A DNA stretch of 64,000 nucleotides from Clostridia bacterium (GTDB taxonomy: Bacteria > Bacillota > Clostridia > Christensenellales > Aristaeellaceae). Location of the stretch: positions 102,482 to 166,481 of the forward strand of contig JAFSKN010000016.1 of assembly GCA_017448975.1 (NCBI GenBank). The letters run 5' to 3'. Shown here in pieces: positions 1 through 64,000 of this stretch (position 1 is the stretch's first letter; each line of letters opens with the position of its first letter). The position numbers were made by a program, and so were the translations under genes. Under the pieces are notes generated by a model. It did no database searches and had not been told where the DNA came from. It worked only from the letters and a program-made list of their open reading frames with translations.

Positions 1-1277
<1,277 letters not shown>

Positions 1278-1282
1278 TCACT

Positions 1283-1897
1283 TTATTCGGCAACCACTTT
1301 GACCATAGCATGGCGCAGGACAAAGTCTCCCATCTTGTAGCCCTTCTGGAGTACGGCGCAGACGGTGCCGGGTTCGCCCTCGTCGGCGGTTCCCTGCATG
1401 ACGGCGTTTTCCAGGTTGGGGTCAAATTTCTCTTTGGGCCGGTCGATGACGGTGACGCCGCGCTTCTCCAGGGCGTCCATGAGCTGCTTGTAAACCAGCT
1501 TCACGCCGGTCATCAGGCTCTCGTCGCACGTTTCCTGGGCGGTGGCGCGTTCCAGATTGTCCACCACGGGCAGGAGCTGCTTGATGAAATCCCGGGCCCC
1601 GTCCTCAAAGGCTTCGGCGCGGGTGGCCTTGGTGCGGCGGCGGAAGTTTTCAAAGTCCGCCTGCACCCGCTGGGCCAGATTCAGGTATTCGTCCGCCTTG
1701 GCCTGAGCTTCTTTCAGGGCGTCGTTTTCCTGTTCGGGCTGTTCCTCCCCGGGCGCTTCCGCGTTCGGCGCGCCGTCGTCCGCGGGCGCTTCCCGGTTGG
1801 CTTCTTCTAAGATTTCCTCGGGCTGTTCCCCGTCGGCGGGCCGGTTTTTCTGATCGAATGACATCTTGCCAAACCTCGTTTTTTTCTTTTTCTTCAT
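1283..1897 (-). CDS. grpE: Nucleotide exchange factor GrpE
   Basis: GrpE releases ADP from DnaK and so resets the chaperone cycle. The protein (204 residues) has an acidic, low-complexity N-terminus, a long predicted coiled coil (about residues 55-95, with LAQRVQADFENFRRR typical of the GrpE dimer helix) and a C-terminal beta domain containing GVTVIDRPKEKFDPN and HAMVKVV. These are the conserved GrpE signatures. The ATG at 1897 follows AAGAAGG closely and sits 13 bp after the hrcA stop. A second ATG at 1864 (MSFDQKN) has a weaker GAGGT upstream and would remove 11 very basic residues, so the exact start is open. The gene is co-transcribed with hrcA and dnaK. Confidence 0.97.
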   Translation of the reverse strand: MKKKKKTRFGKMSFDQKNRPADGEQPEEILEEANREAPADDGAPNAEAPGEEQPEQENDALKEAQAKADEYLNLAQRVQADFENFRRRTKATRAEAFEDGARDFIKQLLPVVDNLERATAQETCDESLMTGVKLVYKQLMDALEKRGVTVIDRPKEKFDPNLENAVMQGTADEGEPGTVCAVLQKGYKMGDFVLRHAMVKVVAE

Positions 1898-1910
1898 TTT
1901 GGTCGCCTTC

Positions 1911-2930
1911 TTATTCGCCCAGCATTTCGCTCAGCGCCCCGCCGATGGCGGACAGGGCGGAAAGCACGTTTCCGTAGGGCATCCGCGTGGGGCCGATCAC
2001 GCCCACGAAGCCCCGGTGCCCCTGGCCCACCTGATAGCTGGCCGTGACCACCGAGCAGTCCGCCATCTCCGGCATGCCCGTTTCCGGACCGATGCGCACG
2101 GAAAAGGCGCTTTCGCCTGCGGGCAGCAGGGACATGAGCTTTTCCCTTTCCTCCAGAACGGAGAGGAAGGCCCGGGCTTTTTCCACGTCGGAATACTCGG
2201 GGTAGTTCAGAATGTTGCTGCGGCCGCCCACGGTCACGGTGTCGGTGGCCGATTGCCGGGCCATCTGCGCGGCCAGCTCGGCAATGCCCTGGATCACCCG
2301 GTCGTCGCCGCCCATCTGCCGGGAATAGGCTCCCAGCATTTCCTGCACCTCCTGCAGCGTCCGGCCCGCCAAGCGTTCCGTCAGCATGCGGGAGATGGCG
2401 TAGAGCGCGTCTCCGTCCAGGTTTTCGCTCACCCGGATCACCGTGTCGCGGATCGCGCCGGTGTCGGTGATGATCACCAGCAGGGCCGCGCCCCGGGGCA
2501 TGGGGATCAATTGCAGGGTGGATACCCGCAGCTCCAATTGCTTGGGCATCATCACCACGGCGGTGTAACGGGTGAATTCGGAAATGGCCTGGGCCGCGCT
2601 GGTGATCACATCTTCCACCTGGCGCACCCGCTGGGTGAAGTATTCCCGGGCCAGGGGATTTTCAGGCACCCGGTTTTCCTCCAGCAGCTCGTTCACATAC
2701 AGGCGGTAGGCTTTCGCGCTGGGCACCCGGCCCGCCGATACGTGGGGCTGGGCCAGATAGCCCAATTCCTCCAGGTCGCTCATCTCATTGCGAATGGTGG
2801 CGCTGGAGAGGCTGGTTTCATACTTGCGGGAGATCGTGCGGCTGCCCACCGGCATGGCGGTGAGAACGTAATCGTCGATGATGGCACGCAGGATGCGTTC
2901 TTTCCGGGCGTCGATCGGGTGAAGTTCCAT
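1911..2930 (-). CDS. hrcA: Heat-inducible transcription repressor HrcA
   Basis: HrcA binds CIRCE operators and represses class I heat-shock genes; GroEL normally assists its folding. The 339-residue product begins MELHPIDARKERILRAIIDD and has the N-terminal winged helix with the SATIRNEMSDLEELGYL recognition region and the family motif QPHVSAGRVPSAKAYRLYV. The C-terminal part (GFVGVIGPTRMPYGNV) is also typical. The open frame extends further upstream to 3242, but that stretch contains the CIRCE and the promoter. The ATG at 2930 with GGGAGG just upstream is therefore the real start. It is the first gene of the operon and, through the CIRCE directly ahead of it, is autoregulated. Confidence 0.97.
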   Translation of the reverse strand: MELHPIDARKERILRAIIDDYVLTAMPVGSRTISRKYETSLSSATIRNEMSDLEELGYLAQPHVSAGRVPSAKAYRLYVNELLEENRVPENPLAREYFTQRVRQVEDVITSAAQAISEFTRYTAVVMMPKQLELRVSTLQLIPMPRGAALLVIITDTGAIRDTVIRVSENLDGDALYAISRMLTERLAGRTLQEVQEMLGAYSRQMGGDDRVIQGIAELAAQMARQSATDTVTVGGRSNILNYPEYSDVEKARAFLSVLEEREKLMSLLPAGESAFSVRIGPETGMPEMADCSVVTASYQVGQGHRGFVGVIGPTRMPYGNVLSALSAIGGALSEMLGE

Positions 2931-2959
2931 CGCACAGCCTCCCTTCTTTTTCTTTGTTG

Positions 2960-2986
2960 TTAGCACTCTATGCTGTCGAGTGCTAA
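2960..2986. promoter_or_regulatory. CIRCE operator
   Basis: A perfect TTAGCACTC-N9-GAGTGCTAA inverted repeat with no mismatch to the CIRCE consensus lies between the hrcA promoter and its ribosome site. It is the expected HrcA binding site and places the whole hrcA-grpE-dnaK unit under heat-shock repression. Confidence 0.98.
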
Positions 2987-2996
2987 CCACGGGTAT

Positions 2997-3025
2997 AAGA
3001 TAGCACGTTTCCGGAAAATTGTCAA
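2997..3025 (-). promoter_or_regulatory. Vegetative promoter of hrcA-grpE-dnaK
   Basis: On the minus strand TTGACA (3025-3020) is followed after 17 bp by TATCTT (3002-2997). The start point would fall at the edge of the CIRCE, so bound HrcA would block initiation. Confidence 0.85.
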
Positions 3026-3074
3026 TAGTTCCGAAAAAAATATTTTTGTACCCGCCGTTCGCTTTGGCGAAAAA

Positions 3075-3104
3075 TTGACTTTTTCGCGGTTTTTTGGTAA
3101 TCTG
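3075..3104 (+). promoter_or_regulatory. Promoter of the gene at 3142
   Basis: TTGACT (3075-3080), an 18-bp spacer and TAATCT (3099-3104) lie just before the open frame starting at 3142. The site diverges from the hrcA promoter about 50 bp away. Confidence 0.6.
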
Positions 3105-3141
3105 TAGACCGTGCGCAAAACCAGAGGGGAGGCGGGAACGC

Positions 3142-3645
3142 ATGGGCAGCCCGAAGCCGTTGGAAATGGGTTTTTCTCCGGATGGATATATCACCGACCA
3201 GGATTGCTTTTCCGCTTTTCGATACCGCACCATTCCCGCCAATTACAATGGCTGCGGATGGATCGCCGCCTATAATCTGCGGAAATTCCTGGGCCAAAAG
3301 ACAGGATTTGACGAAATACGGCGGGAAATGGACGAAATGCACTTCCTGCGGGTGCCGGGACCGACGCTCATGTGCGTGATGCGCAAATACCTGCGCAAAT
3401 ATGTGCCCGAGATCCGGGAAACGGTGGGCAGGGAAGCGGCGCTGGCCGCGGCCAAAGAAAGCCGGGCGGGCATATTCCGCTACCGGGAGGGATTTGAACC
3501 CCACTTCGTATCCTATATCCGGCAGGACGAAAACTGCTTCCGCTTCTTTAATATGGACGACGGCCTGGAAGACTGCGTGATGCCCATGGAGCGGTTCATC
3601 GGGGAACACTGCGCCCCCGGCACGGTGATCGTTTTCACCGTCTAA
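3142..3645 (+). CDS. Small papain/C39-like cysteine peptidase-like protein, function unknown
   Basis: A 167-residue soluble protein without signal peptide. I recognise no named family, but its layout resembles papain-fold (C39-like) cysteine peptidases. There is a Cys at the head of a helix in NYNGCGWIAAYNLRKFL (Cys38), a His opening a strand in EPHFVSYI (His121), and an Asn/Asp-rich turn in FRFFNMDDG (about 137-141). Together these could form a Cys-His-Asn set. That is inference from spacing. The ATG at 3142 has GGGGAGG 8 bp upstream; an earlier in-frame ATG at 3094 lies inside the promoter and has no ribosome site. The gene is monocistronic, divergent from hrcA, and ends in a terminator shared with its converging neighbour. 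Confidence 0.75.
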   Translation: MGSPKPLEMGFSPDGYITDQDCFSAFRYRTIPANYNGCGWIAAYNLRKFLGQKTGFDEIRREMDEMHFLRVPGPTLMCVMRKYLRKYVPEIRETVGREAALAAAKESRAGIFRYREGFEPHFVSYIRQDENCFRFFNMDDGLEDCVMPMERFIGEHCAPGTVIVFTV

Positions 3646-3682
3646 TCAAAACCACCGGCCCGGCCGGTGGTTTTGATTAGAC
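3640..3682. terminator. Perfect bidirectional terminator containing both stop codons
   Basis: A 21-bp perfect inverted repeat (arms 3640-3660 and 3662-3682) has a GC core flanked by A and T runs, so it works in either direction. The TAA of the plus-strand gene (3643-3645) lies in the left arm, and the TAG of the minus-strand pseudogene (3684-3682) begins at the end of the right arm. Confidence 0.85.
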
Positions 3683-4472
3683 TAAACGCGCGTGATCAGC
3701 ACCGCCATGCCCTCCCTGCCGGGCAGGCGCACTTTGATGAAACCGCTGACATTTTCGTGCTGTACGGTCCGGGTCATTTCCCATACGTCGATCAGTTCCG
3801 CCCGGTAGCGTTTGTCCGCCGGCAGGTCAAAGGCGCATTCGGCGCTGGTCTGTATGCCGAAGAACTGGAGAAACGCTTCCTCCCCGCAGCGGGCGCGCCA
3901 CATGTGTTCGGACGCCAGGTGAGCCGCCCGGTCGTCCGGCCGCATGCGCTGAATACTGGCAAGGGCCAGATAGGTAAAATCGCCGGGGGTATAGCCGGCC
4001 TCCAGCTTTTCCTGGATTTGCTCCGGCGTCATAAGCCCCAGGCCGCTCCAGCCGGTGATCCAGGGCTCCAGGGGGCCGGGCAGGCTTTCCATGATCTGAC
4101 GCAGGAACGCGATACGCCGGGGGCTTTCGCCCTTTAAGCTGCCGCCCCGGGCCCACCAGAGCACACCGTCATCGGAAAGAAAGGTTTCCCCGTGGGCGCA
4201 GTACCCGCCGGAGCACGCGCAGCGCCAGAACCGGTACACCATTTCACGGCCGGAAATGCTGCCCCAGGCGTGGGGCAGATCGCCTTCATAGCGGCATTCG
4301 TCGATGATCACGGGCTTTTGATACCGCAGTACTGGCCGCCGCCGTCATAGAAGCCCTTCACAACTGTGGTTTTTGGGCCGCAGGTGAAGGTTGCTTTCAG
4401 GTCGATGGCGGCCCATTGATCCCGCGGCGCGCTGCCGGAAAAGGTCAGCTCAAAGGTTTCGTATTGCCGCAT
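3682..4472 (-). pseudogene. Decayed DUF5060/apiosidase-like glycoside hydrolase (internal deletion and frameshift)
   Basis: From an ATG at 4472 with AAGGAGGG upstream, the frame reads MRQYETFELTFSGSAP and on to VVKGFYDGGGQY, which is the start of a DUF5060 beta domain. It then hits a stop at about 4313. In the next frame the sequence resumes at once with KPVIIDECRYEGDLPHAWG and GGYCAHGETF, which are C-terminal barrel motifs of DUF4038/DUF5605-type glycosidases, and runs about 210 more residues. The family normally has several hundred residues between these blocks. I therefore infer a deletion of the barrel core near 4313-4330 that also shifted the frame. A shortened protein from a GTG at 4311 is possible but would lack most of the catalytic domain. 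Confidence 0.85.
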
Positions 4473-4542
4473 GGTTTCCCTCCTTCGGTGATGCGCATGA
4501 AAGAGAAAGTTTCCTGTGTTCCTATTTAATGGACAGTATGGA

Positions 4543-6012
4543 TCATAGGTTTTTCCGGGGCCACAGCACCAGCGCCGCGCCCAGCAGCACCAGCAGCGGC
4601 AGCATGGCGGTCACGATCACCGGAGCGGTGATATTGCCCAGGGTCAGGGAACCGCGCTGGGCGGTGACGGGCAGGATGTCCAGGTTTACCGGCTCCTGAC
4701 CCTGGAGGGAGCGGATCATTTGCAGCAGGAACGCGGTGGACGAGGTGCTGCTCTGCATCCAGTAATTCAGGAACATGGTCATATCGCCCATGATGAATAC
4801 GTGGGAAACCGTACCGTCCTCAAACATTTTGTCCGACCAAAGGGCCACGCAGAAGCGGCCCTCTTCGTCGCCCGGCTGTTGGGCGGCGATGGAGGACCCG
4901 TCCTCATAGTTGCGGATATAGGCGTCGCCGGTCACCAGCAGGGGGGAGAGCATCACATCCGCGGGCACGGTATCGGGCAGGCGGAAAGCCCGGGCGGCGG
5001 TCAAAAGCAAAATATCCTCCCCGGCGGCAAGCAGGGAGCGGGTGGCGTCCGCTTCCTGCATGTAAGGCATAAGGATCACGGGGGAATCGGAATAGTAGCT
5101 TTCCTTGTCTTCCTCCTTGGCGATCACCATGCCGGGATAGGCTTCGATGCCAAAGGCCCGGAACAGCGCCTGGAAATTGCTCAGATTCAGGGGATCGGAA
5201 TATTGGGAAATCACGAAAAAGTCGCCCCCGGCTTGGGCAAAAGCCATAAGCTGCGCAAGCTCCCGGTCGGTCAGGTCGTACTTGGGGGCCAGGATCATGA
5301 GCAGGTTTTCGGGATCCAATTGCCCGCCCGCCGCCAAGTTCACCCGTTCCACCTGATAATTGGCGGAGGAAAGGGTATCCTCCAGGGCTTCCGTTTCCGA
5401 AGCGGTCATTTCCCCGTGACCGGTCAAAATCTGAACGCGCGGCACGTCGCTCTGCGCCACGAACAGAATGGCTTCCGTGACGCTTTTTTCATAGGAATAG
5501 CTGGCCAGATCGAAATAGCCCGTTTCGGCATTGTAGGAATACAGGGTGAAATCCTCCGCCGTCAGCACCCGCGCCCGGCCCGTTTCCGGGCAGGAAACGA
5601 TCAGGCAGTCTTCCGTCACCTGCCGAAGGCCCGCCGCGTCGGAAAACTGGGTCTGCAAAACCGGGTTTTTGATCAGGCTTTCTTCCCGCACCGTCACCCG
5701 ATCGGAAGCGGCGGCGTACCTGTTCAGCAGGGAAAGGAGCATTTCGTCGCCACCGGAGGCGGGCACCACCGCGTAAAGAACCACGTCCTTGTCCAACTGG
5801 GCCAGGGCGGCGTTGGTCACCGCGCCCTGGGTGGCGGCCCCGTTGAAGGAGCAGTCGATTTGCAGGGCGAAGCGCTTTTCCAGGCTGTCCGAAAGCAGCC
5901 CGATCAGCAGCACCAGCACCACCGCCGCCGCCGTCAGCAGCATGGAAAAGCCGCCGCAGCGGAATTTCCGATTGTTTTTACATTTTTCAAACCACGTCTT
6001 GATCTGTTTCAT
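4543..6012 (-). CDS. GldG-family auxiliary protein of an ABC-2 type transporter
   Basis: The 489-residue protein has a transmembrane helix near residues 24-44, a long extracytoplasmic region and a second helix at the C-terminus (about 463-484, before WPRKNL). The large region contains VPRVQILTGHGEMTASE and an AQAGGDFFVISQ segment, matching the GldG/ABC_transp_aux fold found with gliding-type and other ABC-2 exporters. It starts at an ATG 3 bp after the stop of the permease gene, so the two are translationally coupled. It closes the operon ATPase-permease-GldG. The substrate is unknown; in Bacillota such sets are annotated only as uncharacterised ABC transporters. A 70-bp spacer separates it from the decayed glycosidase, and I see no terminator there. 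Confidence 0.85.
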   Translation of the reverse strand: MKQIKTWFEKCKNNRKFRCGGFSMLLTAAAVVLVLLIGLLSDSLEKRFALQIDCSFNGAATQGAVTNAALAQLDKDVVLYAVVPASGGDEMLLSLLNRYAAASDRVTVREESLIKNPVLQTQFSDAAGLRQVTEDCLIVSCPETGRARVLTAEDFTLYSYNAETGYFDLASYSYEKSVTEAILFVAQSDVPRVQILTGHGEMTASETEALEDTLSSANYQVERVNLAAGGQLDPENLLMILAPKYDLTDRELAQLMAFAQAGGDFFVISQYSDPLNLSNFQALFRAFGIEAYPGMVIAKEEDKESYYSDSPVILMPYMQEADATRSLLAAGEDILLLTAARAFRLPDTVPADVMLSPLLVTGDAYIRNYEDGSSIAAQQPGDEEGRFCVALWSDKMFEDGTVSHVFIMGDMTMFLNYWMQSSTSSTAFLLQMIRSLQGQEPVNLDILPVTAQRGSLTLGNITAPVIVTAMLPLLVLLGAALVLWPRKNL

Positions 6013-6015
6013 GCT

Positions 6016-6726
6016 TTATGCCTCGCTCCATCGCCGGGCATCCAGCACCCGCACGCTCAAAAACAGCATCACGCCCATGAACAGCACGTTGTACAGCACG
6101 TTGGACAGGCTCAACTGCCCCAAGGCGAAGGGGGCGAAGCGCTGGTAGAGACTGATAAAATTCAGAACGGAGCTGACCCAGTCCACCGTGACGGCGGAGG
6201 CCAAAATATCCGCCAGCCATACCAGCAGGTTCACTCCGATGCCCGCGGCGGCGGCGGTGGTTTGGCTTTTGGCGAAACAGGATATGAATAAATCCAGCGC
6301 CAGGAAGGCGCAGCCCTGGAGGATCAAACCCAAATACGCCACCGCCGTTTCGGCCGCGTACAGGGTGCCGTACAGGGCCACGATCAGGGCGTACATGCCC
6401 GTTGCCCCCACGGTGATCAGCAGCACCGTGCAGGCGGCGAAAAATTTTCCCAGCACCAGCCCGCTTAAAGAACAAGGGGAGGATAAAAGCAATTGATCCG
6501 TGTGCCGCCTGCGCTCCCCCGCAATCAGGCGCATGGCCAAAAGGGGACTCAGCAGCATCCATAAATAGCTCATCTGAGAAAGCAGCTCCAGCAGGTTGCA
6601 GGATCGGGAGGCCAAATTGGTGACGCCGAAAAAGATGCTGGACAGCGCCAGAAAAACCCCCATGAACACGTAAGCGGCGGGGGTGTAAAAATAACTCTGC
6701 ATTTCCCGGCGGTAAATCGCGAACAT
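6016..6726 (-). CDS. ABC-2 type transporter permease
   Basis: The 236-residue integral membrane protein has about six hydrophobic segments. It starts MFAIYRREMQSYFYTPAAYVF, the N-terminal amphipathic pattern of GldF/NosY-like ABC-2 permeases, and contains AGERRRHTDQLLLSSPC, the conserved cytoplasmic loop between helices two and three. The ATG at 6726 is preceded by GGAAGGA; an in-frame TTG directly before it is less likely. It should form the membrane channel with the ATPase encoded upstream (7858-6923) and the GldG-like protein downstream. A palindromic repeat lies between the ATPase and this gene, which may alter coupling within the operon. Confidence 0.88.
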   Translation of the reverse strand: MFAIYRREMQSYFYTPAAYVFMGVFLALSSIFFGVTNLASRSCNLLELLSQMSYLWMLLSPLLAMRLIAGERRRHTDQLLLSSPCSLSGLVLGKFFAACTVLLITVGATGMYALIVALYGTLYAAETAVAYLGLILQGCAFLALDLFISCFAKSQTTAAAAGIGVNLLVWLADILASAVTVDWVSSVLNFISLYQRFAPFALGQLSLSNVLYNVLFMGVMLFLSVRVLDARRWSEA

Positions 6727-6769
6727 CAAACCGGTTCCTTCCTCTAATCATTCAATTGGTTTATAGGAT

Positions 6770-6901
6770 GCTTTAAGTCAACGAAGGAGTTGAGAGTTGG
6801 GAGTTGAGAGTTGAGATTTATCAATCAAAGCAGAATTACTTTGTGACACTATATTATCTCAACTCGCAACTCTTAACTCTCCACTCTGATTTAAAGCGTT
6901 C
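6770..6901. repeat. Palindromic interspersed repeat with GAGTTGAGA-type arms
   Basis: The ends are inverted (TGCTTTAAGTCA at 6769-6780; TGATTTAAAGCG at 6887-6898). Inside, the left arm is an iteration of GAGTTGAGA-like words and the right arm its complement (TCTCAACTC, CAACTCTTAACTC), separated by about 50 bp. The same design occurs at 22009-22150. It sits inside the ABC exporter operon. Confidence 0.75.
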
Positions 6902-6922
6902 AAAATATCCTTCGGCTGTTTC

Positions 6923-7858
6923 TTAACCTTCGTCCATGGTGGCCCGCAGGAAAATATCCTCCAGGCTTTCTTCCGCCGGGGCCAATCGCAGCAGGGGCGC
7001 CTGCATGGCGGAGAGCAGGGTGAACAGCTCCCGTTCGGCGGGGCAGCCCGCTTTCACGGTGAGTATCACCTGGGTCAGGCCCGGTTCGCCGCCCCGTTCC
7101 GTTTTCACCTGGCTTACGCTGTTTAGCTGGCGCAGGGCGGGCAGAAGGGTGCCTTCCCCGCAGGCAATCACGGCCCGCAGCCGCTGTTCGCCGCAGCGCA
7201 GGGCCTGCAAAGCGCTGTCGCAGATCACCCGGCCATGGTGCAGGATGATTATCCGGTCGCAGACGGACTGCACTTCGCTTAAAATGTGGGAGGAAAAGAG
7301 CACCGTGTGCTCCCCGGCCAGTTCCCGCACCAGCTTGCGCACGTCGCTGCTCTGGCGGGGGTCCAGCCCGGCGGTGGGCTCGTCCAGGATGATTGCCTCC
7401 GGCGCGCCGCACAGGGCCTGGGCAATGCCCACCCGCTGGCGGTAGCCCTTGGACAGGTTGCCGATCTTGCGGTCCAGCACGTCGGTGAGACCCGTTTTCC
7501 CGGCCACCGCTTCCACGTGGGCGGCGACAGCCTTCCGTTCCACTTCTTTTAATTCGCAGGCGAAGCGCAGATACGCCCGCACGGTCATTTCGTCATACAG
7601 GGGGGCCTGCTCCGGCAGATAGCCGAGCATGCGCTTGGCCTGACGGGGCTGAGTGAGGACGTCGAAGCCCCCCACGGTCACTCGGCCGGCGGAGGGGGCC
7701 AGACAGCCGGTGAGGATGTTCATGGCGGTGGTTTTGCCCGCGCCGTTCTGGCCCAGGAGACCCAAAATCTGGCCCTTGGGCAGGGTAAAGCTCACATCCT
7801 GCAGGGCCTGGTGCGCCCCGTAGCGCTTGGAAATGCCCTCGAACGCGATCACGCGCAC
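6923..7858 (-). CDS. ABC transporter ATP-binding protein (ABC-2 exporter)
   Basis: The 311-residue ATPase shows Walker A GQNGAGKTT (about residues 37-45), Q-loop YLPEQAPLYDEMTV, signature LSKGYRQRVGIAQAL, Walker B AIILDEPTAGLDP and switch His in LFSSHILSEV. It has the C-terminal extension seen in ATPases paired with ABC-2 permeases. It powers the exporter formed with the permease and GldG-like protein downstream. The frame can open at GTG 7858, but the GGGGG ribosome site then lies only 2 bp away. A second GTG at 7852 has 8-bp spacing and is the more probable start (two residues shorter). A good -10 (TATAAT, minus strand 7890-7885) lies upstream; the -35 is not clear. Confidence 0.93.
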   Translation of the reverse strand: MRVIAFEGISKRYGAHQALQDVSFTLPKGQILGLLGQNGAGKTTAMNILTGCLAPSAGRVTVGGFDVLTQPRQAKRMLGYLPEQAPLYDEMTVRAYLRFACELKEVERKAVAAHVEAVAGKTGLTDVLDRKIGNLSKGYRQRVGIAQALCGAPEAIILDEPTAGLDPRQSSDVRKLVRELAGEHTVLFSSHILSEVQSVCDRIIILHHGRVICDSALQALRCGEQRLRAVIACGEGTLLPALRQLNSVSQVKTERGGEPGLTQVILTVKAGCPAERELFTLLSAMQAPLLRLAPAEESLEDIFLRATMDEG

Positions 7859-8031
7859 CGCCCCCTTTCATCGTGTACCGCCTGATTATATCACACTTAA
7901 GCTGATAATTGCGTGAACAAATTGTAAAGCAATAGGACGGAAGGCGCATAAATCATCCCTTCCCTGCGGTTTTCACGGGAGGGGGGGAATGCCCGAGCAC
8001 CCTGAAAAATCAGGAAATCAACGCTTTTTCA

Positions 8032-8060
8032 TTGCGGAAATCTTTTTTTTCATATATAAT
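8032..8060 (+). promoter_or_regulatory. Promoter of the metallophosphoesterase gene
   Basis: TTGCGG (8032-8037), 17 bp, then a perfect TATAAT (8055-8060), 31 bp before the start codon. Confidence 0.75.
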
Positions 8061-8090
8061 AGCATGTATCGAAACAGAAAGGAGATCATC

Positions 8091-9167
8091 ATGGGACGGT
8101 CTCGCGATCCCTTGTTTGACGAAGGCAGGCGGAAGCATCCCCTCGTCGGTATCTTTGTTCTGCTGCTGGTATTGATCGTCGTCACCGTGGCCGTGCTGAA
8201 CGTGATCAGCAACGCCCGGGTAACGCTGGCAAAGCAATCGGTCACGGTGGCCAACCTGCCAAGCGGGTTTGAAAACTTCCGCATCCTGCACGTTAGCGAT
8301 TTGCACGGCCTGTATTTCGGCCCCCATCAGGAGCAGGTGCAGGCGGCGATTGCCTCCGCCCAATACGATATTGTGTGCGTGACGGGCGATATTACGGGCA
8401 AGGACGGGGACATGGGCGCGTTTTTGGAACTGCTCAAGCTGTTTGGAAATAAGCCCGTTTATTTCATTCCGGGAGACGAAGACCCCGCCGCCCTGATCAC
8501 TGCCCCCCACGCGGGGACCAGCCCCCTGGCGGAATATATTCAGGCAGCCCAAAGCCAGGGCGCAGTTTATGTGGACGCCCCGGTGCGCATCGACAGGGGA
8601 AAGGGCACGCTGTGGCTGTGCCCTGCCTGGGTGTATACGCTGAATTATGACGGGGCCCTCAGCGCGTATCAGACGCGGCTTGCCCAGGTGGAGGCGATGG
8701 ACGCATCCCCGGAACGGGACGCCGCCCTGGCCGCGGTGCAATATCAGCTGGATCAGCTGGACCGCATCCGCCAGGCGTGGCGGGAAACGCTGGAAACCCA
8801 CGTGCATATCGGCATGACGCACGTTCCGCTGAACGATACGATGCTTCAGGCCCTGCGGGATTGGACGGGGGAGGATAACGACAGCCACATCCTTTCCATT
8901 TCTTTGATGCTGGCCGGGCATACCGTGGCGGGCCAGTGGCGCGTGCCGGGCGTGGGCGCGGTGCGCGCGCCGGACACATCCGGCGAGGGCGGCGGGGTTT
9001 GGTTCCCGGAGGATCAGAAGGTAACGGGGCTGAGCACCGTTTACGGCATTACGCAGTATATCAGCCCCGGTCTGGGCACCAGCGCCGTCATCGGCCTGCC
9101 GCCGATCCGCATCTTCAATACCCCCACCATCACCGTCATTACGCTCACAAGCAAACTGACCATGTAA
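8091..9167 (+). CDS. Membrane-anchored metallophosphoesterase (YkuE-like) with substituted metal ligands
   Basis: The 358-residue protein has one N-terminal transmembrane helix (about residues 19-38) and an extracytoplasmic calcineurin-like phosphoesterase domain. Motif I is intact (ILHVSDLHGLYFG), as are motif II (VCVTGDITG) and the single His of MTHVPL. The usual GNHE is GDED (in YFIPGDEDPAAL), and the usual GHTHGGQ is GHTVAGQ. Three metal-binding positions are therefore changed, and activity may be altered or lost. ATG 8091 has AAAGGAG 7 bp upstream and a consensus -10 before it, so the open frame further upstream is not coding. The gene is followed by ppk1 after 27 bp and probably shares its transcript. 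Confidence 0.88.
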   Translation: MGRSRDPLFDEGRRKHPLVGIFVLLLVLIVVTVAVLNVISNARVTLAKQSVTVANLPSGFENFRILHVSDLHGLYFGPHQEQVQAAIASAQYDIVCVTGDITGKDGDMGAFLELLKLFGNKPVYFIPGDEDPAALITAPHAGTSPLAEYIQAAQSQGAVYVDAPVRIDRGKGTLWLCPAWVYTLNYDGALSAYQTRLAQVEAMDASPERDAALAAVQYQLDQLDRIRQAWRETLETHVHIGMTHVPLNDTMLQALRDWTGEDNDSHILSISLMLAGHTVAGQWRVPGVGAVRAPDTSGEGGGVWFPEDQKVTGLSTVYGITQYISPGLGTSAVIGLPPIRIFNTPTITVITLTSKLTM

Positions 9168-9194
9168 ACGATACAAAAGGATGTGCAAATACGC

Positions 9195-11243
9195 ATGGGT
9201 AAAAGGGAAATCATCAACCGGGAACTGAGCTGGATCGACTTCAACCGCCGGGTGCTGGAGGAGGCGGCCAACCCCGATAATCCCCTGCTGGAACGGGGCA
9301 AGTTCCTGTCCATCTGCTCCACGAACTTAGACGAGTTCTTTATGGTGCGGGTGGGCTCCCTGGTGCGGGCGGCGTTTGCGGGCGATAAGAAAAAGGACCC
9401 CGCCGGCCTGACGCCCCGGGAACAGCTGGACGCCATTTTTCCCGCGGTGCAGGAGCAGGTGGCCCGTCAGTACGAGCTGCTGAACACGGAATATGTGCCC
9501 GCCCTGGCTCAAAGCGGCATCCATTTCCTGAAAATGGAGGAACTGAACAAGGAGCAGCGGGAATGGCTGAGCCACTATTTTGACGAGCAGGTGCAGCCGC
9601 TCATGACGCCCCGGGCCATCGACGATAAGCGTCCCTTCCCGCTGCTGGCGTCCCGGCGGCTGTATTTGGCGCTGCTTTTGCCGCCTACCGTGCGCACGAG
9701 CACGCCCCGCATGGCGCTGCTGACCGTGCCCTCCACCCTGCCCCGGGTGGTGATGCTGCCCATGGGCCGGGGCAAGGCCCGGGGCGTGCTGCTGGAGCAG
9801 GTGATCGCCGCCTATGCCCACCGGCTGTTCGGCAAGGCCCGGCCCCTGGCCGTGCTGCCCTTCCGCATCACCCGCAACACCGATTTTATTTATAACGACA
9901 GCGACGCCGACGCCCTGATCGTGGAAATGCGCAAAAACCTGAAAAAGCGCAAATGGGGCCGGGTGGTGCGTCTGGAAGTGCCCGCCGGGGGCGACGTGCG
10001 CCTGCTGGTGCGGGTAAAGAAATACCTGGATGTGGCCGAGGAGGGCGTGTTCACCGTGCCCGGCCCCCTGAACCTGGATTATTTCATGAAGCAGATTTCG
10101 TCCCTGCCGGACTTTGACGACCTGCGCTTCCCGCCCTTCACGCCCCGGATCGACGAGCGTTTCCGCCAGGAGGGCTCCATTTTCCGCGCCATTCGCGGCG
10201 GGGATATCCTGGTCAACCACCCCTACGACAGCTTTGATTCCGTGGTGCGCTTCATCTGCGAGGCGGCGGAGGATCAGAACGTCATGGCCATCAAGCAGAC
10301 CCTGTACCGGGTCAGCGGCAAATCGCCCATCGTGGCGGCCCTGATCCGCGCCGCCCAGCAGGGCAAGCAGGTGACGGTGCTGGTGGAGGTGCGCGCCCGG
10401 TTCGACGAGGAAAACAACATCAACTGGTGCCTGGCCCTGGAGAAAGCGGGCTGCCATGTGTTCTACGGCGTGCCCAAGCTGAAAACCCACAGCAAGATCA
10501 CCTGCGTGGTGCGCAAGGAACCGGACGGCCTGCGCCGCTATGTGCATTTGGGCACCGGCAACTATAACGACGTGACCGCCAGGCTGTACACCGATATGGG
10601 CCTGTTCACCTGCGACGAGGCCATCGGCCGGGATGCCGTGAACTTTTTCAACCGGGTCACCGGCTACGGCGAAAGCACCGAAATGGAAAAGCTGGTGGCC
10701 GCGCCCACCCACCTGCGCAAAGCCTTCAAGCGCCTGATCCGCCGGGAAATCGAACACGCCGAAGCGGGCCTCCCCGCCCGGATCACCGCCAAAATGAACT
10801 CCCTGGTGGATCCCAAAATCATCAAGCTGGTGTATGAGGCCGCCGACGCGGGGGTGGAAATCGATTTGATCGTGCGCGGCATGTGCTGCCTGAAAACCGG
10901 AGGACGGGAAAACCTGCGGGTGCGGTCCATCGTGGGCAGGCTGCTGGAGCATACCAGGGCTTACGTGTTTGAAAACGGCGGGGAAAAGGAAGTTTACCTC
11001 GCCTCCGCCGACTGGATGCCCCGGAACCTGGATAAGCGGGTGGAGCTCATGTTCCCCATCGAGGACCCGGCCCTGCAGAACCGCATCATCGCTTCCCTGT
11101 CGGACGAACTGAACGATAACATGAAGGCCTGGGAAATGAAAAAGAACGGCAAGTACCGCCGGGTGAAGCGGGAAGAACCGCTGCTCAATTCCCAGGAAAC
11201 CCGCATTTTAGGCCCGGCGGAAATCGCCGCGCCGGAGGAGTAA
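9195..11243 (+). CDS. ppk1: Polyphosphate kinase PPK1
   Basis: PPK1 reversibly polymerises ATP gamma-phosphate into inorganic polyphosphate. The 682-residue product starts INRELSWIDFNRRVLEEA, the family N-terminal signature. It carries both active-site histidine regions: KLKTHSKITCVV (about residue 431, the autophosphorylated His by analogy) and LLEHTRAYVF (about residue 586). Also present are TLYRVSGKSPIV and HLGTGNYND of the phospholipase-D-like C-domains. An in-frame GTG at 9183 is only 2 bp from AAAAGGA, so ATG 9195 is preferred though its spacing is long (13 bp). A separate PPK2-type enzyme is encoded at 23409, so this genome can both make and spend polyphosphate. The gene ends 1 bp before a repeat element. 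Confidence 0.96.
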   Translation: MGKREIINRELSWIDFNRRVLEEAANPDNPLLERGKFLSICSTNLDEFFMVRVGSLVRAAFAGDKKKDPAGLTPREQLDAIFPAVQEQVARQYELLNTEYVPALAQSGIHFLKMEELNKEQREWLSHYFDEQVQPLMTPRAIDDKRPFPLLASRRLYLALLLPPTVRTSTPRMALLTVPSTLPRVVMLPMGRGKARGVLLEQVIAAYAHRLFGKARPLAVLPFRITRNTDFIYNDSDADALIVEMRKNLKKRKWGRVVRLEVPAGGDVRLLVRVKKYLDVAEEGVFTVPGPLNLDYFMKQISSLPDFDDLRFPPFTPRIDERFRQEGSIFRAIRGGDILVNHPYDSFDSVVRFICEAAEDQNVMAIKQTLYRVSGKSPIVAALIRAAQQGKQVTVLVEVRARFDEENNINWCLALEKAGCHVFYGVPKLKTHSKITCVVRKEPDGLRRYVHLGTGNYNDVTARLYTDMGLFTCDEAIGRDAVNFFNRVTGYGESTEMEKLVAAPTHLRKAFKRLIRREIEHAEAGLPARITAKMNSLVDPKIIKLVYEAADAGVEIDLIVRGMCCLKTGGRENLRVRSIVGRLLEHTRAYVFENGGEKEVYLASADWMPRNLDKRVELMFPIEDPALQNRIIASLSDELNDNMKAWEMKKNGKYRRVKREEPLLNSQETRILGPAEIAAPEE

Positions 11244-11244
11244 A

Positions 11245-11687
11245 GAACACTTTAAGTCAGCAATGAAACGAGGCAGGGGGCTTCTTCAGCCCCCTAAACC
11301 CCTGAACCAGGGCCGCTTGGCCCTGGACCCATCCTGGCGAATCAGCTTGAATAGAAAAAAACAAAACAATATCCGCCTGTCGCTGGGAGATACGAAAGTT
11401 TGAGGGCTTCTGGCCCAGGAAAGCCGGGAAAATCCCAGGGAAAAAGCTTGCTTTTTCCTCGGGATTATTCCCTGGCTTTCCCCGGATGCTTTGCATCCGG
11501 GTTGGCCGCCAAAGGCGGCCGGGCCAGAAGCACAAGGCTATCAAGTTGGTCATTTCTTCCAAGTAACAGCGGGAACTTGCTTTCTTTCCGCGTCAGGTAA
11601 TATCCGCGGGTGAGGGTCCAGGGAGATCATCTCCCTGGTAGGGTGTGGGGCAAAGCCCCACTGGTCTCCTGGTTTCTTAAAGTGTCC
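11245..11687. repeat. 443-bp palindrome-rich interspersed element filling the ppk1/GH127 gap
   Basis: The ends are inverted: GAACACTTTAAGTCA (11245-11259) and TTCTTAAAGTGTCC (11674-11687). Just inside each end are two hairpins (GGGGGCT/AGCCCCC and CCAGGG/CCCTGG at the left; CCAGGGAG/CTCCCTGG and GGGGC/GCCCC at the right), in mirrored order. A second copy of the left end, with different but still pairing stem sequences, starts at 63864. No open frame of note lies inside, so it looks like a non-autonomous element or a structured RNA cassette. Confidence 0.75.
11406..11531. other. Multibranched palindrome within the 443-bp element
   Basis: An outer 11-bp perfect stem (GCTTCTGGCCC at 11406-11416 with GGGCCAGAAGC at 11521-11531) encloses three hairpins. 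These are a long one at 11418-11481, CCGGATGC/GCATCCGG at 11482-11500 and GGCCGCC/GGCGGCC at 11504-11520. The result is a four-way-junction-like fold on either strand. Confidence 0.75.
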
Positions 11688-11689
11688 TT

Positions 11690-13714
11690 TTATTCTGATT
11701 GGAGCCACACCCGCATCTCACCCTTTCCCCGGTTGTTCCACGCGAAGTAGGGGATGAGGGTGATTTTTGTTTCCGTGGTTTGGGGCTTGGACCAGGGAGC
11801 GTACAGGGGAACGTTTTCCGGCATAGTGACGCGCTTGCCGGGCACGGTGAGGGCGGGCACGGTCAGGCCGTCGATCTCCTTTTCCGAGCATTGGACTTCC
11901 GCCGTGCGCTCCGGGCAGGCCCGCAGCAGGTGCAGGCACTTTCCATTGTCTTCTTCCTCGGCGCAGTAGACCCAGGGGCCCCGGGTATAGCACACCTGTC
12001 CGGAAGTTTCCCGCACCAGGGGAGAGGCGGCAATGGCCTGAACGGTCATGGGGAAATCGGCGGTGATTGTATCGCCCGCGCGCCAGACGCCCGTGAAATG
12101 GAAATATCCGTTTTGCAGCCGGCTGTTTTGTTTGGCTTCGGCGCTGCCGTTCTGTGCCCAGCCCGGCAGCCGCAGGGCGACGGTGCCTTCCGCTTCGCCG
12201 GAAAGAACACTGATTTCCACATGGCCGGTGTTCGTCAGGTCGGCGTCCAGCCTCAGGGTGATTTCCTGCCCGTTCAGCGTGGCCTTGATCTCGCTGCCGA
12301 TATACAAATGGATGTACAGGGCGTCTTCCGTTTGGGTGGCGATGTACTGGCCTAAGCTGGACACGATGCGGGCGATGTTGGGCGGGCAGCAGGCGCAGCC
12401 GAACCATTTTTGCCGCACGGGCTTCACGTGGGAAAGCCGCTCGTCCGTTTCGCAGGCGGCGGGGTCCACCTCCAGGGGATTCACGTAGAAAAAGCTCTTT
12501 CCGTCCAGGGCCATACCAGCCAGCACGGTGTTGTACAGCGCCCGTTCCATCACGTCGGCGTATTCCGCCTTGGGCGTCAATTGCAGCATACGCCGGGCGA
12601 AGAAGGCCAGGCCGATGGCGGCGCAGGTTTCGGAATAGGCGGTATCGGAGGGCAGGTCAAAAGGCCGGGAGAAGGCTTCGCCTACGTGGGTGCCGCCCAC
12701 GCCGCCGGTGACGTACATCTTTTCGTTCACCGTGCTGCGCCACAGCCGTTCGCAGGCTTTCAGCATGGCCTCGTCCCCGGTCAGCCGGGCTTCGTCCGCC
12801 ATGCCGCTGGCAAGATACATTTGCCGTACCGCGTGACCCACGGCCTCGTCCATCTCCCGGACGGGCTTGTGGGCCTGATAATACCTGTAACGCTCCGCCG
12901 TCACCGGCAGTTCTTTCTTTCCCTCTTTTTTCAGCCGCCGGTTTTCTTCTAAGGCAAAGGTGCTGGGCTCCGTGCCCCGCACGTCCAGGAAGCGCTGGGC
13001 CAGATCCTTCCATTCCGCTTCCCCGGTTTCCTCATACAGCCGGTACAGCGCCATTTCGGCGATTTCATGGCCGGGGCAGCCCCGTTCTTTGCCGGGACCG
13101 AATTTTTCGGCAATGCAGCGGCCAAAACGCCGGGCCACGTCCAGCAGGTCGTCCTTCCCCGTGGCCTGCTTCCAGGCCACCGCCGCTTCCGTCAGGTGGC
13201 CGAAGCAGTACAGTTCATGATGGTCTTTCAGGTTGGTAAAGGCGTTTTCCCGGCCCGTCAGGGAATAATAGGTGTTCAGATAGCCGTCCTCCTCCTGGGC
13301 GGCGCGGATCAGATCCACGGCCTCCTGGGCCTGTTTTTGCAGCGCCGCGTCCGGCTTCACCGTGAGCTGATAGGCCACCGCCTCCAGCCACTTGTAACCG
13401 TCGCTGTCCTGGAACACGAAGCCGTAAAACCCGTCCTCCATGGGCGGCTTGCCTTCCTCGGGAGAGACCACGAAGCCGCAGTTCTGCTGCACGGGGGCAT
13501 ACCCCCCGCCCACTTTCTTTGCGGCGATGGCCCGGGCCGCGGCGCGCATGTTGTGGGCCCACCAGCTGGGGGCCGCGCCGGGGATACGGTCGTTCAGCGC
13601 GTCCCACTGGTAGGGGATCACGGCGGTGCGGATCAAGTCCATTTCCCGGCTCCAGAAGGGGTCTGAAACCCTTACGGAGCGCAGGGGCAGCGGAGCGGAA
13701 ATTTTATCAGACAT
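11690..13714 (-). CDS. GH127 beta-L-arabinofuranosidase (cytoplasmic)
   Basis: The 674-residue protein matches GH127 along its length, opening PLPLRSVRVSDPFWSREMD. GH127 enzymes such as HypBA1 remove beta-L-arabinofuranose, using a zinc-bound cysteine nucleophile. The expected ligands are visible: Glu and Cys in YSETCAAIG (about 356-360) and the paired cysteines in FGCACCPPNIAR (about 440). No signal peptide is present, so it should act on imported oligosaccharides. The start at 13714 has AGGAGG 8 bp upstream and a consensus promoter. Its stop lies 3 bp from the repeat element that separates it from ppk1. It fits functionally with the GH43/GH2 locus at 39.9-47.3 kb, although it is 14 kb away. 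Confidence 0.94.
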   Translation of the reverse strand: MSDKISAPLPLRSVRVSDPFWSREMDLIRTAVIPYQWDALNDRIPGAAPSWWAHNMRAAARAIAAKKVGGGYAPVQQNCGFVVSPEEGKPPMEDGFYGFVFQDSDGYKWLEAVAYQLTVKPDAALQKQAQEAVDLIRAAQEEDGYLNTYYSLTGRENAFTNLKDHHELYCFGHLTEAAVAWKQATGKDDLLDVARRFGRCIAEKFGPGKERGCPGHEIAEMALYRLYEETGEAEWKDLAQRFLDVRGTEPSTFALEENRRLKKEGKKELPVTAERYRYYQAHKPVREMDEAVGHAVRQMYLASGMADEARLTGDEAMLKACERLWRSTVNEKMYVTGGVGGTHVGEAFSRPFDLPSDTAYSETCAAIGLAFFARRMLQLTPKAEYADVMERALYNTVLAGMALDGKSFFYVNPLEVDPAACETDERLSHVKPVRQKWFGCACCPPNIARIVSSLGQYIATQTEDALYIHLYIGSEIKATLNGQEITLRLDADLTNTGHVEISVLSGEAEGTVALRLPGWAQNGSAEAKQNSRLQNGYFHFTGVWRAGDTITADFPMTVQAIAASPLVRETSGQVCYTRGPWVYCAEEEDNGKCLHLLRACPERTAEVQCSEKEIDGLTVPALTVPGKRVTMPENVPLYAPWSKPQTTETKITLIPYFAWNNRGKGEMRVWLQSE

Positions 13715-13743
13715 AGCTGCTTCCTCCTGTGTGAATTAGCTTT

Positions 13744-13772
13744 ATTATATCGGGGCTTCGGGGGATTTTCAA
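13744..13772 (-). promoter_or_regulatory. Promoter of the GH127 gene
   Basis: On the minus strand TTGAAA (13772-13767), 17 bp, perfect TATAAT (13749-13744). Confidence 0.8.
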
Positions 13773-13815
13773 GAGTGAATTCTGCTGCAAGCATTCAGTT
13801 GTTTTTTCAAAAATA

Positions 13816-13844
13816 TTGACAGCATTCATCAACCAATTTATAAT
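13816..13844 (+). promoter_or_regulatory. Perfect consensus promoter of the restriction-modification pair
   Basis: TTGACA (13816-13821), exactly 17 bp, TATAAT (13839-13844), in an AT-rich stretch 26 bp before the methylase ATG. It is the strongest promoter by eye in the window. Confidence 0.9.
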
Positions 13845-13870
13845 ACTTTTGTTATTTGTGGAGGTGCGAT

Positions 13871-15148
13871 ATGACCGAGCATAAAATCATTTTCGGCGAC
13901 AGCAGGAGCATGTCGCAAATACCGGACAAATCTGTACAGCTGATTATTACTTCGCCTCCGTACTGGCAGCTAAAGGATTACGGCACTGATGATCAAATCG
14001 GATTTAACGACAGCTATGAGGAATATATTAACAATCTGAATCTTGTATGGCAAGAGTGTTTTCGTGTCCTCGCAAATGGCTGTAGATTATGCATCAATAT
14101 CGGAGATCAATTTGCTCGTTCTGTATACTATGGCAGATATAAGGTAATACCAATCAGAACTGAAATTATCCGTTTCTGTGAGACGTTGGGAATGGATTAT
14201 ATGGGTGCTGTCATTTGGCAAAAAGCCACAACAATGAATACGACCGGCGGCGGCGCAATTATGGGCAGTTTTCCCTATCCGCGCAACGGTATTTTGAAAA
14301 TGGACTATGAATTTATTCTTTTGTTCAAAAAACTTGGAACTCCACCCAAGCCTTCGCCTGAACAAAAGAAAATGTCTGAGATAACGAAAGAAGAATGGAA
14401 TCAGTATTTTTCATCTCATTGGGTTTTTAACGGCGTCAGGCAGTACGAACACATCGCCATGTTCCCGGAAGAACTCCCCAAACGCCTGATCAAAATGTTT
14501 TCCTTTGCAGGAGAAACGGTACTTGATCCATTTGCCGGAAGCGGGACTACCTCGTTGGCGGCTAAGAATTTAGGACGAAACTCAATAGGCTATGAGATCA
14601 ATAAGGATTTTAAATCAATAATTGAAGAAAAACTGTATGGCAGCCAGTCCAGCCTTTTTGACGAGGATTTTTCTGTCTCATTCATTAACGATAAAAGCAA
14701 TGATTATTCATTCAATTCTCTGCCTTATGTTTTTTCAGATCCACACAGAATTGATAAAAAAATCGATATTAAGGCATTATCGTTTGGCTCCAAAATAGAC
14801 GGAACGGATAAAAAACGGGATGATCTTGTTGGCGTTAAAAGCGTTTTATCACCTGATAAAGTGGAATTAAGTAATGGTTTAATAGTCAGACTTCTTGGAA
14901 TCAAGCCGAAAGACAAGTATCTTTCGGAAGCGATGGAATTTCTTAAATCGAAATTCAGCAAAAGAAGAGTTTTCATGAAGTATGACGCTATGAAGTATGA
15001 TAATGACAATAATCTGTTGTGCTATCTCTACCTTGATAATAAAACTTTTATTAATCGGCACCTGATAAAAACAGGGTATGTTGATTTGGATGCTTCTATT
15101 GATTTCAAGTACAAGAAGGTATTTATGGAGGATTTGAAAAATGCCTAA
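13871..15148 (+). CDS. DNA methyltransferase (MjaI-type, predicted m4C) with a C-terminal staphylococcal-nuclease-like domain
   Basis: The 425-residue protein has the catalytic motif TSPPYW (about residues 26-32) ahead of the AdoMet motif DPFAGSGTT (about 218-226). This is the beta-class order, and SPPY suggests N4-cytosine methylation. After about residue 315 there is an extra domain, VGVKSVLSPDKVELSNGLIV and on to RHLIKTGYVDLD, whose pattern follows SNase/thermonuclease (Tudor-SN) folds. The SNase Arg is kept in VRLLGIKPK, but the acidic metal and base residues appear replaced by lysines, so it may bind DNA rather than cut it. ATG 13871 has GGAGG 6 bp upstream. The gene overlaps the endonuclease gene by 8 bp. 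The pair is markedly more AT-rich than its neighbours, suggesting horizontal arrival. Confidence 0.92.
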   Translation: MTEHKIIFGDSRSMSQIPDKSVQLIITSPPYWQLKDYGTDDQIGFNDSYEEYINNLNLVWQECFRVLANGCRLCINIGDQFARSVYYGRYKVIPIRTEIIRFCETLGMDYMGAVIWQKATTMNTTGGGAIMGSFPYPRNGILKMDYEFILLFKKLGTPPKPSPEQKKMSEITKEEWNQYFSSHWVFNGVRQYEHIAMFPEELPKRLIKMFSFAGETVLDPFAGSGTTSLAAKNLGRNSIGYEINKDFKSIIEEKLYGSQSSLFDEDFSVSFINDKSNDYSFNSLPYVFSDPHRIDKKIDIKALSFGSKIDGTDKKRDDLVGVKSVLSPDKVELSNGLIVRLLGIKPKDKYLSEAMEFLKSKFSKRRVFMKYDAMKYDNDNNLLCYLYLDNKTFINRHLIKTGYVDLDASIDFKYKKVFMEDLKNA

Positions 15149-15776
15149 GGAATGGATTTTGAACAGCGCGACCAATCGCTTTCAACTCAATTTCAAAAGA
15201 AATGTTGGGGCAACGTCTGAGGCTATCAGAAAATGTGCGCCTAAATCTCTTGAGGAATGGCAGGCATATTATTTTGAAAATGTGCGTTCGGAAGAACAGA
15301 TCGTTGATCTTGGCAAGAAGCTATATGTAAAAATTTCCGAGGTTCTTGTTGCTGAGATAGATGAAATAACCGAAGAAGACTGCATTGCTTATATGAAACA
15401 GCTTGTAATTGACAGGACGTATGACGGCTATGTTCGAGAGATAAAAACCATATATGAACAATTGCAAGAGATTGTGAAGGAAAAGATAGAGCCTGCTCCG
15501 GACGCATGGGATCGCTTATACAATGTCGATTTCTATATCAAGATTAACGATAACTATATAGGCTTTCAAATTAAACCGGTTTCCCAGGTATCAAGTATTC
15601 CTGAAATTTATAAGGAAAAGGGTATTCAACATAAGACACACGAAAAATTCAAAGCAAAGTATGGAGGCAGTGTTTTCTACTTGTTTTCATGCAAATCTGG
15701 AGACAAAAAAATTATTGTGAATACAGAAGTAATCGATGAAATCAAAGAAGAAATCAGCAGGTTAAAATCAAAATAG
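15141..15776 (+). CDS. MjaI-family type II restriction endonuclease (predicted CTAG specificity)
   Basis: The 211-residue protein matches the RE_MjaI family as I know it: it opens MPKEWILNSATNRFQLNF, has SLEEWQAYYFENV, and carries LYNVDFYIKINDNYIGFQIKP. The last holds a D-x(n)-(Q)xK arrangement of the PD-(D/E)XK type. MjaI cuts CTAG, so the same target is likely here; that is inference from family. It overlaps the methylase gene by 8 bp, so translation is coupled and the methylase is made first. A terminator follows 20 bp after the stop. Like the methylase it is AT-rich. Confidence 0.9.
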   Translation: MPKEWILNSATNRFQLNFKRNVGATSEAIRKCAPKSLEEWQAYYFENVRSEEQIVDLGKKLYVKISEVLVAEIDEITEEDCIAYMKQLVIDRTYDGYVREIKTIYEQLQEIVKEKIEPAPDAWDRLYNVDFYIKINDNYIGFQIKPVSQVSSIPEIYKEKGIQHKTHEKFKAKYGGSVFYLFSCKSGDKKIIVNTEVIDEIKEEISRLKSK

Positions 15777-15795
15777 GGTTTCTATATAAATCAAG

Positions 15796-15820
15796 AGCGT
15801 CGCAATTGCGGCGCTTTTTT
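15796..15820 (+). terminator. Rho-independent terminator of the restriction-modification operon
   Basis: The stem AGCGTCGC/GCGGCGCT (one G-T pair) has an AATT loop and is followed by TTTTTT. Confidence 0.85.
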
Positions 15821-15886
15821 CCATTCAAAGATTCGCATACCTTTCCAACTCTGTGCATAGCTATAAGGAAGGCGGAGGGGATGGGA

Positions 15887-17179
15887 ATGAGGAAGCAGTC
15901 CTTGAAACGGCAGGCGCTGATCACGGGGGCCAGCACGGCGCTGGTGCGGGCCATGGGCTTTGCGCTGCGGCTGTATGTGTCCCGGCTGTTAGGGGCGGAG
16001 GCCTTGGGCGTGATGGAGCTGGCGTCGGGGGTGCATATGCTGGCGCTGACCCCGGCGGCGGCGGGGCTGCCCCAGGCGGTAAGCCGCTTGACGGCAAAGG
16101 CCAAAGACCGTGAGGGACGGGAACGGGTGCTGTATGCCGGGCGGCGGCTGGCGCTGACCCTGGGGCTTTTGCTGACGCCGGTTTATCTGGTTTTGTCCCC
16201 TGTCCTGGCGCAATGGTTAGGAGACGAACGGACGCTGCCCGCTCTGCTTTTTTTCGCGCCGTGCATGCTTACGGTGGGCTTGTCCAGCGTATACGACGGG
16301 TACTTTTTCGGCCAGGGGCGGGCGCTGCCTCCTGCGGTCAGCGAAGGGGCGGAGCAGGTGGTGCGCCTGGGGGCGGTGGCGGCGCTGGCAGGGTTGGTGC
16401 CGCTGGTGACGCCCGCTTACCGGGCGGCGCTGCCCGCGTTCGCGTCCTCCTTGGGGGAGGCGGCGGGGCTGCTGGTGATTTTGCCCCTGGCGGGGCGGGT
16501 GGCGTCCTTCCGGCGCGACCAGAAGGAAAAGGAGACCCGGAAATCTCTCCTGCGCCTGACCCTGCCCCTGCTGCTGAACCGGTTGGTGCATACGGGGCTG
16601 CGCTCGGTTTGCAGCGCGGTGATCCCTCTGCGCCTGATGGCCGGGGGACTGGACAGGGCCGAGGCCATGAGCCGCTTAGGCATGTTAGGCGGCATGGTGA
16701 TGCCCCTCATGTTCCTGCCATGCATGGCATCCGGGGCCCTGTCCGCAGTGGGCGGCCCCGCCGTGGCCCGGTGCGGCACGAAAAAAGCGGAAAGCAGGCT
16801 GATCCGTCGATTGCTGCTTTCCGCTGTGGCGGTGGGCGTTGCCTGCGCCGGGGGCCTGTACGCCCTGGCCCCCTTCATCGCCCGCCGGGTATACCGTCTG
16901 CCGGAGCTGACGCCTCTGCTGCAAAAGGTCTGTCCCTTGGCGGTGATTTTACCCGTTCAGCAAATGGCCGGGGGCCTCATGACGGGCTTGGGCCTGCAGC
17001 GGCGGTCCCTGCGTTCCTCCCTGCTGGGCAGCGCCGCCCTGCTGCTGTGCGCCTGGCAATGGACGGAGCGGCTCGGCATTATGGGCACGGCTTGGGCGTA
17101 TATGGCGGGCCACGGGCTGACCCTGTTCTGCGAACTGGTTTTTCTGACGGGGCGGGAAAAACGGAAAGCGGAGGCTTGA
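15887..17179 (+). CDS. SpoVB/MurJ-like MOP-superfamily flippase
   Basis: The 430-residue polytopic membrane protein has about 12-14 hydrophobic segments and begins MRKQSLKRQALITGASTALV. The early pattern LRLYVSRLLGAEALGVMELA and GLPQAVSRLTAKA are typical of stage V sporulation protein B and related polysaccharide or lipid-linked oligosaccharide flippases of the MOP superfamily. It would move lipid-linked wall precursors across the membrane. ATG 15887 has GGAGG 8 bp upstream; an ATG 6 bp earlier (15881) is too close to that site. The gene stands alone between the restriction-modification terminator and the toxin-antitoxin promoter, which overlaps its stop codon. It indicates, but does not prove, a spore-forming lineage. 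Confidence 0.88.
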   Translation: MRKQSLKRQALITGASTALVRAMGFALRLYVSRLLGAEALGVMELASGVHMLALTPAAAGLPQAVSRLTAKAKDREGRERVLYAGRRLALTLGLLLTPVYLVLSPVLAQWLGDERTLPALLFFAPCMLTVGLSSVYDGYFFGQGRALPPAVSEGAEQVVRLGAVAALAGLVPLVTPAYRAALPAFASSLGEAAGLLVILPLAGRVASFRRDQKEKETRKSLLRLTLPLLLNRLVHTGLRSVCSAVIPLRLMAGGLDRAEAMSRLGMLGGMVMPLMFLPCMASGALSAVGGPAVARCGTKKAESRLIRRLLLSAVAVGVACAGGLYALAPFIARRVYRLPELTPLLQKVCPLAVILPVQQMAGGLMTGLGLQRRSLRSSLLGSAALLLCAWQWTERLGIMGTAWAYMAGHGLTLFCELVFLTGREKRKAEA

Positions 17180-17204
17180 ATTTTTGCGTTCTTTTGGATA
17201 TACT
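17176..17204 (+). promoter_or_regulatory. Promoter of the toxin-antitoxin operon
   Basis: TTGAAT (17176-17181), 17 bp, TATACT (17199-17204). The -35 overlaps the TGA of the preceding gene. Confidence 0.75.
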
Positions 17205-17206
17205 AT

Positions 17207-17243
17207 GGTCAGACAGACCAGCTTAGTCTTTCTGGTCAAGACC
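17207..17243. promoter_or_regulatory. Candidate antitoxin operator: two GGTC/GACC palindromes
   Basis: GGTC-AGACA-GACC (17207-17219) and GGTC-AA-GACC (17234-17243) lie directly downstream of the -10 and before the ribosome site. Phd-type antitoxins usually bind paired palindromes in this position to repress their own operon. Confidence 0.6.
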
Positions 17244-17259
17244 GTTGGAGGTGGACCGT

Positions 17260-17505
17260 ATGATGCAGGTGAATATTCTTGAAGCGAAAACGGATTTTTC
17301 CAAGCTGATCCGCCTGCTGGAAACCAAACGGGAGGATTGCATCACTGTTGCGAGAAACGGAAAGCCGGTGGCAAAAATCACGCTGATTCAAGAAACGCCC
17401 GTTTCCAAAAGAATCGGCGTCGCCAAGGGAAAATTCAGCGTAAAAGGCGATTTTGACGAGGGCAATCAGGAAATTGCGGATATGCTTACGGGAGGCGCGT
17501 TATGA
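17260..17505 (+). CDS. Type II antitoxin, Phd/YefM family
   Basis: The 81-residue protein starts MMQVNILEAKTDFSKLI and continues CITVARNGKPVAKI. This is the classic Phd/YefM beta-alpha fold with the RNGKPVA signature. The C-terminal half (residues about 50-81) is charged and probably disordered until bound to the toxin. It should neutralise the PIN toxin encoded next and autorepress with it. ATG 17260 has GGAGG 8 bp upstream; an in-frame TTG at 17245 has no such site. Its stop overlaps the toxin start (ATGA). A second ATG follows at once, so a start one codon later is equally possible. Confidence 0.93.
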   Translation: MMQVNILEAKTDFSKLIRLLETKREDCITVARNGKPVAKITLIQETPVSKRIGVAKGKFSVKGDFDEGNQEIADMLTGGAL

Positions 17506-17906
17506 ATCTGCTTCTTGATACGCATATTGCCATTTGGGCGATGAACGACGATCCCGCTTTATCCGCGAAGGCAAGAGAATTGATCCTTGACCCGGACAAT
17601 ACCATTTATTACAGCGCCGTTTCCGTGTGGGAGGTGCTGCTCAAGCATGCCTCGAGGCCGGAGGACATCCCCTTTAATGAAAAGGATTTTTCAGCGGCCT
17701 GCAAGGAAGCTGGATTCATTCCGCTTGGCCTGACGGATAAGCATATGCTCGCCGTAAGCACGTTGACCCGTCCCGATGCCTGCAAAGCGCATAACGATCC
17801 GTTCGACAGGCTGTTGCTTGCTCAGGCAAAGGTAGAAAACTTTTCGTTTCTGACTCATGACGAACAGATTCCTGATTATCAGGAAAAATGTATCATTCCG
17901 GTATAA
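17502..17906 (+). CDS. PIN-domain toxin (VapC-like ribonuclease)
   Basis: The 134-residue PIN protein carries the four acidic residues expected for metal-dependent RNase activity: Asp in LLLDTHIAIWAM, Glu in SVWEVLLK, Asp in HNDPFDRLLLAQA and Asp in FLTHDEQIPDY. Family members paired with Phd antitoxins cut tRNA or other RNA and arrest growth. It overlaps the antitoxin stop by 4 bp, so translation is coupled. All catalytic positions appear intact, so the pair looks functional. It sits beside the restriction-modification system, two addiction-type modules separated by one flippase gene. Confidence 0.93.
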   Translation: MNLLLDTHIAIWAMNDDPALSAKARELILDPDNTIYYSAVSVWEVLLKHASRPEDIPFNEKDFSAACKEAGFIPLGLTDKHMLAVSTLTRPDACKAHNDPFDRLLLAQAKVENFSFLTHDEQIPDYQEKCIIPV

Positions 17907-18040
17907 ACGGACAGGTTCTGCTTCCATGAATGAAGCATATTACTATGAGTTTTCTCCTTCTGGCCTTTTTCCAGAATCTGTGCTATACTGGCCCGGTTGG
18001 ATCACTGATCCCGCTATCATTACGAAGGAGAAATGGGCGC

Positions 18041-19420
18041 ATGCAGGCATTGTTTTCCCGCGGTCACCGGGCGGCGGACAGGCAGGTGCTGCGGCTGGCG
18101 TGGCCGTGTATTTTAGAAAACCTGACGGTCATCCTGATTTCGTTTGTAGACGCGGCCATGATCGGGGTGCTGGGGCCAAAGGCCACGGCGGCGGTGGGGG
18201 TCAACGCTTCTCCAAGCTGGCTGCTGGGCGGGCTGGTGCAGTCCTTAGGCGTGGGCGGCACGGCGCTGGTAGCCCGGCTGACAGGCGCGGGAGACGCCAA
18301 AGAGGCGGGCCGGGTCAGCGCGTTGGTGCTGCGCATGGCCCTGCTGCTCAGCGCGTTTCTCACGGCGCTGATGCTCTTTGGCGCGCCCGCCGTGCCCATC
18401 ATGATGAACGCCGACGCTTCCATCGTGGACGAAGCGGTGGCTTATATGCGCCTGCTGTCCCTGGGTTTCATTCCGCATTATACCGGCATTGCCGCCGGTG
18501 CCCTGATCCGCGGGGCGGGGGACACGAAAACGCCCATGGCGGCGGGGCTTCTGTCCAACGGACTGAACGTGGTGCTGAATTTCTTTCTGATTTATGAGCC
18601 GCGCACCGTAAAGCTGTTTGGCCTGTCCCTGCCCCTGTGGGGCGCGGGCATGGGCGTGCGCGGCGCGGCGGCGGCCAGCGCCCTGGCTACGGGCATTTCC
18701 GGCGCGTTCCTGCTGCTGTCGCTGCTGCGCAAAAAAAGCGTCCTGCGGGTGCAGTGGCGCGCGGCCTGGGATGGGCAGGTCGTCCGGCGGGTGCTGCGGG
18801 TGGCGTATCCCGCCGCCTTAGAACGGGCCGCCATCAATTTAGGTCAGATCATGTTCGCCCGCATGGTGTCCTCTGTGGGCGTGGCGGCTTTCGCCGCCCA
18901 CAATCAATCCATTCAGGTGGAGAGCTTGGGCTATATGCCCGCCTACGGTTTTTCCGCCGCCGCTACCACCCTGGTGGGCCAGGGCTTGGGCGCGGGCAGG
19001 CCGGACGACGCCCGGGAACGGGGCGGCCGCGCCGTTTTCCTGTGCCTGCTGCTGTTGACGGGCGTCGGCGCGTTCATGTTCGCCGCCGCGCCCTTCCTGA
19101 TTTCTTTGCTGACCCCCGACGCGGAGGTGCGCGCCATCGGCGCCCTGCTCATCCGCATCTGTGCCTTTGAGCAGCCCTTTAACGCCCTGAGCATCGTCGC
19201 CGCAGGCGCGCTTCGCGGCGCGGGCGACACCAAAGTGCCTTTCTATTATTCGCTGGTGAGCATGTGGGGTGTGCGCATCGTACTGGCCTGGGTCCTTGGC
19301 ACGCGCCTGGGCTTCGGCGTGGCGGGCTTCTGGTGGGCCATGGTTGCCGATTTGGGCGTGCGCGGCGCGCTGCTGGTGCTGCGCTTCCATCGGGGCCGGT
19401 GGGTGAACGCCAGCGTGTGA
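18041..19420 (+). CDS. MATE-family efflux transporter
   Basis: The 459-residue protein has 12 predicted membrane segments in two similar halves, each with the MATE sequence pattern: RLAWPCILENLTVILISFVD in the first, RVAYPAALERAAINLGQIM in the second. The GALIRGAGDTKTPM and GALRGAGDTKVPF repeats are characteristic. It should export cationic compounds or drugs in exchange for Na+ or H+. ATG 18041 has AAGGAG 10 bp upstream; the longer frame opening at 17930 has none. It is monocistronic, with a -10-like TATACT near 17984, and ends at a hairpin shared with the converging substrate-binding protein gene. Confidence 0.92.
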   Translation: MQALFSRGHRAADRQVLRLAWPCILENLTVILISFVDAAMIGVLGPKATAAVGVNASPSWLLGGLVQSLGVGGTALVARLTGAGDAKEAGRVSALVLRMALLLSAFLTALMLFGAPAVPIMMNADASIVDEAVAYMRLLSLGFIPHYTGIAAGALIRGAGDTKTPMAAGLLSNGLNVVLNFFLIYEPRTVKLFGLSLPLWGAGMGVRGAAAASALATGISGAFLLLSLLRKKSVLRVQWRAAWDGQVVRRVLRVAYPAALERAAINLGQIMFARMVSSVGVAAFAAHNQSIQVESLGYMPAYGFSAAATTLVGQGLGAGRPDDARERGGRAVFLCLLLLTGVGAFMFAAAPFLISLLTPDAEVRAIGALLIRICAFEQPFNALSIVAAGALRGAGDTKVPFYYSLVSMWGVRIVLAWVLGTRLGFGVAGFWWAMVADLGVRGALLVLRFHRGRWVNASV

Positions 19421-19432
19421 AAACTGAAATGG

Positions 19433-19468
19433 AAAGCCCGGGACGTTCCGCATGGAAGCCCGGGCTTT
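19433..19468. terminator. Bidirectional terminator between the MATE and substrate-binding protein genes
   Basis: The perfect 10-bp arms AAAGCCCGGG (19433-19442) and CCCGGGCTTT (19459-19468) flank a 16-bp loop. The A and T ends let it act for both converging genes. Confidence 0.75.
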
Positions 19469-19496
19469 GGTTCATCCTTTTCGATTTGTCAGCCGG

Positions 19497-20459
19497 TTAT
19501 TTCAGGTAATACGCTTCATCCGGCACCTTGCCGCCCACGGAGGCGGGATTGGCCGCGAACAGGATGTCGTACAGCGGGGCGGCCTGGGCCTGCATGTCCG
19601 CCCCGGACACGAATACCAGACGGCAGGAGGGCAGGGCCTTTTCGGCCACCTTGGCGGCGGCGATGATGCCCAAATCGGCGATTTCCTGGGCGGCGGCCGC
19701 CACGTTTTCATTGGCGAAGGCGATGGAGGCTTCCAGGTCCTGCATGAAGGCTTCCACCAGATCGGGATGCGCCTCGGCGAATTCCTTCCGCACGATCACC
19801 ACGCTCATGGAAAGCTGGGCATCCGCAACGCCGTTCATTTTGGCGGCTTCGGCGAACGCTTCGGTGATGTCCAGGGCCACGCGGAAATCGGGGTTCTTCA
19901 TCAGCACGTTGGTTACCATGGGTTCGGGCAGCAGCACGATGTCCGCCAGGCCCTCGATGGCCTTGGAGGCCACGGCGGCGTGTTCGGCTTCCGTTTCCAG
20001 GGTGGCGTTCACGCCGAAGGTGTTCAGGATGTATTCCGTCACATATTCGGGGGTAGCGCCCTGCCCGGCGTACAGGATGGTTTTGCCCTCCAAATCCTGA
20101 ACGCTGTGGATGGTGTCGCCCTTTTCCAGCACGTACAGCATGCCCCGGGTGGTGAGGGCCAGGGCCTTCACGCCGCCCTCGGTTTTGTTGTACAGCACAG
20201 CGCCCACGTTGATGGGCACGGAGGCGATATCCACCTGGCCGGAAATCACCAGGGCGTTCACCTCGGCGGGAGCCGCCACCAAGGTGAGCTCGTAGGAGCC
20301 GTCGTTTTCGGTCATCATATGGGCCACGGACATGCCGGTGGGGCCTTGCAGGGCGGCCACCCGCACAACGGTGTTATCCGCCGTATTCTCCGCGGCGCAC
20401 ACAAAGGGCAGGGACACAACAAGCAGCAGGACAGCTAAGATTTTGAACATTTTTTTCAT
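19497..20459 (-). CDS. ABC substrate-binding protein, NMT1/THI5-like (NitT/TauT type)
   Basis: The 320-residue secreted protein has a signal peptide (MKKMFKILAVLLLVVSLPFV, cleavage probably after CAA). Its body follows the NMT1/SsuA pattern: VRVAALQGPTGMSVAHMM, then VNALVISGQVDIASVPINVG, then GKTILYAGQGATPEYVTEYIL and DIVLLPEPMVTNVL. Such proteins carry small organic molecules (sulfonates, pyrimidines, guanidine) to an ABC permease. There is no lipobox Cys at the expected place and no permease or ATPase gene beside it, so the rest of the transporter must lie elsewhere, or the protein acts as a sensor. A strong GGAGG precedes ATG 20459. It is second in a two-gene operon behind a TM1266-type regulator gene. 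Confidence 0.9.
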   Translation of the reverse strand: MKKMFKILAVLLLVVSLPFVCAAENTADNTVVRVAALQGPTGMSVAHMMTENDGSYELTLVAAPAEVNALVISGQVDIASVPINVGAVLYNKTEGGVKALALTTRGMLYVLEKGDTIHSVQDLEGKTILYAGQGATPEYVTEYILNTFGVNATLETEAEHAAVASKAIEGLADIVLLPEPMVTNVLMKNPDFRVALDITEAFAEAAKMNGVADAQLSMSVVIVRKEFAEAHPDLVEAFMQDLEASIAFANENVAAAAQEIADLGIIAAAKVAEKALPSCRLVFVSGADMQAQAAPLYDILFAANPASVGGKVPDEAYYLK

Positions 20460-20477
20460 CGTTTTATTCCTCCGTTT

Positions 20478-20723
20478 TTATTTTTTCGTCATGGCGCTTT
20501 TTACCTGCACGCCGGGCACGTTGCCCAGCTTGCCGGTGAGCGCGCCCACCTGAATATCATCCCCCCGGATCAGCAAACCGATCACGGCGATGTTCCGCTC
20601 ATGATCCGGCACGCCGATGCGGCCGGTCACGATTTCCTGATGCTGGGAAATGATTTGGTTCACCCGGGCGGTCTGGTCCAGGTCGTCGATCACGATGCCG
20701 ATGAAGCCGATGCGTTCTTCCAT
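20478..20723 (-). CDS. TM1266-family putative regulator of the iron-only hydrogenase system
   Basis: The 81-residue protein (MEERIGFIGIVIDDLDQ, then VTGRIGVPDHERNIAVIGLL, and ALTGKLGNVPGVQVKSAM) matches the TM1266/NikR-C-like ferredoxin-fold family often encoded near hydrogenase maturation genes. The fold resembles ACT and NikR ligand-sensing domains, so ligand sensing is plausible, but no DNA-binding domain is present. ATG 20723 has AAAGGAAG upstream. The frame is open further 5', but that part is the transcribed leader with its own terminator. It lies 18 bp before the substrate-binding protein gene and must be co-transcribed. No hydrogenase genes are in view. Confidence 0.85.
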   Translation of the reverse strand: MEERIGFIGIVIDDLDQTARVNQIISQHQEIVTGRIGVPDHERNIAVIGLLIRGDDIQVGALTGKLGNVPGVQVKSAMTKK

Positions 20724-20744
20724 GTTTTTCGCTTCCTTTCTCCC

Positions 20745-20903
20745 AAAAAGAAAAGCATGACAGAAAATGCCATGCGTCCGATTCCAGCTGTTTTGCCTCC
20801 TTTCGCTCTCGGGCCCGGACGCGTCCCTGCCCTCAAGGGAAACTGTTTTTTCGTCCCGTCCGCTGGCCCGTATGCAATGCACTAAGGTTCGCGTTCGCCG
20901 GAC
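20745..20903 (-). ncRNA. Structured 5' leader with intrinsic terminator (candidate riboswitch/attenuator)
   Basis: Between the promoter and the TM1266-like gene lies a roughly 180-nt leader. On the minus strand it ends in a hairpin GCATGGCA/TGTCATGC followed by TTTTCTTTTT (20775-20745), an intrinsic terminator just upstream of the ribosome site. A 7-bp perfect stem GCGTCCG/CGGACGC (20822-20816 with 20780-20774) overlaps the terminator by two bases. The 5' end (GTCCG, 20903-20899) can pair with CGGAC (20862-20858). I could not match it to TPP, guanidine-I, Moco, THF or c-di-GMP consensus from memory. Confidence 0.6.
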
Positions 20904-20909
20904 AGGGCT

Positions 20910-20938
20910 ATTATACACAACGGAACCGGTTCAGTCAA
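20910..20938 (-). promoter_or_regulatory. Promoter of the leader/TM1266/substrate-binding protein operon
   Basis: On the minus strand TTGACT (20938-20933), 17 bp, TATAAT (20915-20910). It is back to back with the plus-strand promoter at 20956. Confidence 0.85.
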
Positions 20939-20955
20939 GCGCGGAATGAAGCCTC

Positions 20956-20984
20956 TTGTCATCCTGGAGCGATTTGGGTATAAT
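20956..20984 (+). promoter_or_regulatory. Promoter of the VanW-family gene
   Basis: TTGTCA (20956-20961), 17 bp, TATAAT (20979-20984), 55 bp before the start codon. Confidence 0.8.
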
Positions 20985-21039
20985 AAACAGGGAAGAAGAT
21001 AAGACGCTTCCTGAACATACGAACGAGGTTGAACGCCCG

Positions 21040-22017
21040 ATGAAAATGATCCGGACAAGCTGTTTGCTGCTGATCACGCTGCTTTTTTTCCCCGTCTCCT
21101 GCCATGCCTGGGGAGCGGAGAAGAACGAGGCCATGTTTGAGGCCCTGGCGTCGTGCGATTTTCATGCCCGCAGGGAGCCGGAAGCCAACTACCGGGTGGT
21201 GGAGGTGCCGGAAGGCGCCAGGGTGAAGGTGTTCGGCGAGCAGGACGGCTGGTATTGGATCTGGTACAAAAATAACATGGGCTGGGCCAAGAAGGAATGG
21301 CTGTGGGCCTTCCGTTCCCTGAACGCCGCGAAATATACCATTCCCGGCTACGAGCCGGAAACGGGCGCGGTCACGCTGGGGGAAACCCAATGGATCAGCA
21401 CGGAAAATTTCAGCGGCGTAGAGGCCGCGCCGGGCACTGTCCTGACCGCGCAGGCCGCCGATACGGCGTACACCCTGCGGCTGTGGCGGGGGAAAAAAAC
21501 CCTTGCGCGGTCCGCCGGGGAATGGACGCCCTTCACTTCCTGGCAGGACGCCCGGCCCGGGGATTTGATCGGCGGCTTTACCACGTATTACGATCTGCTT
21601 TTAGGCGAGCCCCTGCACGCGGAGCGGCAGCACAATATCGCCTTGGGCTGCTCGCTTTTGAACGGGACGACGGTGCAGCCGGGTGAACGTTTTTCCTTTA
21701 ATGCCCGGTGCGGCCCGTATAAATTTGAAAAAGGGTATAAGCGGGCCCCCAACGTGAGCGAAACGGGCGCGGGTTATGGCGGCGGCGTGTGCCAGGTGAC
21801 GACCACGCTGTATAACGCGGTGATGGGCCTGCCGCTGCAAATCACGGAATGGTCGCCCCACGGGAGCAAAGGCGTGCCCTATGTCCCCGTTGCCCTGGAC
21901 GCCTCGGTGTGGAAAACCGGCGATTTTCGTTTTATCAACACTCTGGATTACCCCATCCGCATCTGGGCCCAGCCCCAGAGCGGCGTGATCACGGTGCTGA
22001 TTTACCGGGCGCTTTAA
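21040..22017 (+). CDS. Secreted VanW-family protein with an N-terminal SH3-like segment
   Basis: The 325-residue protein has a signal peptide (MKMIRTSCLLLITLLFFPVS, cleaved before about residue 24). It then has an SH3b-like stretch (YRVVEVPEGARVKVFGEQDG, then WYWIWYKNNMGWAKKEWL) and the VanW domain from about residue 195 (VQPGERFSFNARCGPYKFEKG, then GYGGGVCQVTTTLYNAVM). VanW domains are widespread in Bacillota and probably bind or modify wall or surface components. The name comes from a vancomycin cluster and is not evidence of resistance. The ribosome site is weak (GAGG with 11-bp spacing). The stop codon lies within the left end of a palindromic repeat, so that element may have replaced the natural 3' flank. 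Confidence 0.88.
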   Translation: MKMIRTSCLLLITLLFFPVSCHAWGAEKNEAMFEALASCDFHARREPEANYRVVEVPEGARVKVFGEQDGWYWIWYKNNMGWAKKEWLWAFRSLNAAKYTIPGYEPETGAVTLGETQWISTENFSGVEAAPGTVLTAQAADTAYTLRLWRGKKTLARSAGEWTPFTSWQDARPGDLIGGFTTYYDLLLGEPLHAERQHNIALGCSLLNGTTVQPGERFSFNARCGPYKFEKGYKRAPNVSETGAGYGGGVCQVTTTLYNAVMGLPLQITEWSPHGSKGVPYVPVALDASVWKTGDFRFINTLDYPIRIWAQPQSGVITVLIYRAL

Positions 22018-22150
22018 CGCAGAAAGAGAGTTGAGAGTTAAGCGTTGAGAGTTGAGATGATTTTTGATGAAAAACGCTGGAATTCCCCTCTTGGTCGACT
22101 CTATAAATCTCAACTCTCCAATCTCAACTCTTTTGTGACTTAAAGTGTTC
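22009..22150. repeat. Palindromic interspersed repeat, second GAGTTGAGA-type copy
   Basis: The left end GCGCTTTAACGC contains the TAA of the VanW gene; the right end is GTGACTTAAAGTGTTC (22135-22150). Iterated GAGTTGAGA words at 22028-22057 pair with CTCAACTC words at 22110-22130. Architecture and termini match the element at 6770-6901. Confidence 0.75.
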
Positions 22151-22196
22151 GTTAATAACCATAATGAAACGATTACAAATCAAGGAGGAACGTCCT

Positions 22197-22754
22197 ATGA
22201 TCCCCACACCCGAAGAAGCCTTTGAAATCTTAAAGGAATATAACAGCGGCGATTTTCATTTGAAGCACGCCCATATCGTGGGCGACTGCATGCGCTGGTT
22301 TGCCAATGAATTGGGTCATGGCGACGAAGCGGATTTCTGGCAGACCGTGGGCATCCTGCACGATCTGGATTTTGAGCAGTTCCCGGAGCAGCACTGCATC
22401 AAAAGCCAGGAAATCATGCGGGAAAAGGGCATCGACGAGCGCATCGTCCGGGCCACCGCCAGCCACGGCTACGGCATCACCGTGGACATCAAGCCGGAGC
22501 ACGAAATGGAAAAGGTGCTGTTCGCCGTGGACGAACTGACCGGCCTGGTGGGTGCCGCCGCCGTGATGCGTCCCTCCGGTTCGGTGAACGATTTGGAAGT
22601 GAAGTCCGTGAAAAAGAAATTCAAGGATAAGCGCTTCGCCGCCGGATGCAGCCGGGACGTGATCCAGCAGGGGGCGGATATGCTGGGCTGGGACCTGGAT
22701 ACACTGATCGATAAAACCATTCTGGCCATGCGGGCAAGCAGCGCTGTGGATTGA
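22197..22754 (+). CDS. HDIG/HD-domain hydrolase
   Basis: The 185-residue HD-superfamily protein has metal-binding residues in LKHAHIVGDCMRWF (His), VGILHDLDFEQFP (His-Asp pair), IVRATASHGYG (His) and LFAVDELTGLV (Asp). These fit a metal-dependent phosphohydrolase. Proteins of this size and type are commonly annotated only as HDIG domain proteins and the substrate is unknown. ATG 22197 has AAGGAGG 7 bp upstream. The gene follows the palindromic repeat and is itself followed, 1 bp after its stop, by a truncated Rpn-type nuclease frame. The HD gene is complete; the partner is debris. Confidence 0.88.
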   Translation: MIPTPEEAFEILKEYNSGDFHLKHAHIVGDCMRWFANELGHGDEADFWQTVGILHDLDFEQFPEQHCIKSQEIMREKGIDERIVRATASHGYGITVDIKPEHEMEKVLFAVDELTGLVGAAAVMRPSGSVNDLEVKSVKKKFKDKRFAAGCSRDVIQQGADMLGWDLDTLIDKTILAMRASSAVD

Positions 22755-22755
22755 T

Positions 22756-23334
22756 ATGAACAGAGAAAACACAGATAACACAGGGAAAGCATACAATGTA
22801 GAAGTGCAGCGCCTCGTGGCGGGCGCGTCTATACGGCGTGCCAGATTCTACGCGGCAATGGTGGACGTAACGCTCCTTGATCGCGGACAGCCATATGAAG
22901 AACTCCCGGAAAGATATACCATTCTGATTGCGGAGGAGGATAAGTATAATAAAGGAATGCCTGCCTATCACATTGAAAACAGAATTCTGGAGCTTGATTA
23001 TGCTCCGGCGGGGGATGGGGGGCATATCATTTATGTAAACGGCCAGTATAGGAATACAGAGACGCCGATCGGAAAACTGATGCATGATTTCTTTTGCACA
23101 AAGCCGGAGGATATCATCACACCGCTGCTCAGAGAACGCGTATATTATCTGAAAAAGACGGAAGGGGGACAGAAAGAAATGTGCCAGATCATGGAAAACA
23201 GAGTGCTTCAGGATAAAATCGAGCAAGCAAAGAAGATCATCAGGACCGGAAAATACTCGCTCGATACAATTTCGGAAATTATTGGTCTTCCTCTGGCTGT
23301 CGTGGAGGAACTGGCCCAGCAGAAATCTGCCTGA
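22756..23334 (+). pseudogene. N-terminally truncated Rpn/PD-(D/E)XK family transposase-associated nuclease
   Basis: The 192-residue frame has the C-terminal two thirds of the PD-(D/E)XK Rpn family: YNVEVQRL (Glu/Gln of the catalytic core), RRARFYAAMVDVTLLDRG, YTILIAEEDKYNKG, and TPIGKLMHDFFCTKPEDI. Family members normally begin with about 60-80 residues carrying the first catalytic acids. Here that region is replaced by a short stretch encoding NRENTDNTGKA, and the DNA underneath is an AACAGAGAAAACACAG-like low-complexity word. I see no good ribosome site before ATG 22756. The frame is long and clean, so expression of a fragment cannot be excluded, but nuclease activity is unlikely. Confidence 0.75.
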
Positions 23335-23408
23335 TTTAGGGATCCGGCAGCAGGATTTCTCTGTTTACAAAATAAAAAACACCTATGCGAGAGCAAGGAG
23401 GCAGAAGG

Positions 23409-24899
23409 ATGCTGAAGAATTTTGAACGGAAAAAGTCGGAGGACAAGGACGCCCTGAACGCGGAAATCAAAGAGATTCGGGAAAAGCTGCTGGCGCAGCA
23501 GCAATTGATCCGGGATCAGAAGCTGCCCGTGCTGGTGCTGATCGAGGGCTGGGCCGCGGCGGGCAAGGGCACGCTGGTCAAGGAGCTGATCAGTGAGATC
23601 GACCCCCGGTTTTACAACGTAAGCTCCCCGGCGGTGGTACCGGAAAGCGAGGAACGCTATCCCTTCCTCTATCCCTATTTTTCGGCCATTCCCGAGAACG
23701 GCAAATTTATGTTCCTGGATTCCGGCTGGATGGAAAGCACAGTGCGCAAGTACCTGCGCCATGAAATCACCAAAGAGGAATACAAGCGCCGGGTGCGCCA
23801 GGTGAACGAGTTTGAGCGCCAGCTGCGGGACGGCGGCTACGTGGTGCTGAAAATCTTCCTGCACATCGATAAGGACGAGCAGTTCGATCGCCTCCAGGAT
23901 TTGGTGGATTGGCCCGAAACGGAATGGCGCGTCACCCCGGAGGATTTGTGGCAGCACAAAGAATACAAGCGTTTCCTGGAAGCCTACGACGAGTTCATGG
24001 AAAAGACCGGCGGCTGCGTGCCATGGCATATCCTGGACGGCAGCCGCAAAAAGGCCGCCGTGCGGGATGCCATGAAGCTGCTGTATACCCGGATCGACCA
24101 GGCCCTGGCGGCGGGGCGCTATGTGGGCGAGCCCTTTGAGGAGGACTTCCCTCTGCAGAAAATGCCCAAACTCAAGGACGTGGATCTGTCGCCCGCCATC
24201 GACGGCGAGGAATACAAAAAGGAACTGAAAAAGCTGCAAAAACGCCTGTCCGAATTGCACAACATGATCTACCGCAAAAAAATCCCCGTGATCCTGTGCT
24301 ACGAGGGCTGGGACGCCGCGGGCAAGGGCGGCAACATCCGCCGGGTGGCCTATCCGCTGGATCCCCGGGGCTTCGATGTGCGGCCCATCGCGTCCCCCCT
24401 GCCCCACGAGCTGAACCGGCAGTATTTGTGGCGGTTCTGGACGCGCCTGCCCCGCACGGGCCATATCTGCATTTTTGACCGCACCTGGTACGGCCGGGTG
24501 ATGGTGGAGCGGCTGGAGGGCTTCTGCACTGAAAAGGACTGGCAGCGGGCCTACAACGAAATCAACGAGTTTGAACGGCAGCTGACGGACTGGGGCGCGG
24601 TGGTGCTCAAATTCTGGATCCACATCGACCAGGAAACCCAGCTGGCCCGGTTCACCGAGCGCCAGAACACCCCCGAAAAGCAGTGGAAGATCACCGACGA
24701 GGACTGGCGCAACCGGGAGAAATGGCCCCAGTACGAGGTGGCGGTGGACGAAATGCTGCAAAAGACCAGCACCGAAAACGCCCCCTGGTATATCATCGAA
24801 TCCAACGATAAGAAATACGCCCGCATCAAAACCCTGAGGATCATCGTGGATGCCCTGGAAAAAGCCTGCGACGAAGCGTTTAAGCGGCAGATGGAATAA
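23409..24899 (+). CDS. Two-domain PPK2 enzyme (polyphosphate:AMP phosphotransferase type)
   Basis: The 496-residue protein has two PPK2 domains in tandem. Each has a Walker A (LIEGWAAAGKGTLVKELI near residue 45; CYEGWDAAGKGGNIRRVA near residue 297) and a lid or Walker B region (FLDSGWMESTVRKYL; IFDRTWYGRVMVERLEG). Tandem class II PPK2 enzymes of this length transfer phosphate from polyphosphate to AMP, giving ADP. The second domain has the fuller set of conserved residues, as is usual for this class. ATG 23409 has AAGGAGG 8 bp upstream; an in-frame ATG at 23385 precedes that site. With PPK1 at 9195 it makes a polyphosphate store-and-use pair. The YugP-like protease gene follows after 55 bp. 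Confidence 0.93.
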   Translation: MLKNFERKKSEDKDALNAEIKEIREKLLAQQQLIRDQKLPVLVLIEGWAAAGKGTLVKELISEIDPRFYNVSSPAVVPESEERYPFLYPYFSAIPENGKFMFLDSGWMESTVRKYLRHEITKEEYKRRVRQVNEFERQLRDGGYVVLKIFLHIDKDEQFDRLQDLVDWPETEWRVTPEDLWQHKEYKRFLEAYDEFMEKTGGCVPWHILDGSRKKAAVRDAMKLLYTRIDQALAAGRYVGEPFEEDFPLQKMPKLKDVDLSPAIDGEEYKKELKKLQKRLSELHNMIYRKKIPVILCYEGWDAAGKGGNIRRVAYPLDPRGFDVRPIASPLPHELNRQYLWRFWTRLPRTGHICIFDRTWYGRVMVERLEGFCTEKDWQRAYNEINEFERQLTDWGAVVLKFWIHIDQETQLARFTERQNTPEKQWKITDEDWRNREKWPQYEVAVDEMLQKTSTENAPWYIIESNDKKYARIKTLRIIVDALEKACDEAFKRQME

Positions 24900-24954
24900 G
24901 CGGGCGGATCATCCGCATCGGATTTGGGCAGGATGAAAGGCAAGGAGGCGCTGT

Positions 24955-25638
24955 ATGCTTTACTACGATTGGACCATCCTTCTTTTGATACCGGGGCTGA
25001 TTTTGAGCCTGTGGGCCCAAAGCAGGGTAAACGGCGCGTACAAAAAGTACAGCAAGGTATCCACCCAGCGGGGCCTGCCCGCCCAGGAGGTGGCCCGGCT
25101 GATGCTGGACGGCCAGGGGGCCGGGAATGTGGCGGTCACCAGCACCCAGGGTACGCTGACCGATCATTTTGACCCGGCTACCGATACCCTGCGGCTGTCC
25201 CAGGGGGTGTACGGCTCCTCCAGCGTGGCGGCGGTGGGCATCGCGGCCCATGAAGCTGGCCATGCCCTGCAAAAGCAGGAGGGCTACGCCCTGCTGAATC
25301 TGCGCACGGTGATGGTGCCCACGGTGAACATCGGCTCGCGTTTGGCTTGGCCTATTTTCGTGGTGGGCATGATTTCCTCCTGGCGGCCCCTCATGTACGC
25401 GGGCATCGCGCTGTTCGCCCTGGCGGTGGCGCTGTCCCTGATCACCCTGCCGGTGGAGTTCGACGCCAGCCGCCGGGCTAAAGCCATGCTGGCAAACAGC
25501 GGCTATTTCACCCAGGAGGAACTGACGGGCGTGAGCGCCGTGCTCAACGCCGCCGCCCTCACCTATGTGGCGTCCTTCTTAAGCGCGCTGTTGTCCCTGC
25601 TTCGGCTGTTGCTGCTGGCGCAGCGGAGAAGAAGATAG
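24955..25638 (+). CDS. YugP-like neutral zinc metallopeptidase (membrane)
   Basis: The 227-residue membrane protein matches the Zn_peptidase_2 (YugP) family. An N-terminal helix (WTILLLIPGLILSLWAQSRV) is followed by the zinc-binding motif VGIAAHEAGHALQKQEGY (HEAGH, near residue 100). Two further hydrophobic segments come next, then the third ligand region TLPVEFDASRRAKAML with its conserved Glu-Asp. The function in cells is unknown; it is presumed to be a membrane-embedded protease. ATG 24955 has AAGGAGG upstream. The gene follows the PPK2 gene closely and ends at a clear terminator, so the two probably form one transcript. Confidence 0.92.
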   Translation: MLYYDWTILLLIPGLILSLWAQSRVNGAYKKYSKVSTQRGLPAQEVARLMLDGQGAGNVAVTSTQGTLTDHFDPATDTLRLSQGVYGSSSVAAVGIAAHEAGHALQKQEGYALLNLRTVMVPTVNIGSRLAWPIFVVGMISSWRPLMYAGIALFALAVALSLITLPVEFDASRRAKAMLANSGYFTQEELTGVSAVLNAAALTYVASFLSALLSLLRLLLLAQRRRR

Positions 25639-25649
25639 ACAAAAAAGAC

Positions 25650-25679
25650 CGCTGGAAGAAGAATCTTCCGGCGATTTTT
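25650..25679 (+). terminator. Terminator after the PPK2/YugP genes
   Basis: The stem CGCTGGAAGA/TCTTCCGGCG (one G-T pair) has an AGAA loop and is followed by TTTTT. Confidence 0.8.
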
Positions 25680-25869
25680 GACGGATTCTTGCATTGCAAG
25701 TATCATTTTGATGGAAAACAGGGCATTCTTTATGGCTTTCTCGGAAGGGGGTCTGGGGGGAAGGCTTCTCTCGTTTTACGATAAAAATAGCCTCCCACGC
25801 TTATAATACATGTTCATTATACCAAAGTATCTCTTAAAAGAAAAGCATTGATTTGTGGAGGAAATAGGA

Positions 25870-26004
25870 ATGGACATGTACTTTGCTCAGTTCAATATGG
25901 ATACCGGATGTGTTGATGCATGGCTGATAGATGGGTCGATTGTTTCGATTAACTGTACCGCTGTGGAACGGGTAGAGGCTGATAATCTATATCAGCGTGA
26001 GTAA
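25870..26004 (+). pseudogene. Truncated small protein, DUF6061-like
   Basis: The 44-residue frame (MDMYFAQFNMDTGCVDAWLI, then AVERVEADNLYQRE) resembles the first half of DUF6061 proteins of Clostridia, which as I recall run to about 75 residues and continue after YQR with a SELD segment. Here a stop follows at once and IS debris begins. GGAGG stands 8 bp before ATG 25870 and a TATAAT occurs at 25802-25807, so it may still be expressed. The DUF assignment is from memory. The function of the family is unknown. Confidence 0.55.
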
Positions 26005-26038
26005 CTAGAATGTGTTTCTAAAAGTATACCCGCCTGCA

Positions 26039-26232
26039 TTATGCAAGAAGTATGCGAATACAGGCCAGATGGACAAAAGCCAGAAAACGGTCAGCGAGCT
26101 TATCATAGCGGGTAGCGACGCGGCGAAATTCTTTCAGTTTCAAGAAAAAGGTCTCTACCAAATGCCGTTCGGCACTGTGAAATCTTTTCTGTAAATGTCG
26201 GTCTTCCGTGATACGACCAAGATTGGATGGGG
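26039..26232 (-). pseudogene. IS5-family-like transposase remnant (C-terminus only)
   Basis: In one minus-strand frame I read NLGRITEDRHLQKRF, HSAERHLVETFFLKLKEF, RRVATRYDKLADRFLAFVHL and ACIRILLA, then a stop (TAA at 26041-26039). FRRVATRYDK near the end is the hallmark of IS5-group DDE transposases, which includes the catalytic Glu region (ERHLVE). No start codon or N-terminal domain remains. It lies head to tail with a larger IS256 remnant and directly after the truncated DUF6061-like gene, which it may have interrupted. Confidence 0.75.
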
Positions 26233-26258
26233 CTGAACGGCAGGTTCTGCCGTTCAGC
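26232..26258. repeat. Perfect 12-bp hairpin at the edge of the IS5-like remnant
   Basis: GCTGAACGGCAG, loop GTT, CTGCCGTTCAGC. It may be an old terminator or element end. Confidence 0.65.
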
Positions 26259-26275
26259 TCTTGATAACAGTTCTA

Positions 26276-26353
26276 CCAGAATCATCCAGATCTGTCAAGG
26301 GCGCCCGCGCAGCGGGCGTTCAGTTTACCCTTGACGGATCTGGATGATTCTGG
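26276..26353. repeat. Long inverted repeat (26-bp arms) adjoining the IS256 remnant
   Basis: Arms 26276-26301 and 26328-26353 are complementary with a single mismatch and enclose a smaller CGCCCGC/GCGGGCG hairpin. The TGA of the IS256 frame (26358-26356) lies 2 bp outside. The inner part (TGTCAAGGG/CCCTTGACGG) resembles the hairpin at 38857-38880. Confidence 0.75.
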
Positions 26354-26355
26354 TA

Positions 26356-27060
26356 TCAGTCGGGCAGCCGACCGTCATACATAATGGCCAGTTCGCCGTA
26401 AACCTTACCCCAGTTGTGGATCGGCATTGTCCATTTCTTCGTAGCTTCAAACGTGGAAAGATAAAGTGCCTTCAGCAAGGCAGTGTCGCTGGGAAACACG
26501 CTGCGCTGGCTGTTCAGCCGACGGTACGTGGAATTCAGGCTTTCAATTGCATTGGTGGTGTAGATCACTGTCCGCACATCCTTGGAGAACTTGAAGATCG
26601 GGCTGACAGCGTCCCAGTTGTCGTACCAGCGCTTCATGGCTCGGGGATATTTCTCCTGCCATTTCTCTGTGACTTCATCCAGCGCTTCCCGGCCTTCCTG
26701 CTCGGACGGCGCGTTGTAGATCATTTTCAGGTCATTGGCGAATGCCTTCCGGTCCTTGTCCGACACATATTTCAGCGTGTTGCGTACCTGGTGGACAATG
26801 CAGCGTTGGGATTCAGTCTGGGGATACGCGGCGGCGATATACCCGTTCCGGGCGTCGTCGCTGTCGGAACGCTCGGACTTCTCATACCCCAGGTGCTCAT
26901 CCATCTCTGCTTCCATCATTTCCTTGATGGTGCCGCCTGACAGATCTTTCAGCGCTTCCTGTATGTCCGCGGCGCTTTCGATGTTGTATTCCTGCAGCAA
27001 TCCCTGGATGATGTTCCGTTTCCCTTCCGTCATTGGTCCCGGTTTGTAATACAGTGCCAT
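26356..27060 (-). pseudogene. IS256-family (mutator) transposase with deleted catalytic core
   Basis: The 234-residue frame begins MALYYKPGPMTEGKRNII, has EAEMDEHLGYEKSERSDSDD, then jumps from DARNGY straight to IAAAYPQTESQRCIVHQVR and continues to the C-terminus (TTNAIESLNSTYRRLNSQRS). In intact IS256 transposases about 400 residues long, the stretch between these points carries the first two catalytic Asp residues. Only the Glu (NAIES) remains here. The junction near 26840 keeps the frame, so a clean internal deletion rather than gradual decay is inferred. It cannot transpose itself. An ATG upstream at 27078 is possible but family starts favour 27060. Confidence 0.88.
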
Positions 27061-27400
27061 TTTCGTTGATATGACCAAAAATGCCCAGGATAAGATTATC
27101 CGCCGGGATGAATTGGGCCTATAACAGCAGGCTGCTCAAAGTGAATACGATTATATCCAACCACCATATTCAGCGCGAAAATTCGGAGAATCCGATGGCG
27201 AGGATGAAAAGTTTTGTTTCAATAAATTCGGAGTAAAAAACATAAAATTACGGATAATTAATAGTAAAAATAAAGTAAATGGTAAAAAAGAGGCAAATAC
27301 ACACAAAAAATGCGTTTTTTACATTGAAAAACAATAGGGAAAATGTTTTAATATAAGTGAAACAGTGCTTGAATAATTCGAGGAAAGGGGAAAAGAACCT
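27061..27400 (+). promoter_or_regulatory. AT-rich intergenic region with probable promoter of the glycan locus
   Basis: I see no gene in this 340-bp stretch. It is strongly AT-rich after 27170 and contains AATTCGGAG twice (near 27183 and 27225). The best promoter candidate is TTGAAA (27324-27329) with TAATAT (27349-27354) at a long 19-bp spacing, about 45 bp before the first gene. An operator for the ArsR-type regulator of this locus would be expected here but none is obvious. Confidence 0.4.
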
Positions 27401-30226
27401 GTGAAAAACAAAATGCGGTTTCAGCGGTACGCTTTTCTGCTGATCATTCTTCTGCTTTTATCCCTTTCCGGTGCGGCCCAGGCCGATGGGGGAATGGAAA
27501 ACTATTCGGCTTATTTGGAAGCGTGGGGCGGAAAAGAACAGGTCACGGCGTCTTTTCCACTGTATACCTCGGAAGGAAAGGCGTTCAGCGAAGGGGCTTC
27601 TTTTACGTTTTCTTTTTCCGCCCCGCAGGATATGTTCGGCTATCCGGTTTTTACGTATCGCGTGACGGGAAACAACATTTTGGATAACGCTTATTCTCTG
27701 CTGCTGGATGGAGAAACGCCCTATCAGGAGTGCGGAGCGCTCAAGCTGGAAAGCCAATGGCTGATGAACGGCCCCTTTGAAAAAGACCGGTACGGCAACG
27801 AAGTGGTGAGCATGCCCATCAAGGACACGGGCGTTCTTCAATGCCGGATGCTGGGCAAGGCCGGGCTTTACAGCCGGGGCATGGGATTATACCTGACGGC
27901 GGGAGAACATGAAATCACCCTCCTTTGCCGGGAAGGGCCCTTTGAACTGTACAGCGTCACCTTGGAAACGGATATTGTCCCCCAAGCGCAGGCAGCTCAG
28001 GGAAGCTTGGCTGGCAGCGGCATCATTACGATTCAGGCCGAAAACGTGCCCGCCCGGAATAACCCCAACGTGCGGCCCGCGGCGGATTATGATCTTCGGC
28101 TGACCCCGTACAGCAATCAGGAAAAGGTGATCAATTATATTGAGGATATTTCCTATCACTACGCTCTGGACGTGCTGACCTATGATTTTTCCGTGGCGGA
28201 GGAAGGGTTTTATGGCCTGGCCCTGCGCCTGCGGCAGGCGGAGCTGGCCAATTTTCCGGTGTTCCGCACCTTCTATGTGGATGGGAAAATTCCTTCCCCA
28301 GCTTTTATGGACGCGGCGTTTTCCTACTGCCTGAATTTTGAAAACCAAATGGTAAAGGATGAAAATGGGGAGCCCGCTCTTGTGTATCTGACGGCTGGCA
28401 ACCATACCCTGACCATTCAAACCTCCCTGGATCCCGTCCGCCCCGCCGTGCTGCAATTGAACCGCATCTCGGATGAAATGGCGGCCCTGGCCCTGGATAT
28501 TACCAAAATTACCGGCGGGAATACCGATTTTTTCCGGGATTTCAGTCTGGCGGATTTTGATTTCCACATCGCGGAGGATTTGGCCCGATGGATTGGCGAA
28601 TTGGAGGAGGTTCGTTCTTTCCTTCGCGGCGTGGCTGGAACAGAAGGAAGAATCGGGGCCCTGAGCAATCTGGATATGGCGATTGATACTTTGGAATTGC
28701 TTTCTCAAAAGCCCGATGATCTGCCTAAAAAACTGGGCCAGTTCAGTCAGGGCGCGTCCTCAGCCCGGTCCTTCCTGGTGAATATGACCGAAAGCCTGCA
28801 AAACAGCGGCATGGGCCTGGACAGCGTTCATTTTTATACCGATGCCGCTTTGCTGCCCCAAACCCCCAACGCGGGAGAACAGCTCAGCGCCGCCGCCCAG
28901 CGCTTTGGGGCGTCCTTTGGGGATCAGGGCTACGCCGCGGGTAACGAAATAGAAGAAGGCACCCTTCAGGTGTGGGTGAACCGGCCCCGGCAGTACCTGG
29001 AAATTTTGCAGCGCATGGCGGACACCTCCTTTACCCCCCAGACCGGCGTGAAGGTGGATTTTTCCATCATGCCGGATGAAAGCAAGCTGGTGCTGGCCAA
29101 CGCCTCCGGCAGCGCGCCGGATGTGGCCCTGGGGGTATCCTCGGGCCGTACCTACGATCTGGCGGTGCGCGGGGCGCTGAAAAACTTGCGGGACTATGCG
29201 AATTTAAACGAAGTGGGCCGCTGGTTCCCCGCGGGGCTGCTGATTCCCGGGGTGTGCGACGAGGGCCTGTATGCCCTGCCGGAAACCTTCAATTTCTATG
29301 TACTGTTTTACCGCAAGGACATTTTGGAAAACATCGGCGTTTCCGTACCGGACAGCTATGAGGATGTGCTCGCCCTGCTGCCCACCCTGCATCGGTTTGG
29401 CCTGAATTACAACAATTTCGTGGCCAACGTGATCGGCTACAAGAGCTTTTCCATCACCACGCCCTTCCTTTTCCAGGCGGGGGGCAGGCTGTACGAAAAC
29501 GGAAACATCCATATCCTGCTGGACGAACCGGAGGCGATCCGGGGCCTGCAAACCCTGACGGACAGCTTCATCATCTACGATATGGATTATGAAATCAATT
29601 CCTTTTATCAATCCTTCCGGGACGGAACCCTGCCCATCGGCACGGCCAATTACGCCATGTACAATCTGCTTATGAACGCGGCGCCGGAGCTAAGTGACCG
29701 CTGGGGCATTGCCCTGTACCCTGGGCTTACGGATGAAAACGGCGCTGTGCAGCGCTGGACCAGCGGGGCGGAGCAAAGCTGTTTCATCTTTTCCTCCACG
29801 AAAATGGAAGCGGAAGCCTGGCAGTTTTTGACCTGGTGGATGAGCGAGGAAATCCAGACGGAGTTTGCCTTCACCCTCCAATCCACCTTGGGCAACGAAT
29901 ATTTGTGGAACAGCGCTAATACGGCGGCGTTTGCCAATTCTCCCTGGCCCACGGAGCACAAGAAAATCATTGCCGAGCAAATGCAGTGGATCCTGGAAGC
30001 GCCCCGGGTGCCTGGCAGCTACATGGTGGAGCGGGAAATATCCAACGCCATCAACGCGGTTTGCCTGGAGGGCAAAAATCTGCGGGAAGCCCTGGATGAA
30101 GCGATGAAGCGCATCGACCGGGAAGTGGAAAGGAAGCTGGAGGAATTCGGGCGCATGGAAAACGGGCGCTTGACCGCCCCCTTCCTGGCTCCCGATCTGG
30201 ACACGGTAAAGGAGTGGCTGCAATGA
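27401..30226 (+). CDS. Large extracellular solute-binding protein with N-terminal CBM-like domains
   Basis: The 941-residue secreted protein has a signal peptide ([17 protein letters not shown], cleaved near residue 28). Two beta-rich carbohydrate-binding-like regions come first (about 30-200 and 205-370), then a helical linker (about 375-500). A family 1 solute-binding domain runs from about residue 520 ([20 protein letters not shown], then [20 protein letters not shown], and [20 protein letters not shown]). This resembles YtcQ-like binding proteins of Clostridia. It has no lipobox. It starts with GTG preceded by GAGGAAAGGGG. The stop overlaps the following permease start by 3 bp. It should deliver oligosaccharides to that permease. 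The fused binding domains suggest capture of longer chains. Confidence 0.9.
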
Positions 30227-31140
30227 TGAAAACAAAGCCCTTGGCCGCTCCCGCGCGGCGTCCCCAAAGCATCCGGGCTGCCTATGCGTTCATCGCCCCG
30301 TATGCGCTTTTATTCTCCCTGTTCATCGTGATCCCGGTGGCGATTGCTATTGGCCTGTCCTTTACCAACTTCAACACCATCCAAATGCCCTCCTTCGTGG
30401 GCTTCATGAATTATGTGAATCTGCTCACCCGGGACGCCATTTTCATGCAGTACGTGCTGCCCAACACCATTCTGTTCGCGGTGATCGTGGGGCCGGGGGG
30501 CTATGTGCTCAGCTTTTTTCTGGCCTGGTGCTTAAGCCAGATTTCCAAGGGCCCCCGCACGGTGCTGGCGCTGCTTTTGTACAGCCCCTCCATGACCAGC
30601 GGCGTGGCCATGACGGTGGTATGGCGCATCCTGTTCAGCGGCGACGAGCGGGGCTATCTGAACGCGCTGCTTTTGAATCTGGGCTGGATCAGCGAGCCCA
30701 TCGCGTTTTTGCAGTCCTCCGAATATCTGATGCCCGTCATGATCGTGGTGGCCCTGTGGAGCAGTATGGGGGTGGGGTTCCTGGCCATGCTGGCGGGCAT
30801 GATGAACATTGATGAAAGTATGTACGAGGCGGGTTCCATCGACGGCATCCGAAACCGGCTGCAGGAAGTATTCTATATCACCATTCCCCTCATGAAGCCC
30901 CAAATGCTTTTTGGTATGGTGATGGCGGTGGTGAACACCTTCCAGGTGGGCTACATCGGCGTCAGCCTGTCCGGGGCCAATCCCACGCCCCAGTACGCGG
31001 GCCAGTTGATCGTGAACCTCATCGAGGATTACGGCTTTATCCGCTATGAAATGGGCTACGCCTCCGCGGCCTCCGTGGTGCTGCTGATTTTGATTTACGT
31101 GATCACCAAGCAGTCCGGCAAAATGTTCAAGGAAGACTGA
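30223..31140 (+). CDS. Carbohydrate ABC permease, MalF/UgpA type (system A)
   Basis: The 305-residue protein has six predicted helices. The first is in [20 protein letters not shown] and the EAA loop near the C-terminus reads [23 protein letters not shown], the contact site for the ATPase. ATG 30223 has AAGGAG 8 bp upstream and overlaps the stop of the binding-protein gene, so the two are coupled. Its natural partner of the MalG type is probably the permease at 39019, since no second permease follows directly. No ATPase gene is present in the locus, so a shared MsmX-like ATPase elsewhere is implied. Confidence 0.92.
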
Positions 31141-31156
31141 GAAAGGAGAAGGCTGC

Positions 31157-33181
31157 ATGAAAAGAATGCTTCTGCTTTGGGCGGCCCTCATCTGCCTTCT
31201 TCTTTCGCCCTTTCAGGCGCTGGCGGATGAAGCGCCGTATTATACCCTCACCGAAACCTACGACGGGAAGCGGGTGTATTCCCAGAACGGCTATCTGCCG
31301 GAAAAAACCTATTACGAATTTGACGAAAAAGCCCTGAAACGCCCGGCGGACCTGTTTGTGGATGGGGGCACCCTGTATATTTCCGACGAGGGCAACAAGC
31401 GGGTGATCCAATGCACCCTGGATGGCGAACTGATCCGGGTGATCGGGGATAAAAAGCTGTTTTCCACCCCCGCTGGGATCTATGCCCGGAACGGGAAGCT
31501 GTATGTGTGCGACAGCAAGGAAGATGCCGTATTTGTGTTTGATACGGATTCCGGCGAATTGCTGCTGACCTTAACGCATCCCGGCACCGCCCTGTACGGC
31601 CAGAAGAACGCCTTCCGCCCCCTGAAAATCGCGGTGGACGAGGCGGGCGGCATGTACGTGATCAGCAAGGGCAACACCAACGGCATCGCCCAGTTCAGCG
31701 CGGATGGCGCCTTCCTGGGGTACTTTGGGGCCAACAGCACGGAAATTTCCTTAGAGGAAAAAATCAAGCGCCTCACCTATACCCAGGAGCAATTGAATAT
31801 GCTCAAAAAGAACGTGCCTTCCACCCCCACCTCCCTGGCCATGGATGCGCGGGGCCTGGTGTACACAGTGACCACCGGTTCGGAAACGGTGAAGCGCCTG
31901 AGCATGAGCGGGCTCAACATCATGCCCGCCGTGTCCTGGGGCTTCCAGAACGCCGTGGATATTGCGGTGAGCAAGGAAGAAACCGTTTTTGTGGTGAATG
32001 AGCTGGGCTCTATCATGGAATATACCCGGGATGGGCGGGTGCTGTTCTATTTCGGCGGCGAGGATTTGGACCGCACCCGCATCGGCCTGTTCGTGTCCAC
32101 CGTGGCCATCGACGTGGACGATGAAGGCAGGCTTTATGTGCTGGACCGGGACAAGGCCCTGGTGCAGCGCTTTGAAATCACCGAATACGCGTCCTTGGTG
32201 CATGAAGCTTTGGCGCTTTATCAGGAAGGGCTGTATGCCCCTAGCCAGGAACCCTGGGAAAAAGTGATACGCCTGAACAGCATGTTCGATTATGCCCAGA
32301 TGGGCCTGGGCAAGGCCTATTACAAGCTGGAACGTTATGACGACGCCCTGAAAGCCTTCCGCCTGGGCGGCGATAAGGCCGGCTACAGCGACGCTTACTG
32401 GGAAGTGCGCAACGCCTGGGCCCAGCAAAATATCCTGTGGCTGATTTTCGGCATTGCCGGGTTGATCCTTCTTCGGAAATTATGGAAGGTGTTGAAAACC
32501 AAATGGCGGCCCGCGGCATGTTTTTCCCAGGCCGTCGGGCGGGGAATGGATCAAAAGCTTCTCCGGGAAATCCGCTTTATGGGCTATTTTCCCCGAAATC
32601 CGGCGGACGCCTATTATGGCGTGCGGTTTGAAAACAAGGTGTCCGTGCTGTCCGCATCCATTCTGTACGGGGCCATGTTCCTGATTTTCCTGGTGAACAA
32701 ATACGCCTGCGGCTTCCTGTTCAAGAGCGTGCAGGACGGGCACTACGAAATCATGAACGACGTGGTGCTGGTGATCGGAGGCCTGCTGCTGTTCCTGGTT
32801 TCCTGCAACCTGATCTGCTCCATCCGGGACGGGGAGGGCACCTTCAAGCAGATGTACTGTGGCCTGGCCTACGCCCTCACTCCCTACATCGTGCTTACCC
32901 CCATCGTGTTCGGCCTGTCCTTCGTGCTTACCTATAACGAGGCTTTCATCATCACATTGCTGAACATCATTTCCCTGGCCGGCTGCTTCATCCTGATCGT
33001 GATGATGGTGAAAACATTGCAAAACTATTCCTTCCGGGAAACCATCGTGACGCTGCTGCTTTCCCTGTTCACCATGCTCATGATCGTGATTGCCCTGGTG
33101 ATTGCGGCGGCACTGATCGCTCAATTGTGGGAATTCCTTTCCGGCGTTTGGAAGGAGGCGAGATTCTATTATGAAAGCTAA
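31157..33181 (+). CDS. Secreted/membrane NHL beta-propeller protein with TPR and Yip1-like membrane domain
   Basis: The 674-residue protein has a signal peptide (to about residue 23), then an NHL-type six-bladed propeller (about 45-350) with repeats such as PADLFVDGGTLYISDEGNKR and VAIDVDDEGRLYVLDRDKAL. A short TPR-like stretch follows (YAQMGLGKAYYKLERYDDAL), then a transmembrane helix near 427-445 and a C-terminal Yip1-like domain with about five helices. Such proteins recur next to DUF5696 genes and ATPase-less sugar importers in Clostridia, but their job is unknown. A sensor or a scaffold for the transporter is inference. The ribosome site AAAGGAG is good. The 3' end overlaps the DUF5696 gene by 11 bp. 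Confidence 0.85.
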   Translation: MKRMLLLWAALICLLLSPFQALADEAPYYTLTETYDGKRVYSQNGYLPEKTYYEFDEKALKRPADLFVDGGTLYISDEGNKRVIQCTLDGELIRVIGDKKLFSTPAGIYARNGKLYVCDSKEDAVFVFDTDSGELLLTLTHPGTALYGQKNAFRPLKIAVDEAGGMYVISKGNTNGIAQFSADGAFLGYFGANSTEISLEEKIKRLTYTQEQLNMLKKNVPSTPTSLAMDARGLVYTVTTGSETVKRLSMSGLNIMPAVSWGFQNAVDIAVSKEETVFVVNELGSIMEYTRDGRVLFYFGGEDLDRTRIGLFVSTVAIDVDDEGRLYVLDRDKALVQRFEITEYASLVHEALALYQEGLYAPSQEPWEKVIRLNSMFDYAQMGLGKAYYKLERYDDALKAFRLGGDKAGYSDAYWEVRNAWAQQNILWLIFGIAGLILLRKLWKVLKTKWRPAACFSQAVGRGMDQKLLREIRFMGYFPRNPADAYYGVRFENKVSVLSASILYGAMFLIFLVNKYACGFLFKSVQDGHYEIMNDVVLVIGGLLLFLVSCNLICSIRDGEGTFKQMYCGLAYALTPYIVLTPIVFGLSFVLTYNEAFIITLLNIISLAGCFILIVMMVKTLQNYSFRETIVTLLLSLFTMLMIVIALVIAAALIAQLWEFLSGVWKEARFYYES

Positions 33182-35288
33182 AGGATTTTGCCTGCTGCTG
33201 CTTTTGCTGCTTCTGCCCTGCATCGGCATGGCGGAAACCTATACGGTGGAAAATGAAGGCTATGCTTTGACCATAGACGGTGAAACCATGGCGCTGACGA
33301 TGCTTGATAAGGCCAGCGGCAAGCTGTATGCCAGCGGGGCAGACCCGGACAGCGTGTCCGGCAACGCCGCCTGGAAGGGCTTCCTGTCCTCCTCCTTCAG
33401 CATTGATTACGTGTCCGGCACCAGCACTTCGGCCCAGCGGGCGGACGTGCGCACGGGAGAAGCGCAGCTTGCTATGGAAAAGCTGGAGAACGGCGCGGAT
33501 TTCACGGTGGATTTTCCTTCCCTCGGTCAAAAAATGAAGGTAGAAATCCGGCTGGAGGCAGACGGGCTGTCCATTTTGGTGCCGGGGGACGCCATTCAGG
33601 AATACGGCGAAACCCAGCTTTGTGGCCTGTACCTGCTTCCCTGCTTCGGCGCGGCGCGCCTGAATGAGCAGGCGGGCTATATGCTGATCCCGGAGGCGGC
33701 GGGAGCCATCATCGCCTTTTCCGATGGCAAGGGAATGGGCAACACGCCTTATATCAAGCGGATTTACGGGGCCAACGTGGGGGTGGACCGGAGCACATCT
33801 TCCCGCCTGAACCGCCCCGCGGAGGAAATCACCCTGCCGATTTACGGCATGGCCTATTCCGAGGAAGGCGCGGCTTTCCTGGCCGTGGCGGAAATGGGGG
33901 AGGAAGCCGCGGAAATGCTGGCCTATCCCGGCGGCGTGATCACGGAATACAATTGGGCGGCGGTTCACTTCATCCTGCGGGAATCCTATATTCGCCAAAC
34001 CACCCGCACCATGGGCCTGCCCGCCCGGGAAACCAATGCCTATTGCCGGGATATGAAGGTGCGCTTCTATTTCCTGCAAGGGGAGGAAGCCAGCTACGCC
34101 GGCATGGCCCGGAAGTACCGGCAGGTACTGGAAGCTCAAAACGCCCTGCAAAACGCCGATACCTCCTACCGCCCCCGGTTGGATTTCCTGGGCGCGGAAA
34201 CGGAAAAGTTTCTGTTGTGGGATCAATTGGTGCCTATGACCACGGTAAACCAGGCGAGGGAAATTTTACAGGACGCTTTGAGCCGGGGCCTGACGCCGCC
34301 CCTGATCAATTACCGGGGCTGGCAAAGCGGAGGGCTTTCCAAAAACTATGGCAGCGGGGCTGTGGGGCTGGAAGGCAAGCTGGGCAGCATGAAGGATTTG
34401 GCGGCCCTGCGGAATGAAACTCAAGCCGCGGGCGGAGCGTTTTTTCTGGAAACCGATCCCGTGCTGGCGAACCCGGGCCGCATGTACAATATGCGCCTGG
34501 ACATCGTGCGCTCCATCGGCCAAACGGTGGCGGAAATCCCCACGGGGAAGGAATTGTACCCTTCCATGTATTACCTAACGCCCCGGCGCACGGCGGAAAT
34601 CCTGGCAGATTACCAAAAGACCCATCAAACCGATTTTTCCGGCGTTACGCTGGCAACGCTGTCCAATACGCTGTTTTCCTACTATTCCGCCGGAAGGAAC
34701 TATACCCGGGGCGAGGCGCTGGAAAGCGCACGGGAAGCGATGGGGCGGCTTGGAGATATGAAGCTGGCCCTGAAAAATCCCCTGGCGGCTTACTATCCTT
34801 ACATGGCGGCATATCTGGATCTGCCCCTGAACTGCACCAGCTATTCCTTCATCACCGCCGAGGTGCCCTTCCTGCCCCTGGTACTCAGCGGCCATGTGCC
34901 CTGCTTCGGCAATTACAACAATTTTGATTCCAACCAGCAGCGGCAGCTGCTCAAGCTGATCGAATACGGCGCGAACCCCTCCTTCCTGATCACGGCGGAG
35001 GAAGTGCAAAAGCTGATGAATACCAATTCCTCCGACGTGTTCACTGCCCAGTGGGATGTCATGGCCGATACGGTACTCAAAACGGATGAGGAAATCCGAG
35101 CCCTCCGCGCACAGATCGGAGATCGGGTGATGACGGATCACACCTTGCTTTCGCCGGGCGTGGCCCAGGTGCGCTATGGTGATGATGTTTTCCTGCTGGT
35201 GAATTACGGCGATCAGCCCTGCACGGTGAACGGAACGCAGGTGGAGCCCCTGAGCTATGCTTTGGTGAAAGGGGGCGGGGCGGAATGA
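33171..35288 (+). CDS. Secreted DUF5696 protein
   Basis: The 705-residue protein has a signal peptide (GFCLLLLLLLLPCIGMA). An N-terminal beta-sandwich-like part follows (to about residue 270), then a barrel-like region (about 300-600) with INYRGWQSGGLSKNYGSG, FLETDPVLANPGRMYN and ADYQKTHQTDFSGV. It ends in VRYGDDVFLLVNYGDQPCTV, typical of a C-terminal beta domain of glycoside hydrolases. DUF5696 proteins sit with carbohydrate importers and have the look of uncharacterised glycosidases; that is inference. ATG 33171 has AAGGAGG 8 bp upstream, inside the preceding gene. Its stop overlaps the next permease start (ATGA). Confidence 0.85.
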   Translation: MKAKGFCLLLLLLLLPCIGMAETYTVENEGYALTIDGETMALTMLDKASGKLYASGADPDSVSGNAAWKGFLSSSFSIDYVSGTSTSAQRADVRTGEAQLAMEKLENGADFTVDFPSLGQKMKVEIRLEADGLSILVPGDAIQEYGETQLCGLYLLPCFGAARLNEQAGYMLIPEAAGAIIAFSDGKGMGNTPYIKRIYGANVGVDRSTSSRLNRPAEEITLPIYGMAYSEEGAAFLAVAEMGEEAAEMLAYPGGVITEYNWAAVHFILRESYIRQTTRTMGLPARETNAYCRDMKVRFYFLQGEEASYAGMARKYRQVLEAQNALQNADTSYRPRLDFLGAETEKFLLWDQLVPMTTVNQAREILQDALSRGLTPPLINYRGWQSGGLSKNYGSGAVGLEGKLGSMKDLAALRNETQAAGGAFFLETDPVLANPGRMYNMRLDIVRSIGQTVAEIPTGKELYPSMYYLTPRRTAEILADYQKTHQTDFSGVTLATLSNTLFSYYSAGRNYTRGEALESAREAMGRLGDMKLALKNPLAAYYPYMAAYLDLPLNCTSYSFITAEVPFLPLVLSGHVPCFGNYNNFDSNQQRQLLKLIEYGANPSFLITAEEVQKLMNTNSSDVFTAQWDVMADTVLKTDEEIRALRAQIGDRVMTDHTLLSPGVAQVRYGDDVFLLVNYGDQPCTVNGTQVEPLSYALVKGGGAE

Positions 35289-36241
35289 AAAAGAAACGTT
35301 TCGGCCTGGTGGCCCGGCGGGAAATGAAGGGCTACATCTTCCTGCTGCCCTGGCTCATCGGCTTTGTGTGCTTTTTCGCGGTGCCCCTGGTTCAATCCTT
35401 CATTTACAGCCTAAGCAACGTGAAAATGACCGCCGCGGGCCGGAAAATGAGCTATGTGGGCTTTGACAACTTTAAGTACCTGTTCAATGAAGATACGGTG
35501 TTTACGGGCCTGCTGACCGATTTCTACCGGGAAGCCATCCTGCGCCTGGCGGTGATCCTGGTGTTTTCCCTGGTGATTGCCATGATGCTGAACCACAACA
35601 TCAAGGGCAAGGGCGTATACCGCACCATCTTCTTCCTGCCCATCATCGTGGTGTCCGGCCCGGTGCTCCAGCGCCTGATGGACGAGGGGGCCACCACCGT
35701 GCCGCTCATTGAAAGCTACGGAGTGTCGGGCATCATTTCGGAACTGCTGCCCGCTTCCCTGGCCAATCCCTTGAACGGTCTGTTTACCCAATTGATCCTG
35801 GTGCTCTGGTATTCCGGCGTGCCCATCCTGATTTACATGGCGGGCCTGCAGAAAATAGACCGTTCGGTATACGAGGCGGCGCTGATCGACGGCGCGGGGG
35901 GCTGGGTGGCCTTCTGGAAAATCACCCTGCCCGCCATTCAGCCCATGATCCTGATCAACGGCATTTACACCTTGGTGTTTCTGGCCACCAGCGGCCTGAA
36001 CAGCGTAATTTCCGAAATCAATTCCCGCATGTTCAATACGTCCTTTGGAGGCGGCTACGGCGTGGCCTCCGCCATGGCCTGGGTGTATACGCTCACCCTG
36101 GCCGTGGGGCTGCTGGTGATCTATCTGGTCACCAAGCCCCGAAAAGCCACGGTGGTTGAAGTGAGCAAAACCAGAGAGCAGATCAGGGTGGAGCGCTTGC
36201 ACGCCCAGCGGGCCGCCGCCCGGAAAGGAGGCGCGGCATGA
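35285..36241 (+). CDS. Carbohydrate ABC permease, MalF/UgpA type (system B)
   Basis: The 318-residue protein has six helices, opening GYIFLLPWLIGFVCFFAVPL. The ATPase-contact EAA loop is YEAALIDGAGGWVAFWKITL. It overlaps the DUF5696 gene stop by 4 bp and the following MalG-type permease start by 4 bp, so these three are tightly coupled. It forms the membrane pore for system B together with the next permease and the binding protein at 37319. Confidence 0.93.
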   Translation: MKKKRFGLVARREMKGYIFLLPWLIGFVCFFAVPLVQSFIYSLSNVKMTAAGRKMSYVGFDNFKYLFNEDTVFTGLLTDFYREAILRLAVILVFSLVIAMMLNHNIKGKGVYRTIFFLPIIVVSGPVLQRLMDEGATTVPLIESYGVSGIISELLPASLANPLNGLFTQLILVLWYSGVPILIYMAGLQKIDRSVYEAALIDGAGGWVAFWKITLPAIQPMILINGIYTLVFLATSGLNSVISEINSRMFNTSFGGGYGVASAMAWVYTLTLAVGLLVIYLVTKPRKATVVEVSKTREQIRVERLHAQRAAARKGGAA

Positions 36242-37230
36242 CCACGAAAGCCAAACCCTCCGCATGGAAAAACAGGGCCCAGGCCATCAAAAAGGCCCTG
36301 GTGGGCAGCAACGGAAAGCTGGGCCTGGGGGCCAAGATCTTCCTGTATGTGATGCTCACCTCCCTGGGCTTTGTGTACATTTACCCCATTCTGCATATGG
36401 GGGTCACCAGCCTGAAATCGCTGACGGATCTGCTGGACCCCTCCGTGCAGTGGCTGCCCCATCAATTGAGCCTGGATAATTACCAAAAGGCCCTGGAGGT
36501 CATGGGCTTCCGGGAGCATTTGATGGATACGCTGCTGGTATCCTTCCTGCCCAGCCTCTTCCAAACCTTTTCCTGCGCCCTGGCGGGCTATGCCTTCGCC
36601 CGATTCCGCTTCAAGGGAAAGAATTTCTGGATGGCCTGCGTGCTGCTCACCTTCATTGTGCCTTTCCCGGTGCTCATGGTGCCCACCTACACCCTGTATT
36701 CCGATTACGGCATCTTAGGCTCTATCCTCACCATGATCCTGCCCGCCGCGGCCGGCCAGGGCCTGCGTAGCGCCATCTTCATTCTCATCTACAAGGCGTT
36801 CTACGAGCAGACCCCCGCCTCTCTGGACGAGGCCGCCCGGGTGGACGGGGCCAGCGAAAAGCGCATCTTCTTCACCATCGGCGTGCCCCTGGGCCTGCCC
36901 GCCATGCTGACCACCTTCCTGTTTTCCTTCGTGTGGTACTGGAATGAAACCTACACCACCAGCCTGTACATGGGCAACGCCGCCCTGGGGGATACCCATA
37001 GCGTGTCCACGCTGCTGATGGAGCTGAGCAAATTTGAGGACAGCTACAAGGCCTACCTGGAAAAGGTCAGCGGCTGGGCCGCCAAAATGGGCGGGGCCAC
37101 CAACATTCAAAACGAGGCCGTCACCATGGCCGGCACCATTTTGACCATCCTGCCCCTCTTGATCATCTACTTCTGTTTGCAGCGGTACTTTACCGAAGCC
37201 ATCGACAGAAGCGGCATCACGGGTGAATAA
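36238..37230 (+). CDS. Carbohydrate ABC permease, MalG/UgpE type (system B)
   Basis: The 330-residue protein has a long cytoplasmic N-terminus (about 35 residues), then helices starting KIFLYVMLTSLGFVYIYPIL. The EAA loop is LDEAARVDGASEKRIFFTIG. A long loop near the C-terminus (LMELSKFEDSYKAYLEKVSG) is larger than in maltose permeases. The start overlaps the previous gene by ATGA. It pairs with the permease at 35285; a binding protein follows after 88 bp. Confidence 0.93.
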   Translation: MTTKAKPSAWKNRAQAIKKALVGSNGKLGLGAKIFLYVMLTSLGFVYIYPILHMGVTSLKSLTDLLDPSVQWLPHQLSLDNYQKALEVMGFREHLMDTLLVSFLPSLFQTFSCALAGYAFARFRFKGKNFWMACVLLTFIVPFPVLMVPTYTLYSDYGILGSILTMILPAAAGQGLRSAIFILIYKAFYEQTPASLDEAARVDGASEKRIFFTIGVPLGLPAMLTTFLFSFVWYWNETYTTSLYMGNAALGDTHSVSTLLMELSKFEDSYKAYLEKVSGWAAKMGGATNIQNEAVTMAGTILTILPLLIIYFCLQRYFTEAIDRSGITGE

Positions 37231-37318
37231 CCCGATATCTTTGCGGAAGAAGGCGGTGCGTTGCCTTCGGTTCCGTGTCAGATATAGCAATACCAAGAAC
37301 AAAAAAGGAGGTTTCCCC

Positions 37319-38659
37319 ATGAAAAAGCTGCTTTCCATGCTGCTGATCCTGGCGCTGGCGATGAGCGCGATGCCCTTTGCCCTGGCCGAAGGATTGGAAC
37401 CCCTGACCACCGATGAAATCACCTTGCGGTATGCCTGCTGGGGCCAGGCGGAAGCCGGCGAGCCCGAAGTGCTGCAGGCGCTGATCGCCCAGTTTGAAGA
37501 AGCCCATCCCAACATCCACGTGGAATTTGTGCCCATCGATCAGGGCACCTGGGACGCGGGCCTGACCAACCTGGCCTCTCAGGGCCAGCTGCCCGATGTG
37601 TTCTGGGTCTTCTCTGTCAGCGCCGCCGTGTCCAATGAGTGGGCCCTGGATCTGACTGAATTCTATGAAAAGGACCCGGACGCTCAGGAGCTGTACCCCA
37701 CCATGGTGTCCAGCAGTAAGATCGGCGGAAAGAACTATTCCTATCCCGCCGTGCTGTTCCCCCACATGGTATTCATGAACAAGACCCTGTTCGATAAGTA
37801 CAATGTGGATCTGCCCTCCACTGACTGGACCTGGGACGATTACTTCGATCTGGCCGAGGAGCTGAGCCATCCCGAGGAATTCTATTTCGGCGTTTCCAAT
37901 CCCCTGTATGTGGATTTGTTCCCCGCCGCCATCAACGGCAACCAGGGCAAGTTCGGCTGGGACGGCGAAGCGTACCACTTTGACGACGCTTGGGTGGAAG
38001 CTGTGGAAACCCGCGCCGAAGTGATCAACAACAAGATTTGTGAGTGGATGAGCGCGGAAGACAAGGAAGCCGTGCTGGGCGATCCCGGCGCCTGGCCTCC
38101 CGGAAAGGGCCGCACCGCCATGCACATTGACTGGCCCTGGACCATGGCCATGTTCAACACCACCGTGAAGGAAGAAACCGGCTGCGAATTCGTGTACTAT
38201 CCGCTGCCCATGGGCGAAGGCAAGGGCGAGTTGGCCATCGTGGATAACGGCATCATCGCCGCCTCCACCGAGCATCCCCGGGAAGCCTGGGAGCTGGCCA
38301 AGTGGATGAGCTGGGGCCCCATGGCCGCTTTAAAGCGTCAGGAAACCTACCGTTCCCTGGGCTATCCCGTCAGCCGTATGCCTGTGGTAAGCACCCCCGA
38401 AGTGTGGCAGGATCTGGTGGACAACGCGGACGACACCATCAAGGGCTTCTATGAAGCAGTGCTCACCCGCGGCGTCAACTTCGTTCCCTCCAACTGGCCG
38501 GTGTGCCCGGGCTGGGGCGAAATTGAAGCCTACTACAATTCCAACGATATCGACGGCAAGATCCTGCGGGGCGAACTGAGCGCCGCCGACGTGGCCGCCG
38601 AATTGGAAGAAGTGGCCAACCGCGGCCGGGACAACTACCTGGCCTCCATCGCGGAATAA
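37319..38659 (+). CDS. Sugar ABC substrate-binding protein (system B)
   Basis: The 446-residue family 1 solute-binding protein has a signal peptide (LLSMLLILALAMSAMPFALA, cleaved before EGLEP). Typical features are ITLRYACWGQAEAGEPEVLQ, FEEAHPNIHVEFVPIDQGTW, NLASQGQLPDVFWVFSV and HMVFMNKTLFDKYNVDLPS. There is no lipobox Cys, as in the system A protein, so how it stays at the cell is unclear. A near-perfect AAAGGAGG precedes ATG 37319. It should supply the permease pair at 35285/36238. A cluster of hairpins follows its stop and may stabilise the upstream message or separate it from the downstream genes. Confidence 0.94.
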   Translation: MKKLLSMLLILALAMSAMPFALAEGLEPLTTDEITLRYACWGQAEAGEPEVLQALIAQFEEAHPNIHVEFVPIDQGTWDAGLTNLASQGQLPDVFWVFSVSAAVSNEWALDLTEFYEKDPDAQELYPTMVSSSKIGGKNYSYPAVLFPHMVFMNKTLFDKYNVDLPSTDWTWDDYFDLAEELSHPEEFYFGVSNPLYVDLFPAAINGNQGKFGWDGEAYHFDDAWVEAVETRAEVINNKICEWMSAEDKEAVLGDPGAWPPGKGRTAMHIDWPWTMAMFNTTVKEETGCEFVYYPLPMGEGKGELAIVDNGIIAASTEHPREAWELAKWMSWGPMAALKRQETYRSLGYPVSRMPVVSTPEVWQDLVDNADDTIKGFYEAVLTRGVNFVPSNWPVCPGWGEIEAYYNSNDIDGKILRGELSAADVAAELEEVANRGRDNYLASIAE

Positions 38660-38661
38660 TC

Positions 38662-38880
38662 CCATTCAGCTGACGCTGAATGGCGCATGAAAGCGGAATC
38701 GGGATTTCGCTTTCATGCGGGGCATCCATTTGCTGTAAAATGGCATTCTCGTCCCCTGACGGGGCCGATAGCGCTCATTTTACGGCCGCAAATGGATAGA
38801 GGAAGCGGCTTTCAGCCGCTCCTCGCCGCCGCGCATGTCGCCGGCTGCGGATTACAGTCAAGGGGTGTTCCCCCCTTGAC
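38662..38880. repeat. Cluster of five palindromes after the binding-protein gene
   Basis: In order: CCATTCAGC/GCTGAATGG (38662-38683); GCATGAAAGCG/CGCTTTCATGC (38685-38718); a branched one with ATCCATTTGC/GCAAATGGAT as outer stem and GTAAAATG/CATTTTAC inside (38724-38797); AGCGGCT/AGCCGCT (38804-38820); GTCAAGGGG/CCCCTTGAC (38857-38880). None is followed by a T run. Confidence 0.8.
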
Positions 38881-38972
38881 GATTCCCCGTGGACCCGGCA
38901 CTTGATTGCTTATCTGTTGCTTGATTGATAACGATTAAGAAAAGATATTGATTTGTTCGTTTAGTTTCCCCG

Positions 38973-38999
38973 GGGAGGCGCGACGCACCCGCGCCTCCC
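38973..38999 (+). promoter_or_regulatory. Strong hairpin in the leader of the permease gene at 39019
   Basis: GGGAGGCGCG/CGCGCCTCCC with a 7-nt loop ends 4 bp before GGGAAGG, the ribosome site. Without a T run it is not a terminator; it may mark an mRNA 5' end or modulate translation. Confidence 0.55.
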
Positions 39000-39018
39000 T
39001 TACGGGAAGGACAACTCC

Positions 39019-39903
39019 ATGGAAAGGCAGGCTGTTCCCATGCGCAGAACGCGATTCAACCCGGACAGATTCCATCTGAACCAGCTGCCCATGTATGCGG
39101 TGCTGGTTCCGCTGGCTTTGTTTATGAGCCTGCCCATCCTGTTTATCATTAACCATGCCTTCAAGCCCATTGAGGAATTATTCGCCTTTCCGCCCCGGTT
39201 CCTGGTCAGCAATCCCGTATGGGACAACTTTACCAAGCTGGCCCGTCAGGCCTCCCAGGGCGGCATTTCCATCAGCCGCTATGTGTTCAACAGCCTGGTG
39301 GTCACCCTGTCCGTGGTAGGCTTGAGCGTCGTCATCAGCTCCATGGCGGCCTTCGCCCTGAGCAAGCTGCGCTTCCGGGGCAAAAGCACCTTAATGGAAA
39401 TCAACAATCTGGCCATGATGTTCGTGCCCGTTGCCGTGATCATTCCCCGGTATCTGCTCATTGATAAGCTGGGCATGATCAACACCTATTTCGCCCATAT
39501 TCTGCCCCTGATCGCCATGCCGGTGGGCATGTTCCTGGTGAAGCAGTTCACCGATCAGGTGCCCGATTCCCTCATCGAAGCCGCCATCGTGGACGGCGCG
39601 GGGTACTTCCGGGTATTCTTTAAAATCGTTCTTCCGCTGGTGCGGCCCGCCATCGCCACTGTGGCGATCCTGGCCTTCCAATCGGTGTGGAACAACACCG
39701 AAACCTCCATCATGTTCACCAACAAGGAAAACATGCGCACCCTGACCTTCTATATGAACACCCTTGCCAGCAACACCAACGCTGTAGCGGGCCAGGGCAT
39801 TGCCGCCGCCGCGTCGCTGATCATGTTTTTGCCTAATTTGATCCTGTTTATCTGCATGCAGAGCAAAGTGATGAACACCATGGCCTATTCGGGCCTGAAA
39901 TGA
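39019..39903 (+). CDS. Carbohydrate ABC permease, MalG/UgpE type (system A)
   Basis: The 294-residue protein has six helices, beginning YAVLVPLALFMSLPILFIIN. Its EAA loop is LIEAAIVDGAGYFRVFFKIV. It differs clearly from the permease at 36238 and most likely completes system A (binding protein 27401, permease 30223), although it is 8 kb away from them. GGAAGGA precedes ATG 39019; a start at the next Met (39040) is possible. A secreted GH43 gene follows after 21 bp, so import and extracellular cutting are linked. Confidence 0.9.
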   Translation: MERQAVPMRRTRFNPDRFHLNQLPMYAVLVPLALFMSLPILFIINHAFKPIEELFAFPPRFLVSNPVWDNFTKLARQASQGGISISRYVFNSLVVTLSVVGLSVVISSMAAFALSKLRFRGKSTLMEINNLAMMFVPVAVIIPRYLLIDKLGMINTYFAHILPLIAMPVGMFLVKQFTDQVPDSLIEAAIVDGAGYFRVFFKIVLPLVRPAIATVAILAFQSVWNNTETSIMFTNKENMRTLTFYMNTLASNTNAVAGQGIAAAASLIMFLPNLILFICMQSKVMNTMAYSGLK

Positions 39904-39924
39904 TATAAAGGGGGATTCATAAAA

Positions 39925-42225
39925 ATGCTGAAAAAGCTTGTGATCGTCCTCCTGGGAGTGATTTTGATGCTGCCTTTTTCTTCCCTGGGGGAGGATTACC
40001 AGAACCCCATGACCATCCCGGGCCAGTACCCGCCCATCAGGGGCGCGTCCTACGATTACGGCATCGGCGACCCCTTCGTGATGCGGTTCAACGGCCTGTA
40101 TTATCTGTACGCTTCCTCCTGCGAGGACCGGGTGCGGGTGTACACCAGCCGGGATTTAATCAACTGGGAATTTCAGGGCTGGTGTACCGAAAATAAGGAC
40201 GTGTATTTCGCCTACGCGCCGGAGGTGATTTACTGGCGGGGAGACTTTTATATGATTACCTCCCCCAACGGCGGCGGGCATTACATATTAAAAAGCGATT
40301 CGCCCCTGGGCGTTTTCCGCCCCGTGACGGGCAATTTCGGCTATCAGATCGATGGCTCCTTTTTCGTGGAGGATGACGGGCGGCTGATGATCCTGTTCCC
40401 GGAGGACAGCCAGATCAAGCAAGCGTACCTGAACCCGGATACCCTGCTGCCAAACGGCATCAAGTATTCCACCACTGCCACCTTGCACCACTGGACGGAG
40501 GGCCCCGGGCTGTTCCGGAGGGGAGAATGGTATTATCTCACCTTTACGGGCAACCATGTGCTGTCCTCCGGCTATCGGGTGGCCTACGCCAGTCGTTTGG
40601 GCAGCAGCGCGGGAAAATTCACCCAGCCCGCGGATGATACGATATTGATTCACAGCGTGTTCGGCGATGATTTTACTGGCCTGGGCCATTCCAGCAATTT
40701 CATCGGGCCTGATCTGGACAGCCTGTACACTGCCTATCATTCCTTTGTGAACATCAACGGCCCGGCTCGGTTGTATAACCTGGACCGGCTGTTCACCAAC
40801 GGCGGCGTTTTGTACACCACCGGCCCCACCAACTTCCCCATGCCCGCGCCGAATATGCCGGATGTGTACGGCGACGCGGCGGGGGAATTGAATGATTTTT
40901 CGGAAACGGAAGCGGGCTATTTCGCTCAAATTGCGGATACGCATGTTTTTACCCAGGAATGTAATTTTTCCCTGACGGAAAACGGGGAAGCCATTTGGCA
41001 GGCGGGCCGCTGCCAAGATCAGCCGGTGATGATTCGCACAAACGGACAAGCGATTTCGCTGTACATCGGGGATGAAGAAAGAATTGCTGAACTTGTTCCC
41101 GAATTGGGAGCCCTCGGCAGGCTGCACACCCTGCGGGTGGAATGCAATGAAGAATTCTTTTATGCTTATATCGATGGTATGCGCCTGATCACCTTAGCGA
41201 ACCCGGCCTTCACAGCGTCCCAATTCGGCGCGGTGAAGGGCGAAGGTGTATCTTATTCCTTCCTGGCCTGCACGGCCCAGGCCCTGGGCTCCGGGGACGA
41301 TACCGCCCTCAAGGTGATCCCTGGTACATTCAGCGCCATTCACGCTTTGAACAGCGAAGAATTATCCTGGCAGGAATATGGGAAGCAAATGGAGAAAGTT
41401 CCTACTCTGGGCACAGCATATTACGCTGTCCGGGTGGTGGAGGCGGGAAATTACTGCTTCGATTTGACCGTTTTGAAGGAAGACGGCGGAAAGCAATTCA
41501 CCATGCTGCTGGACGGGGAACCGCTGCTGAACGGCACAGTGCCCGCATTCAACGGGAAAGAGGACTTCTTTACCTTCACTTCTTTGCCCGTTTCCCTGCC
41601 CGCCGGGGACCATATCCTGACGGCGGCGGGCGATGAAATCACGGTCAGCCGAATCGGCAGCTTCCGGTTCGCGGAAACAATGGTATACAAAAGCGATTTT
41701 GCCGATAAGCAGCAGCGAAAGGAAATCACCACGCTGGGCGCGTTCGCCGTGAATTTTGACAAAGCCGTTCTTTCCGTCAAGCAGGGAAAAACGGGCTTTG
41801 CGCTCTTGGGACAGGAAGGATATACCGATTATGAAATGCGGGTGCGGTTCATCCCGCCGGTCAACGGCAGCGGGGCCAGCGGCATCCTGATTAGGGGCAG
41901 CAACGTGAGCCTGTACGACGCCCAGGTGAAGGAAAGCTATTTCGGCTATGGCATCATCCTGTCCAAGCTGGGCTTCAACGTGCAGAAAATGCATTACGGC
42001 AGCCAGAGCATGCTGGGCTTTATCAATGTGAACGCCTGGAAGGACGCGGCGGAAGCGGAAATCGCTGTGCGGGTGCAGGGCAATACCCTGTCTATCGGCC
42101 TGCCGGGAGAGGAACCGCTCTTTACGTTCACGGACGCCCGGCCCTTCACCCACGGCCTGTGCGGCTTTTTCGGCACAGGGAAGGAATTGACCGTGCTTTC
42201 CTGCGATATGATACCGCTGAATTGA
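39925..42225 (+). CDS. Secreted GH43 glycosidase with C-terminal beta-sandwich domains
   Basis: The 766-residue protein has a signal peptide (LVIVLLGVILMLPFSSLG, cleaved before EDYQN). A five-bladed GH43 propeller (about residues 27-310) follows. The catalytic set is visible: Asp in YGIGDPFVM (base, about 48), Asp in YQIDGSFFV (pKa modulator, about 142) and Glu in HHWTEGPGLF (acid, about 191). After about residue 320 come several beta domains, the last resembling a laminin-G/DUF1080-like lectin fold (YTDYEMRVRFIPPVNGSGAS). GH43 enzymes act on arabinose- and xylose-containing polymers. It is the exported counterpart of the GH43 at 45111. The ribosome site is AAAGGGGG. Confidence 0.92.
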   Translation: MLKKLVIVLLGVILMLPFSSLGEDYQNPMTIPGQYPPIRGASYDYGIGDPFVMRFNGLYYLYASSCEDRVRVYTSRDLINWEFQGWCTENKDVYFAYAPEVIYWRGDFYMITSPNGGGHYILKSDSPLGVFRPVTGNFGYQIDGSFFVEDDGRLMILFPEDSQIKQAYLNPDTLLPNGIKYSTTATLHHWTEGPGLFRRGEWYYLTFTGNHVLSSGYRVAYASRLGSSAGKFTQPADDTILIHSVFGDDFTGLGHSSNFIGPDLDSLYTAYHSFVNINGPARLYNLDRLFTNGGVLYTTGPTNFPMPAPNMPDVYGDAAGELNDFSETEAGYFAQIADTHVFTQECNFSLTENGEAIWQAGRCQDQPVMIRTNGQAISLYIGDEERIAELVPELGALGRLHTLRVECNEEFFYAYIDGMRLITLANPAFTASQFGAVKGEGVSYSFLACTAQALGSGDDTALKVIPGTFSAIHALNSEELSWQEYGKQMEKVPTLGTAYYAVRVVEAGNYCFDLTVLKEDGGKQFTMLLDGEPLLNGTVPAFNGKEDFFTFTSLPVSLPAGDHILTAAGDEITVSRIGSFRFAETMVYKSDFADKQQRKEITTLGAFAVNFDKAVLSVKQGKTGFALLGQEGYTDYEMRVRFIPPVNGSGASGILIRGSNVSLYDAQVKESYFGYGIILSKLGFNVQKMHYGSQSMLGFINVNAWKDAAEAEIAVRVQGNTLSIGLPGEEPLFTFTDARPFTHGLCGFFGTGKELTVLSCDMIPLN

Positions 42226-42234
42226 GGGGGTCCC

Positions 42235-43188
42235 ATGAAAAATTTAGATTTAACCATTCGGGAGCCGGAGGAACTGGCAAAGGTGGCCCGGGCCCTGGGC
42301 TCGGAGGTGCGGCTGCGCATCATGCAATTGCTGGGAGATCAAAGCATGAGCGTGGTGGAGCTGGCGGAGGCCATGGGGGTGCCGCTCTCCACCGTGAGCA
42401 ACAACATTGTGGTGCTGGAGGAGGCGGGGCTTATCCGCACGGAGCGGAAAAACGGCCTGCGGGGCACCATGAAGCTGTGCAGCCGCAAGCGCGACCAAAT
42501 CCACATCGACCTGGTGGCCGCGGAGCAAAGGAAGATCGAATCCTTTTTCCAGTATATGCCCATCGGGAACTATACCGACTGCCATATCGTGCCCACCTGC
42601 GGCATGGCGGGCACCCAAAGCAGCATCGGCGTGCAGGATGATACGGCCCTGTTTTATGAGCCGGAGCATTTCGGGGCGCAGCTGCTTTGGTTCCAGGGCG
42701 GGTATGTGGAATACCGGTTCAGCAGCCGCCATGCGCTGAACAGGAAATTGCACTGCCTGGAGGTCAGCTTCGAGGCCTGTTCGGAAGCGCCCAATTACCG
42801 GCTGGATTGGCCCAGCGATATTACCGTATGGATCAACGGCATTGAATTGGGCACCTGGCGCTGCCCCGGGGATTTCGGAGGGCGACAGGGCCGGTGCACC
42901 CCCATTTGGTGGCCCCGGTCCGCCACCCAGTACGGCATCGTGAAGCGCTGGCGGGTGGATGAAAGCGGCTGCAAGTTAGACGATGAACGGATTTCCTCCG
43001 TCACTCTGGAGCAGCTGCGCTTAAAGGAGCACCCCTACATCACCCTGCGCATCGGCATCAAGGAGGACGCGGAGCAGCAGGGCGGCATCAATTTGTTCGG
43101 CGAACAGTTTGGCGATTACAATCAAGCGATTATTATGCGGCTGGATTCCATCGCAGAGTCCGCCGCCGAAGGGAGCAATGCATCATGA
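42235..43188 (+). CDS. ArsR-type HTH regulator with a large C-terminal beta-rich domain
   Basis: The 317-residue protein has an N-terminal winged helix (about 15-95: VARALGSEVRLRIMQLLGDQ, then LAEAMGVPLSTVSNNIVVLE). This is joined to about 200 residues with no metal-binding signature. The C-terminal part (YVEYRFSSRHALNRKLHCLE, then DWPSDITVWINGIELGTW) looks like a jelly-roll or galactose-binding-like module, suggesting that it senses a sugar rather than a metal. This is inference. It lies between the secreted GH43 and the GH2 genes, overlapping the latter by ATGA, so it probably regulates this locus. ATG 42235 has GAGGGGG upstream. Confidence 0.85.
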   Translation: MKNLDLTIREPEELAKVARALGSEVRLRIMQLLGDQSMSVVELAEAMGVPLSTVSNNIVVLEEAGLIRTERKNGLRGTMKLCSRKRDQIHIDLVAAEQRKIESFFQYMPIGNYTDCHIVPTCGMAGTQSSIGVQDDTALFYEPEHFGAQLLWFQGGYVEYRFSSRHALNRKLHCLEVSFEACSEAPNYRLDWPSDITVWINGIELGTWRCPGDFGGRQGRCTPIWWPRSATQYGIVKRWRVDESGCKLDDERISSVTLEQLRLKEHPYITLRIGIKEDAEQQGGINLFGEQFGDYNQAIIMRLDSIAESAAEGSNAS

Positions 43189-44942
43189 CCACCATTCTTC
43201 GGCCCGAGCATCCCCGGCCCGACCGGGAGCGGAAAAATTGGATGACCCTGAACGGCTCCTGGCGCTTTGCTTTTGACAGGGAAAACGCGGGGAAGAAAGA
43301 AAAATGGTACGCGGGCAGGGATTATCACCTGGAGATCCAGGTTCCCTTCGCCTACCAAAGCAAGCTCAGCGGCATCGACAGCCAGGAGCATTGCGACGCG
43401 GTATGGTACGAACGGGATTTCGTCCTTCCGGAAAAGCTGCGCCCCCTCCGCCGCCTGCTGCATTTCGGCGCGGTGGATTACAAGGCGGATGTGTGGCTGG
43501 ACGGCCAGTACCTGGGCGGTCATGAGGGAGGCTATACGCCGTTCACCTTCGATATCACCGATTTGACGGAAGGCAAGGAAGCCTGCCGCCTGACCGTTCG
43601 CTGCGAGGACCGCTTGGACTTTGACCAGCCCCGGGGCAAGCAGTCCTACCGGCCCGAGCCCTTCGGCTGCTGGTATACGCCCGTTACCGGCATTTGGCAA
43701 AGCGTGTGGCTGGAGGGCGTGGGGGAATTCTATCCCGTGGATTTCCGGCTCACCGGGCACATTGAAACAGGCTCCGTGAAGGCAGAAATTGAATTGAACG
43801 AGCTGCCCAATGGCGGCGCGGTGCGCCTGACAGCCTCCTTCCAGGGCAAAACCGTGGCCCGGCAGGAGATTGAAGTCACGTCCGATCGATTCATTCAAAC
43901 GGAATTGTATCTGAACCACAACGAGGATTTAGAGGGCATCCACATGTGGTGGCCCGGCCATCCTGCGCTGTATGATCTGACCATTGAAACCATCGCGGGC
44001 GGCCAGGTCTGCGACCAGGTGAACACGTACTTTGGCCTGCGGAAAATTGACGTGCAGAACGGCTATGTGATGCTGAATCAAACCGCGCTGTTTCAGCGGC
44101 TGGTGCTGGATCAGGGCTATTGGCCGGATGGACTGCTCACCGCCCCCAGCGACGAAGCGCTGAAGCGCGACGTGGAATTGACGCTGCAAATGGGCTACAA
44201 CGGGGCCCGGAAGCACCAGAAATTTGAGGACCCTCGGTATCTGTATTGGGCGGACCATCTGGGCCTCATCGTATGGAGCGAGCTGCCCAGCGCCTATTGG
44301 CTGCGTGACAGCGAAAAGCGGAACATGATCCGGGATTTGAGCGAGGCCATCCGGCGGGACTACAATCACCCCTGCATCCTCACCTGGGTGCCCATCAATG
44401 AAAGCTGGGGCGTGCCCTTCATCCGTTTCCAGAAGGAAGCTCAGGAGCTGGCGGATACCCTGTACCATCTGGTGCATTGCCTGGACGGCACGCGCCTGGT
44501 GTCCGGCAACGACGGCTGGGAGCAGGCTGCCACCGATCTGGTGACGGTGCACGATTACACCGCCTGGCCGGAGCAATTGGGCCGGGAATACGGGGATATC
44601 GATTTGATGCTCAAAACCACGCCCACTGGCGGCCGCTTCGTTTCCGCCGAGGGGTACGATCACACCGGAAAGCCCCTGCTGCTGACCGAATACGGTGGCA
44701 TTGCCATGCAGAAGGACGCGGGCGGCGGCAATTGGGGCTATAACGGCGCGGTGAAGGATGAGGAAAGCTTCCTCAAGCGCTTCGAGGCCATCACCCAGGC
44801 CTTCAAGCACATGCCGGGCTTTAGGGGCTATTGCTACACCCAATTGACCGACGTGTTCCAGGAGGTGAACGGCCTATTGGATATGGACCGGAATCCCAAG
44901 GCCAGCCTGGAAGAGATTCGCAGGATTAACCTGAGTCGGTAA
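43185..44942 (+). CDS. GH2-family glycoside hydrolase (cytoplasmic)
   Basis: The 585-residue protein has the GH2 order: sugar-binding domain (about 15-170, with YERDFVLPEKLRPL and VWLDGQYLGGHEGGYTPFTF), immunoglobulin-like domain (about 175-275) and a barrel. The acid/base Glu is in WVPINESWGVP (about 406) and the nucleophile Glu in LLLTEYGGIAM (about 503). It has no signal peptide. GH2 covers beta-galactosidases, glucuronidases, mannosidases and arabinosidases, so specificity is open. It is shorter than LacZ because it lacks the C-terminal domains. It overlaps the regulator gene by 4 bp. A palindromic repeat follows before the cytoplasmic GH43. Confidence 0.93.
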   Translation: MTTILRPEHPRPDRERKNWMTLNGSWRFAFDRENAGKKEKWYAGRDYHLEIQVPFAYQSKLSGIDSQEHCDAVWYERDFVLPEKLRPLRRLLHFGAVDYKADVWLDGQYLGGHEGGYTPFTFDITDLTEGKEACRLTVRCEDRLDFDQPRGKQSYRPEPFGCWYTPVTGIWQSVWLEGVGEFYPVDFRLTGHIETGSVKAEIELNELPNGGAVRLTASFQGKTVARQEIEVTSDRFIQTELYLNHNEDLEGIHMWWPGHPALYDLTIETIAGGQVCDQVNTYFGLRKIDVQNGYVMLNQTALFQRLVLDQGYWPDGLLTAPSDEALKRDVELTLQMGYNGARKHQKFEDPRYLYWADHLGLIVWSELPSAYWLRDSEKRNMIRDLSEAIRRDYNHPCILTWVPINESWGVPFIRFQKEAQELADTLYHLVHCLDGTRLVSGNDGWEQAATDLVTVHDYTAWPEQLGREYGDIDLMLKTTPTGGRFVSAEGYDHTGKPLLLTEYGGIAMQKDAGGGNWGYNGAVKDEESFLKRFEAITQAFKHMPGFRGYCYTQLTDVFQEVNGLLDMDRNPKASLEEIRRINLSR

Positions 44943-44974
44943 GCAGGAAAAATGTTTGTGGGATGAAAGGCGAA

Positions 44975-45071
44975 AGAGAGAACAGAGTACAGAGTGCAGA
45001 TTGAATCGTCTGATGATGGATTCCGGCTTCATGTATTCACAATAATATCTGTACTCTGAACTCTGTACTCT
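44975..45071. repeat. Palindromic interspersed repeat with ACAGAGTACAGAG-type arms
   Basis: The left arm (about 44975-45002) iterates AACAGAGTACAGAG-like words; the right arm (45044-45071) is its approximate complement (CTGTACTCTGAACTC). The 40-bp centre is unrelated. The design equals that of the elements at 6770 and 22009, but with a different word. Confidence 0.7.
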
Positions 45072-45110
45072 AAAACGCAGCGACTTTCAATGCTTAATGA
45101 GGTGAAAAGC

Positions 45111-47333
45111 ATGTCCCGTTACTATTCCAACCCCCGTCCTCTTTCCGATCTGTGGGATGGGCAGGAAATCGGCGATCCTTTTCTGATGCGGTTCAACGGG
45201 CAGTATTACCTGTACTGCTCCAGCCATGGCAACGGCCCCGGCATCAAATGCTGGGTCAGCCGGGATATGATGGATTTTACCTATCAGGGCTATGTATGCG
45301 AGGATCCCCGGATCGAGGGGGCCTACGCGCCGGAGGTCTGCTATGCGGCGGGAAAATTCTATATGGTCACCTCCCCCAAGGGCAGCGGTCATTACCTGCT
45401 GCGGGGCGACAGTCCTCTGGGTCCCTTTCAGGTGATCAGCGAAAACTACGGCCTGGGCATCGACGGCAGCCTGTTTGTGGATGACGACGGGAAAGAATAT
45501 TTTTACCGAGCCAGCGCTCAGGGCATCCGGGCGCACAATATGCCCACGCCGGATGCAATCGATGTGCACAGCGCCGTGATCCCTGCCAGCTTCCTGGGCC
45601 ATTGGACGGAAGGCCCGATGGTGATCAAGCGGAATGGTCGTTACTACCTCACCAACACGGGCAACCATGTATTGAGCAAGGGCTATCATGTGGATTATTT
45701 CGTATCCCATGAAGGACCGGACCGGGGCTATTACGCCCTAAAGGAACAGCAGCTTTTGCTGGAAACAAGGGATGAATACCACGCCCTGGGCCATTCCTCC
45801 ACCTGCGTGGGCCCGGATATGGACACCCTGTATATCGTCTATCACAAAAACATTCTGGATCAATGGAACCGGCCCCATCACCGGTCCCTGTGTATCGATC
45901 AGCTGTTTTTTAACGGCGACCGGATGTACACAAACGCCTGCTGGTGGCGGCAGAAAGCGCCAAGGCTTCCGGACTGCGCCTGCTTCGGCGGGGAAGGCCT
46001 GCTGGACGGGGGCGATATGCGGTTTCTGCCCATGGAAACGAATGAAACCTATACGGCGGAGCTTTGCGGCACGCTGCAAAAGGAAGCGGGCCGGATGGTA
46101 TTCTCCCAAAACGAAAAAAACGGCCTTTTCCTGACCGTTCATGGATCGGGACAATGGGAAGCGCACCTGGAGGACGGGCAGCAAAGCCGTGGTTTCTCCG
46201 GCACGTTTCCCGCCGCCATCGATCCCAAAGCGCTGATGTGTGTAAAAGTAAGCCTGCGGGATGGAAAACTGTTCGTCTATGTGAATCAATTGGAAATTCT
46301 GCAGGCGGAAACGAAGCTGGGCGGCGGGAAAATCGGCCTGTCCCAGGATTTCCTGCCGGGCTTTTCCGGCTTTTCCTCCGTTGCCCAGGACAGCGAGGCG
46401 GGCCGGGATGAAAAAAAGATTCCCGGCGCGTTTGACGCTTTCCATGCCCTGGCGTGCATCAAAACGGCAGAAGGGGAACAAAACTGCCAGGCTGCGTCGA
46501 TTCGGGCGGGAGAGACGCTTTCGTTCGTCGTGAATGTGTGGAAAGCGGGAGAATATCACGTGCTGTGCACGGTAAAAAACACGCCCGGCCCGCTGAACGG
46601 CAGCGTCAATGATACCCCGTTTCGCACACAGTCCTGCGAGCAAACGGACGAGCAGGGCATGGAAAAACGGTATTTGGGCATTGTACCTTTCTCTGCCGGA
46701 GAGCAGACTATGAAGCTGCGCCTGGAAAACGATGCGGTGCTCGACCGGATGTATGTGCTGGAAGCGGATGAAGCGCAGTCTGCTGAAATCATCCGGGATG
46801 GAAACGACGTAACAAATGGACAATTGCAGGTGATCGGCCACAAAGCGCAAAACAGCATGAACCGCAAGTTCAGCGGCTACACCTGCGCCGAGGGCTACGG
46901 GGAAGCTTATTTTGGCGGCATGTACAGGGACTGCCAGGTGGAAGCGGAAATGTACCTGGATCCCTGCTCCCCGGATGCCTCCGCCTGCATTTATCTGCGC
47001 AGCAGGAAAGAATCCTGGCACCCGCATCAGGTGCATGAAGGCCGCCACGCCTATTGCGTGCGCGTTACGCCCGGCAGGATCGAACTGAGCAAACAGGCGT
47101 ATCATGAAACCATTTTAGCGTCCGCGGCCCTTCCCAATTGCTTCCCCGCAACATTGAAGCTGATTTGCCGGGCGGAAGGAAACCAAATCACCGTTTGGCA
47201 GGAAAATGATGCCGGAAGCGTGCTGCTGCTTTCTTATCTGGATCCCTTGGCCCTGCCCTGCGGGCGGATGGGAATCGACGCGTCCGGTGACGGGATTGGA
47301 TTCCTGAGCGTGCGTTTGGTAAGCATAAGCTGA
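45111..47333 (+). CDS. Cytoplasmic GH43 glycosidase with C-terminal beta domains
   Basis: The 740-residue protein has a GH43 propeller (about 15-290). Its residues are Asp in EIGDPFLMRF (about 23), Asp in GLGIDGSLFV (about 118) and Glu in HWTEGPMVI (about 165). Later beta-rich regions end in a lectin-like domain (CSPDASACIYLRSRKESWHP). It lacks a signal peptide, in contrast to its paralogue at 39925, so it should finish oligomers brought in by the importers. ATG 45111 has GAGGTG 6 bp upstream; an in-frame ATG at 45090 is less well placed. It is the last gene of the glycan locus. Confidence 0.9.
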   Translation: MSRYYSNPRPLSDLWDGQEIGDPFLMRFNGQYYLYCSSHGNGPGIKCWVSRDMMDFTYQGYVCEDPRIEGAYAPEVCYAAGKFYMVTSPKGSGHYLLRGDSPLGPFQVISENYGLGIDGSLFVDDDGKEYFYRASAQGIRAHNMPTPDAIDVHSAVIPASFLGHWTEGPMVIKRNGRYYLTNTGNHVLSKGYHVDYFVSHEGPDRGYYALKEQQLLLETRDEYHALGHSSTCVGPDMDTLYIVYHKNILDQWNRPHHRSLCIDQLFFNGDRMYTNACWWRQKAPRLPDCACFGGEGLLDGGDMRFLPMETNETYTAELCGTLQKEAGRMVFSQNEKNGLFLTVHGSGQWEAHLEDGQQSRGFSGTFPAAIDPKALMCVKVSLRDGKLFVYVNQLEILQAETKLGGGKIGLSQDFLPGFSGFSSVAQDSEAGRDEKKIPGAFDAFHALACIKTAEGEQNCQAASIRAGETLSFVVNVWKAGEYHVLCTVKNTPGPLNGSVNDTPFRTQSCEQTDEQGMEKRYLGIVPFSAGEQTMKLRLENDAVLDRMYVLEADEAQSAEIIRDGNDVTNGQLQVIGHKAQNSMNRKFSGYTCAEGYGEAYFGGMYRDCQVEAEMYLDPCSPDASACIYLRSRKESWHPHQVHEGRHAYCVRVTPGRIELSKQAYHETILASAALPNCFPATLKLICRAEGNQITVWQENDAGSVLLLSYLDPLALPCGRMGIDASGDGIGFLSVRLVSIS

Positions 47334-47551
47334 AATGTGAATAAAGCTGGAATTGTCAGCTAATTGGCTCCCATATAAAAAAACAAAAAGCTCAACGGTA
47401 AAACGCCAACCGTGAAATAGACATAATTCGGAATAGACACAAATGAAAAAGCAGAGCCATACATTCAGACAGTATAAACGCCGATCTATAACCCTTCATT
47501 CGACCCATTTCATAGATTTCATTGACAGAAAGCATTCCGATCAACGCAACG

Positions 47552-48058
47552 ATGAAGTACGAAATTATCTATTTGAGTAAATCAGGAAATACCGCCAAAG
47601 TGGCCCGCGCAATTGCGTCGCGCTATCCTCAAACCCAATGCAGAATAGTGGATTTTGCAAAGGAAGAGCCTTCGCTGGACGCAGATATTTATCTCATAGG
47701 TTTTGGTGTGTATCGGGGTACCTGTCCTTTCTCATTGCTGAGCTTTCTTAGGAAATTGGAAGGAAAAACGATCATATTGTTTGGAACTGAAGCCATCAGC
47801 GCTGCCAGCCAGATCACAAAGCAGATAGAATACGTTATCCTGCCTTTCCTTTCGGAGCATTGCGCTTATAAAGGCATTTGCATTGTTCCCGGAAGTTTTT
47901 CCAAAGCGGGAATGGATTATCTCTGCACTGCACTTCAGGTGCAAAACGATTCAGTCAAAGAGCAACAGCTTTACAACCTATACGCTGCTGCCGCCCATCG
48001 GCCTGATCAAATGGATTATGAAACAGTCCTGTCATATATTCAGAGCGCACTCGCATAG
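47552..48058 (+). CDS. Flavodoxin-like protein
   Basis: The 168-residue protein opens MKYEIIYLSKSGNTAKVARA, where SKSGNTAKV is the FMN-phosphate-binding loop of short flavodoxins. IYLIGFGVYRGTCPFSLLSF is the second flavin-binding region. It probably carries electrons in the cytoplasm. There is no clear ribosome site before ATG 47552. An in-frame TTG at 47522 would add ten residues and has none either. The 218 bp upstream hold no other gene and no obvious promoter. It is the last likely chromosomal gene before the mobilizable element. Confidence 0.8.
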   Translation: MKYEIIYLSKSGNTAKVARAIASRYPQTQCRIVDFAKEEPSLDADIYLIGFGVYRGTCPFSLLSFLRKLEGKTIILFGTEAISAASQITKQIEYVILPFLSEHCAYKGICIVPGSFSKAGMDYLCTALQVQNDSVKEQQLYNLYAAAAHRPDQMDYETVLSYIQSALA

Positions 48059-48291
48059 AAAGCCATCGTGTGCGGTATTGCCATAAAAACCAAAGGAACT
48101 GCTCAAGATTGTTCTTTGACGCATTCCTCACATGCAATTCTGGCATTCAGCATAAACGTAAACTTGAACGGGCAATCTGCCATGCAATTGATAGCATCCA
48201 AATACACCGCTCGGTGTGAAGGCCGCAGCGGCGAAAAAGAATCCAAACGTGGTTTTAAAGAAATGTGGGGAACGGATAACTCGGAAGATGA
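48059..48291. other. Intergenic region at the probable left edge of the mobilizable element
   Basis: No convincing gene. A minus-strand frame with paired cysteines (CMADC, CEEC) has no start or ribosome site. The attachment site of the element should be in or near here, but I could not find a repeat shared with the right side. Confidence 0.4.
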
Positions 48292-49494
48292 TTAAGAAAT
48301 CATTATTGGAATCAGATTGCTTTGGGGAAGCTTCGCATGCTTGCACTTTAATATCGCATGGATTGCAGCATCCGTGATTTTCCAGGTATCGCAGGGATCA
48401 TTCTCCGCAAATGTTTCCACCCAGGCTGTGCCTTCCTCCAGATTGAATCGAATCTCACCCCACTCCCCGCCGTTGTCTACCTGATAAGCGTAGATAGCGG
48501 CGGCTATTTTTTTGCCTTCGCGGTGAGTGGAGATCTGTTTGAGGCGGATGCAATGAAGCTGACCAAACTTCACCAGTTCCAGAATCAGGTTTTCTACGGC
48601 ACGTTTATAGGCTCGTTCAGCGCTGGACGCGCCGCTGCCTTCAAACAATTCGGCCAGTTTCTCAAAGGACATCTGCATTTTCATATCGCTGACTCGGCCA
48701 CAGCGCATACAGATGGCGTTGCGCTGTTCCAGCAGCGTCTGATCCCGGTAAGAAAGTTTATCAAAGGCTTTGTCAACATTTTCAGCTTTTACCCCAGCCC
48801 TTAGGATACCGATATAATCCCAATGATCCGGGATCAGTTCGTCTTCCTGTTCCTTGCTTTCACTTTCATCGTTGAGCTGCACAGGCACCCGCCTGTTGCG
48901 CTGCCGATAGGCGGCTGCTAACTTTTCGGTAGCCGTTTTCTCCGCGCAGCCATCCTGTGCCGCAAAAAGCCGGATCGTCTCTTTTGTATTGCCGTGGCAG
49001 TCTGCAAATATCTGCATGATGCGCCGGGCATCCTTGTATTCCTGCAAAGAATCGAAGGAATGATATTCTTCCCCCATGCGAAACCGAAGCAGCGCATCGG
49101 TAATATATCTGTGAATGTAGGTGATAAAGGCTGTTCCCCTGCCGGGATCATATGAGGGAAACCGCTGCAATACTTCGATCCGGCATTCCAGCTTCAAATC
49201 CATGAAGTGCTCCGGGTGAATCCGTTCCCCTTCGCCGGTAAGGAAGGTGTTGATCCGGTCGTTAAAATATTCCTCATTCTCATGGAGATAAAAGAAGACG
49301 TATTTCAGCTCATGGGTCTCCAGGGCTAAACGGATGTATTCATTCGTATTGCCCGACGGCAAACCGGGCGGAACCGGGATCAGCTGATATTCTCTGAACG
49401 CATCCTGCATGGTCAGCTTTCCACGCTCCGCCTGGGATGCCCGAGGCATATAGCCTTCCAAATCCCAGGAATAATCCTTCAGTGTCTGTTCCAA
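48292..49494 (-). CDS. Sigma-70-like protein of a mobilizable element
   Basis: The 400-residue protein has a sigma region 2-like stretch (KLECRIEVLQRFPSYDPGRG, then TAFITYIHRYITDALLRFRM, about residues 100-145). A C-terminal region 4-like stretch (DKLSYRDQTLLEQRNAICMR, then RAYKRAVENLILELV) follows. The middle is long and charged (ESESKEQEDEL). Related proteins occur beside DUF6076 genes in Clostridia elements. Their promoters are unknown, and whether they act as sigma factors is untested. It starts at TTG 49494 with GGAGG 5 bp upstream. The stop of the DUF6076 gene lies 12 bp before, so the two form an operon. Confidence 0.75.
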   Translation of the reverse strand: MEQTLKDYSWDLEGYMPRASQAERGKLTMQDAFREYQLIPVPPGLPSGNTNEYIRLALETHELKYVFFYLHENEEYFNDRINTFLTGEGERIHPEHFMDLKLECRIEVLQRFPSYDPGRGTAFITYIHRYITDALLRFRMGEEYHSFDSLQEYKDARRIMQIFADCHGNTKETIRLFAAQDGCAEKTATEKLAAAYRQRNRRVPVQLNDESESKEQEDELIPDHWDYIGILRAGVKAENVDKAFDKLSYRDQTLLEQRNAICMRCGRVSDMKMQMSFEKLAELFEGSGASSAERAYKRAVENLILELVKFGQLHCIRLKQISTHREGKKIAAAIYAYQVDNGGEWGEIRFNLEEGTAWVETFAENDPCDTWKITDAAIHAILKCKHAKLPQSNLIPIMIS

Positions 49495-49506
49495 TTCCGC
49501 CTCCGT

Positions 49507-50628
49507 TTATGCGAGCATCTTTTGCGCTTCGGCTTTCAGCGCGTCCTGCGCCATTTCTTCCAGATAAGAACCTTTGGCATAGGCCAAATCCGCCTTGGCC
49601 CGCTGCTTCTTGTCCTTCGCCAGCTTCTTCATTGTTACCGCCAGCGCCGGATCAAGGGTACCTCGTTTCAGGCACTGGTCAATGGTATTCATGCGCCGGG
49701 TGTAAGGCGCGTTCAGCGGATGATCTTCCGCCAATTCCCGCGCCGCCCTTCCCCGCATATTGCCGATCACCCGGCACTTTCTGCCCATGGGATCGGTGGG
49801 GCAGATATCACTGCAATATTTCGTGTGCCGGGCGTCCGTGGTCAGGAACCACCGGCCGCAAATGGCACAGCGCTTCGGGGCATGACCTACAGAAAGCCCC
49901 TCAAAGAAATCAGCCCGCAGCATCCCGCCGAAAGAGACAAAGTGCATATGCTTTTTCATCTGCATCTGCCCGTTTTTCTGGTTCACACCAGCCGTATATT
50001 GAACGGTCACATTGGTCATGGACATCCAGGAATCCGTGCCGTCACCGATACGGAAATCCTCGGGGAAGGATTGGCTGAATTGGGTCAGATAGGCTTCTTT
50101 CGTGCGGGGTAAATCCTTGGCGTCCAGCTTATCAGCAAAAGGAGCTATATGTTCTTGCAGTATGGTGATGGCGTCATAATAATTCGCCAGGGTGGGAGCC
50201 AGTATGATCAATTCGCCTGCCGGGCCGTATTTCTTTTCCGTTTCCTCGTTGATCTGCCCGTTCAGTACGGCATTGCTGAAGGATCGTATTTTCTTGAAAG
50301 CGTCTACGCTGAATACCTGATCCAGCCGCTGATCAAATTTTGGATTTGCCAGGAATGTAAAGGGCTCATTTTGAGCGATCAGTTTCAGCAGAGAATGAGC
50401 GGCTGAACACGCGCTGTTCATGGCTGCTTTATCAGCGATGCTAGTGCGCAGCATGGTGTTGACCGAAGCAATCTTTCTGCACAGCGGCAGCGATTCTTCC
50501 AAAGCCTCTTTGGGGATGTTCATAGCCATGCAAGCCACCATCCCAGCAGGCATAATCTTGTCCCGATACTGCACTGTATCACCGGAAAAAATCAAGGTGA
50601 GCATTCCGCTTTCTTTTTCTAAATTCAT
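49507..50628 (-). CDS. DUF6076-like protein with C-terminal zinc-finger
   Basis: The 373-residue protein belongs, as I recall, to DUF6076, found in mobile elements of Bacillota. The N-terminal two thirds are helical without known motifs. Near residue 265 there is a treble-clef-like zinc site, RCAICGRWFLTTDARHTKYC, followed by a basic helical tail (KKLAKDKKQRAKADLAYAKG). This suggests nucleic-acid binding. It is first in the minus-strand operon with the sigma-like gene and divergent from the mobilization genes. The promoter may be TATAAT at 50675-50670 with a poor -35. Confidence 0.7.
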   Translation of the reverse strand: MNLEKESGMLTLIFSGDTVQYRDKIMPAGMVACMAMNIPKEALEESLPLCRKIASVNTMLRTSIADKAAMNSACSAAHSLLKLIAQNEPFTFLANPKFDQRLDQVFSVDAFKKIRSFSNAVLNGQINEETEKKYGPAGELIILAPTLANYYDAITILQEHIAPFADKLDAKDLPRTKEAYLTQFSQSFPEDFRIGDGTDSWMSMTNVTVQYTAGVNQKNGQMQMKKHMHFVSFGGMLRADFFEGLSVGHAPKRCAICGRWFLTTDARHTKYCSDICPTDPMGRKCRVIGNMRGRAARELAEDHPLNAPYTRRMNTIDQCLKRGTLDPALAVTMKKLAKDKKQRAKADLAYAKGSYLEEMAQDALKAEAQKMLA

Positions 50629-50704
50629 GTTTTGTCGCCCCTCATTGCAAACATACGTTCCCTTTATTCATTATATATCAATTCTCTCAAAAAGGAAAGA
50701 GGTT

Positions 50705-50742
50705 CTGTCATGTTTTCTGTCGCGTTTTTCTGTCATGTTTTT
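50705..50742. repeat. Three tandem 12-13-bp repeats (CTGTCATGTTTT) in a divergent promoter region
   Basis: CTGTCATGTTTT, CTGTCGCGTTTTT and CTGTCATGTTTTT are adjacent; a looser fourth (TTGTCAGGCGTTTTT) follows near 50753. Iterons between divergent operons suggest an operator or accessory binding site. The rest of 50629-50909 shows no gene. Confidence 0.65.
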
Positions 50743-50909
50743 AGCTTTCGCCTTGTCAGGCGTTTTTCATGTTTTTTACGAATTCGATCATAATAAAGGT
50801 GGAAAGGCAAATACGCCGCAAGTATCCAGCAGTCAGCGCAAAGGGCATCGGGCAACCGGTGCTTTTTGCATTGCCTGTTGGCGGCAATAGATTGGAGGTG
50901 AAAGAGAAT

Positions 50910-51236
50910 ATGAGTAGCCAAATGGACAAGCTGAAAGCGGCACAGGAAAAGACGCTGCAGAAACTGCACAAAGCCCAGGAGGAAGAAAAGCAGATTAGAA
51001 AACGGATGGCGGAATTGACGCGGAACGAGCGCACTCATCGGCTGTGTACCCGTGGCGGCTATCTGGAAAAGCTGCTGATCGAACCGGAACTTTTCACGGA
51101 TGAGGATGTGTTTGCCTTCCTGGATTACGCTTTGAACACGTCATATGTGCAAACCCGGCTTAATTCCATGCTGGAAAGCAAGCGGAAAGCGGCAGCGAAG
51201 GCCGAGGAAACCGAAGCCGGGGAATCGGCTATCTAA
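50910..51236 (+). CDS. DUF3847-like mobilization accessory protein
   Basis: The 108-residue, highly charged protein has a coiled-coil N-terminal half (KLKAAQEKTLQKLHKAQEEE, then KQIRKRMAELTRNERTHRLC). CTRGGYLEKLL is the hallmark of DUF3847 and MobC-like accessory proteins encoded before relaxases. The tail (AFLDYALNTSYVQTRLNSML) resembles that of such proteins. It probably helps assemble the relaxosome at oriT. ATG 50910 follows GGAGG with 11-bp spacing; a start four codons later is possible. Between it and the relaxase lies the candidate oriT. Confidence 0.75.
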   Translation: MSSQMDKLKAAQEKTLQKLHKAQEEEKQIRKRMAELTRNERTHRLCTRGGYLEKLLIEPELFTDEDVFAFLDYALNTSYVQTRLNSMLESKRKAAAKAEETEAGESAI

Positions 51237-51252
51237 GCACCCGGAGTTTACG

Positions 51253-51359
51253 GAGGGCGCAATTATATGAACTTCGTTCATCCATTGCGCTCTCCGAGGG
51301 CCCCTGCGGGGAGCTCGATGGAGAAAAGCCTTTTGTTGGCTTTTCTCCATCAGCAGGGG
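51253..51359 (-). other. Candidate origin of transfer (oriT) with MOBQ-like nick motif
   Basis: The minus strand reads TAATTGCGCCCT at 51266-51255, one base different from the RSF1010/pC221-type nick core TAAGTGCGCCCT as I recall it. The motif lies in a hairpin arm (GGAGGGCGCAA/TTGCGCTCTCC, 51253-51296). Next to it is a second nested palindrome (CCCCTGC/GCAGGGG outside, ATGGAGAAAAGCC/GGCTTTTCTCCAT inside, 51301-51359). The position, between accessory and relaxase genes, fits an oriT. Confidence 0.65.
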
Positions 51360-51483
51360 CGGCCCCCTGCGCCGATTGCATCGGCTACCCCCTAAAGACA
51401 TTGAATTGGAACGATGAAAGGAAGGAGGCGAGGCACACATCCCGTGTCCCCATTTTAACATCACGGTCATCGCCCGTGGGAAG

Positions 51484-53076
51484 GTGAAGGGCAACTCCGT
51501 TATGGGCGCTGCCGCCTACCAATCCGGCGATAGGCTTTATTCCGAGTATGAACACGAATGGAAATCCGGCGACCATCTGGAAAGGATCGTCCATAAAGAA
51601 ATCCTGCTGCCGCCTAACGCCCCGGAAAAATACCGGGACCGGGCGACGCTCTGGAACGCGGTGGATGATGTCGAGACAAAAGCCACAGCCCAGACCGCCC
51701 GGCGCATCATCATCGCTTTGCCTAAGGAATTGACCCGGGACCAAAACATCGACCTGATCCGCAATTACTGCCAAACATCCTTCGTGGATCGCGGTATGAT
51801 TGCGGATTTTGCTGTTCATGACGACAAAGAAGGAAATCCACACGCCCATGTTTTATTGACCATGCGATCCTTAAATGAACAAGGAAAGTGGAATCCGAAG
51901 ACCCGGACGGAATTCGTCCTGGACAAAAACGGTGAGCGTATCCAAACAGCCAACGGGAAATACAAACGCCGCTGTGTTAGTTGGGATGGCTGGAATGACC
52001 GAGGTAATTGTGAAATCTGGCGGCATGAATGGGAGGCCATGCAGAACGCTGCCTTGGAACAGGCTGGCAGAGCAGAAAGGGTCGATATGCGATCCTACGA
52101 GCGGCAGGGAATTGAACTTGTTCCCACTGTTCATCTTGGCCCGGCCGCAACCGCTATGGAACGAAAAGGCATCCGCACTGATTTGGGCGATCATAACCGG
52201 GCTGTGAAGATTATCAATAGCCTGTTCGCCGCGATCAAGCGCGCCTTGAAAACCTTTGCGGAATGGCTGAGAGAAATAAATGAAGTTATCAGCGACCATG
52301 AGAAGATTGATGATCCTTCTTCTTTTCCGCTTTATGAGGTGCTGTTCGCCTACTATGACCTGCGGAAAAAGGAGCGCTGGCATTGGAATATCTACGCGCA
52401 GAACAAAACGGGCGCAAGGGATTTACAGACCCTTTCGCGGACAATCATTTTTCTTAAGGAACACAATATCAACACCATCAACGATCTGGCTGTGCTGATG
52501 ACAAAAACCAGCGATAGAATCGGAGAACTGAACGCTGCCAAGAAAACGAAAGAGCAGCGCATACGTGATATTGACGCCATCTTGGAAGCGGATAAGACCA
52601 TCCGCGAGTTTGGCCCGATTTTGGAGAAGTACAATGGCATCTTCTTCAAGGACGCAAAAGAAAAATACAGGCAAAAACACACTGATGAGATCGAGAAGGT
52701 AAAGACGGCTCAACGGCTGCTTTACAAACTGAAAGTCACCCTGCCCATCAACAAGAAAGCGCTCAAAGCCGAATCCTCCCGCCTCCGGGGCGAAGTGGAA
52801 TCCATGCTGCCGGAACTGGAAACAGTCAAGGCTGAAATGGATCAGCTTAAAATCTTCCGTTCCCAGGTAAGGAAGGTATTGCCCGAAGCGCTTACGGTCA
52901 AGTATGAGGACGGAAAGAAATCCTTTCAAGATATGTCTGAGGAAATCCATAATAAGGATGAATTGCGTAAGCTGATGGAGGAATCCGCTGAACGCGCGAT
53001 CCGACATGCAGAGGAACAGCGTCACATACAGCAAGAGCAGCGATATCGACAACAGAAACAGATAGGAGCTTTATGA
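51484..53076 (+). CDS. MobA/MobL-family (MOBQ) relaxase
   Basis: The 530-residue protein nicks oriT and pilots DNA transfer. The catalytic Tyr region is GAAAYQSGDRLYSEY, the metal His motif is GNPHAHVLLTMRSL, and RIIIALPKELT is typical. A charged, helical C-terminal half follows. In-frame homology continues upstream to 51439, where HIPCPHFNITVIARG is encoded, matching the usual N-terminus (M-x-CPHF). But the codon at the expected start (51439) is ATC, 10 bp after a strong AAGGAGG. Either ATC initiates or translation begins at GTG 51484, losing the first beta strand. Its stop overlaps the next gene by ATGA. Confidence 0.9.
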   Translation: MKGNSVMGAAAYQSGDRLYSEYEHEWKSGDHLERIVHKEILLPPNAPEKYRDRATLWNAVDDVETKATAQTARRIIIALPKELTRDQNIDLIRNYCQTSFVDRGMIADFAVHDDKEGNPHAHVLLTMRSLNEQGKWNPKTRTEFVLDKNGERIQTANGKYKRRCVSWDGWNDRGNCEIWRHEWEAMQNAALEQAGRAERVDMRSYERQGIELVPTVHLGPAATAMERKGIRTDLGDHNRAVKIINSLFAAIKRALKTFAEWLREINEVISDHEKIDDPSSFPLYEVLFAYYDLRKKERWHWNIYAQNKTGARDLQTLSRTIIFLKEHNINTINDLAVLMTKTSDRIGELNAAKKTKEQRIRDIDAILEADKTIREFGPILEKYNGIFFKDAKEKYRQKHTDEIEKVKTAQRLLYKLKVTLPINKKALKAESSRLRGEVESMLPELETVKAEMDQLKIFRSQVRKVLPEALTVKYEDGKKSFQDMSEEIHNKDELRKLMEESAERAIRHAEEQRHIQQEQRYRQQKQIGAL

Positions 53077-53471
53077 CCAAACAGGACAATCAAATCATGC
53101 GCAGCGCAAAGCTGCTGGTGCAGAAAGAGTGTGCCAATTATGTCAAGGGCACTTGCTTGCCGGAAGATCACCCTTGCCATGTGATCAATCCGGTTTATAC
53201 GACGATCCACGACGGCGCTGTGGATTGTGACTATTTCCTAACCACTGTTCTTCCCTTACAATCCGAACTGAACACAGGCGTATGGCATGAGATTCTCCGG
53301 GAGGAAGCTCAGACAGGGGAGGGCTGGAAAGAGTGCGTCCGCTGTCACAAGCCTTTCATCCCCGGCAGTAACCGTCAGTGCTATTGCGTCGAGTGCGGAG
53401 CAGCGGCAAAACAGGCCGGGAACCGGGAAAAACAGCGCCGCCACCGGGAGCGCCAGAAAACAGTCATGTAA
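53073..53471 (+). CDS. Cysteine-rich VLP-domain protein
   Basis: The 132-residue protein has eight or more cysteines: KECANYVKGTCL, HPCHVI, VDCDYFLTTVLPLQSEL (the VLP motif) and a zinc-ribbon-like C-terminus (ECVRCHKPFIPGSNRQCYCV). It matches the Cys_rich_VLP family carried by mobilizable elements; the function is unknown, perhaps DNA binding. It is translationally coupled to the relaxase (ATGA overlap) and ends before a strong terminator. Confidence 0.85.
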   Translation: MTKQDNQIMRSAKLLVQKECANYVKGTCLPEDHPCHVINPVYTTIHDGAVDCDYFLTTVLPLQSELNTGVWHEILREEAQTGEGWKECVRCHKPFIPGSNRQCYCVECGAAAKQAGNREKQRRHRERQKTVM

Positions 53472-53529
53472 CGTAACCCTTTAGAACGAAAAAAGTCCAG
53501 GAATATCAATGTTTCCCGGGTACCCCATC

Positions 53530-53565
53530 AGGGCAGGACGATCTATTGACCGTCCTGCCCTTTTT
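53530..53565 (+). terminator. Terminator of the mobilization operon
   Basis: The stem AGGGCAGGACG/CGTCCTGCCCT (11 bp perfect) has a 10-nt loop and is followed by TTTT. Confidence 0.9.
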
Positions 53566-53589
53566 CATGAATAATAATGGAGGAATCAA

Positions 53590-53853
53590 ATGAAGAAAGA
53601 AGAGAAAGAGATTTATCGCCTGGAAGACGTGTGGAACTGTTATGATTTTGAAAAAGATGTCGAGGGCTTCTATAAGGCTATGGAACCTTCCATAGAAAAC
53701 ACATCCTTTTATGCCACGGAAGAAGACGGCTGCCTGTATTACTACTGCGGCAATACGTGCATTAAGGTTCACGAGCATTTTGCCGACCATGGCAATACCA
53801 TGAACGATCTGCTTGAGAACGTGATCCTGTACGCCGCAAAAAAGACAGCCTAA
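53590..53853 (+). CDS. Small acidic protein of the mobilizable element, function unknown
   Basis: The 87-residue soluble protein (EIYRLEDVWNCYDFEKDVEG, then EEDGCLYYYCGNTCIKVHEH) is acidic in the first half and has four cysteines. I do not recognise a family. ATG 53590 has GGAGG 8 bp upstream. It lies between the mobilization terminator and the recombinase promoter, where accessory genes of Tn4451-like elements are often found. Confidence 0.65.
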   Translation: MKKEEKEIYRLEDVWNCYDFEKDVEGFYKAMEPSIENTSFYATEEDGCLYYYCGNTCIKVHEHFADHGNTMNDLLENVILYAAKKTA

Positions 53854-53896
53854 GAAATGATGATACCCCACGCTTACGATCTCCTGTACCGCACCC

Positions 53897-53925
53897 TTGC
53901 AGATTGATAGAAGGGATGGTATAAT
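53897..53925 (+). promoter_or_regulatory. Promoter of the serine recombinase gene
   Basis: TTGCAG (53897-53902), 17 bp, TATAAT (53920-53925), 51 bp before the start codon. Confidence 0.75.
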
Positions 53926-53976
53926 CAAGGCGTATTGTAAGCGTGGGTTGTTTCAAACAGAAGGAGGATTTACGTA

Positions 53977-55590
53977 ATGAAACAACCATACAATACCGCA
54001 CTCTATATGAGGCTCAGCTGCGATGATGAGAACTACGGCGACAGTGTCAGCATCGAAACGCAAAGACTTGTATTGACCGCTTTTGCCCGCGAGCAAGGAT
54101 TCTTCATTGTGGACGAATACGTGGACGATGGATGGTCAGGTACGAACTTTGAACGCCCTGGTTTTCAGCGGATGCTGAAAGACATTGAAGATGGCCGCGT
54201 AAACTGCGTCGTTGTCAAAGACCTTTCCCGTTTCGGTCGGGAACACGTGATGATGGGATACTACCTGGAGTTCTACTTTCCGGAGAAGAGAATCCGCTTC
54301 ATTTCCATCACCGATAACGAGGACACGGAAAAAGGGCTTTCCGACATTGTGCCGGTGAAGAATCTGTTCAATGAATTTTTCGCACGCGATACAAGCCGGA
54401 AGGTCAAAGCCGCCCTTCGTGCCAAGCACGCCGCAGGCGAGTTCACCGGCACCCATCCGCGCATAGGATACAAGAAGGACCCGGAACGGAAGAACCGGAT
54501 CATCATCGACGAGGAAACCCGGTGGATCGTGGAAATGATTTTCGATATGGCAGCACATGGGGCCGGATCGAAAAAGATTGCCAAAGAGCTGACAATGCAG
54601 AAAGTACCGACTCCCGGCTATCTGGACTATCAGCGATACGGCACCTTCGCCAACGCCTATCGGGATGCTCCGCCCGAGAAAACCTATACCTGGACCAGTA
54701 ACACCGTGAGCAGCATTCTGAAAGATGAGACTTACATTGGCAATACGATTCATTATCGCATCACCAATGTCTCCTATAAAAGCAAGAAGCACAGAGTTAA
54801 TTCGCAGGATGTATGGTTCCGGGTGGAGGGGACACATGAGCCCATTGTTGACAAAGATGAGTTCTGGCAGGTACAGGAGCAGATCACCAATCGCCGCAGA
54901 CCCATGAAGAATCAAACGATCCAGATTTTTTCCGGCCTTCTGAAATGCGCTGACTGCGGAAAGCACATGGCGCTGTTCCAAACGACGCAGAAAGTTCCCT
55001 ATCGCTACTTTAACTGCAATACATACCGGATGTATGGGAAAAGCGCCGGAGCATGCACTTCTCATGCCATCAGGTATGACGTCCTCTATCAATATGTTCT
55101 CAGCCGCATCCAGCATTGGACGTATCAAGCCCGTCAGGATGACCAGTCATTGCTGGAAAAACTGGTGAACGCCACAAGCCAGGAGCAGAAGGCATCTTCC
55201 AGGAAATGGGCCGCCGAGCTGAAAAAGGCCGAAAAGCGCAAAGAGGAATTGGATCGCCGCTTCATGAAGGTTTACGAGGACTGGACGGATGGACGTATCT
55301 CCGAGAGCAATTTCCGGATGCTTTCGCAGAAGTATCAGGCGGAGCAGCAGGAAACAGAAGCGAAGATCGAACACTTGAAAGCGTCCATCGCGGCAGAGAA
55401 GCAGACCGCAGCCGATGCGGAAAAGTGGATTCGCCTGATCAAGAAGTATGGCACGCCTACCGAATTGACGGCTGAGCTTCTCAATACACTCATAGAAAAA
55501 ATCCTGATCCATGAGCCTGTCAAAGTGATGAAAGGACTCAAAGAACAGGAAATCGAAATCTTTTACCGCTTTGTCGGAAAAATCGACTGA
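53977..55590 (+). CDS. Large serine recombinase (TnpX-like)
   Basis: The 537-residue site-specific recombinase has a resolvase catalytic domain (about 5-155: ALYMRLSCDDEN with the nucleophile Ser14, VVVKDLSRFGREHVMMGYYL). The recombinase domain follows (about 160-290: HPRIGYKKDPERKNRIIIDE), then a zinc-ribbon (LKCADCGKHMALFQ with later Cys residues, about 325-365), a coiled coil (about 400-475) and a DUF4368-like end. It should integrate and excise the element. ATG 53977 has AAGGAGG upstream. It is the last gene of the element; the right attachment site should be within about 80 bp after its stop. Confidence 0.93.
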   Translation: MKQPYNTALYMRLSCDDENYGDSVSIETQRLVLTAFAREQGFFIVDEYVDDGWSGTNFERPGFQRMLKDIEDGRVNCVVVKDLSRFGREHVMMGYYLEFYFPEKRIRFISITDNEDTEKGLSDIVPVKNLFNEFFARDTSRKVKAALRAKHAAGEFTGTHPRIGYKKDPERKNRIIIDEETRWIVEMIFDMAAHGAGSKKIAKELTMQKVPTPGYLDYQRYGTFANAYRDAPPEKTYTWTSNTVSSILKDETYIGNTIHYRITNVSYKSKKHRVNSQDVWFRVEGTHEPIVDKDEFWQVQEQITNRRRPMKNQTIQIFSGLLKCADCGKHMALFQTTQKVPYRYFNCNTYRMYGKSAGACTSHAIRYDVLYQYVLSRIQHWTYQARQDDQSLLEKLVNATSQEQKASSRKWAAELKKAEKRKEELDRRFMKVYEDWTDGRISESNFRMLSQKYQAEQQETEAKIEHLKASIAAEKQTAADAEKWIRLIKKYGTPTELTAELLNTLIEKILIHEPVKVMKGLKEQEIEIFYRFVGKID

Positions 55591-55614
55591 CACAATTTTA
55601 TCGTAAAAGGAGAT

Positions 55615-55654
55615 GGGGGAACCTCTCTTTGGCCTCCAAAGAGAGGTTTCCCCC
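55615..55654. repeat. Long inverted repeat between the recombinase and prfC stops
   Basis: Arms of 18-19 nt (GGGGGAACCTCTCTTTGG and its complement with one extra T) flank a CCT loop. There is no T run directly after on either strand. It may be a bidirectional terminator or the right end structure of the mobile element. Confidence 0.7.
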
Positions 55655-55669
55655 AGAAAAATACAACGC

Positions 55670-57268
55670 TTACTTCTCCACGGGCCGGGGGGCGATTTCG
55701 CTCAGCTCCAGGCCCTTGTTTTTTTCGCCCGCAAGGCGGATGCTCCAATCGTTTTCAAAGAACAGCACGGGGTTATCGTTCACGTCGAAGCCCCGGGCGG
55801 AAGTGGAGGTGAGCTGCAATTGATCGGCGGGCACGGGGCTGTCCTTGATCCAGCGGACGAAGCGGTAGCCCAAGCGGTCCATGACCAGGTCCACGCCGTA
55901 TTCGCTTTTTAAACGGTAGGTGAGCACGTCGAACTGCAATTCGCCCACCACGCCCACGATGAATTCTTCTAAGCCCGTTTCGTTGCGCTGGAAGGTCTGA
56001 ATGGCGCCTTCCTCGGAGAGCTGGTTGATGCCCTTGACGAACTGCTTGCGCTTCATGGAGTCCAGGGGGCGCACCCGGGCAAAGCGTTCCGGAGCGAATA
56101 CGGGGATTTTTTCAAACTTGATTTTCCGGCCCACCGCCAGCGTGTCGCCTAAGCGGTATACGCCGGGGTCGAACAGGCCGATGATGTCGCCGGGATAGGC
56201 GTTTTCGATGCCTTCGCGCTCGTCGGCCATGAACTGCTGGGGCTGCTTCACCTGCATTTCCTTGTTGGTGCCGGAGTGCCACACGGTCATGCCCTTGTGG
56301 AACACGCCGGAAACCACCCGCAGGAAGGCCAGCCGGTCCCGGTGGGCGGGGTTCATGTTGGCTTGGATTTTGAAGATGAAGCCGGAGAAGTTTTCATCCT
56401 CGGGCTCGATCATGCCCTGGTCGCTTTCCCTGGGCAGGGGCCGTTCGGTGTAGCGCAGGAAGCGGTACAAAAAGGGTTCCACCCCGAAATTGGTCACGGC
56501 GCTGCCGAAGAACATGGGGGTCAGTTCGCCGCGCCGCACGGCGTCCAGGTCGAAAGCGTCCCCCGCCTCGTCCAATAATTCGATTTCATCCGCAAGACGC
56601 TGGCGGTAATGCTTGTCCAGGGCTGTTTCAAAGGCGGGATCGTCCACGGAAATGACGGTCTTGCCCGCCTTGGTCTTGCCGTGGTCGCCGCCGAAGTACA
56701 ATTCGACGGTTTTTTCATCCCGGTGGTACACGCCCTGGAAATCCCCGTCCACGCCGATGGGCCAGTTGACGGGGCAGGCCCGCACGCCCAGCACCTGCTC
56801 GATTTCCTCCATGAGGGCGAAGGGGTCCTTGGCGGCCCGGTCCATTTTGTTCACGAAGGTGAAAATGGGGATGCCCCGCATGCGGCACACCTTGAACAGC
56901 TTCACCGTCTGCTCCTCCACGCCCTTGGCCGCGTCAATGAGCATCACGGCGCTGTCCGCCGCCACCAGCACGCGGTAGGTGTCCTCAGAAAAGTCCTGGT
57001 GGCCGGGGGTGTCCAGGATGTTGATGTGATAGCCGTCGAATTCAAACTGCATGGCGCTGGACGTGACCGAAATGCCGCGCTGCTTTTCGATTTCCATCCA
57101 GTCGGACGTGGCGTGGCGCTCGGCCCGGCGGGCTTTCACGCTGCCCGCCTGACGGATGGCCCCGCCGTACAAAAGTAATTTTTCCGTCAGCGTGGTTTTG
57201 CCCGCGTCGGGATGGCTGATAATGGCAAAGGTGCGCCGACAGGCCACTTCTTTGGAAAGATCAGACAT
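55670..57268 (-). CDS. prfC: Peptide chain release factor 3
   Basis: The 532-residue translational GTPase recycles RF1/RF2 from terminated ribosomes. G1 is SHPDAGKTTL (about 18), followed by RGISVTSSAMQ (G2), DTPGHQDFSEDTYRV (G3) and NKMDRAAKDP (G4). The C-terminal domains show VVGELQFDVLTYRLKSEYGV, typical of RF3. ATG 57268 has AAGGAG upstream; a longer frame extending to 57340 has no site. The gene is complete and typical in length. The acetyltransferase gene lies 23 bp upstream on the same strand, so the two are probably co-transcribed. Confidence 0.97.
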   Translation of the reverse strand: MSDLSKEVACRRTFAIISHPDAGKTTLTEKLLLYGGAIRQAGSVKARRAERHATSDWMEIEKQRGISVTSSAMQFEFDGYHINILDTPGHQDFSEDTYRVLVAADSAVMLIDAAKGVEEQTVKLFKVCRMRGIPIFTFVNKMDRAAKDPFALMEEIEQVLGVRACPVNWPIGVDGDFQGVYHRDEKTVELYFGGDHGKTKAGKTVISVDDPAFETALDKHYRQRLADEIELLDEAGDAFDLDAVRRGELTPMFFGSAVTNFGVEPFLYRFLRYTERPLPRESDQGMIEPEDENFSGFIFKIQANMNPAHRDRLAFLRVVSGVFHKGMTVWHSGTNKEMQVKQPQQFMADEREGIENAYPGDIIGLFDPGVYRLGDTLAVGRKIKFEKIPVFAPERFARVRPLDSMKRKQFVKGINQLSEEGAIQTFQRNETGLEEFIVGVVGELQFDVLTYRLKSEYGVDLVMDRLGYRFVRWIKDSPVPADQLQLTSTSARGFDVNDNPVLFFENDWSIRLAGEKNKGLELSEIAPRPVEK

Positions 57269-57291
57269 GGGAATCCTTCTCCTTATATCAA

Positions 57292-58416
57292 TCAAAATTC
57301 GTCGGCCACGGGGATATCCAGCGGCAGGGGCAGCCAGCACCGAAGCAGAGGGTCATCGTGTATGGTGAGCAGGGTCATGGGCGAAAAGAACAGGGAAGCG
57401 GCCTGCTTTTCTTTTAGGCATAAGTCCGGTTGATCCCCGGCGGGGGAGACCCGCGTTTCGCTGCCCCTTACTTCCAGGGCGAAAGTGCCCGCGTTTTCCA
57501 CCCGGATCACGCGCCTGCCCTCCGGCAGAGGGGCGGTCTCCCGGCGGAATGCAAGGGCCGCGCTTAGGGTGTTTTCCCAGTTCAGCACCCGGATCAGCTG
57601 GCAATCGGCTGCGCGGCAGTTTTCCGCGAAAGCGTTCAGGGCGGCGGCGCGGCGGACGTGCCAGCCGGGGCAATGGACGGTACAGCCCTTTCGGTTCTCC
57701 ATCCAGGCGCGGATCGCGCCGGGCAGCAGGGCTTCGTCCCGGAGAACCAGTTCTGTTACGTCGTCGTTTATGGCGGTCAGATAACCGGCCAGTTCACCCG
57801 ATTCATCCCGCATGGCCCAGGGCATGCTGTTGTAGGAGCACAGCGTTTCATAAAACAGCTCCCGGGGCCGCAGGCAGCGGGAAGGCTGAGCTTCGTACAG
57901 GGCATACAGGGCATCCAAATCCGGTCCGTTTTCAGGGAACGGTTCGAGCTTCATCGGGGCAGCGTCTTTTAACGCATGCCGCACGTTGGCGGTGTTGACG
58001 GAAAAGCTGAATCCCAGGCCTGCTTTCGTAAATCCGAAGTATTCATACCGCTGCCGCTGGCCGCCCAGGGCCATAAAATCAAGGCCCAGTTCACGAGCCC
58101 GCGCTTCCTCCATCCCCATCAGCGCCCGCATTTGTCCCTGATGCTGGAATCGGGGATGCACAGCCACCGAGCCGATATAGCCGCCGCGCAGAATCGCGCC
58201 GCCCATTTGAATGTCGATGGGCAGCATAGCCACCGTGCCCCGGATGCGGCCGTCCGCCTCCGCCACGGCGTGGAACCGGGAAAAACCGGGATGGGCGTAC
58301 ACCTTGGGGATCAGCCGGGCGAAATCATGGGGCCGGGCTTTCTGGCTGAACACGGCGTTGATCAGATCCAGAATATCATCTTCCTCCCCGGGCCGGGCAA
58401 AACGGTAATCGGTCAT
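57292..58416 (-). CDS. GNAT N-acetyltransferase, Eis-like with SCP2-type C-terminus
   Basis: The 374-residue protein has an N-terminal GNAT domain with YIGSVAVHPRFQHQGQMRALM, the acetyl-CoA-binding motif A, and ALGGQRQRYEYFGFTKAGLG. A second acetyltransferase-like part follows, then a C-terminal sterol-carrier-like domain (about 275-374, VIRVENAGTFALEVRG). This is the Eis architecture. Substrates in gut bacteria are unknown; aminoglycosides are acetylated by some Eis proteins, but that is no evidence here. ATG 58416 has GGAGG upstream, with a consensus promoter further up. Confidence 0.9.
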   Translation of the reverse strand: MTDYRFARPGEEDDILDLINAVFSQKARPHDFARLIPKVYAHPGFSRFHAVAEADGRIRGTVAMLPIDIQMGGAILRGGYIGSVAVHPRFQHQGQMRALMGMEEARARELGLDFMALGGQRQRYEYFGFTKAGLGFSFSVNTANVRHALKDAAPMKLEPFPENGPDLDALYALYEAQPSRCLRPRELFYETLCSYNSMPWAMRDESGELAGYLTAINDDVTELVLRDEALLPGAIRAWMENRKGCTVHCPGWHVRRAAALNAFAENCRAADCQLIRVLNWENTLSAALAFRRETAPLPEGRRVIRVENAGTFALEVRGSETRVSPAGDQPDLCLKEKQAASLFFSPMTLLTIHDDPLLRCWLPLPLDIPVADEF

Positions 58417-58457
58417 TGGGATTCCTCCATGGCACACATAAAACAGGTTGCTTTCAA

Positions 58458-58486
58458 ATTATATACGCAACGGAGTAAAAACGCAA
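58458..58486 (-). promoter_or_regulatory. Promoter of the acetyltransferase-prfC operon
   Basis: On the minus strand TTGCGT (58486-58481), 17 bp, TATAAT (58463-58458). Confidence 0.8.
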
Positions 58487-58528
58487 GCAGCGCCGCCGCA
58501 GTTTACTTGTTTGTGTTCTGGTTTTTCA

Positions 58529-58557
58529 TTGACATCTATTGGCAAACGAGATAGAAT
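58529..58557 (+). promoter_or_regulatory. Promoter of the Ig-like repeat protein gene
   Basis: TTGACA (58529-58534), 17 bp, TAGAAT (58552-58557). Confidence 0.8.
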
Positions 58558-58602
58558 AAATCAGCTTTCCTATGGTAACGCATGATAAAGGGGGCCCATC
58601 AG

Positions 58603-61600
58603 ATGAAGCATATCCGTTTCCTGTTCTTCCTTGCCGTGATCCTGGCGCTGTCCTGCGTGCTGGCCGCCGCCATCGGGGAGGAGGCCATTGCGCTGACCCT
58701 GAACAATCGGGTGAATGCGTATACGGCTGAGGAAGGCGATCTTACGAAATTTACCTTCACGCCCGCGGAATCCGGCATGTACTCCTTCTGCTCCAGCGGC
58801 GATAAAAATATGCGGGGCTGGCTGTACAACAGCAACAACGATCAGCTTGCCAATGATTACGGTCACGCGCCTGACAACATGAACCTGTGTACCAGCTACT
58901 ATCTGAACGCCGGCGAGACGTATACCTATGAGGGCGGCGTCGCGTACGGAGAAACGGGCGCTTTTGAATTCTGGGTACAAAAGCCCGATCATTTTGTGGC
59001 GTGCGGGGATGAGTCCACCGTGATCGTTGATTACGGCAGTTCCGCAGAATTCAAAGTATACGCATACGATCCCAACGGCGTGCTGACCTACGAATGGAAG
59101 CAGGTGGCGCCGGAAGAAATGGCTCTGGAAGACGTTACCGGCGGCACTTTATCCATTGACGCGGTGACCGAGAATCAGGAATACAGCGTGACGGTGCGCG
59201 GCAGCCAGCCGACGGATTGGGAGATTCTGAATTTCAGGGTGTTTTATGATCCGCAGTTCACCGTGACGCGCCTGTGCGATTCCGATCAGACGGTTCATCC
59301 CGGCGGCTCCGCCACGATGTCTGTGGAGGGTACGTCCCTCTGGGGCAATACGGCCTGTTCCTGGTATTATTACGGTAAATCTACAGATTATCAATACCGC
59401 GAGGTGGAAGACGCAAACGGGACGGCGCTGACGGTTGATGACCTGCGGGAGAGCCGCTCGTATTATTGCAGCATTCATTTGCACGACGACAACTACAACA
59501 TAGGATTTTCTAAACAGATTTGGTTCTATCTGAACTGCGACAACGCGTTTTCCGTATCTGCCGAGCAGAATGAATATTCCGTTGAGCCCGGCGATTCCGT
59601 ATCCCTGCGCGTGGACGCCTCCTGCGCCGTTGGCGATCTGCATTTTGCCTGGTATTCCTCGCCCGAATATTACAGCGACGAAAGGGAACTGGTGGAGGGA
59701 GCGGACGACCCCGTTCTGGCCTTGGAGAATGTCACCCCCAGCAGCTACTATCGCCTGTACGTCACAGACGATTATCAGAACAGCTGGGACGCGCAATTCC
59801 ACGTTGTGGTCGAAAACGGTTTCCAGGTCTGGTCCGAAACGTATGATGACGAGATCTGCGCCGCGTCGGACGATGAAATCACGCTGAAGGCGGGCGGCCG
59901 GTGCAGGGACGGGGCGCTTTCCTATCAATGGTACAGGAGCGGGGAGCCGATCCCCGGCGCCACGGGCCCGGTTCTGGTCACCACAGACCATGTGACGGAA
60001 GAAAACACCTGGGTCGGCTTCACCTGCGTCATTTCTGACCAGTACGGCAATCGGGAAAAAATGTGGTATTCCGTTTACCTGGGCGAAGGTATTCTGGTGC
60101 GGCCCGTATCGAAATCGGATTTTGTGCTTCAGCCCGATGAAAACGCTGTGCTGAAGGCCTCCGCCCGCAGCTTTGACGGCGCGGCCATGACTTATGAATG
60201 GGCGTTTGACCAAAGCAGCATTTTTGAGGAGGAATGCTGGTGCGTCATTCCGGGCGCCGCATCCACGGCCCTGACCGTCAACGGCCAGGACGGCACGAGA
60301 AAATACCGTTTCCTGGCCCGAGACGGGAACGGAAATGAAGACTGCACGGAATTTGAAGTGGACGTGGACTCCGGCCTGGTTTTGGAAGGCTATGATTCCA
60401 GGGTGCCCGTGTTCCCCGATGAATCGGTCACGCTGCAGGTCTCCGCGTCGACGCTCTGCGGCCCCATCGCCTACCAGTGGTACAAAGACGAAACGCTCAT
60501 TCCCGGCGCCACCGACGCTTCCTATACTGTAACCGACGCCGAAAGCAGCATTGAATATGCCTGCATGCTGCGCGACCAATATGGCGTAAAATACGCCTGG
60601 TTCCGCACGGTGGCGGGCAGCCGGTTTACCGCCCAGGCTGTGGGCGATACCGATATCCTCTGCCGGGAAGGGGAGGAAGTGACCCTGGAGGTGGAAGCGC
60701 AAAACGCCTCCGGCCAAATCACCTATCAATGGTACAGGAACGATCAGTACTTGGATAACGCGAATGAAAGCAGCTTCTCCTTCACCGCCGCGGCAGGGGT
60801 CAATCATTACGCCTGCGAGGTCTGGGATGAAGGGGAATACGGCGGCTCCGCGCGGATCGTCTTTTATTGCAGAACGATGGAAATCCCCGCCATGACGGCG
60901 GGCGTGAATACGTCCATCACGGTTTCCAACGGAAAACGGGCCTATCTGTCCTTTACCCCCGACACAACGGGCGTTTACACCTTTACCGCCTCCGGCACTG
61001 CCCTGCGGAACACCTATCTGACGCTGTTTGACAGCGATTGGAACGAGATTGCCAGCAGAGGCATCGCTAACACCGGCAGCTATATGCGCCAGCGCCTGAC
61101 TGCGGGGGCTACTTATTATCTGGAATATAATCTTACTAATTCCAACAGCACCACCGGCAGCGTTTCCGTCGTTAAGTCCTCGGACCAGTACACCGGCGCG
61201 TTCACGCTGATGACCGGTCAAAGCTTCCTGTTCAGCGGGGAGGATCAGGAGTTCTATTATACCATCGAATCCGCCGTTTCCAGCAATCCTTCCGTCGCGT
61301 CCGTCAGCACCAAAACCATTACCGCCAAGTCTCCGGACACCACAACGGTGACGCTGCAATATGATAACGGATATTCAGCCGTATACACCGTTACGGTGGT
61401 TTCGCGCGGCAGCGTGGTCACTGTGCCCTCCGGCGTGTACGTCATCGAGGAAGGCACCTTCGAGGGTGATACCAGCCTGGTGATCGTGGATCTTGGCAAC
61501 GTAAACTATATCGGCAGCGGCGCTTTCAAAAACAGCAGCGTGCAGCAGGTGATCCTGAACAGCTGGAATGTGTACATCGCGCCCGACGCTTTCAGCGGCG

Positions 61601-61701
61601 CAAACCCCGTCATCATTACCAGATGCTATGAAGCCACCAGGTACGCCCTGAATCACGGCCTGGAATTCCTGTATCTGGAGGAGATCGGCGGCGACGGCTG
61701 A
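58603..61701 (+). CDS. Large secreted Ig-like repeat protein with C-terminal leucine-rich-like segment
   Basis: The 1032-residue protein has a signal peptide (FLFFLAVILALSCVLAAAIG). Two PPC-like beta domains are present (about 28-130 and again about 765-860: TPDTTGVYTFTASGTAL). Between them are five to seven Ig-like modules of 85-110 residues marked by W-Y pairs (LSYQWYRSGEPIPGATG; IAYQWYKDETLIPGATD; ITYQWYRNDQYLDNA). Near the end is a BspA-type LRR stretch (YVIEEGTFEGDTSLVIVDLG, then YIGSGAFKNSSVQQVIL). It has no LPXTG, SLH or late membrane anchor, so attachment is unknown. An adhesin or scaffold role is inference. ATG 58603 has AAAGGGGG upstream with 10-bp spacing. Confidence 0.85.
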   Translation: MKHIRFLFFLAVILALSCVLAAAIGEEAIALTLNNRVNAYTAEEGDLTKFTFTPAESGMYSFCSSGDKNMRGWLYNSNNDQLANDYGHAPDNMNLCTSYYLNAGETYTYEGGVAYGETGAFEFWVQKPDHFVACGDESTVIVDYGSSAEFKVYAYDPNGVLTYEWKQVAPEEMALEDVTGGTLSIDAVTENQEYSVTVRGSQPTDWEILNFRVFYDPQFTVTRLCDSDQTVHPGGSATMSVEGTSLWGNTACSWYYYGKSTDYQYREVEDANGTALTVDDLRESRSYYCSIHLHDDNYNIGFSKQIWFYLNCDNAFSVSAEQNEYSVEPGDSVSLRVDASCAVGDLHFAWYSSPEYYSDERELVEGADDPVLALENVTPSSYYRLYVTDDYQNSWDAQFHVVVENGFQVWSETYDDEICAASDDEITLKAGGRCRDGALSYQWYRSGEPIPGATGPVLVTTDHVTEENTWVGFTCVISDQYGNREKMWYSVYLGEGILVRPVSKSDFVLQPDENAVLKASARSFDGAAMTYEWAFDQSSIFEEECWCVIPGAASTALTVNGQDGTRKYRFLARDGNGNEDCTEFEVDVDSGLVLEGYDSRVPVFPDESVTLQVSASTLCGPIAYQWYKDETLIPGATDASYTVTDAESSIEYACMLRDQYGVKYAWFRTVAGSRFTAQAVGDTDILCREGEEVTLEVEAQNASGQITYQWYRNDQYLDNANESSFSFTAAAGVNHYACEVWDEGEYGGSARIVFYCRTMEIPAMTAGVNTSITVSNGKRAYLSFTPDTTGVYTFTASGTALRNTYLTLFDSDWNEIASRGIANTGSYMRQRLTAGATYYLEYNLTNSNSTTGSVSVVKSSDQYTGAFTLMTGQSFLFSGEDQEFYYTIESAVSSNPSVASVSTKTITAKSPDTTTVTLQYDNGYSAVYTVTVVSRGSVVTVPSGVYVIEEGTFEGDTSLVIVDLGNVNYIGSGAFKNSSVQQVILNSWNVYIAPDAFSGANPVIITRCYEATRYALNHGLEFLYLEEIGGDG

Positions 61702-61743
61702 TAAAACCAAAGAAAAAGGGGCTGTTGAGCAAGGCTCCATATG

Positions 61744-61790
61744 AAAGCAGGGCATTCTGCCGCGTGGGGCGGCGGGATGCCCTGCTTTTA
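61744..61790 (+). terminator. Terminator after the Ig-like repeat protein gene
   Basis: The perfect 12-bp stem AAAGCAGGGCAT/ATGCCCTGCTTT is followed by TTAG. A further outer pairing GGGCTGTT (near 61721) with AACAGCCC (near 61800) encloses it. Confidence 0.75.
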
Positions 61791-61832
61791 GAATCTTGAA
61801 ACAGCCCTGTCCGCCGCGTTTTCAATCGCCGC

Positions 61833-61861
61833 TTGCATTTAAGATAGGAAAATGCTATAAT
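61833..61861 (+). promoter_or_regulatory. Promoter of the CNNM/HlyC-type transporter gene
   Basis: TTGCAT (61833-61838), 17 bp, TATAAT (61856-61861). The -10 contains the ATG at 61860, ruling that ATG out as the translation start. Confidence 0.8.
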
Positions 61862-61892
61862 GCAATCACTTATCAAGCGGGAGGGAATTTTC

Positions 61893-63233
61893 TTGGAAGA
61901 CCCGATAGGCCGATGGTTTTTAGAAGTGCTGATACTCGGTCTTTGCGGCTTGCTGGCGCTGTGCCAGGCCGCGCTGACAAACGCAAATGAGGGAAAAATC
62001 CGCGCTGCCGCCTCGGAAGGGGATGGGAGGGCGAAAAAACTGCTGCCTTTTTTGGGCCAGCCGGAGCCGGTGATCGCCCTGCGGGGGCTGCGCACCCTGT
62101 GCCTGCTGCTGTTCGCCGCCTTGGGGATGGAGCTGTGCCAGGGGGCGGGGCTGCCTTTTGCGGGAGCGGCGGTAGTTTTCTGCCTGATCTTCGCGCTGCT
62201 GATCATGATTTTGTGTAAAATGACCCCGGAAAAGGTGGGGCGCAAACGGGCGGATCAAATCGCCCTGGCCCTGCGGCCCCTGATCGCCTTCGTCACCCGG
62301 CTGATGACGCCCTGCACCGTTCTGGAACGTTTGGCCGCCCGGAATTTAGCCCGGCTGTTCGGCGTCGATCCCCGCGATAAGGACGAGGAAGTGACGGAGG
62401 AGGAAATCCGCGCTTTGGTGGATATGGGCGGGGAAAACGGCGTGATCGAAAGCGACGAGCGGGAAATGATCAAGAACGTGTTCGATTTCGGCGACCTGAC
62501 CGCCGCCGACTGCATGACCCACCGCACCGACGTGACCGCGATTTGGATCGGCGACGATCAGGAAACCGTTCTGGAAACCATCAAGGAGAGCGGCCTTTCC
62601 CGATTCCCGGTGTATAAAGAGGATATCGACGATATCATCGGCGTGCTGTCCACCCGGGAATACCTGCTGAACATGAGCGATAAAAAACCGAAGCCCCTGC
62701 GGGCGCTGCTCCGCGATCCCTATTTCGTGCCGGAAACCGTGCCAACGGACGTGCTGCTGCGGAACATGCAGCACGTCAAAACCCATATCGCCATCGTGGT
62801 GGACGAGTACGGCGGCATGAGCGGCATCATCACCATGGAAGATTTGCTGGAAGAAATCGTGGGCAATATCTACGATGAGTTCGACCCGGCGGCGGAAAGC
62901 GAGATTCAGCCCCTGGGCGATGATACCTGGCGCGTCAACGGCGGGGTGGAACTGGAAGCGGTGGCCGAAGCCCTGAATATCACCCTGCCGGAGGACGAGG
63001 ATTACGATACCTTGGGCGGCCTGATTTTCAGCCGTTTTTCCACCATTCCCCAGGACGGCACCACGCCCAGCCTGACCCTTTACTGCACCGAAGACGGGGA
63101 AGCGCCGGAGGAAGGCAAAGCGGATCAGATCGAAATACAGGTGGAAACCATCCTGGACCGCCGGATCGAATGGGCCAAGGTGCGGGTGATCCGCGCCGGG
63201 ACAGAGGAAAAAAACGCGGACGCGGAAGCGTAA
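61893..63233 (+). CDS. CNNM/HlyC/CorC-family transporter with CBS domains, TTG start
   Basis: The 446-residue protein has an N-terminal membrane domain with three to four helices (WFLEVLILGLCGLLALCQAA onward). A linker with ENGVIESDEREMIKNVFDFG follows, the family hallmark. A CBS pair comes next (about 200-325: MTHRTDVTAIWIGDD, and AIVVDEYGGMSGIITMEDLL) and then a C-terminal CorC/HlyC domain (about 345-430). Members export Mg2+ or Co2+ or regulate ion flux; the old name hemolysin is misleading. The start is TTG 61893 with GGGAGGG 7 bp upstream, since the ATG at 61860 lies in the -10 box. It is monocistronic. Confidence 0.92.
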   Translation: MEDPIGRWFLEVLILGLCGLLALCQAALTNANEGKIRAAASEGDGRAKKLLPFLGQPEPVIALRGLRTLCLLLFAALGMELCQGAGLPFAGAAVVFCLIFALLIMILCKMTPEKVGRKRADQIALALRPLIAFVTRLMTPCTVLERLAARNLARLFGVDPRDKDEEVTEEEIRALVDMGGENGVIESDEREMIKNVFDFGDLTAADCMTHRTDVTAIWIGDDQETVLETIKESGLSRFPVYKEDIDDIIGVLSTREYLLNMSDKKPKPLRALLRDPYFVPETVPTDVLLRNMQHVKTHIAIVVDEYGGMSGIITMEDLLEEIVGNIYDEFDPAAESEIQPLGDDTWRVNGGVELEAVAEALNITLPEDEDYDTLGGLIFSRFSTIPQDGTTPSLTLYCTEDGEAPEEGKADQIEIQVETILDRRIEWAKVRVIRAGTEEKNADAEA

Positions 63234-63366
63234 AACAGGCGATACGGCCCCAATTACGCCCCCTTTCCGCGCTTTTGCAGGAAAAATGAAAAAAGGCCAG
63301 AATTAAGGAAGAAGATGGCAGGCTTTTTCGTTGAATAAGTATCAAAAATGCAAAGGATGAAGCGAT

Positions 63367-63861
63367 ATGTGGATTTGTCAGCGGTGTCAAACACAAAACC
63401 GGGAAGGCGTACAGGCATGCCTGGTATGCGGAACGAAACGGGTTACAGGGCGGTTCGCCTCCGCGCCCCAGCAGCAGACGGGCACGGTCACGCCGCCCCG
63501 TGTGACGGCGGCCGCCGCCGCAGCCCCGCAGATGAAGGAAGCGGTTCAGCCCGGCAATGCCCGGTCCGGCTATGAGCCGCCGGAAGCAAACGCGCGCGCG
63601 CCCCGCGCGGGCAGTGGAAAGAGAGGTGGGCTGGCACGGCTGGCCGGCGGCCTGCTGTGCGTGCTGCTGCCGGTATTGACGCTTGTGCTTTCCTGGCAGC
63701 AGAGGGAAACGCTGCTGCCCGTGCTTGCGCCTCTGTTTGCGGGCCAGGAAGCGCCGGATTGGCTCAACTGGACATGCTACGGCATCCTTTCCCTGGCCGC
63801 CGCGCTGGTGGCCCTGCTGCCGGGGCTGTGGACGCTGCTGCTGAACAGGAAAAGTAAGTGA
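63367..63861 (+). CDS. Zinc-ribbon membrane protein, function unknown
   Basis: The 164-residue protein begins with a RanBP2-type or zinc-ribbon finger, MWICQRCQTQNREGVQACLV plus CGTKR (Cys4). A low-complexity Ala/Pro/Gln linker (about 30-85) and two transmembrane helices (about 90-108 and 135-155) follow. No family with known function is recognised. ATG 63367 has AAAGGA 9 bp upstream. The gene stands alone; the 133 bp before it hold no other gene. A repeat element begins 2 bp after its stop, as it does after ppk1. Confidence 0.78.
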   Translation: MWICQRCQTQNREGVQACLVCGTKRVTGRFASAPQQQTGTVTPPRVTAAAAAAPQMKEAVQPGNARSGYEPPEANARAPRAGSGKRGGLARLAGGLLCVLLPVLTLVLSWQQRETLLPVLAPLFAGQEAPDWLNWTCYGILSLAAALVALLPGLWTLLLNRKSK

Positions 63862-63863
63862 AA

Positions 63864-64000
63864 GAACACTTTAAGTCACAAGGAAGCGAGGGCCTGTGCG
63901 GCCCTCGCGCACCTGCACCAGGAGGTTTCACCTCCTGGACCTCTTACCCGGAAGCCGCTTGAAAGGGAAAAGGAAGTTGGTTCCCGGTGATGCATGAAAG
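63864..64000. repeat. Left end of a second palindrome-rich element, cut by the window edge
   Basis: It begins GAACACTTTAAGTCA, identical to the element at 11245, followed by a hairpin GAGGGCC/GGCCCTC and another CCAGGAGG/CCTCCTGG at the same relative positions. The stem bases differ from the first copy but still pair. Confidence 0.75.

Follow-up and report, generated by a model that had tools for sequence, protein, structure and literature searches.

The leader that precedes a TM1266-family regulator gene in the window (the whole stretch of 64,000 nucleotides analyzed here, from contig JAFSKN010000016.1 of a Clostridia bacterium) was found to contain a conserved, folded and covarying RNA, for which the comparison of leaders argues strongly, and this RNA is almost certainly a transcriptional attenuator. 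It belongs to the known kind of leader attenuators and switches. The family itself seems not to have been described before, and its proposed relay through a short open reading frame (ORF) would be uncommon. In the full explanation put forward here, to which we give about an even chance, the terminator of the TM1266-leader RNA would be countered in two ways and TM1266 would set the state of the RNA.

The features of the locus are listed in Table 1. The promoter agrees with the consensus at 11 of 12 bases, and a scan of 2.8 kb gave two promoter-like sites, where shuffled sequence averaged 0.7; TATAAT was present upstream of 24/24 leaders of the genus. The leader of ~180 nt runs on the minus strand from ~20904, a 5' end inferred from the promoter position, to the TM1266 ATG at 20723. 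Terminator-like sites alone were not rare in the scanned region (six seen, 3.8 expected). The antiterminator-like stem shares two bases with the terminator, and the competing duplex was calculated at -12.0 kcal/mol, compared with -9.4 for the terminator or -3.4 kcal/mol when the two shared pairs are subtracted. The consensus promoter, the ~180-nt leader and the intrinsic terminator of the preliminary description were thus all located; the perfect 7-bp stem that it had placed over the terminator by two bases pairs exactly, with competing energies; and its reading of the locus as a "transcriptional riboswitch or attenuator" agrees with a conserved covarying RNA that has a terminator and a competing stem. 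The window sequence by itself gave modest support for a leader RNA. Its single-sequence fold had a z-score of -1.69, with 12 of 200 shuffles folding equally well or better, and the pairing of the apex with downstream sequence was mostly weak against shuffles when leaders were taken one by one. The leader RNA stands above chance because all 24 genus leaders share the core and the stem occurs in 19 of them, exactly those without an ORF.

Table 1. Features of the TM1266 locus, in window positions
Feature	Position	Strand	Details
Sigma-70-type promoter	20910..20938	minus	TTGACT - 17 nt - TATAAT
Conserved leader RNA, whole domain	20794..20906	minus	matched by models R1 and R2
5' domain	20852..20904	minus	P1 (20904-20900 with 20856-20852), 2-bp step (20892-20891 with 20863-20862), hairpin P2 (20887-20879 with 20875-20867); internal loop type CC-nAG-YG / CR-UGA-GG; pair counts in the text
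P3 hairpin	20801..20842	minus	20842-20829 with 20814-20801, UUGA/GAGA internal loop; apical stem 20826-20824 with 20819-20817
AAAGGAGG at P3 3' foot	20796..20803	minus	RAAGGAGG in 24/24 genus leaders
Antiterminator-like stem	20774..20822	minus	20822-20816 (GCGUCCG) with 20780-20774 (CGGACGC), exact 7 bp
Intrinsic terminator	20745..20775	minus	8-bp stem 20775-20755, T-tract to 20745; letters GCAUGGCAUUUUCUGUCAUGC + TTTTCTTTTT
TM1266-family regulator, 81 aa	20478..20723	minus	TIGR03959 91.1 bits (cut-off 60.8); PF21699 84.9 (cut-off 27)
NMT1/SsuA-like substrate-binding protein, 320 aa	19497..20459	minus	PF09084 35.9 bits (cut-off 20.5)

The regulator encoded in the window is a member of the TM1266 family, whose profile is matched by PDB entry 2nzc at E 1.2e-17. 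The binding protein matched PDB entry 3hn0 at E 3.1e-13, and its assignment as an aliphatic sulfonate binding protein (TIGR01728) was rejected at 52.8 bits, under the cut-off of 163.5. Elsewhere in the window, the stretch 20956-22017 contains a second promoter-like site (20956-20984, plus strand), which adjoins the TM1266 promoter, points away from it and precedes a divergent gene with a VanW domain (PF04294, 124.6 bits). By eye, two neighboring small ORFs at 17245-17906 resemble an antitoxin of the Phd type and a toxin with a PIN domain, and an ORF at 26356-27078 on the minus strand resembles a mutator-type transposase.

The fold was defined with model R1, trained on the 24 genus leaders only, and model R2; the window leader belongs to the training sets of both. 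Most genus leaders share the core GUUUCCCUUGAGGGCAGGGAYGCGUCCGGGCCCGAGAGCGAAAGGAGGCA, which is conserved far above its flanks. The internal loop of P3 is mostly UUGA/GAGA, or UUGC/AAGA with both sides changed, the exceptions being L009, L044 and L113. In 68 leaders, the outer step pair of the 5' domain was CG in 26, GC in 24, UA in 8, AU in 2 and UG in 2, and was unpaired in 6. The preliminary description had proposed that leaders of homologous operons be collected and tested for covariation. In a fitted alignment of 39 leaders, 91.3% of the cells were paired, double changes occurred in 20 of 28 pairs, and the covariation score was 0.388, compared with 0.144 for shuffled and at most 0.089 for slid alignments. 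In the larger alignment, for which 70 loci were supplied and 68 aligned, 88.9% of the cells were paired, 25 of the 28 pairs showed double changes, and the score was 0.519, compared with 0.172 shuffled and at most 0.124 slid. Fitting to the model favors the model's own pairs (alignments A4 and A8), and the same helices were obtained from the MAFFT alignment A2. The P3 foot is the weakest part of the helices (66% paired in the 68 leaders), with two registers competing. In one locus (L256), a long insert separates P2 from P3, and the leader ORF (MSILLSP) is retained.

The conserved fold is joined to two different arrangements at the terminator. In 19 of the 24 genus leaders, including that of the window, the P3 apex GCGUCC faces GG(A/G)CGC at the terminator and no leader ORF is present. 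The other five have no such pairing and carry an ORF of eight codons, with the peptides MRTYFDGA, MDSYFDGA, MGMYFDGA, MKTKLSGA and MRTSLSGA, so that the two arrangements are mutually exclusive in 24/24 leaders. Taken by itself, the ORF count in the genus, 5 of 23, is one that shuffled sequences also reach (mean 1.75, maximum 6). Outside the genus, a leader ORF was found in 32 of 38 loci, whereas shuffled sequences gave a mean of 2.1 and a maximum of 7 in 500 sets; six of the 38 loci lack it. Among 17 further loci, some of them shared with this named set, 14 carry an ORF when a slightly wider window is allowed. These non-genus ORFs start with ATG or GTG 3-10 nt past the RNA and stop after 7-11 codons, mostly 8; 7-9 codons are typical, and 11 were seen once. 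The peptides have no common sequence beyond small clades. In the relatives, the RAAGGAGG-like P3 foot is the Shine-Dalgarno sequence of the short leader ORF, and the window has no such ORF. The leader ORF appears, from sequence, to end in the terminator: the stop was placed within a terminator arm for 36 of 37 ORFs, under a lenient flag in which the fold is often a hairpin that reaches back into the ORF. Pairing of the foot with the Shine-Dalgarno sequence was scored in 41 of 42 loci (L200 was omitted as a near copy of L199) and had a mean of -4.87 kcal/mol, compared with -2.90 kcal/mol for shuffled sequences, the lowest of 200 shuffled sets being -3.67. In several loci this pairing was no better than in shuffled sequence. 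These results suggest that the pyrimidine tract of the P3 foot can mask the Shine-Dalgarno sequence, with exceptions among the loci.

The distribution of the RNA was compared with that of TM1266. Within the genus, TM1266 was found in 24 of 29 genomes and the leader RNA at all 24 of those loci; no RNA match was found in the five genomes without TM1266. When 19 TM1266 loci of other genera were searched with R1 (filters off), the top match was the TM1266 leader in 19/19, at E 3e-14 to 0.087, the best chance match being 0.13; 18 of these leaders had been inspected by eye beforehand, and that of L093 was found by the model. A genome collection of 84,980 species was scanned with a TM1266 alignment and the best 80 of 96 relatives were taken; many of these are MAGs from the gut that carry the labels Clostridia, Clostridiales or Christensenellaceae. 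Of these best 80, 62 were matched by R2 at E<=1, and 61 matches were at E<=6e-4 (38 from R2 training places, 23 new). All 61 lie upstream of TM1266 on the same strand, and no R2 match at E<=6e-4 was found elsewhere in 460 kb of the relatives' loci. Among the TM1266 matches listed for 308 family genomes, 77 loci scored at least 89.5 bits and the others at most 74.6. The collection of homologous leaders showed the RNA at 77/77 of the high-scoring loci, which comprise 58 loci of the main scan, G053 and G084, and 17/17 further loci (RNA match at E 5e-8 to 0.036). In the low-scoring class, sampled at 11 family loci, no R2 match was below E 0.2, and 10 of the 11 loci continue with HydE or HydF above curated cut-offs.

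Matches away from TM1266 were few. Only one of 59 family genomes had an RNA match without TM1266, inside a gene resembling tRNA-dihydrouridine synthase (dus), and besides this match no second RNA site was found elsewhere in the family genomes. An order-wide search matched 13 of 396 genomes, and the three matches outside the family (L131, L132 and L133), which by eye fall within or close to other genes, TM1266 being absent, were judged to be chance and rejected. The alternative that the RNA is tied to the binding protein or the transporter was likewise rejected: none of the 42 binding-protein loci that lack TM1266 in the stretch examined has the RNA. Four of these 42 (L047, L048, L086 and L122) are uninformative, with less than 50 nt of sequence upstream, which leaves 38 with usable upstream sequence, 32 of them with a permease; genomes G060 and G184, which have such short-upstream loci, carry the RNA and TM1266 on another contig. 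Because binding-protein loci without TM1266 lack the RNA, the RNA follows TM1266 and not the transporter. The outgroup TM1266 locus L209, with matches at E 0.0038 and 0.00082, is a putative further case, in which the P2 loop letters are not kept. In two Christensenellaceae MAGs (L190 and L197), TM1266 is followed by an ORF resembling an ECF S component, and the leader has a P3-like UUGACGCC...GGC-AGAGA and a four-codon ORF (MRSP), under model significance. Paralogous binding proteins in L037, L040 and L041 directly follow, by eye, a deoC-type aldolase-like sequence and not TM1266.

The genes after TM1266 vary. A permease follows the binding protein in 31 of the 38 RNA loci of the named set outside the genus and in 0 of 23 genus loci; an ATPase then follows in the loci inspected, with families assigned for one locus. 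The binding protein called an orphan in the preliminary description is one within this genus, and most RNA loci outside it have the permease. In genus g15 (four loci), the RNA and TM1266 are kept together and an ECF S-component-like protein comes next instead; two of the four match PF12822 above the cut-off and two are just under it. These importers, NMT1-type and ECF, give a hint of a vitamin-like compound or a cofactor precursor. HydG was found in none of the 29 genus genomes searched, which are 65-96% complete; in the control, the search gave a signal in 7 of 14 genomes and exceeded the cut-off in 1. On this HydG search, a tie of the RNA to hydrogenase genes within the genus was rejected. 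The association of TM1266 with hydrogenase systems given in the preliminary description was thus not seen in this genus, but it appears together with a short core motif in other families.

This short core, with the layout CCUGA-stem-RA-stem...RA-stem-AAAGG, was recognized by eye in 14 of 29 TM1266 leaders of other families and in 2 of 11 low-scoring family leaders. Model R3, built from these 16 leaders, has 41 nt and 6 pairs; the pairs covary (0.531, compared with 0.312 shuffled and 0.254 slid), and the number of further pair types was not above shuffles. On 40 unseen TM1266 loci (filters off), R3 gave 14 matches at E<0.05, all on the TM1266 strand and 73-218 nt upstream, while matches above E 0.056 were mixed and some were on the wrong strand. 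Of 50 loci searched with default filters, 43 do not belong to the high-scoring family class, and one of these 43 gave a TM1266-leader match at E<=0.05. In 24 genomes, chosen for having TM1266, R3 found 31 places at E<=0.05: 14 training leaders, 6 previously matched, 1 second TM1266 leader, 6 ahead of HydF, HydG or an ABC permease, 3 coding-like and 1 without retrieved sequence. The core thus lies upstream of HydF (four genomes), HydG (one genome) and an ABC permease with an ATPase (one genome). In Fuchsiella alkaliacetigena it lies upstream of HydG then HydE, divergent from TM1266, and in Syntrophomonas zehnderi upstream of both TM1266 (E 0.014) and HydG (E 0.0029). The matches ahead of these genes, including HydG in Fuchsiella and Syntrophomonas, ranged from E 3.5e-4 to 0.006, and the models only weakly identify the core with the window RNA. 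In G678, which lacks TM1266 at E<=1e-18, HydG has the core ahead of it, and the 3' end of the core resembles the HydG Shine-Dalgarno sequence.

The core of the other families is perhaps the same element as the window P3. The shared layout argues for it, as do the five best R2 matches in 90 kb of other-family TM1266 loci, all of which are TM1266 leaders; these matches had E values of 0.0064 to 0.34, and 7 of 10 matches up to E 2 fell on TM1266 leaders. Because R3 with default filters matched 0 of 7 family leaders, the modeled link between the core and the window RNA is weak. Two further observations concern the core. At L371 it lies upstream of an ABC permease and ATPase, with no TM1266 in the stretch examined, and so offers a lead to the importer's role; the best NCBIfam matches there, TauC and SsuC, are under their cut-offs. 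In L329, L338, L341, L343 and L373, a second copy-like hairpin (UUCUGAAAUACAUGAGGG...AAGGCG) follows the core, and its sequence suggests tandem elements before TM1266.

The leaders were compared with the 4227 families of Rfam 15, using covariance models at the gathering score. The window leader had no match at E<=10. At the gathering score, no match lay over the leaders of 20 genus loci (T-box and microRNA matches were elsewhere), 11 family loci (a lncRNA match of E 1.2 overlaps the L053 leader), 19 outgroup loci, 15 other-family loci (an sRNA match of E 0.37 overlaps the L290 leader) or 10 more loci (an SRP RNA was elsewhere). Separately, a T-box leader in L008 (2059-2264) scored 80.5 bits, just below its gathering score of 93. 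In the literature searched, chiefly openly accessible papers, no description of such an RNA was found. The preliminary description had matched the leader to no known class; this was borne out, since no Rfam family reached its cut-off on the leaders, and the Rfam comparison proposed with it found no class that would remove the novelty.

Several other explanations of the leader were weighed. That the complementarity arose by chance at an ordinary terminated leader, with conservation imposed by the promoter or by coding, is hardly credible. The z-score of the window fold and the fact that the window TM1266 frame is open through the leader would suit it, but the compensatory double changes and the position conserved in 77/77 loci speak against it, and because the length of this open frame ranges from 81 to 191 aa among genus members (the split G020 aside), no upstream coding frame is kept. 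It is very improbable that a known riboswitch class has diverged past the sensitivity of the search: NMT1/THI5-type importers are often controlled by known riboswitch classes, but no Rfam family matched any searched leader at the gathering score. Equally remote is a ribosome-stalling leader-peptide attenuator, in which the ORF codons would serve to sense a charged tRNA or an antibiotic. The ORFs of 7-9 codons, with a strong Shine-Dalgarno sequence before the terminator (32/38 non-genus and 5/23 genus loci), would fit such a device, but the peptides are alike only in small clades, and the upstream fold is still conserved in the 19 ORF-less genus leaders. A trp- or erm-type attenuator was rejected, there being no conserved control codons or peptide and no ORF in the window.

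A more serious contender, to which we assign somewhat less than an even chance, is a new class of riboswitch in the strict, small-molecule sense, in which the RNA alone would sense a cofactor-related metabolite and TM1266 would merely be regulated. The complex conserved fold with fixed internal-loop letters points this way, as does the core upstream of several operons elsewhere (TM1266, HydG, HydF, and ABC permease with ATPase), and importers are typical riboswitch targets. The leader has an aptamer-like covarying domain and, by sequence and energy, a competing expression platform. On the other hand, within the family the RNA was not found apart from TM1266, even when the transporter type differs, and the choice of genomes with TM1266 for the core search leaves the regulon compatible with a TM1266 effector. 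Because the RNA co-occurs so tightly with TM1266, a protein-binding attenuator seems at least as likely as a strict ligand-binding riboswitch. A PyrR-like layout is supported by the place of TM1266 ahead of the other operon genes and by the core that stands before both TM1266 and HydG in Syntrophomonas. Against TM1266 as effector, the core also lies, riboswitch-like, upstream of HydF, HydG and an ABC permease that do not adjoin TM1266, and upstream of HydG in G678, where TM1266 was not found at E<=1e-18. A riboswitch would account equally well for a core distributed over several operons, and the co-occurrence with TM1266 could reflect an RNA and a protein serving one pathway. By analogy with PyrR, our preference is for TM1266 over a small molecule as the effector, a role for which the case from sequence is evenly balanced.

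In the preferred explanation, with TM1266 as effector, closed P3 would let the terminator form, so that transcription stops; in the ORF types, the pyrimidine foot of P3 would mask the Shine-Dalgarno sequence. In the opposite state, base pairing between the P3 apex and the terminator's 5' arm would let transcription continue in window-type leaders, whereas in ORF-type leaders a ribosome translating the leader ORF would cross the terminator arm and thereby allow read-through. Read-through would reach TM1266 and the importer genes. Antitermination in the window may be partial, since no more than two bases of the terminator fall within the competing stem. The least certain step is that TM1266, as a PyrR-like autogenous RNA-binding regulator carrying a metabolic signal, would set the state; both the direction of switching and the effector are inferred. 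A broader reading extends this proposal: TM1266 would be a ligand-responsive RNA-binding attenuation regulator, forming with the RNA a class-wide regulon for [FeFe]-hydrogenase maturation (HydG, HydF and HydE) and NMT1-type ABC or ECF importers of a cofactor precursor, and one family would have gained the 5' domain and would switch an eight-codon ORF that blocks the terminator. We hold this reading only tentatively, and somewhat more so than at first, because R3 missed the family leaders and most loci under default filters.

We know of no report on the function of TM1266. In the PyrR-controlled pyr attenuators of Bacillus, a small regulator is encoded first in the operon, a hairpin lies ahead and the leader fold decides read-through. 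TM1266 is likewise encoded first and preceded by a conserved hairpin, and in one case the core motif, perhaps the same hairpin, also precedes the next gene; the RNA and protein families differ, however, many members here would relay through a short ORF, and binding by TM1266 is putative. Transcription-terminating riboswitches share with the leader a conserved aptamer-like domain, a competing stem and a terminator ahead of transporter genes, but no Rfam class matches and the presence of the RNA here follows a protein gene. The family name refers to a hydrogenase system, whereas no HydG was found in this genus. In the B12 riboswitch before ppe2 of Mycobacterium tuberculosis, the upstream ORF is translated and the relay is translational reinitiation; the structured element there masks the Shine-Dalgarno sequence of a signal-relaying short ORF (PMC11260477). 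Similar masking is proposed for the TM1266 leader, but the RNAs are unrelated, and the TM1266-leader ORF would instead prevent an intrinsic terminator. Among upstream ORF motifs, odc1, uORFC-8-2 and uORFC-6-1 combine a conserved RNA fold with a short ORF, and odc1 resembles the TM1266 leader in having its ribosome site within a stem; these motifs belong to other taxa and genes, and the odc1 peptide is conserved whereas the TM1266-leader peptide is not (PMC8632094).

These results provide a concrete candidate RNA partner for TM1266, a family with a solved structure and a hydrogenase label, and suggest that one RNA-based signal may govern both the genes for H-cluster assembly and certain importers. 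The leaders also form a natural set in which one fold is joined to either an antiterminator stem or a tiny ORF, and so offer material on the evolution of expression platforms. If the effector is in truth a small molecule, the RNA would constitute a new riboswitch class.
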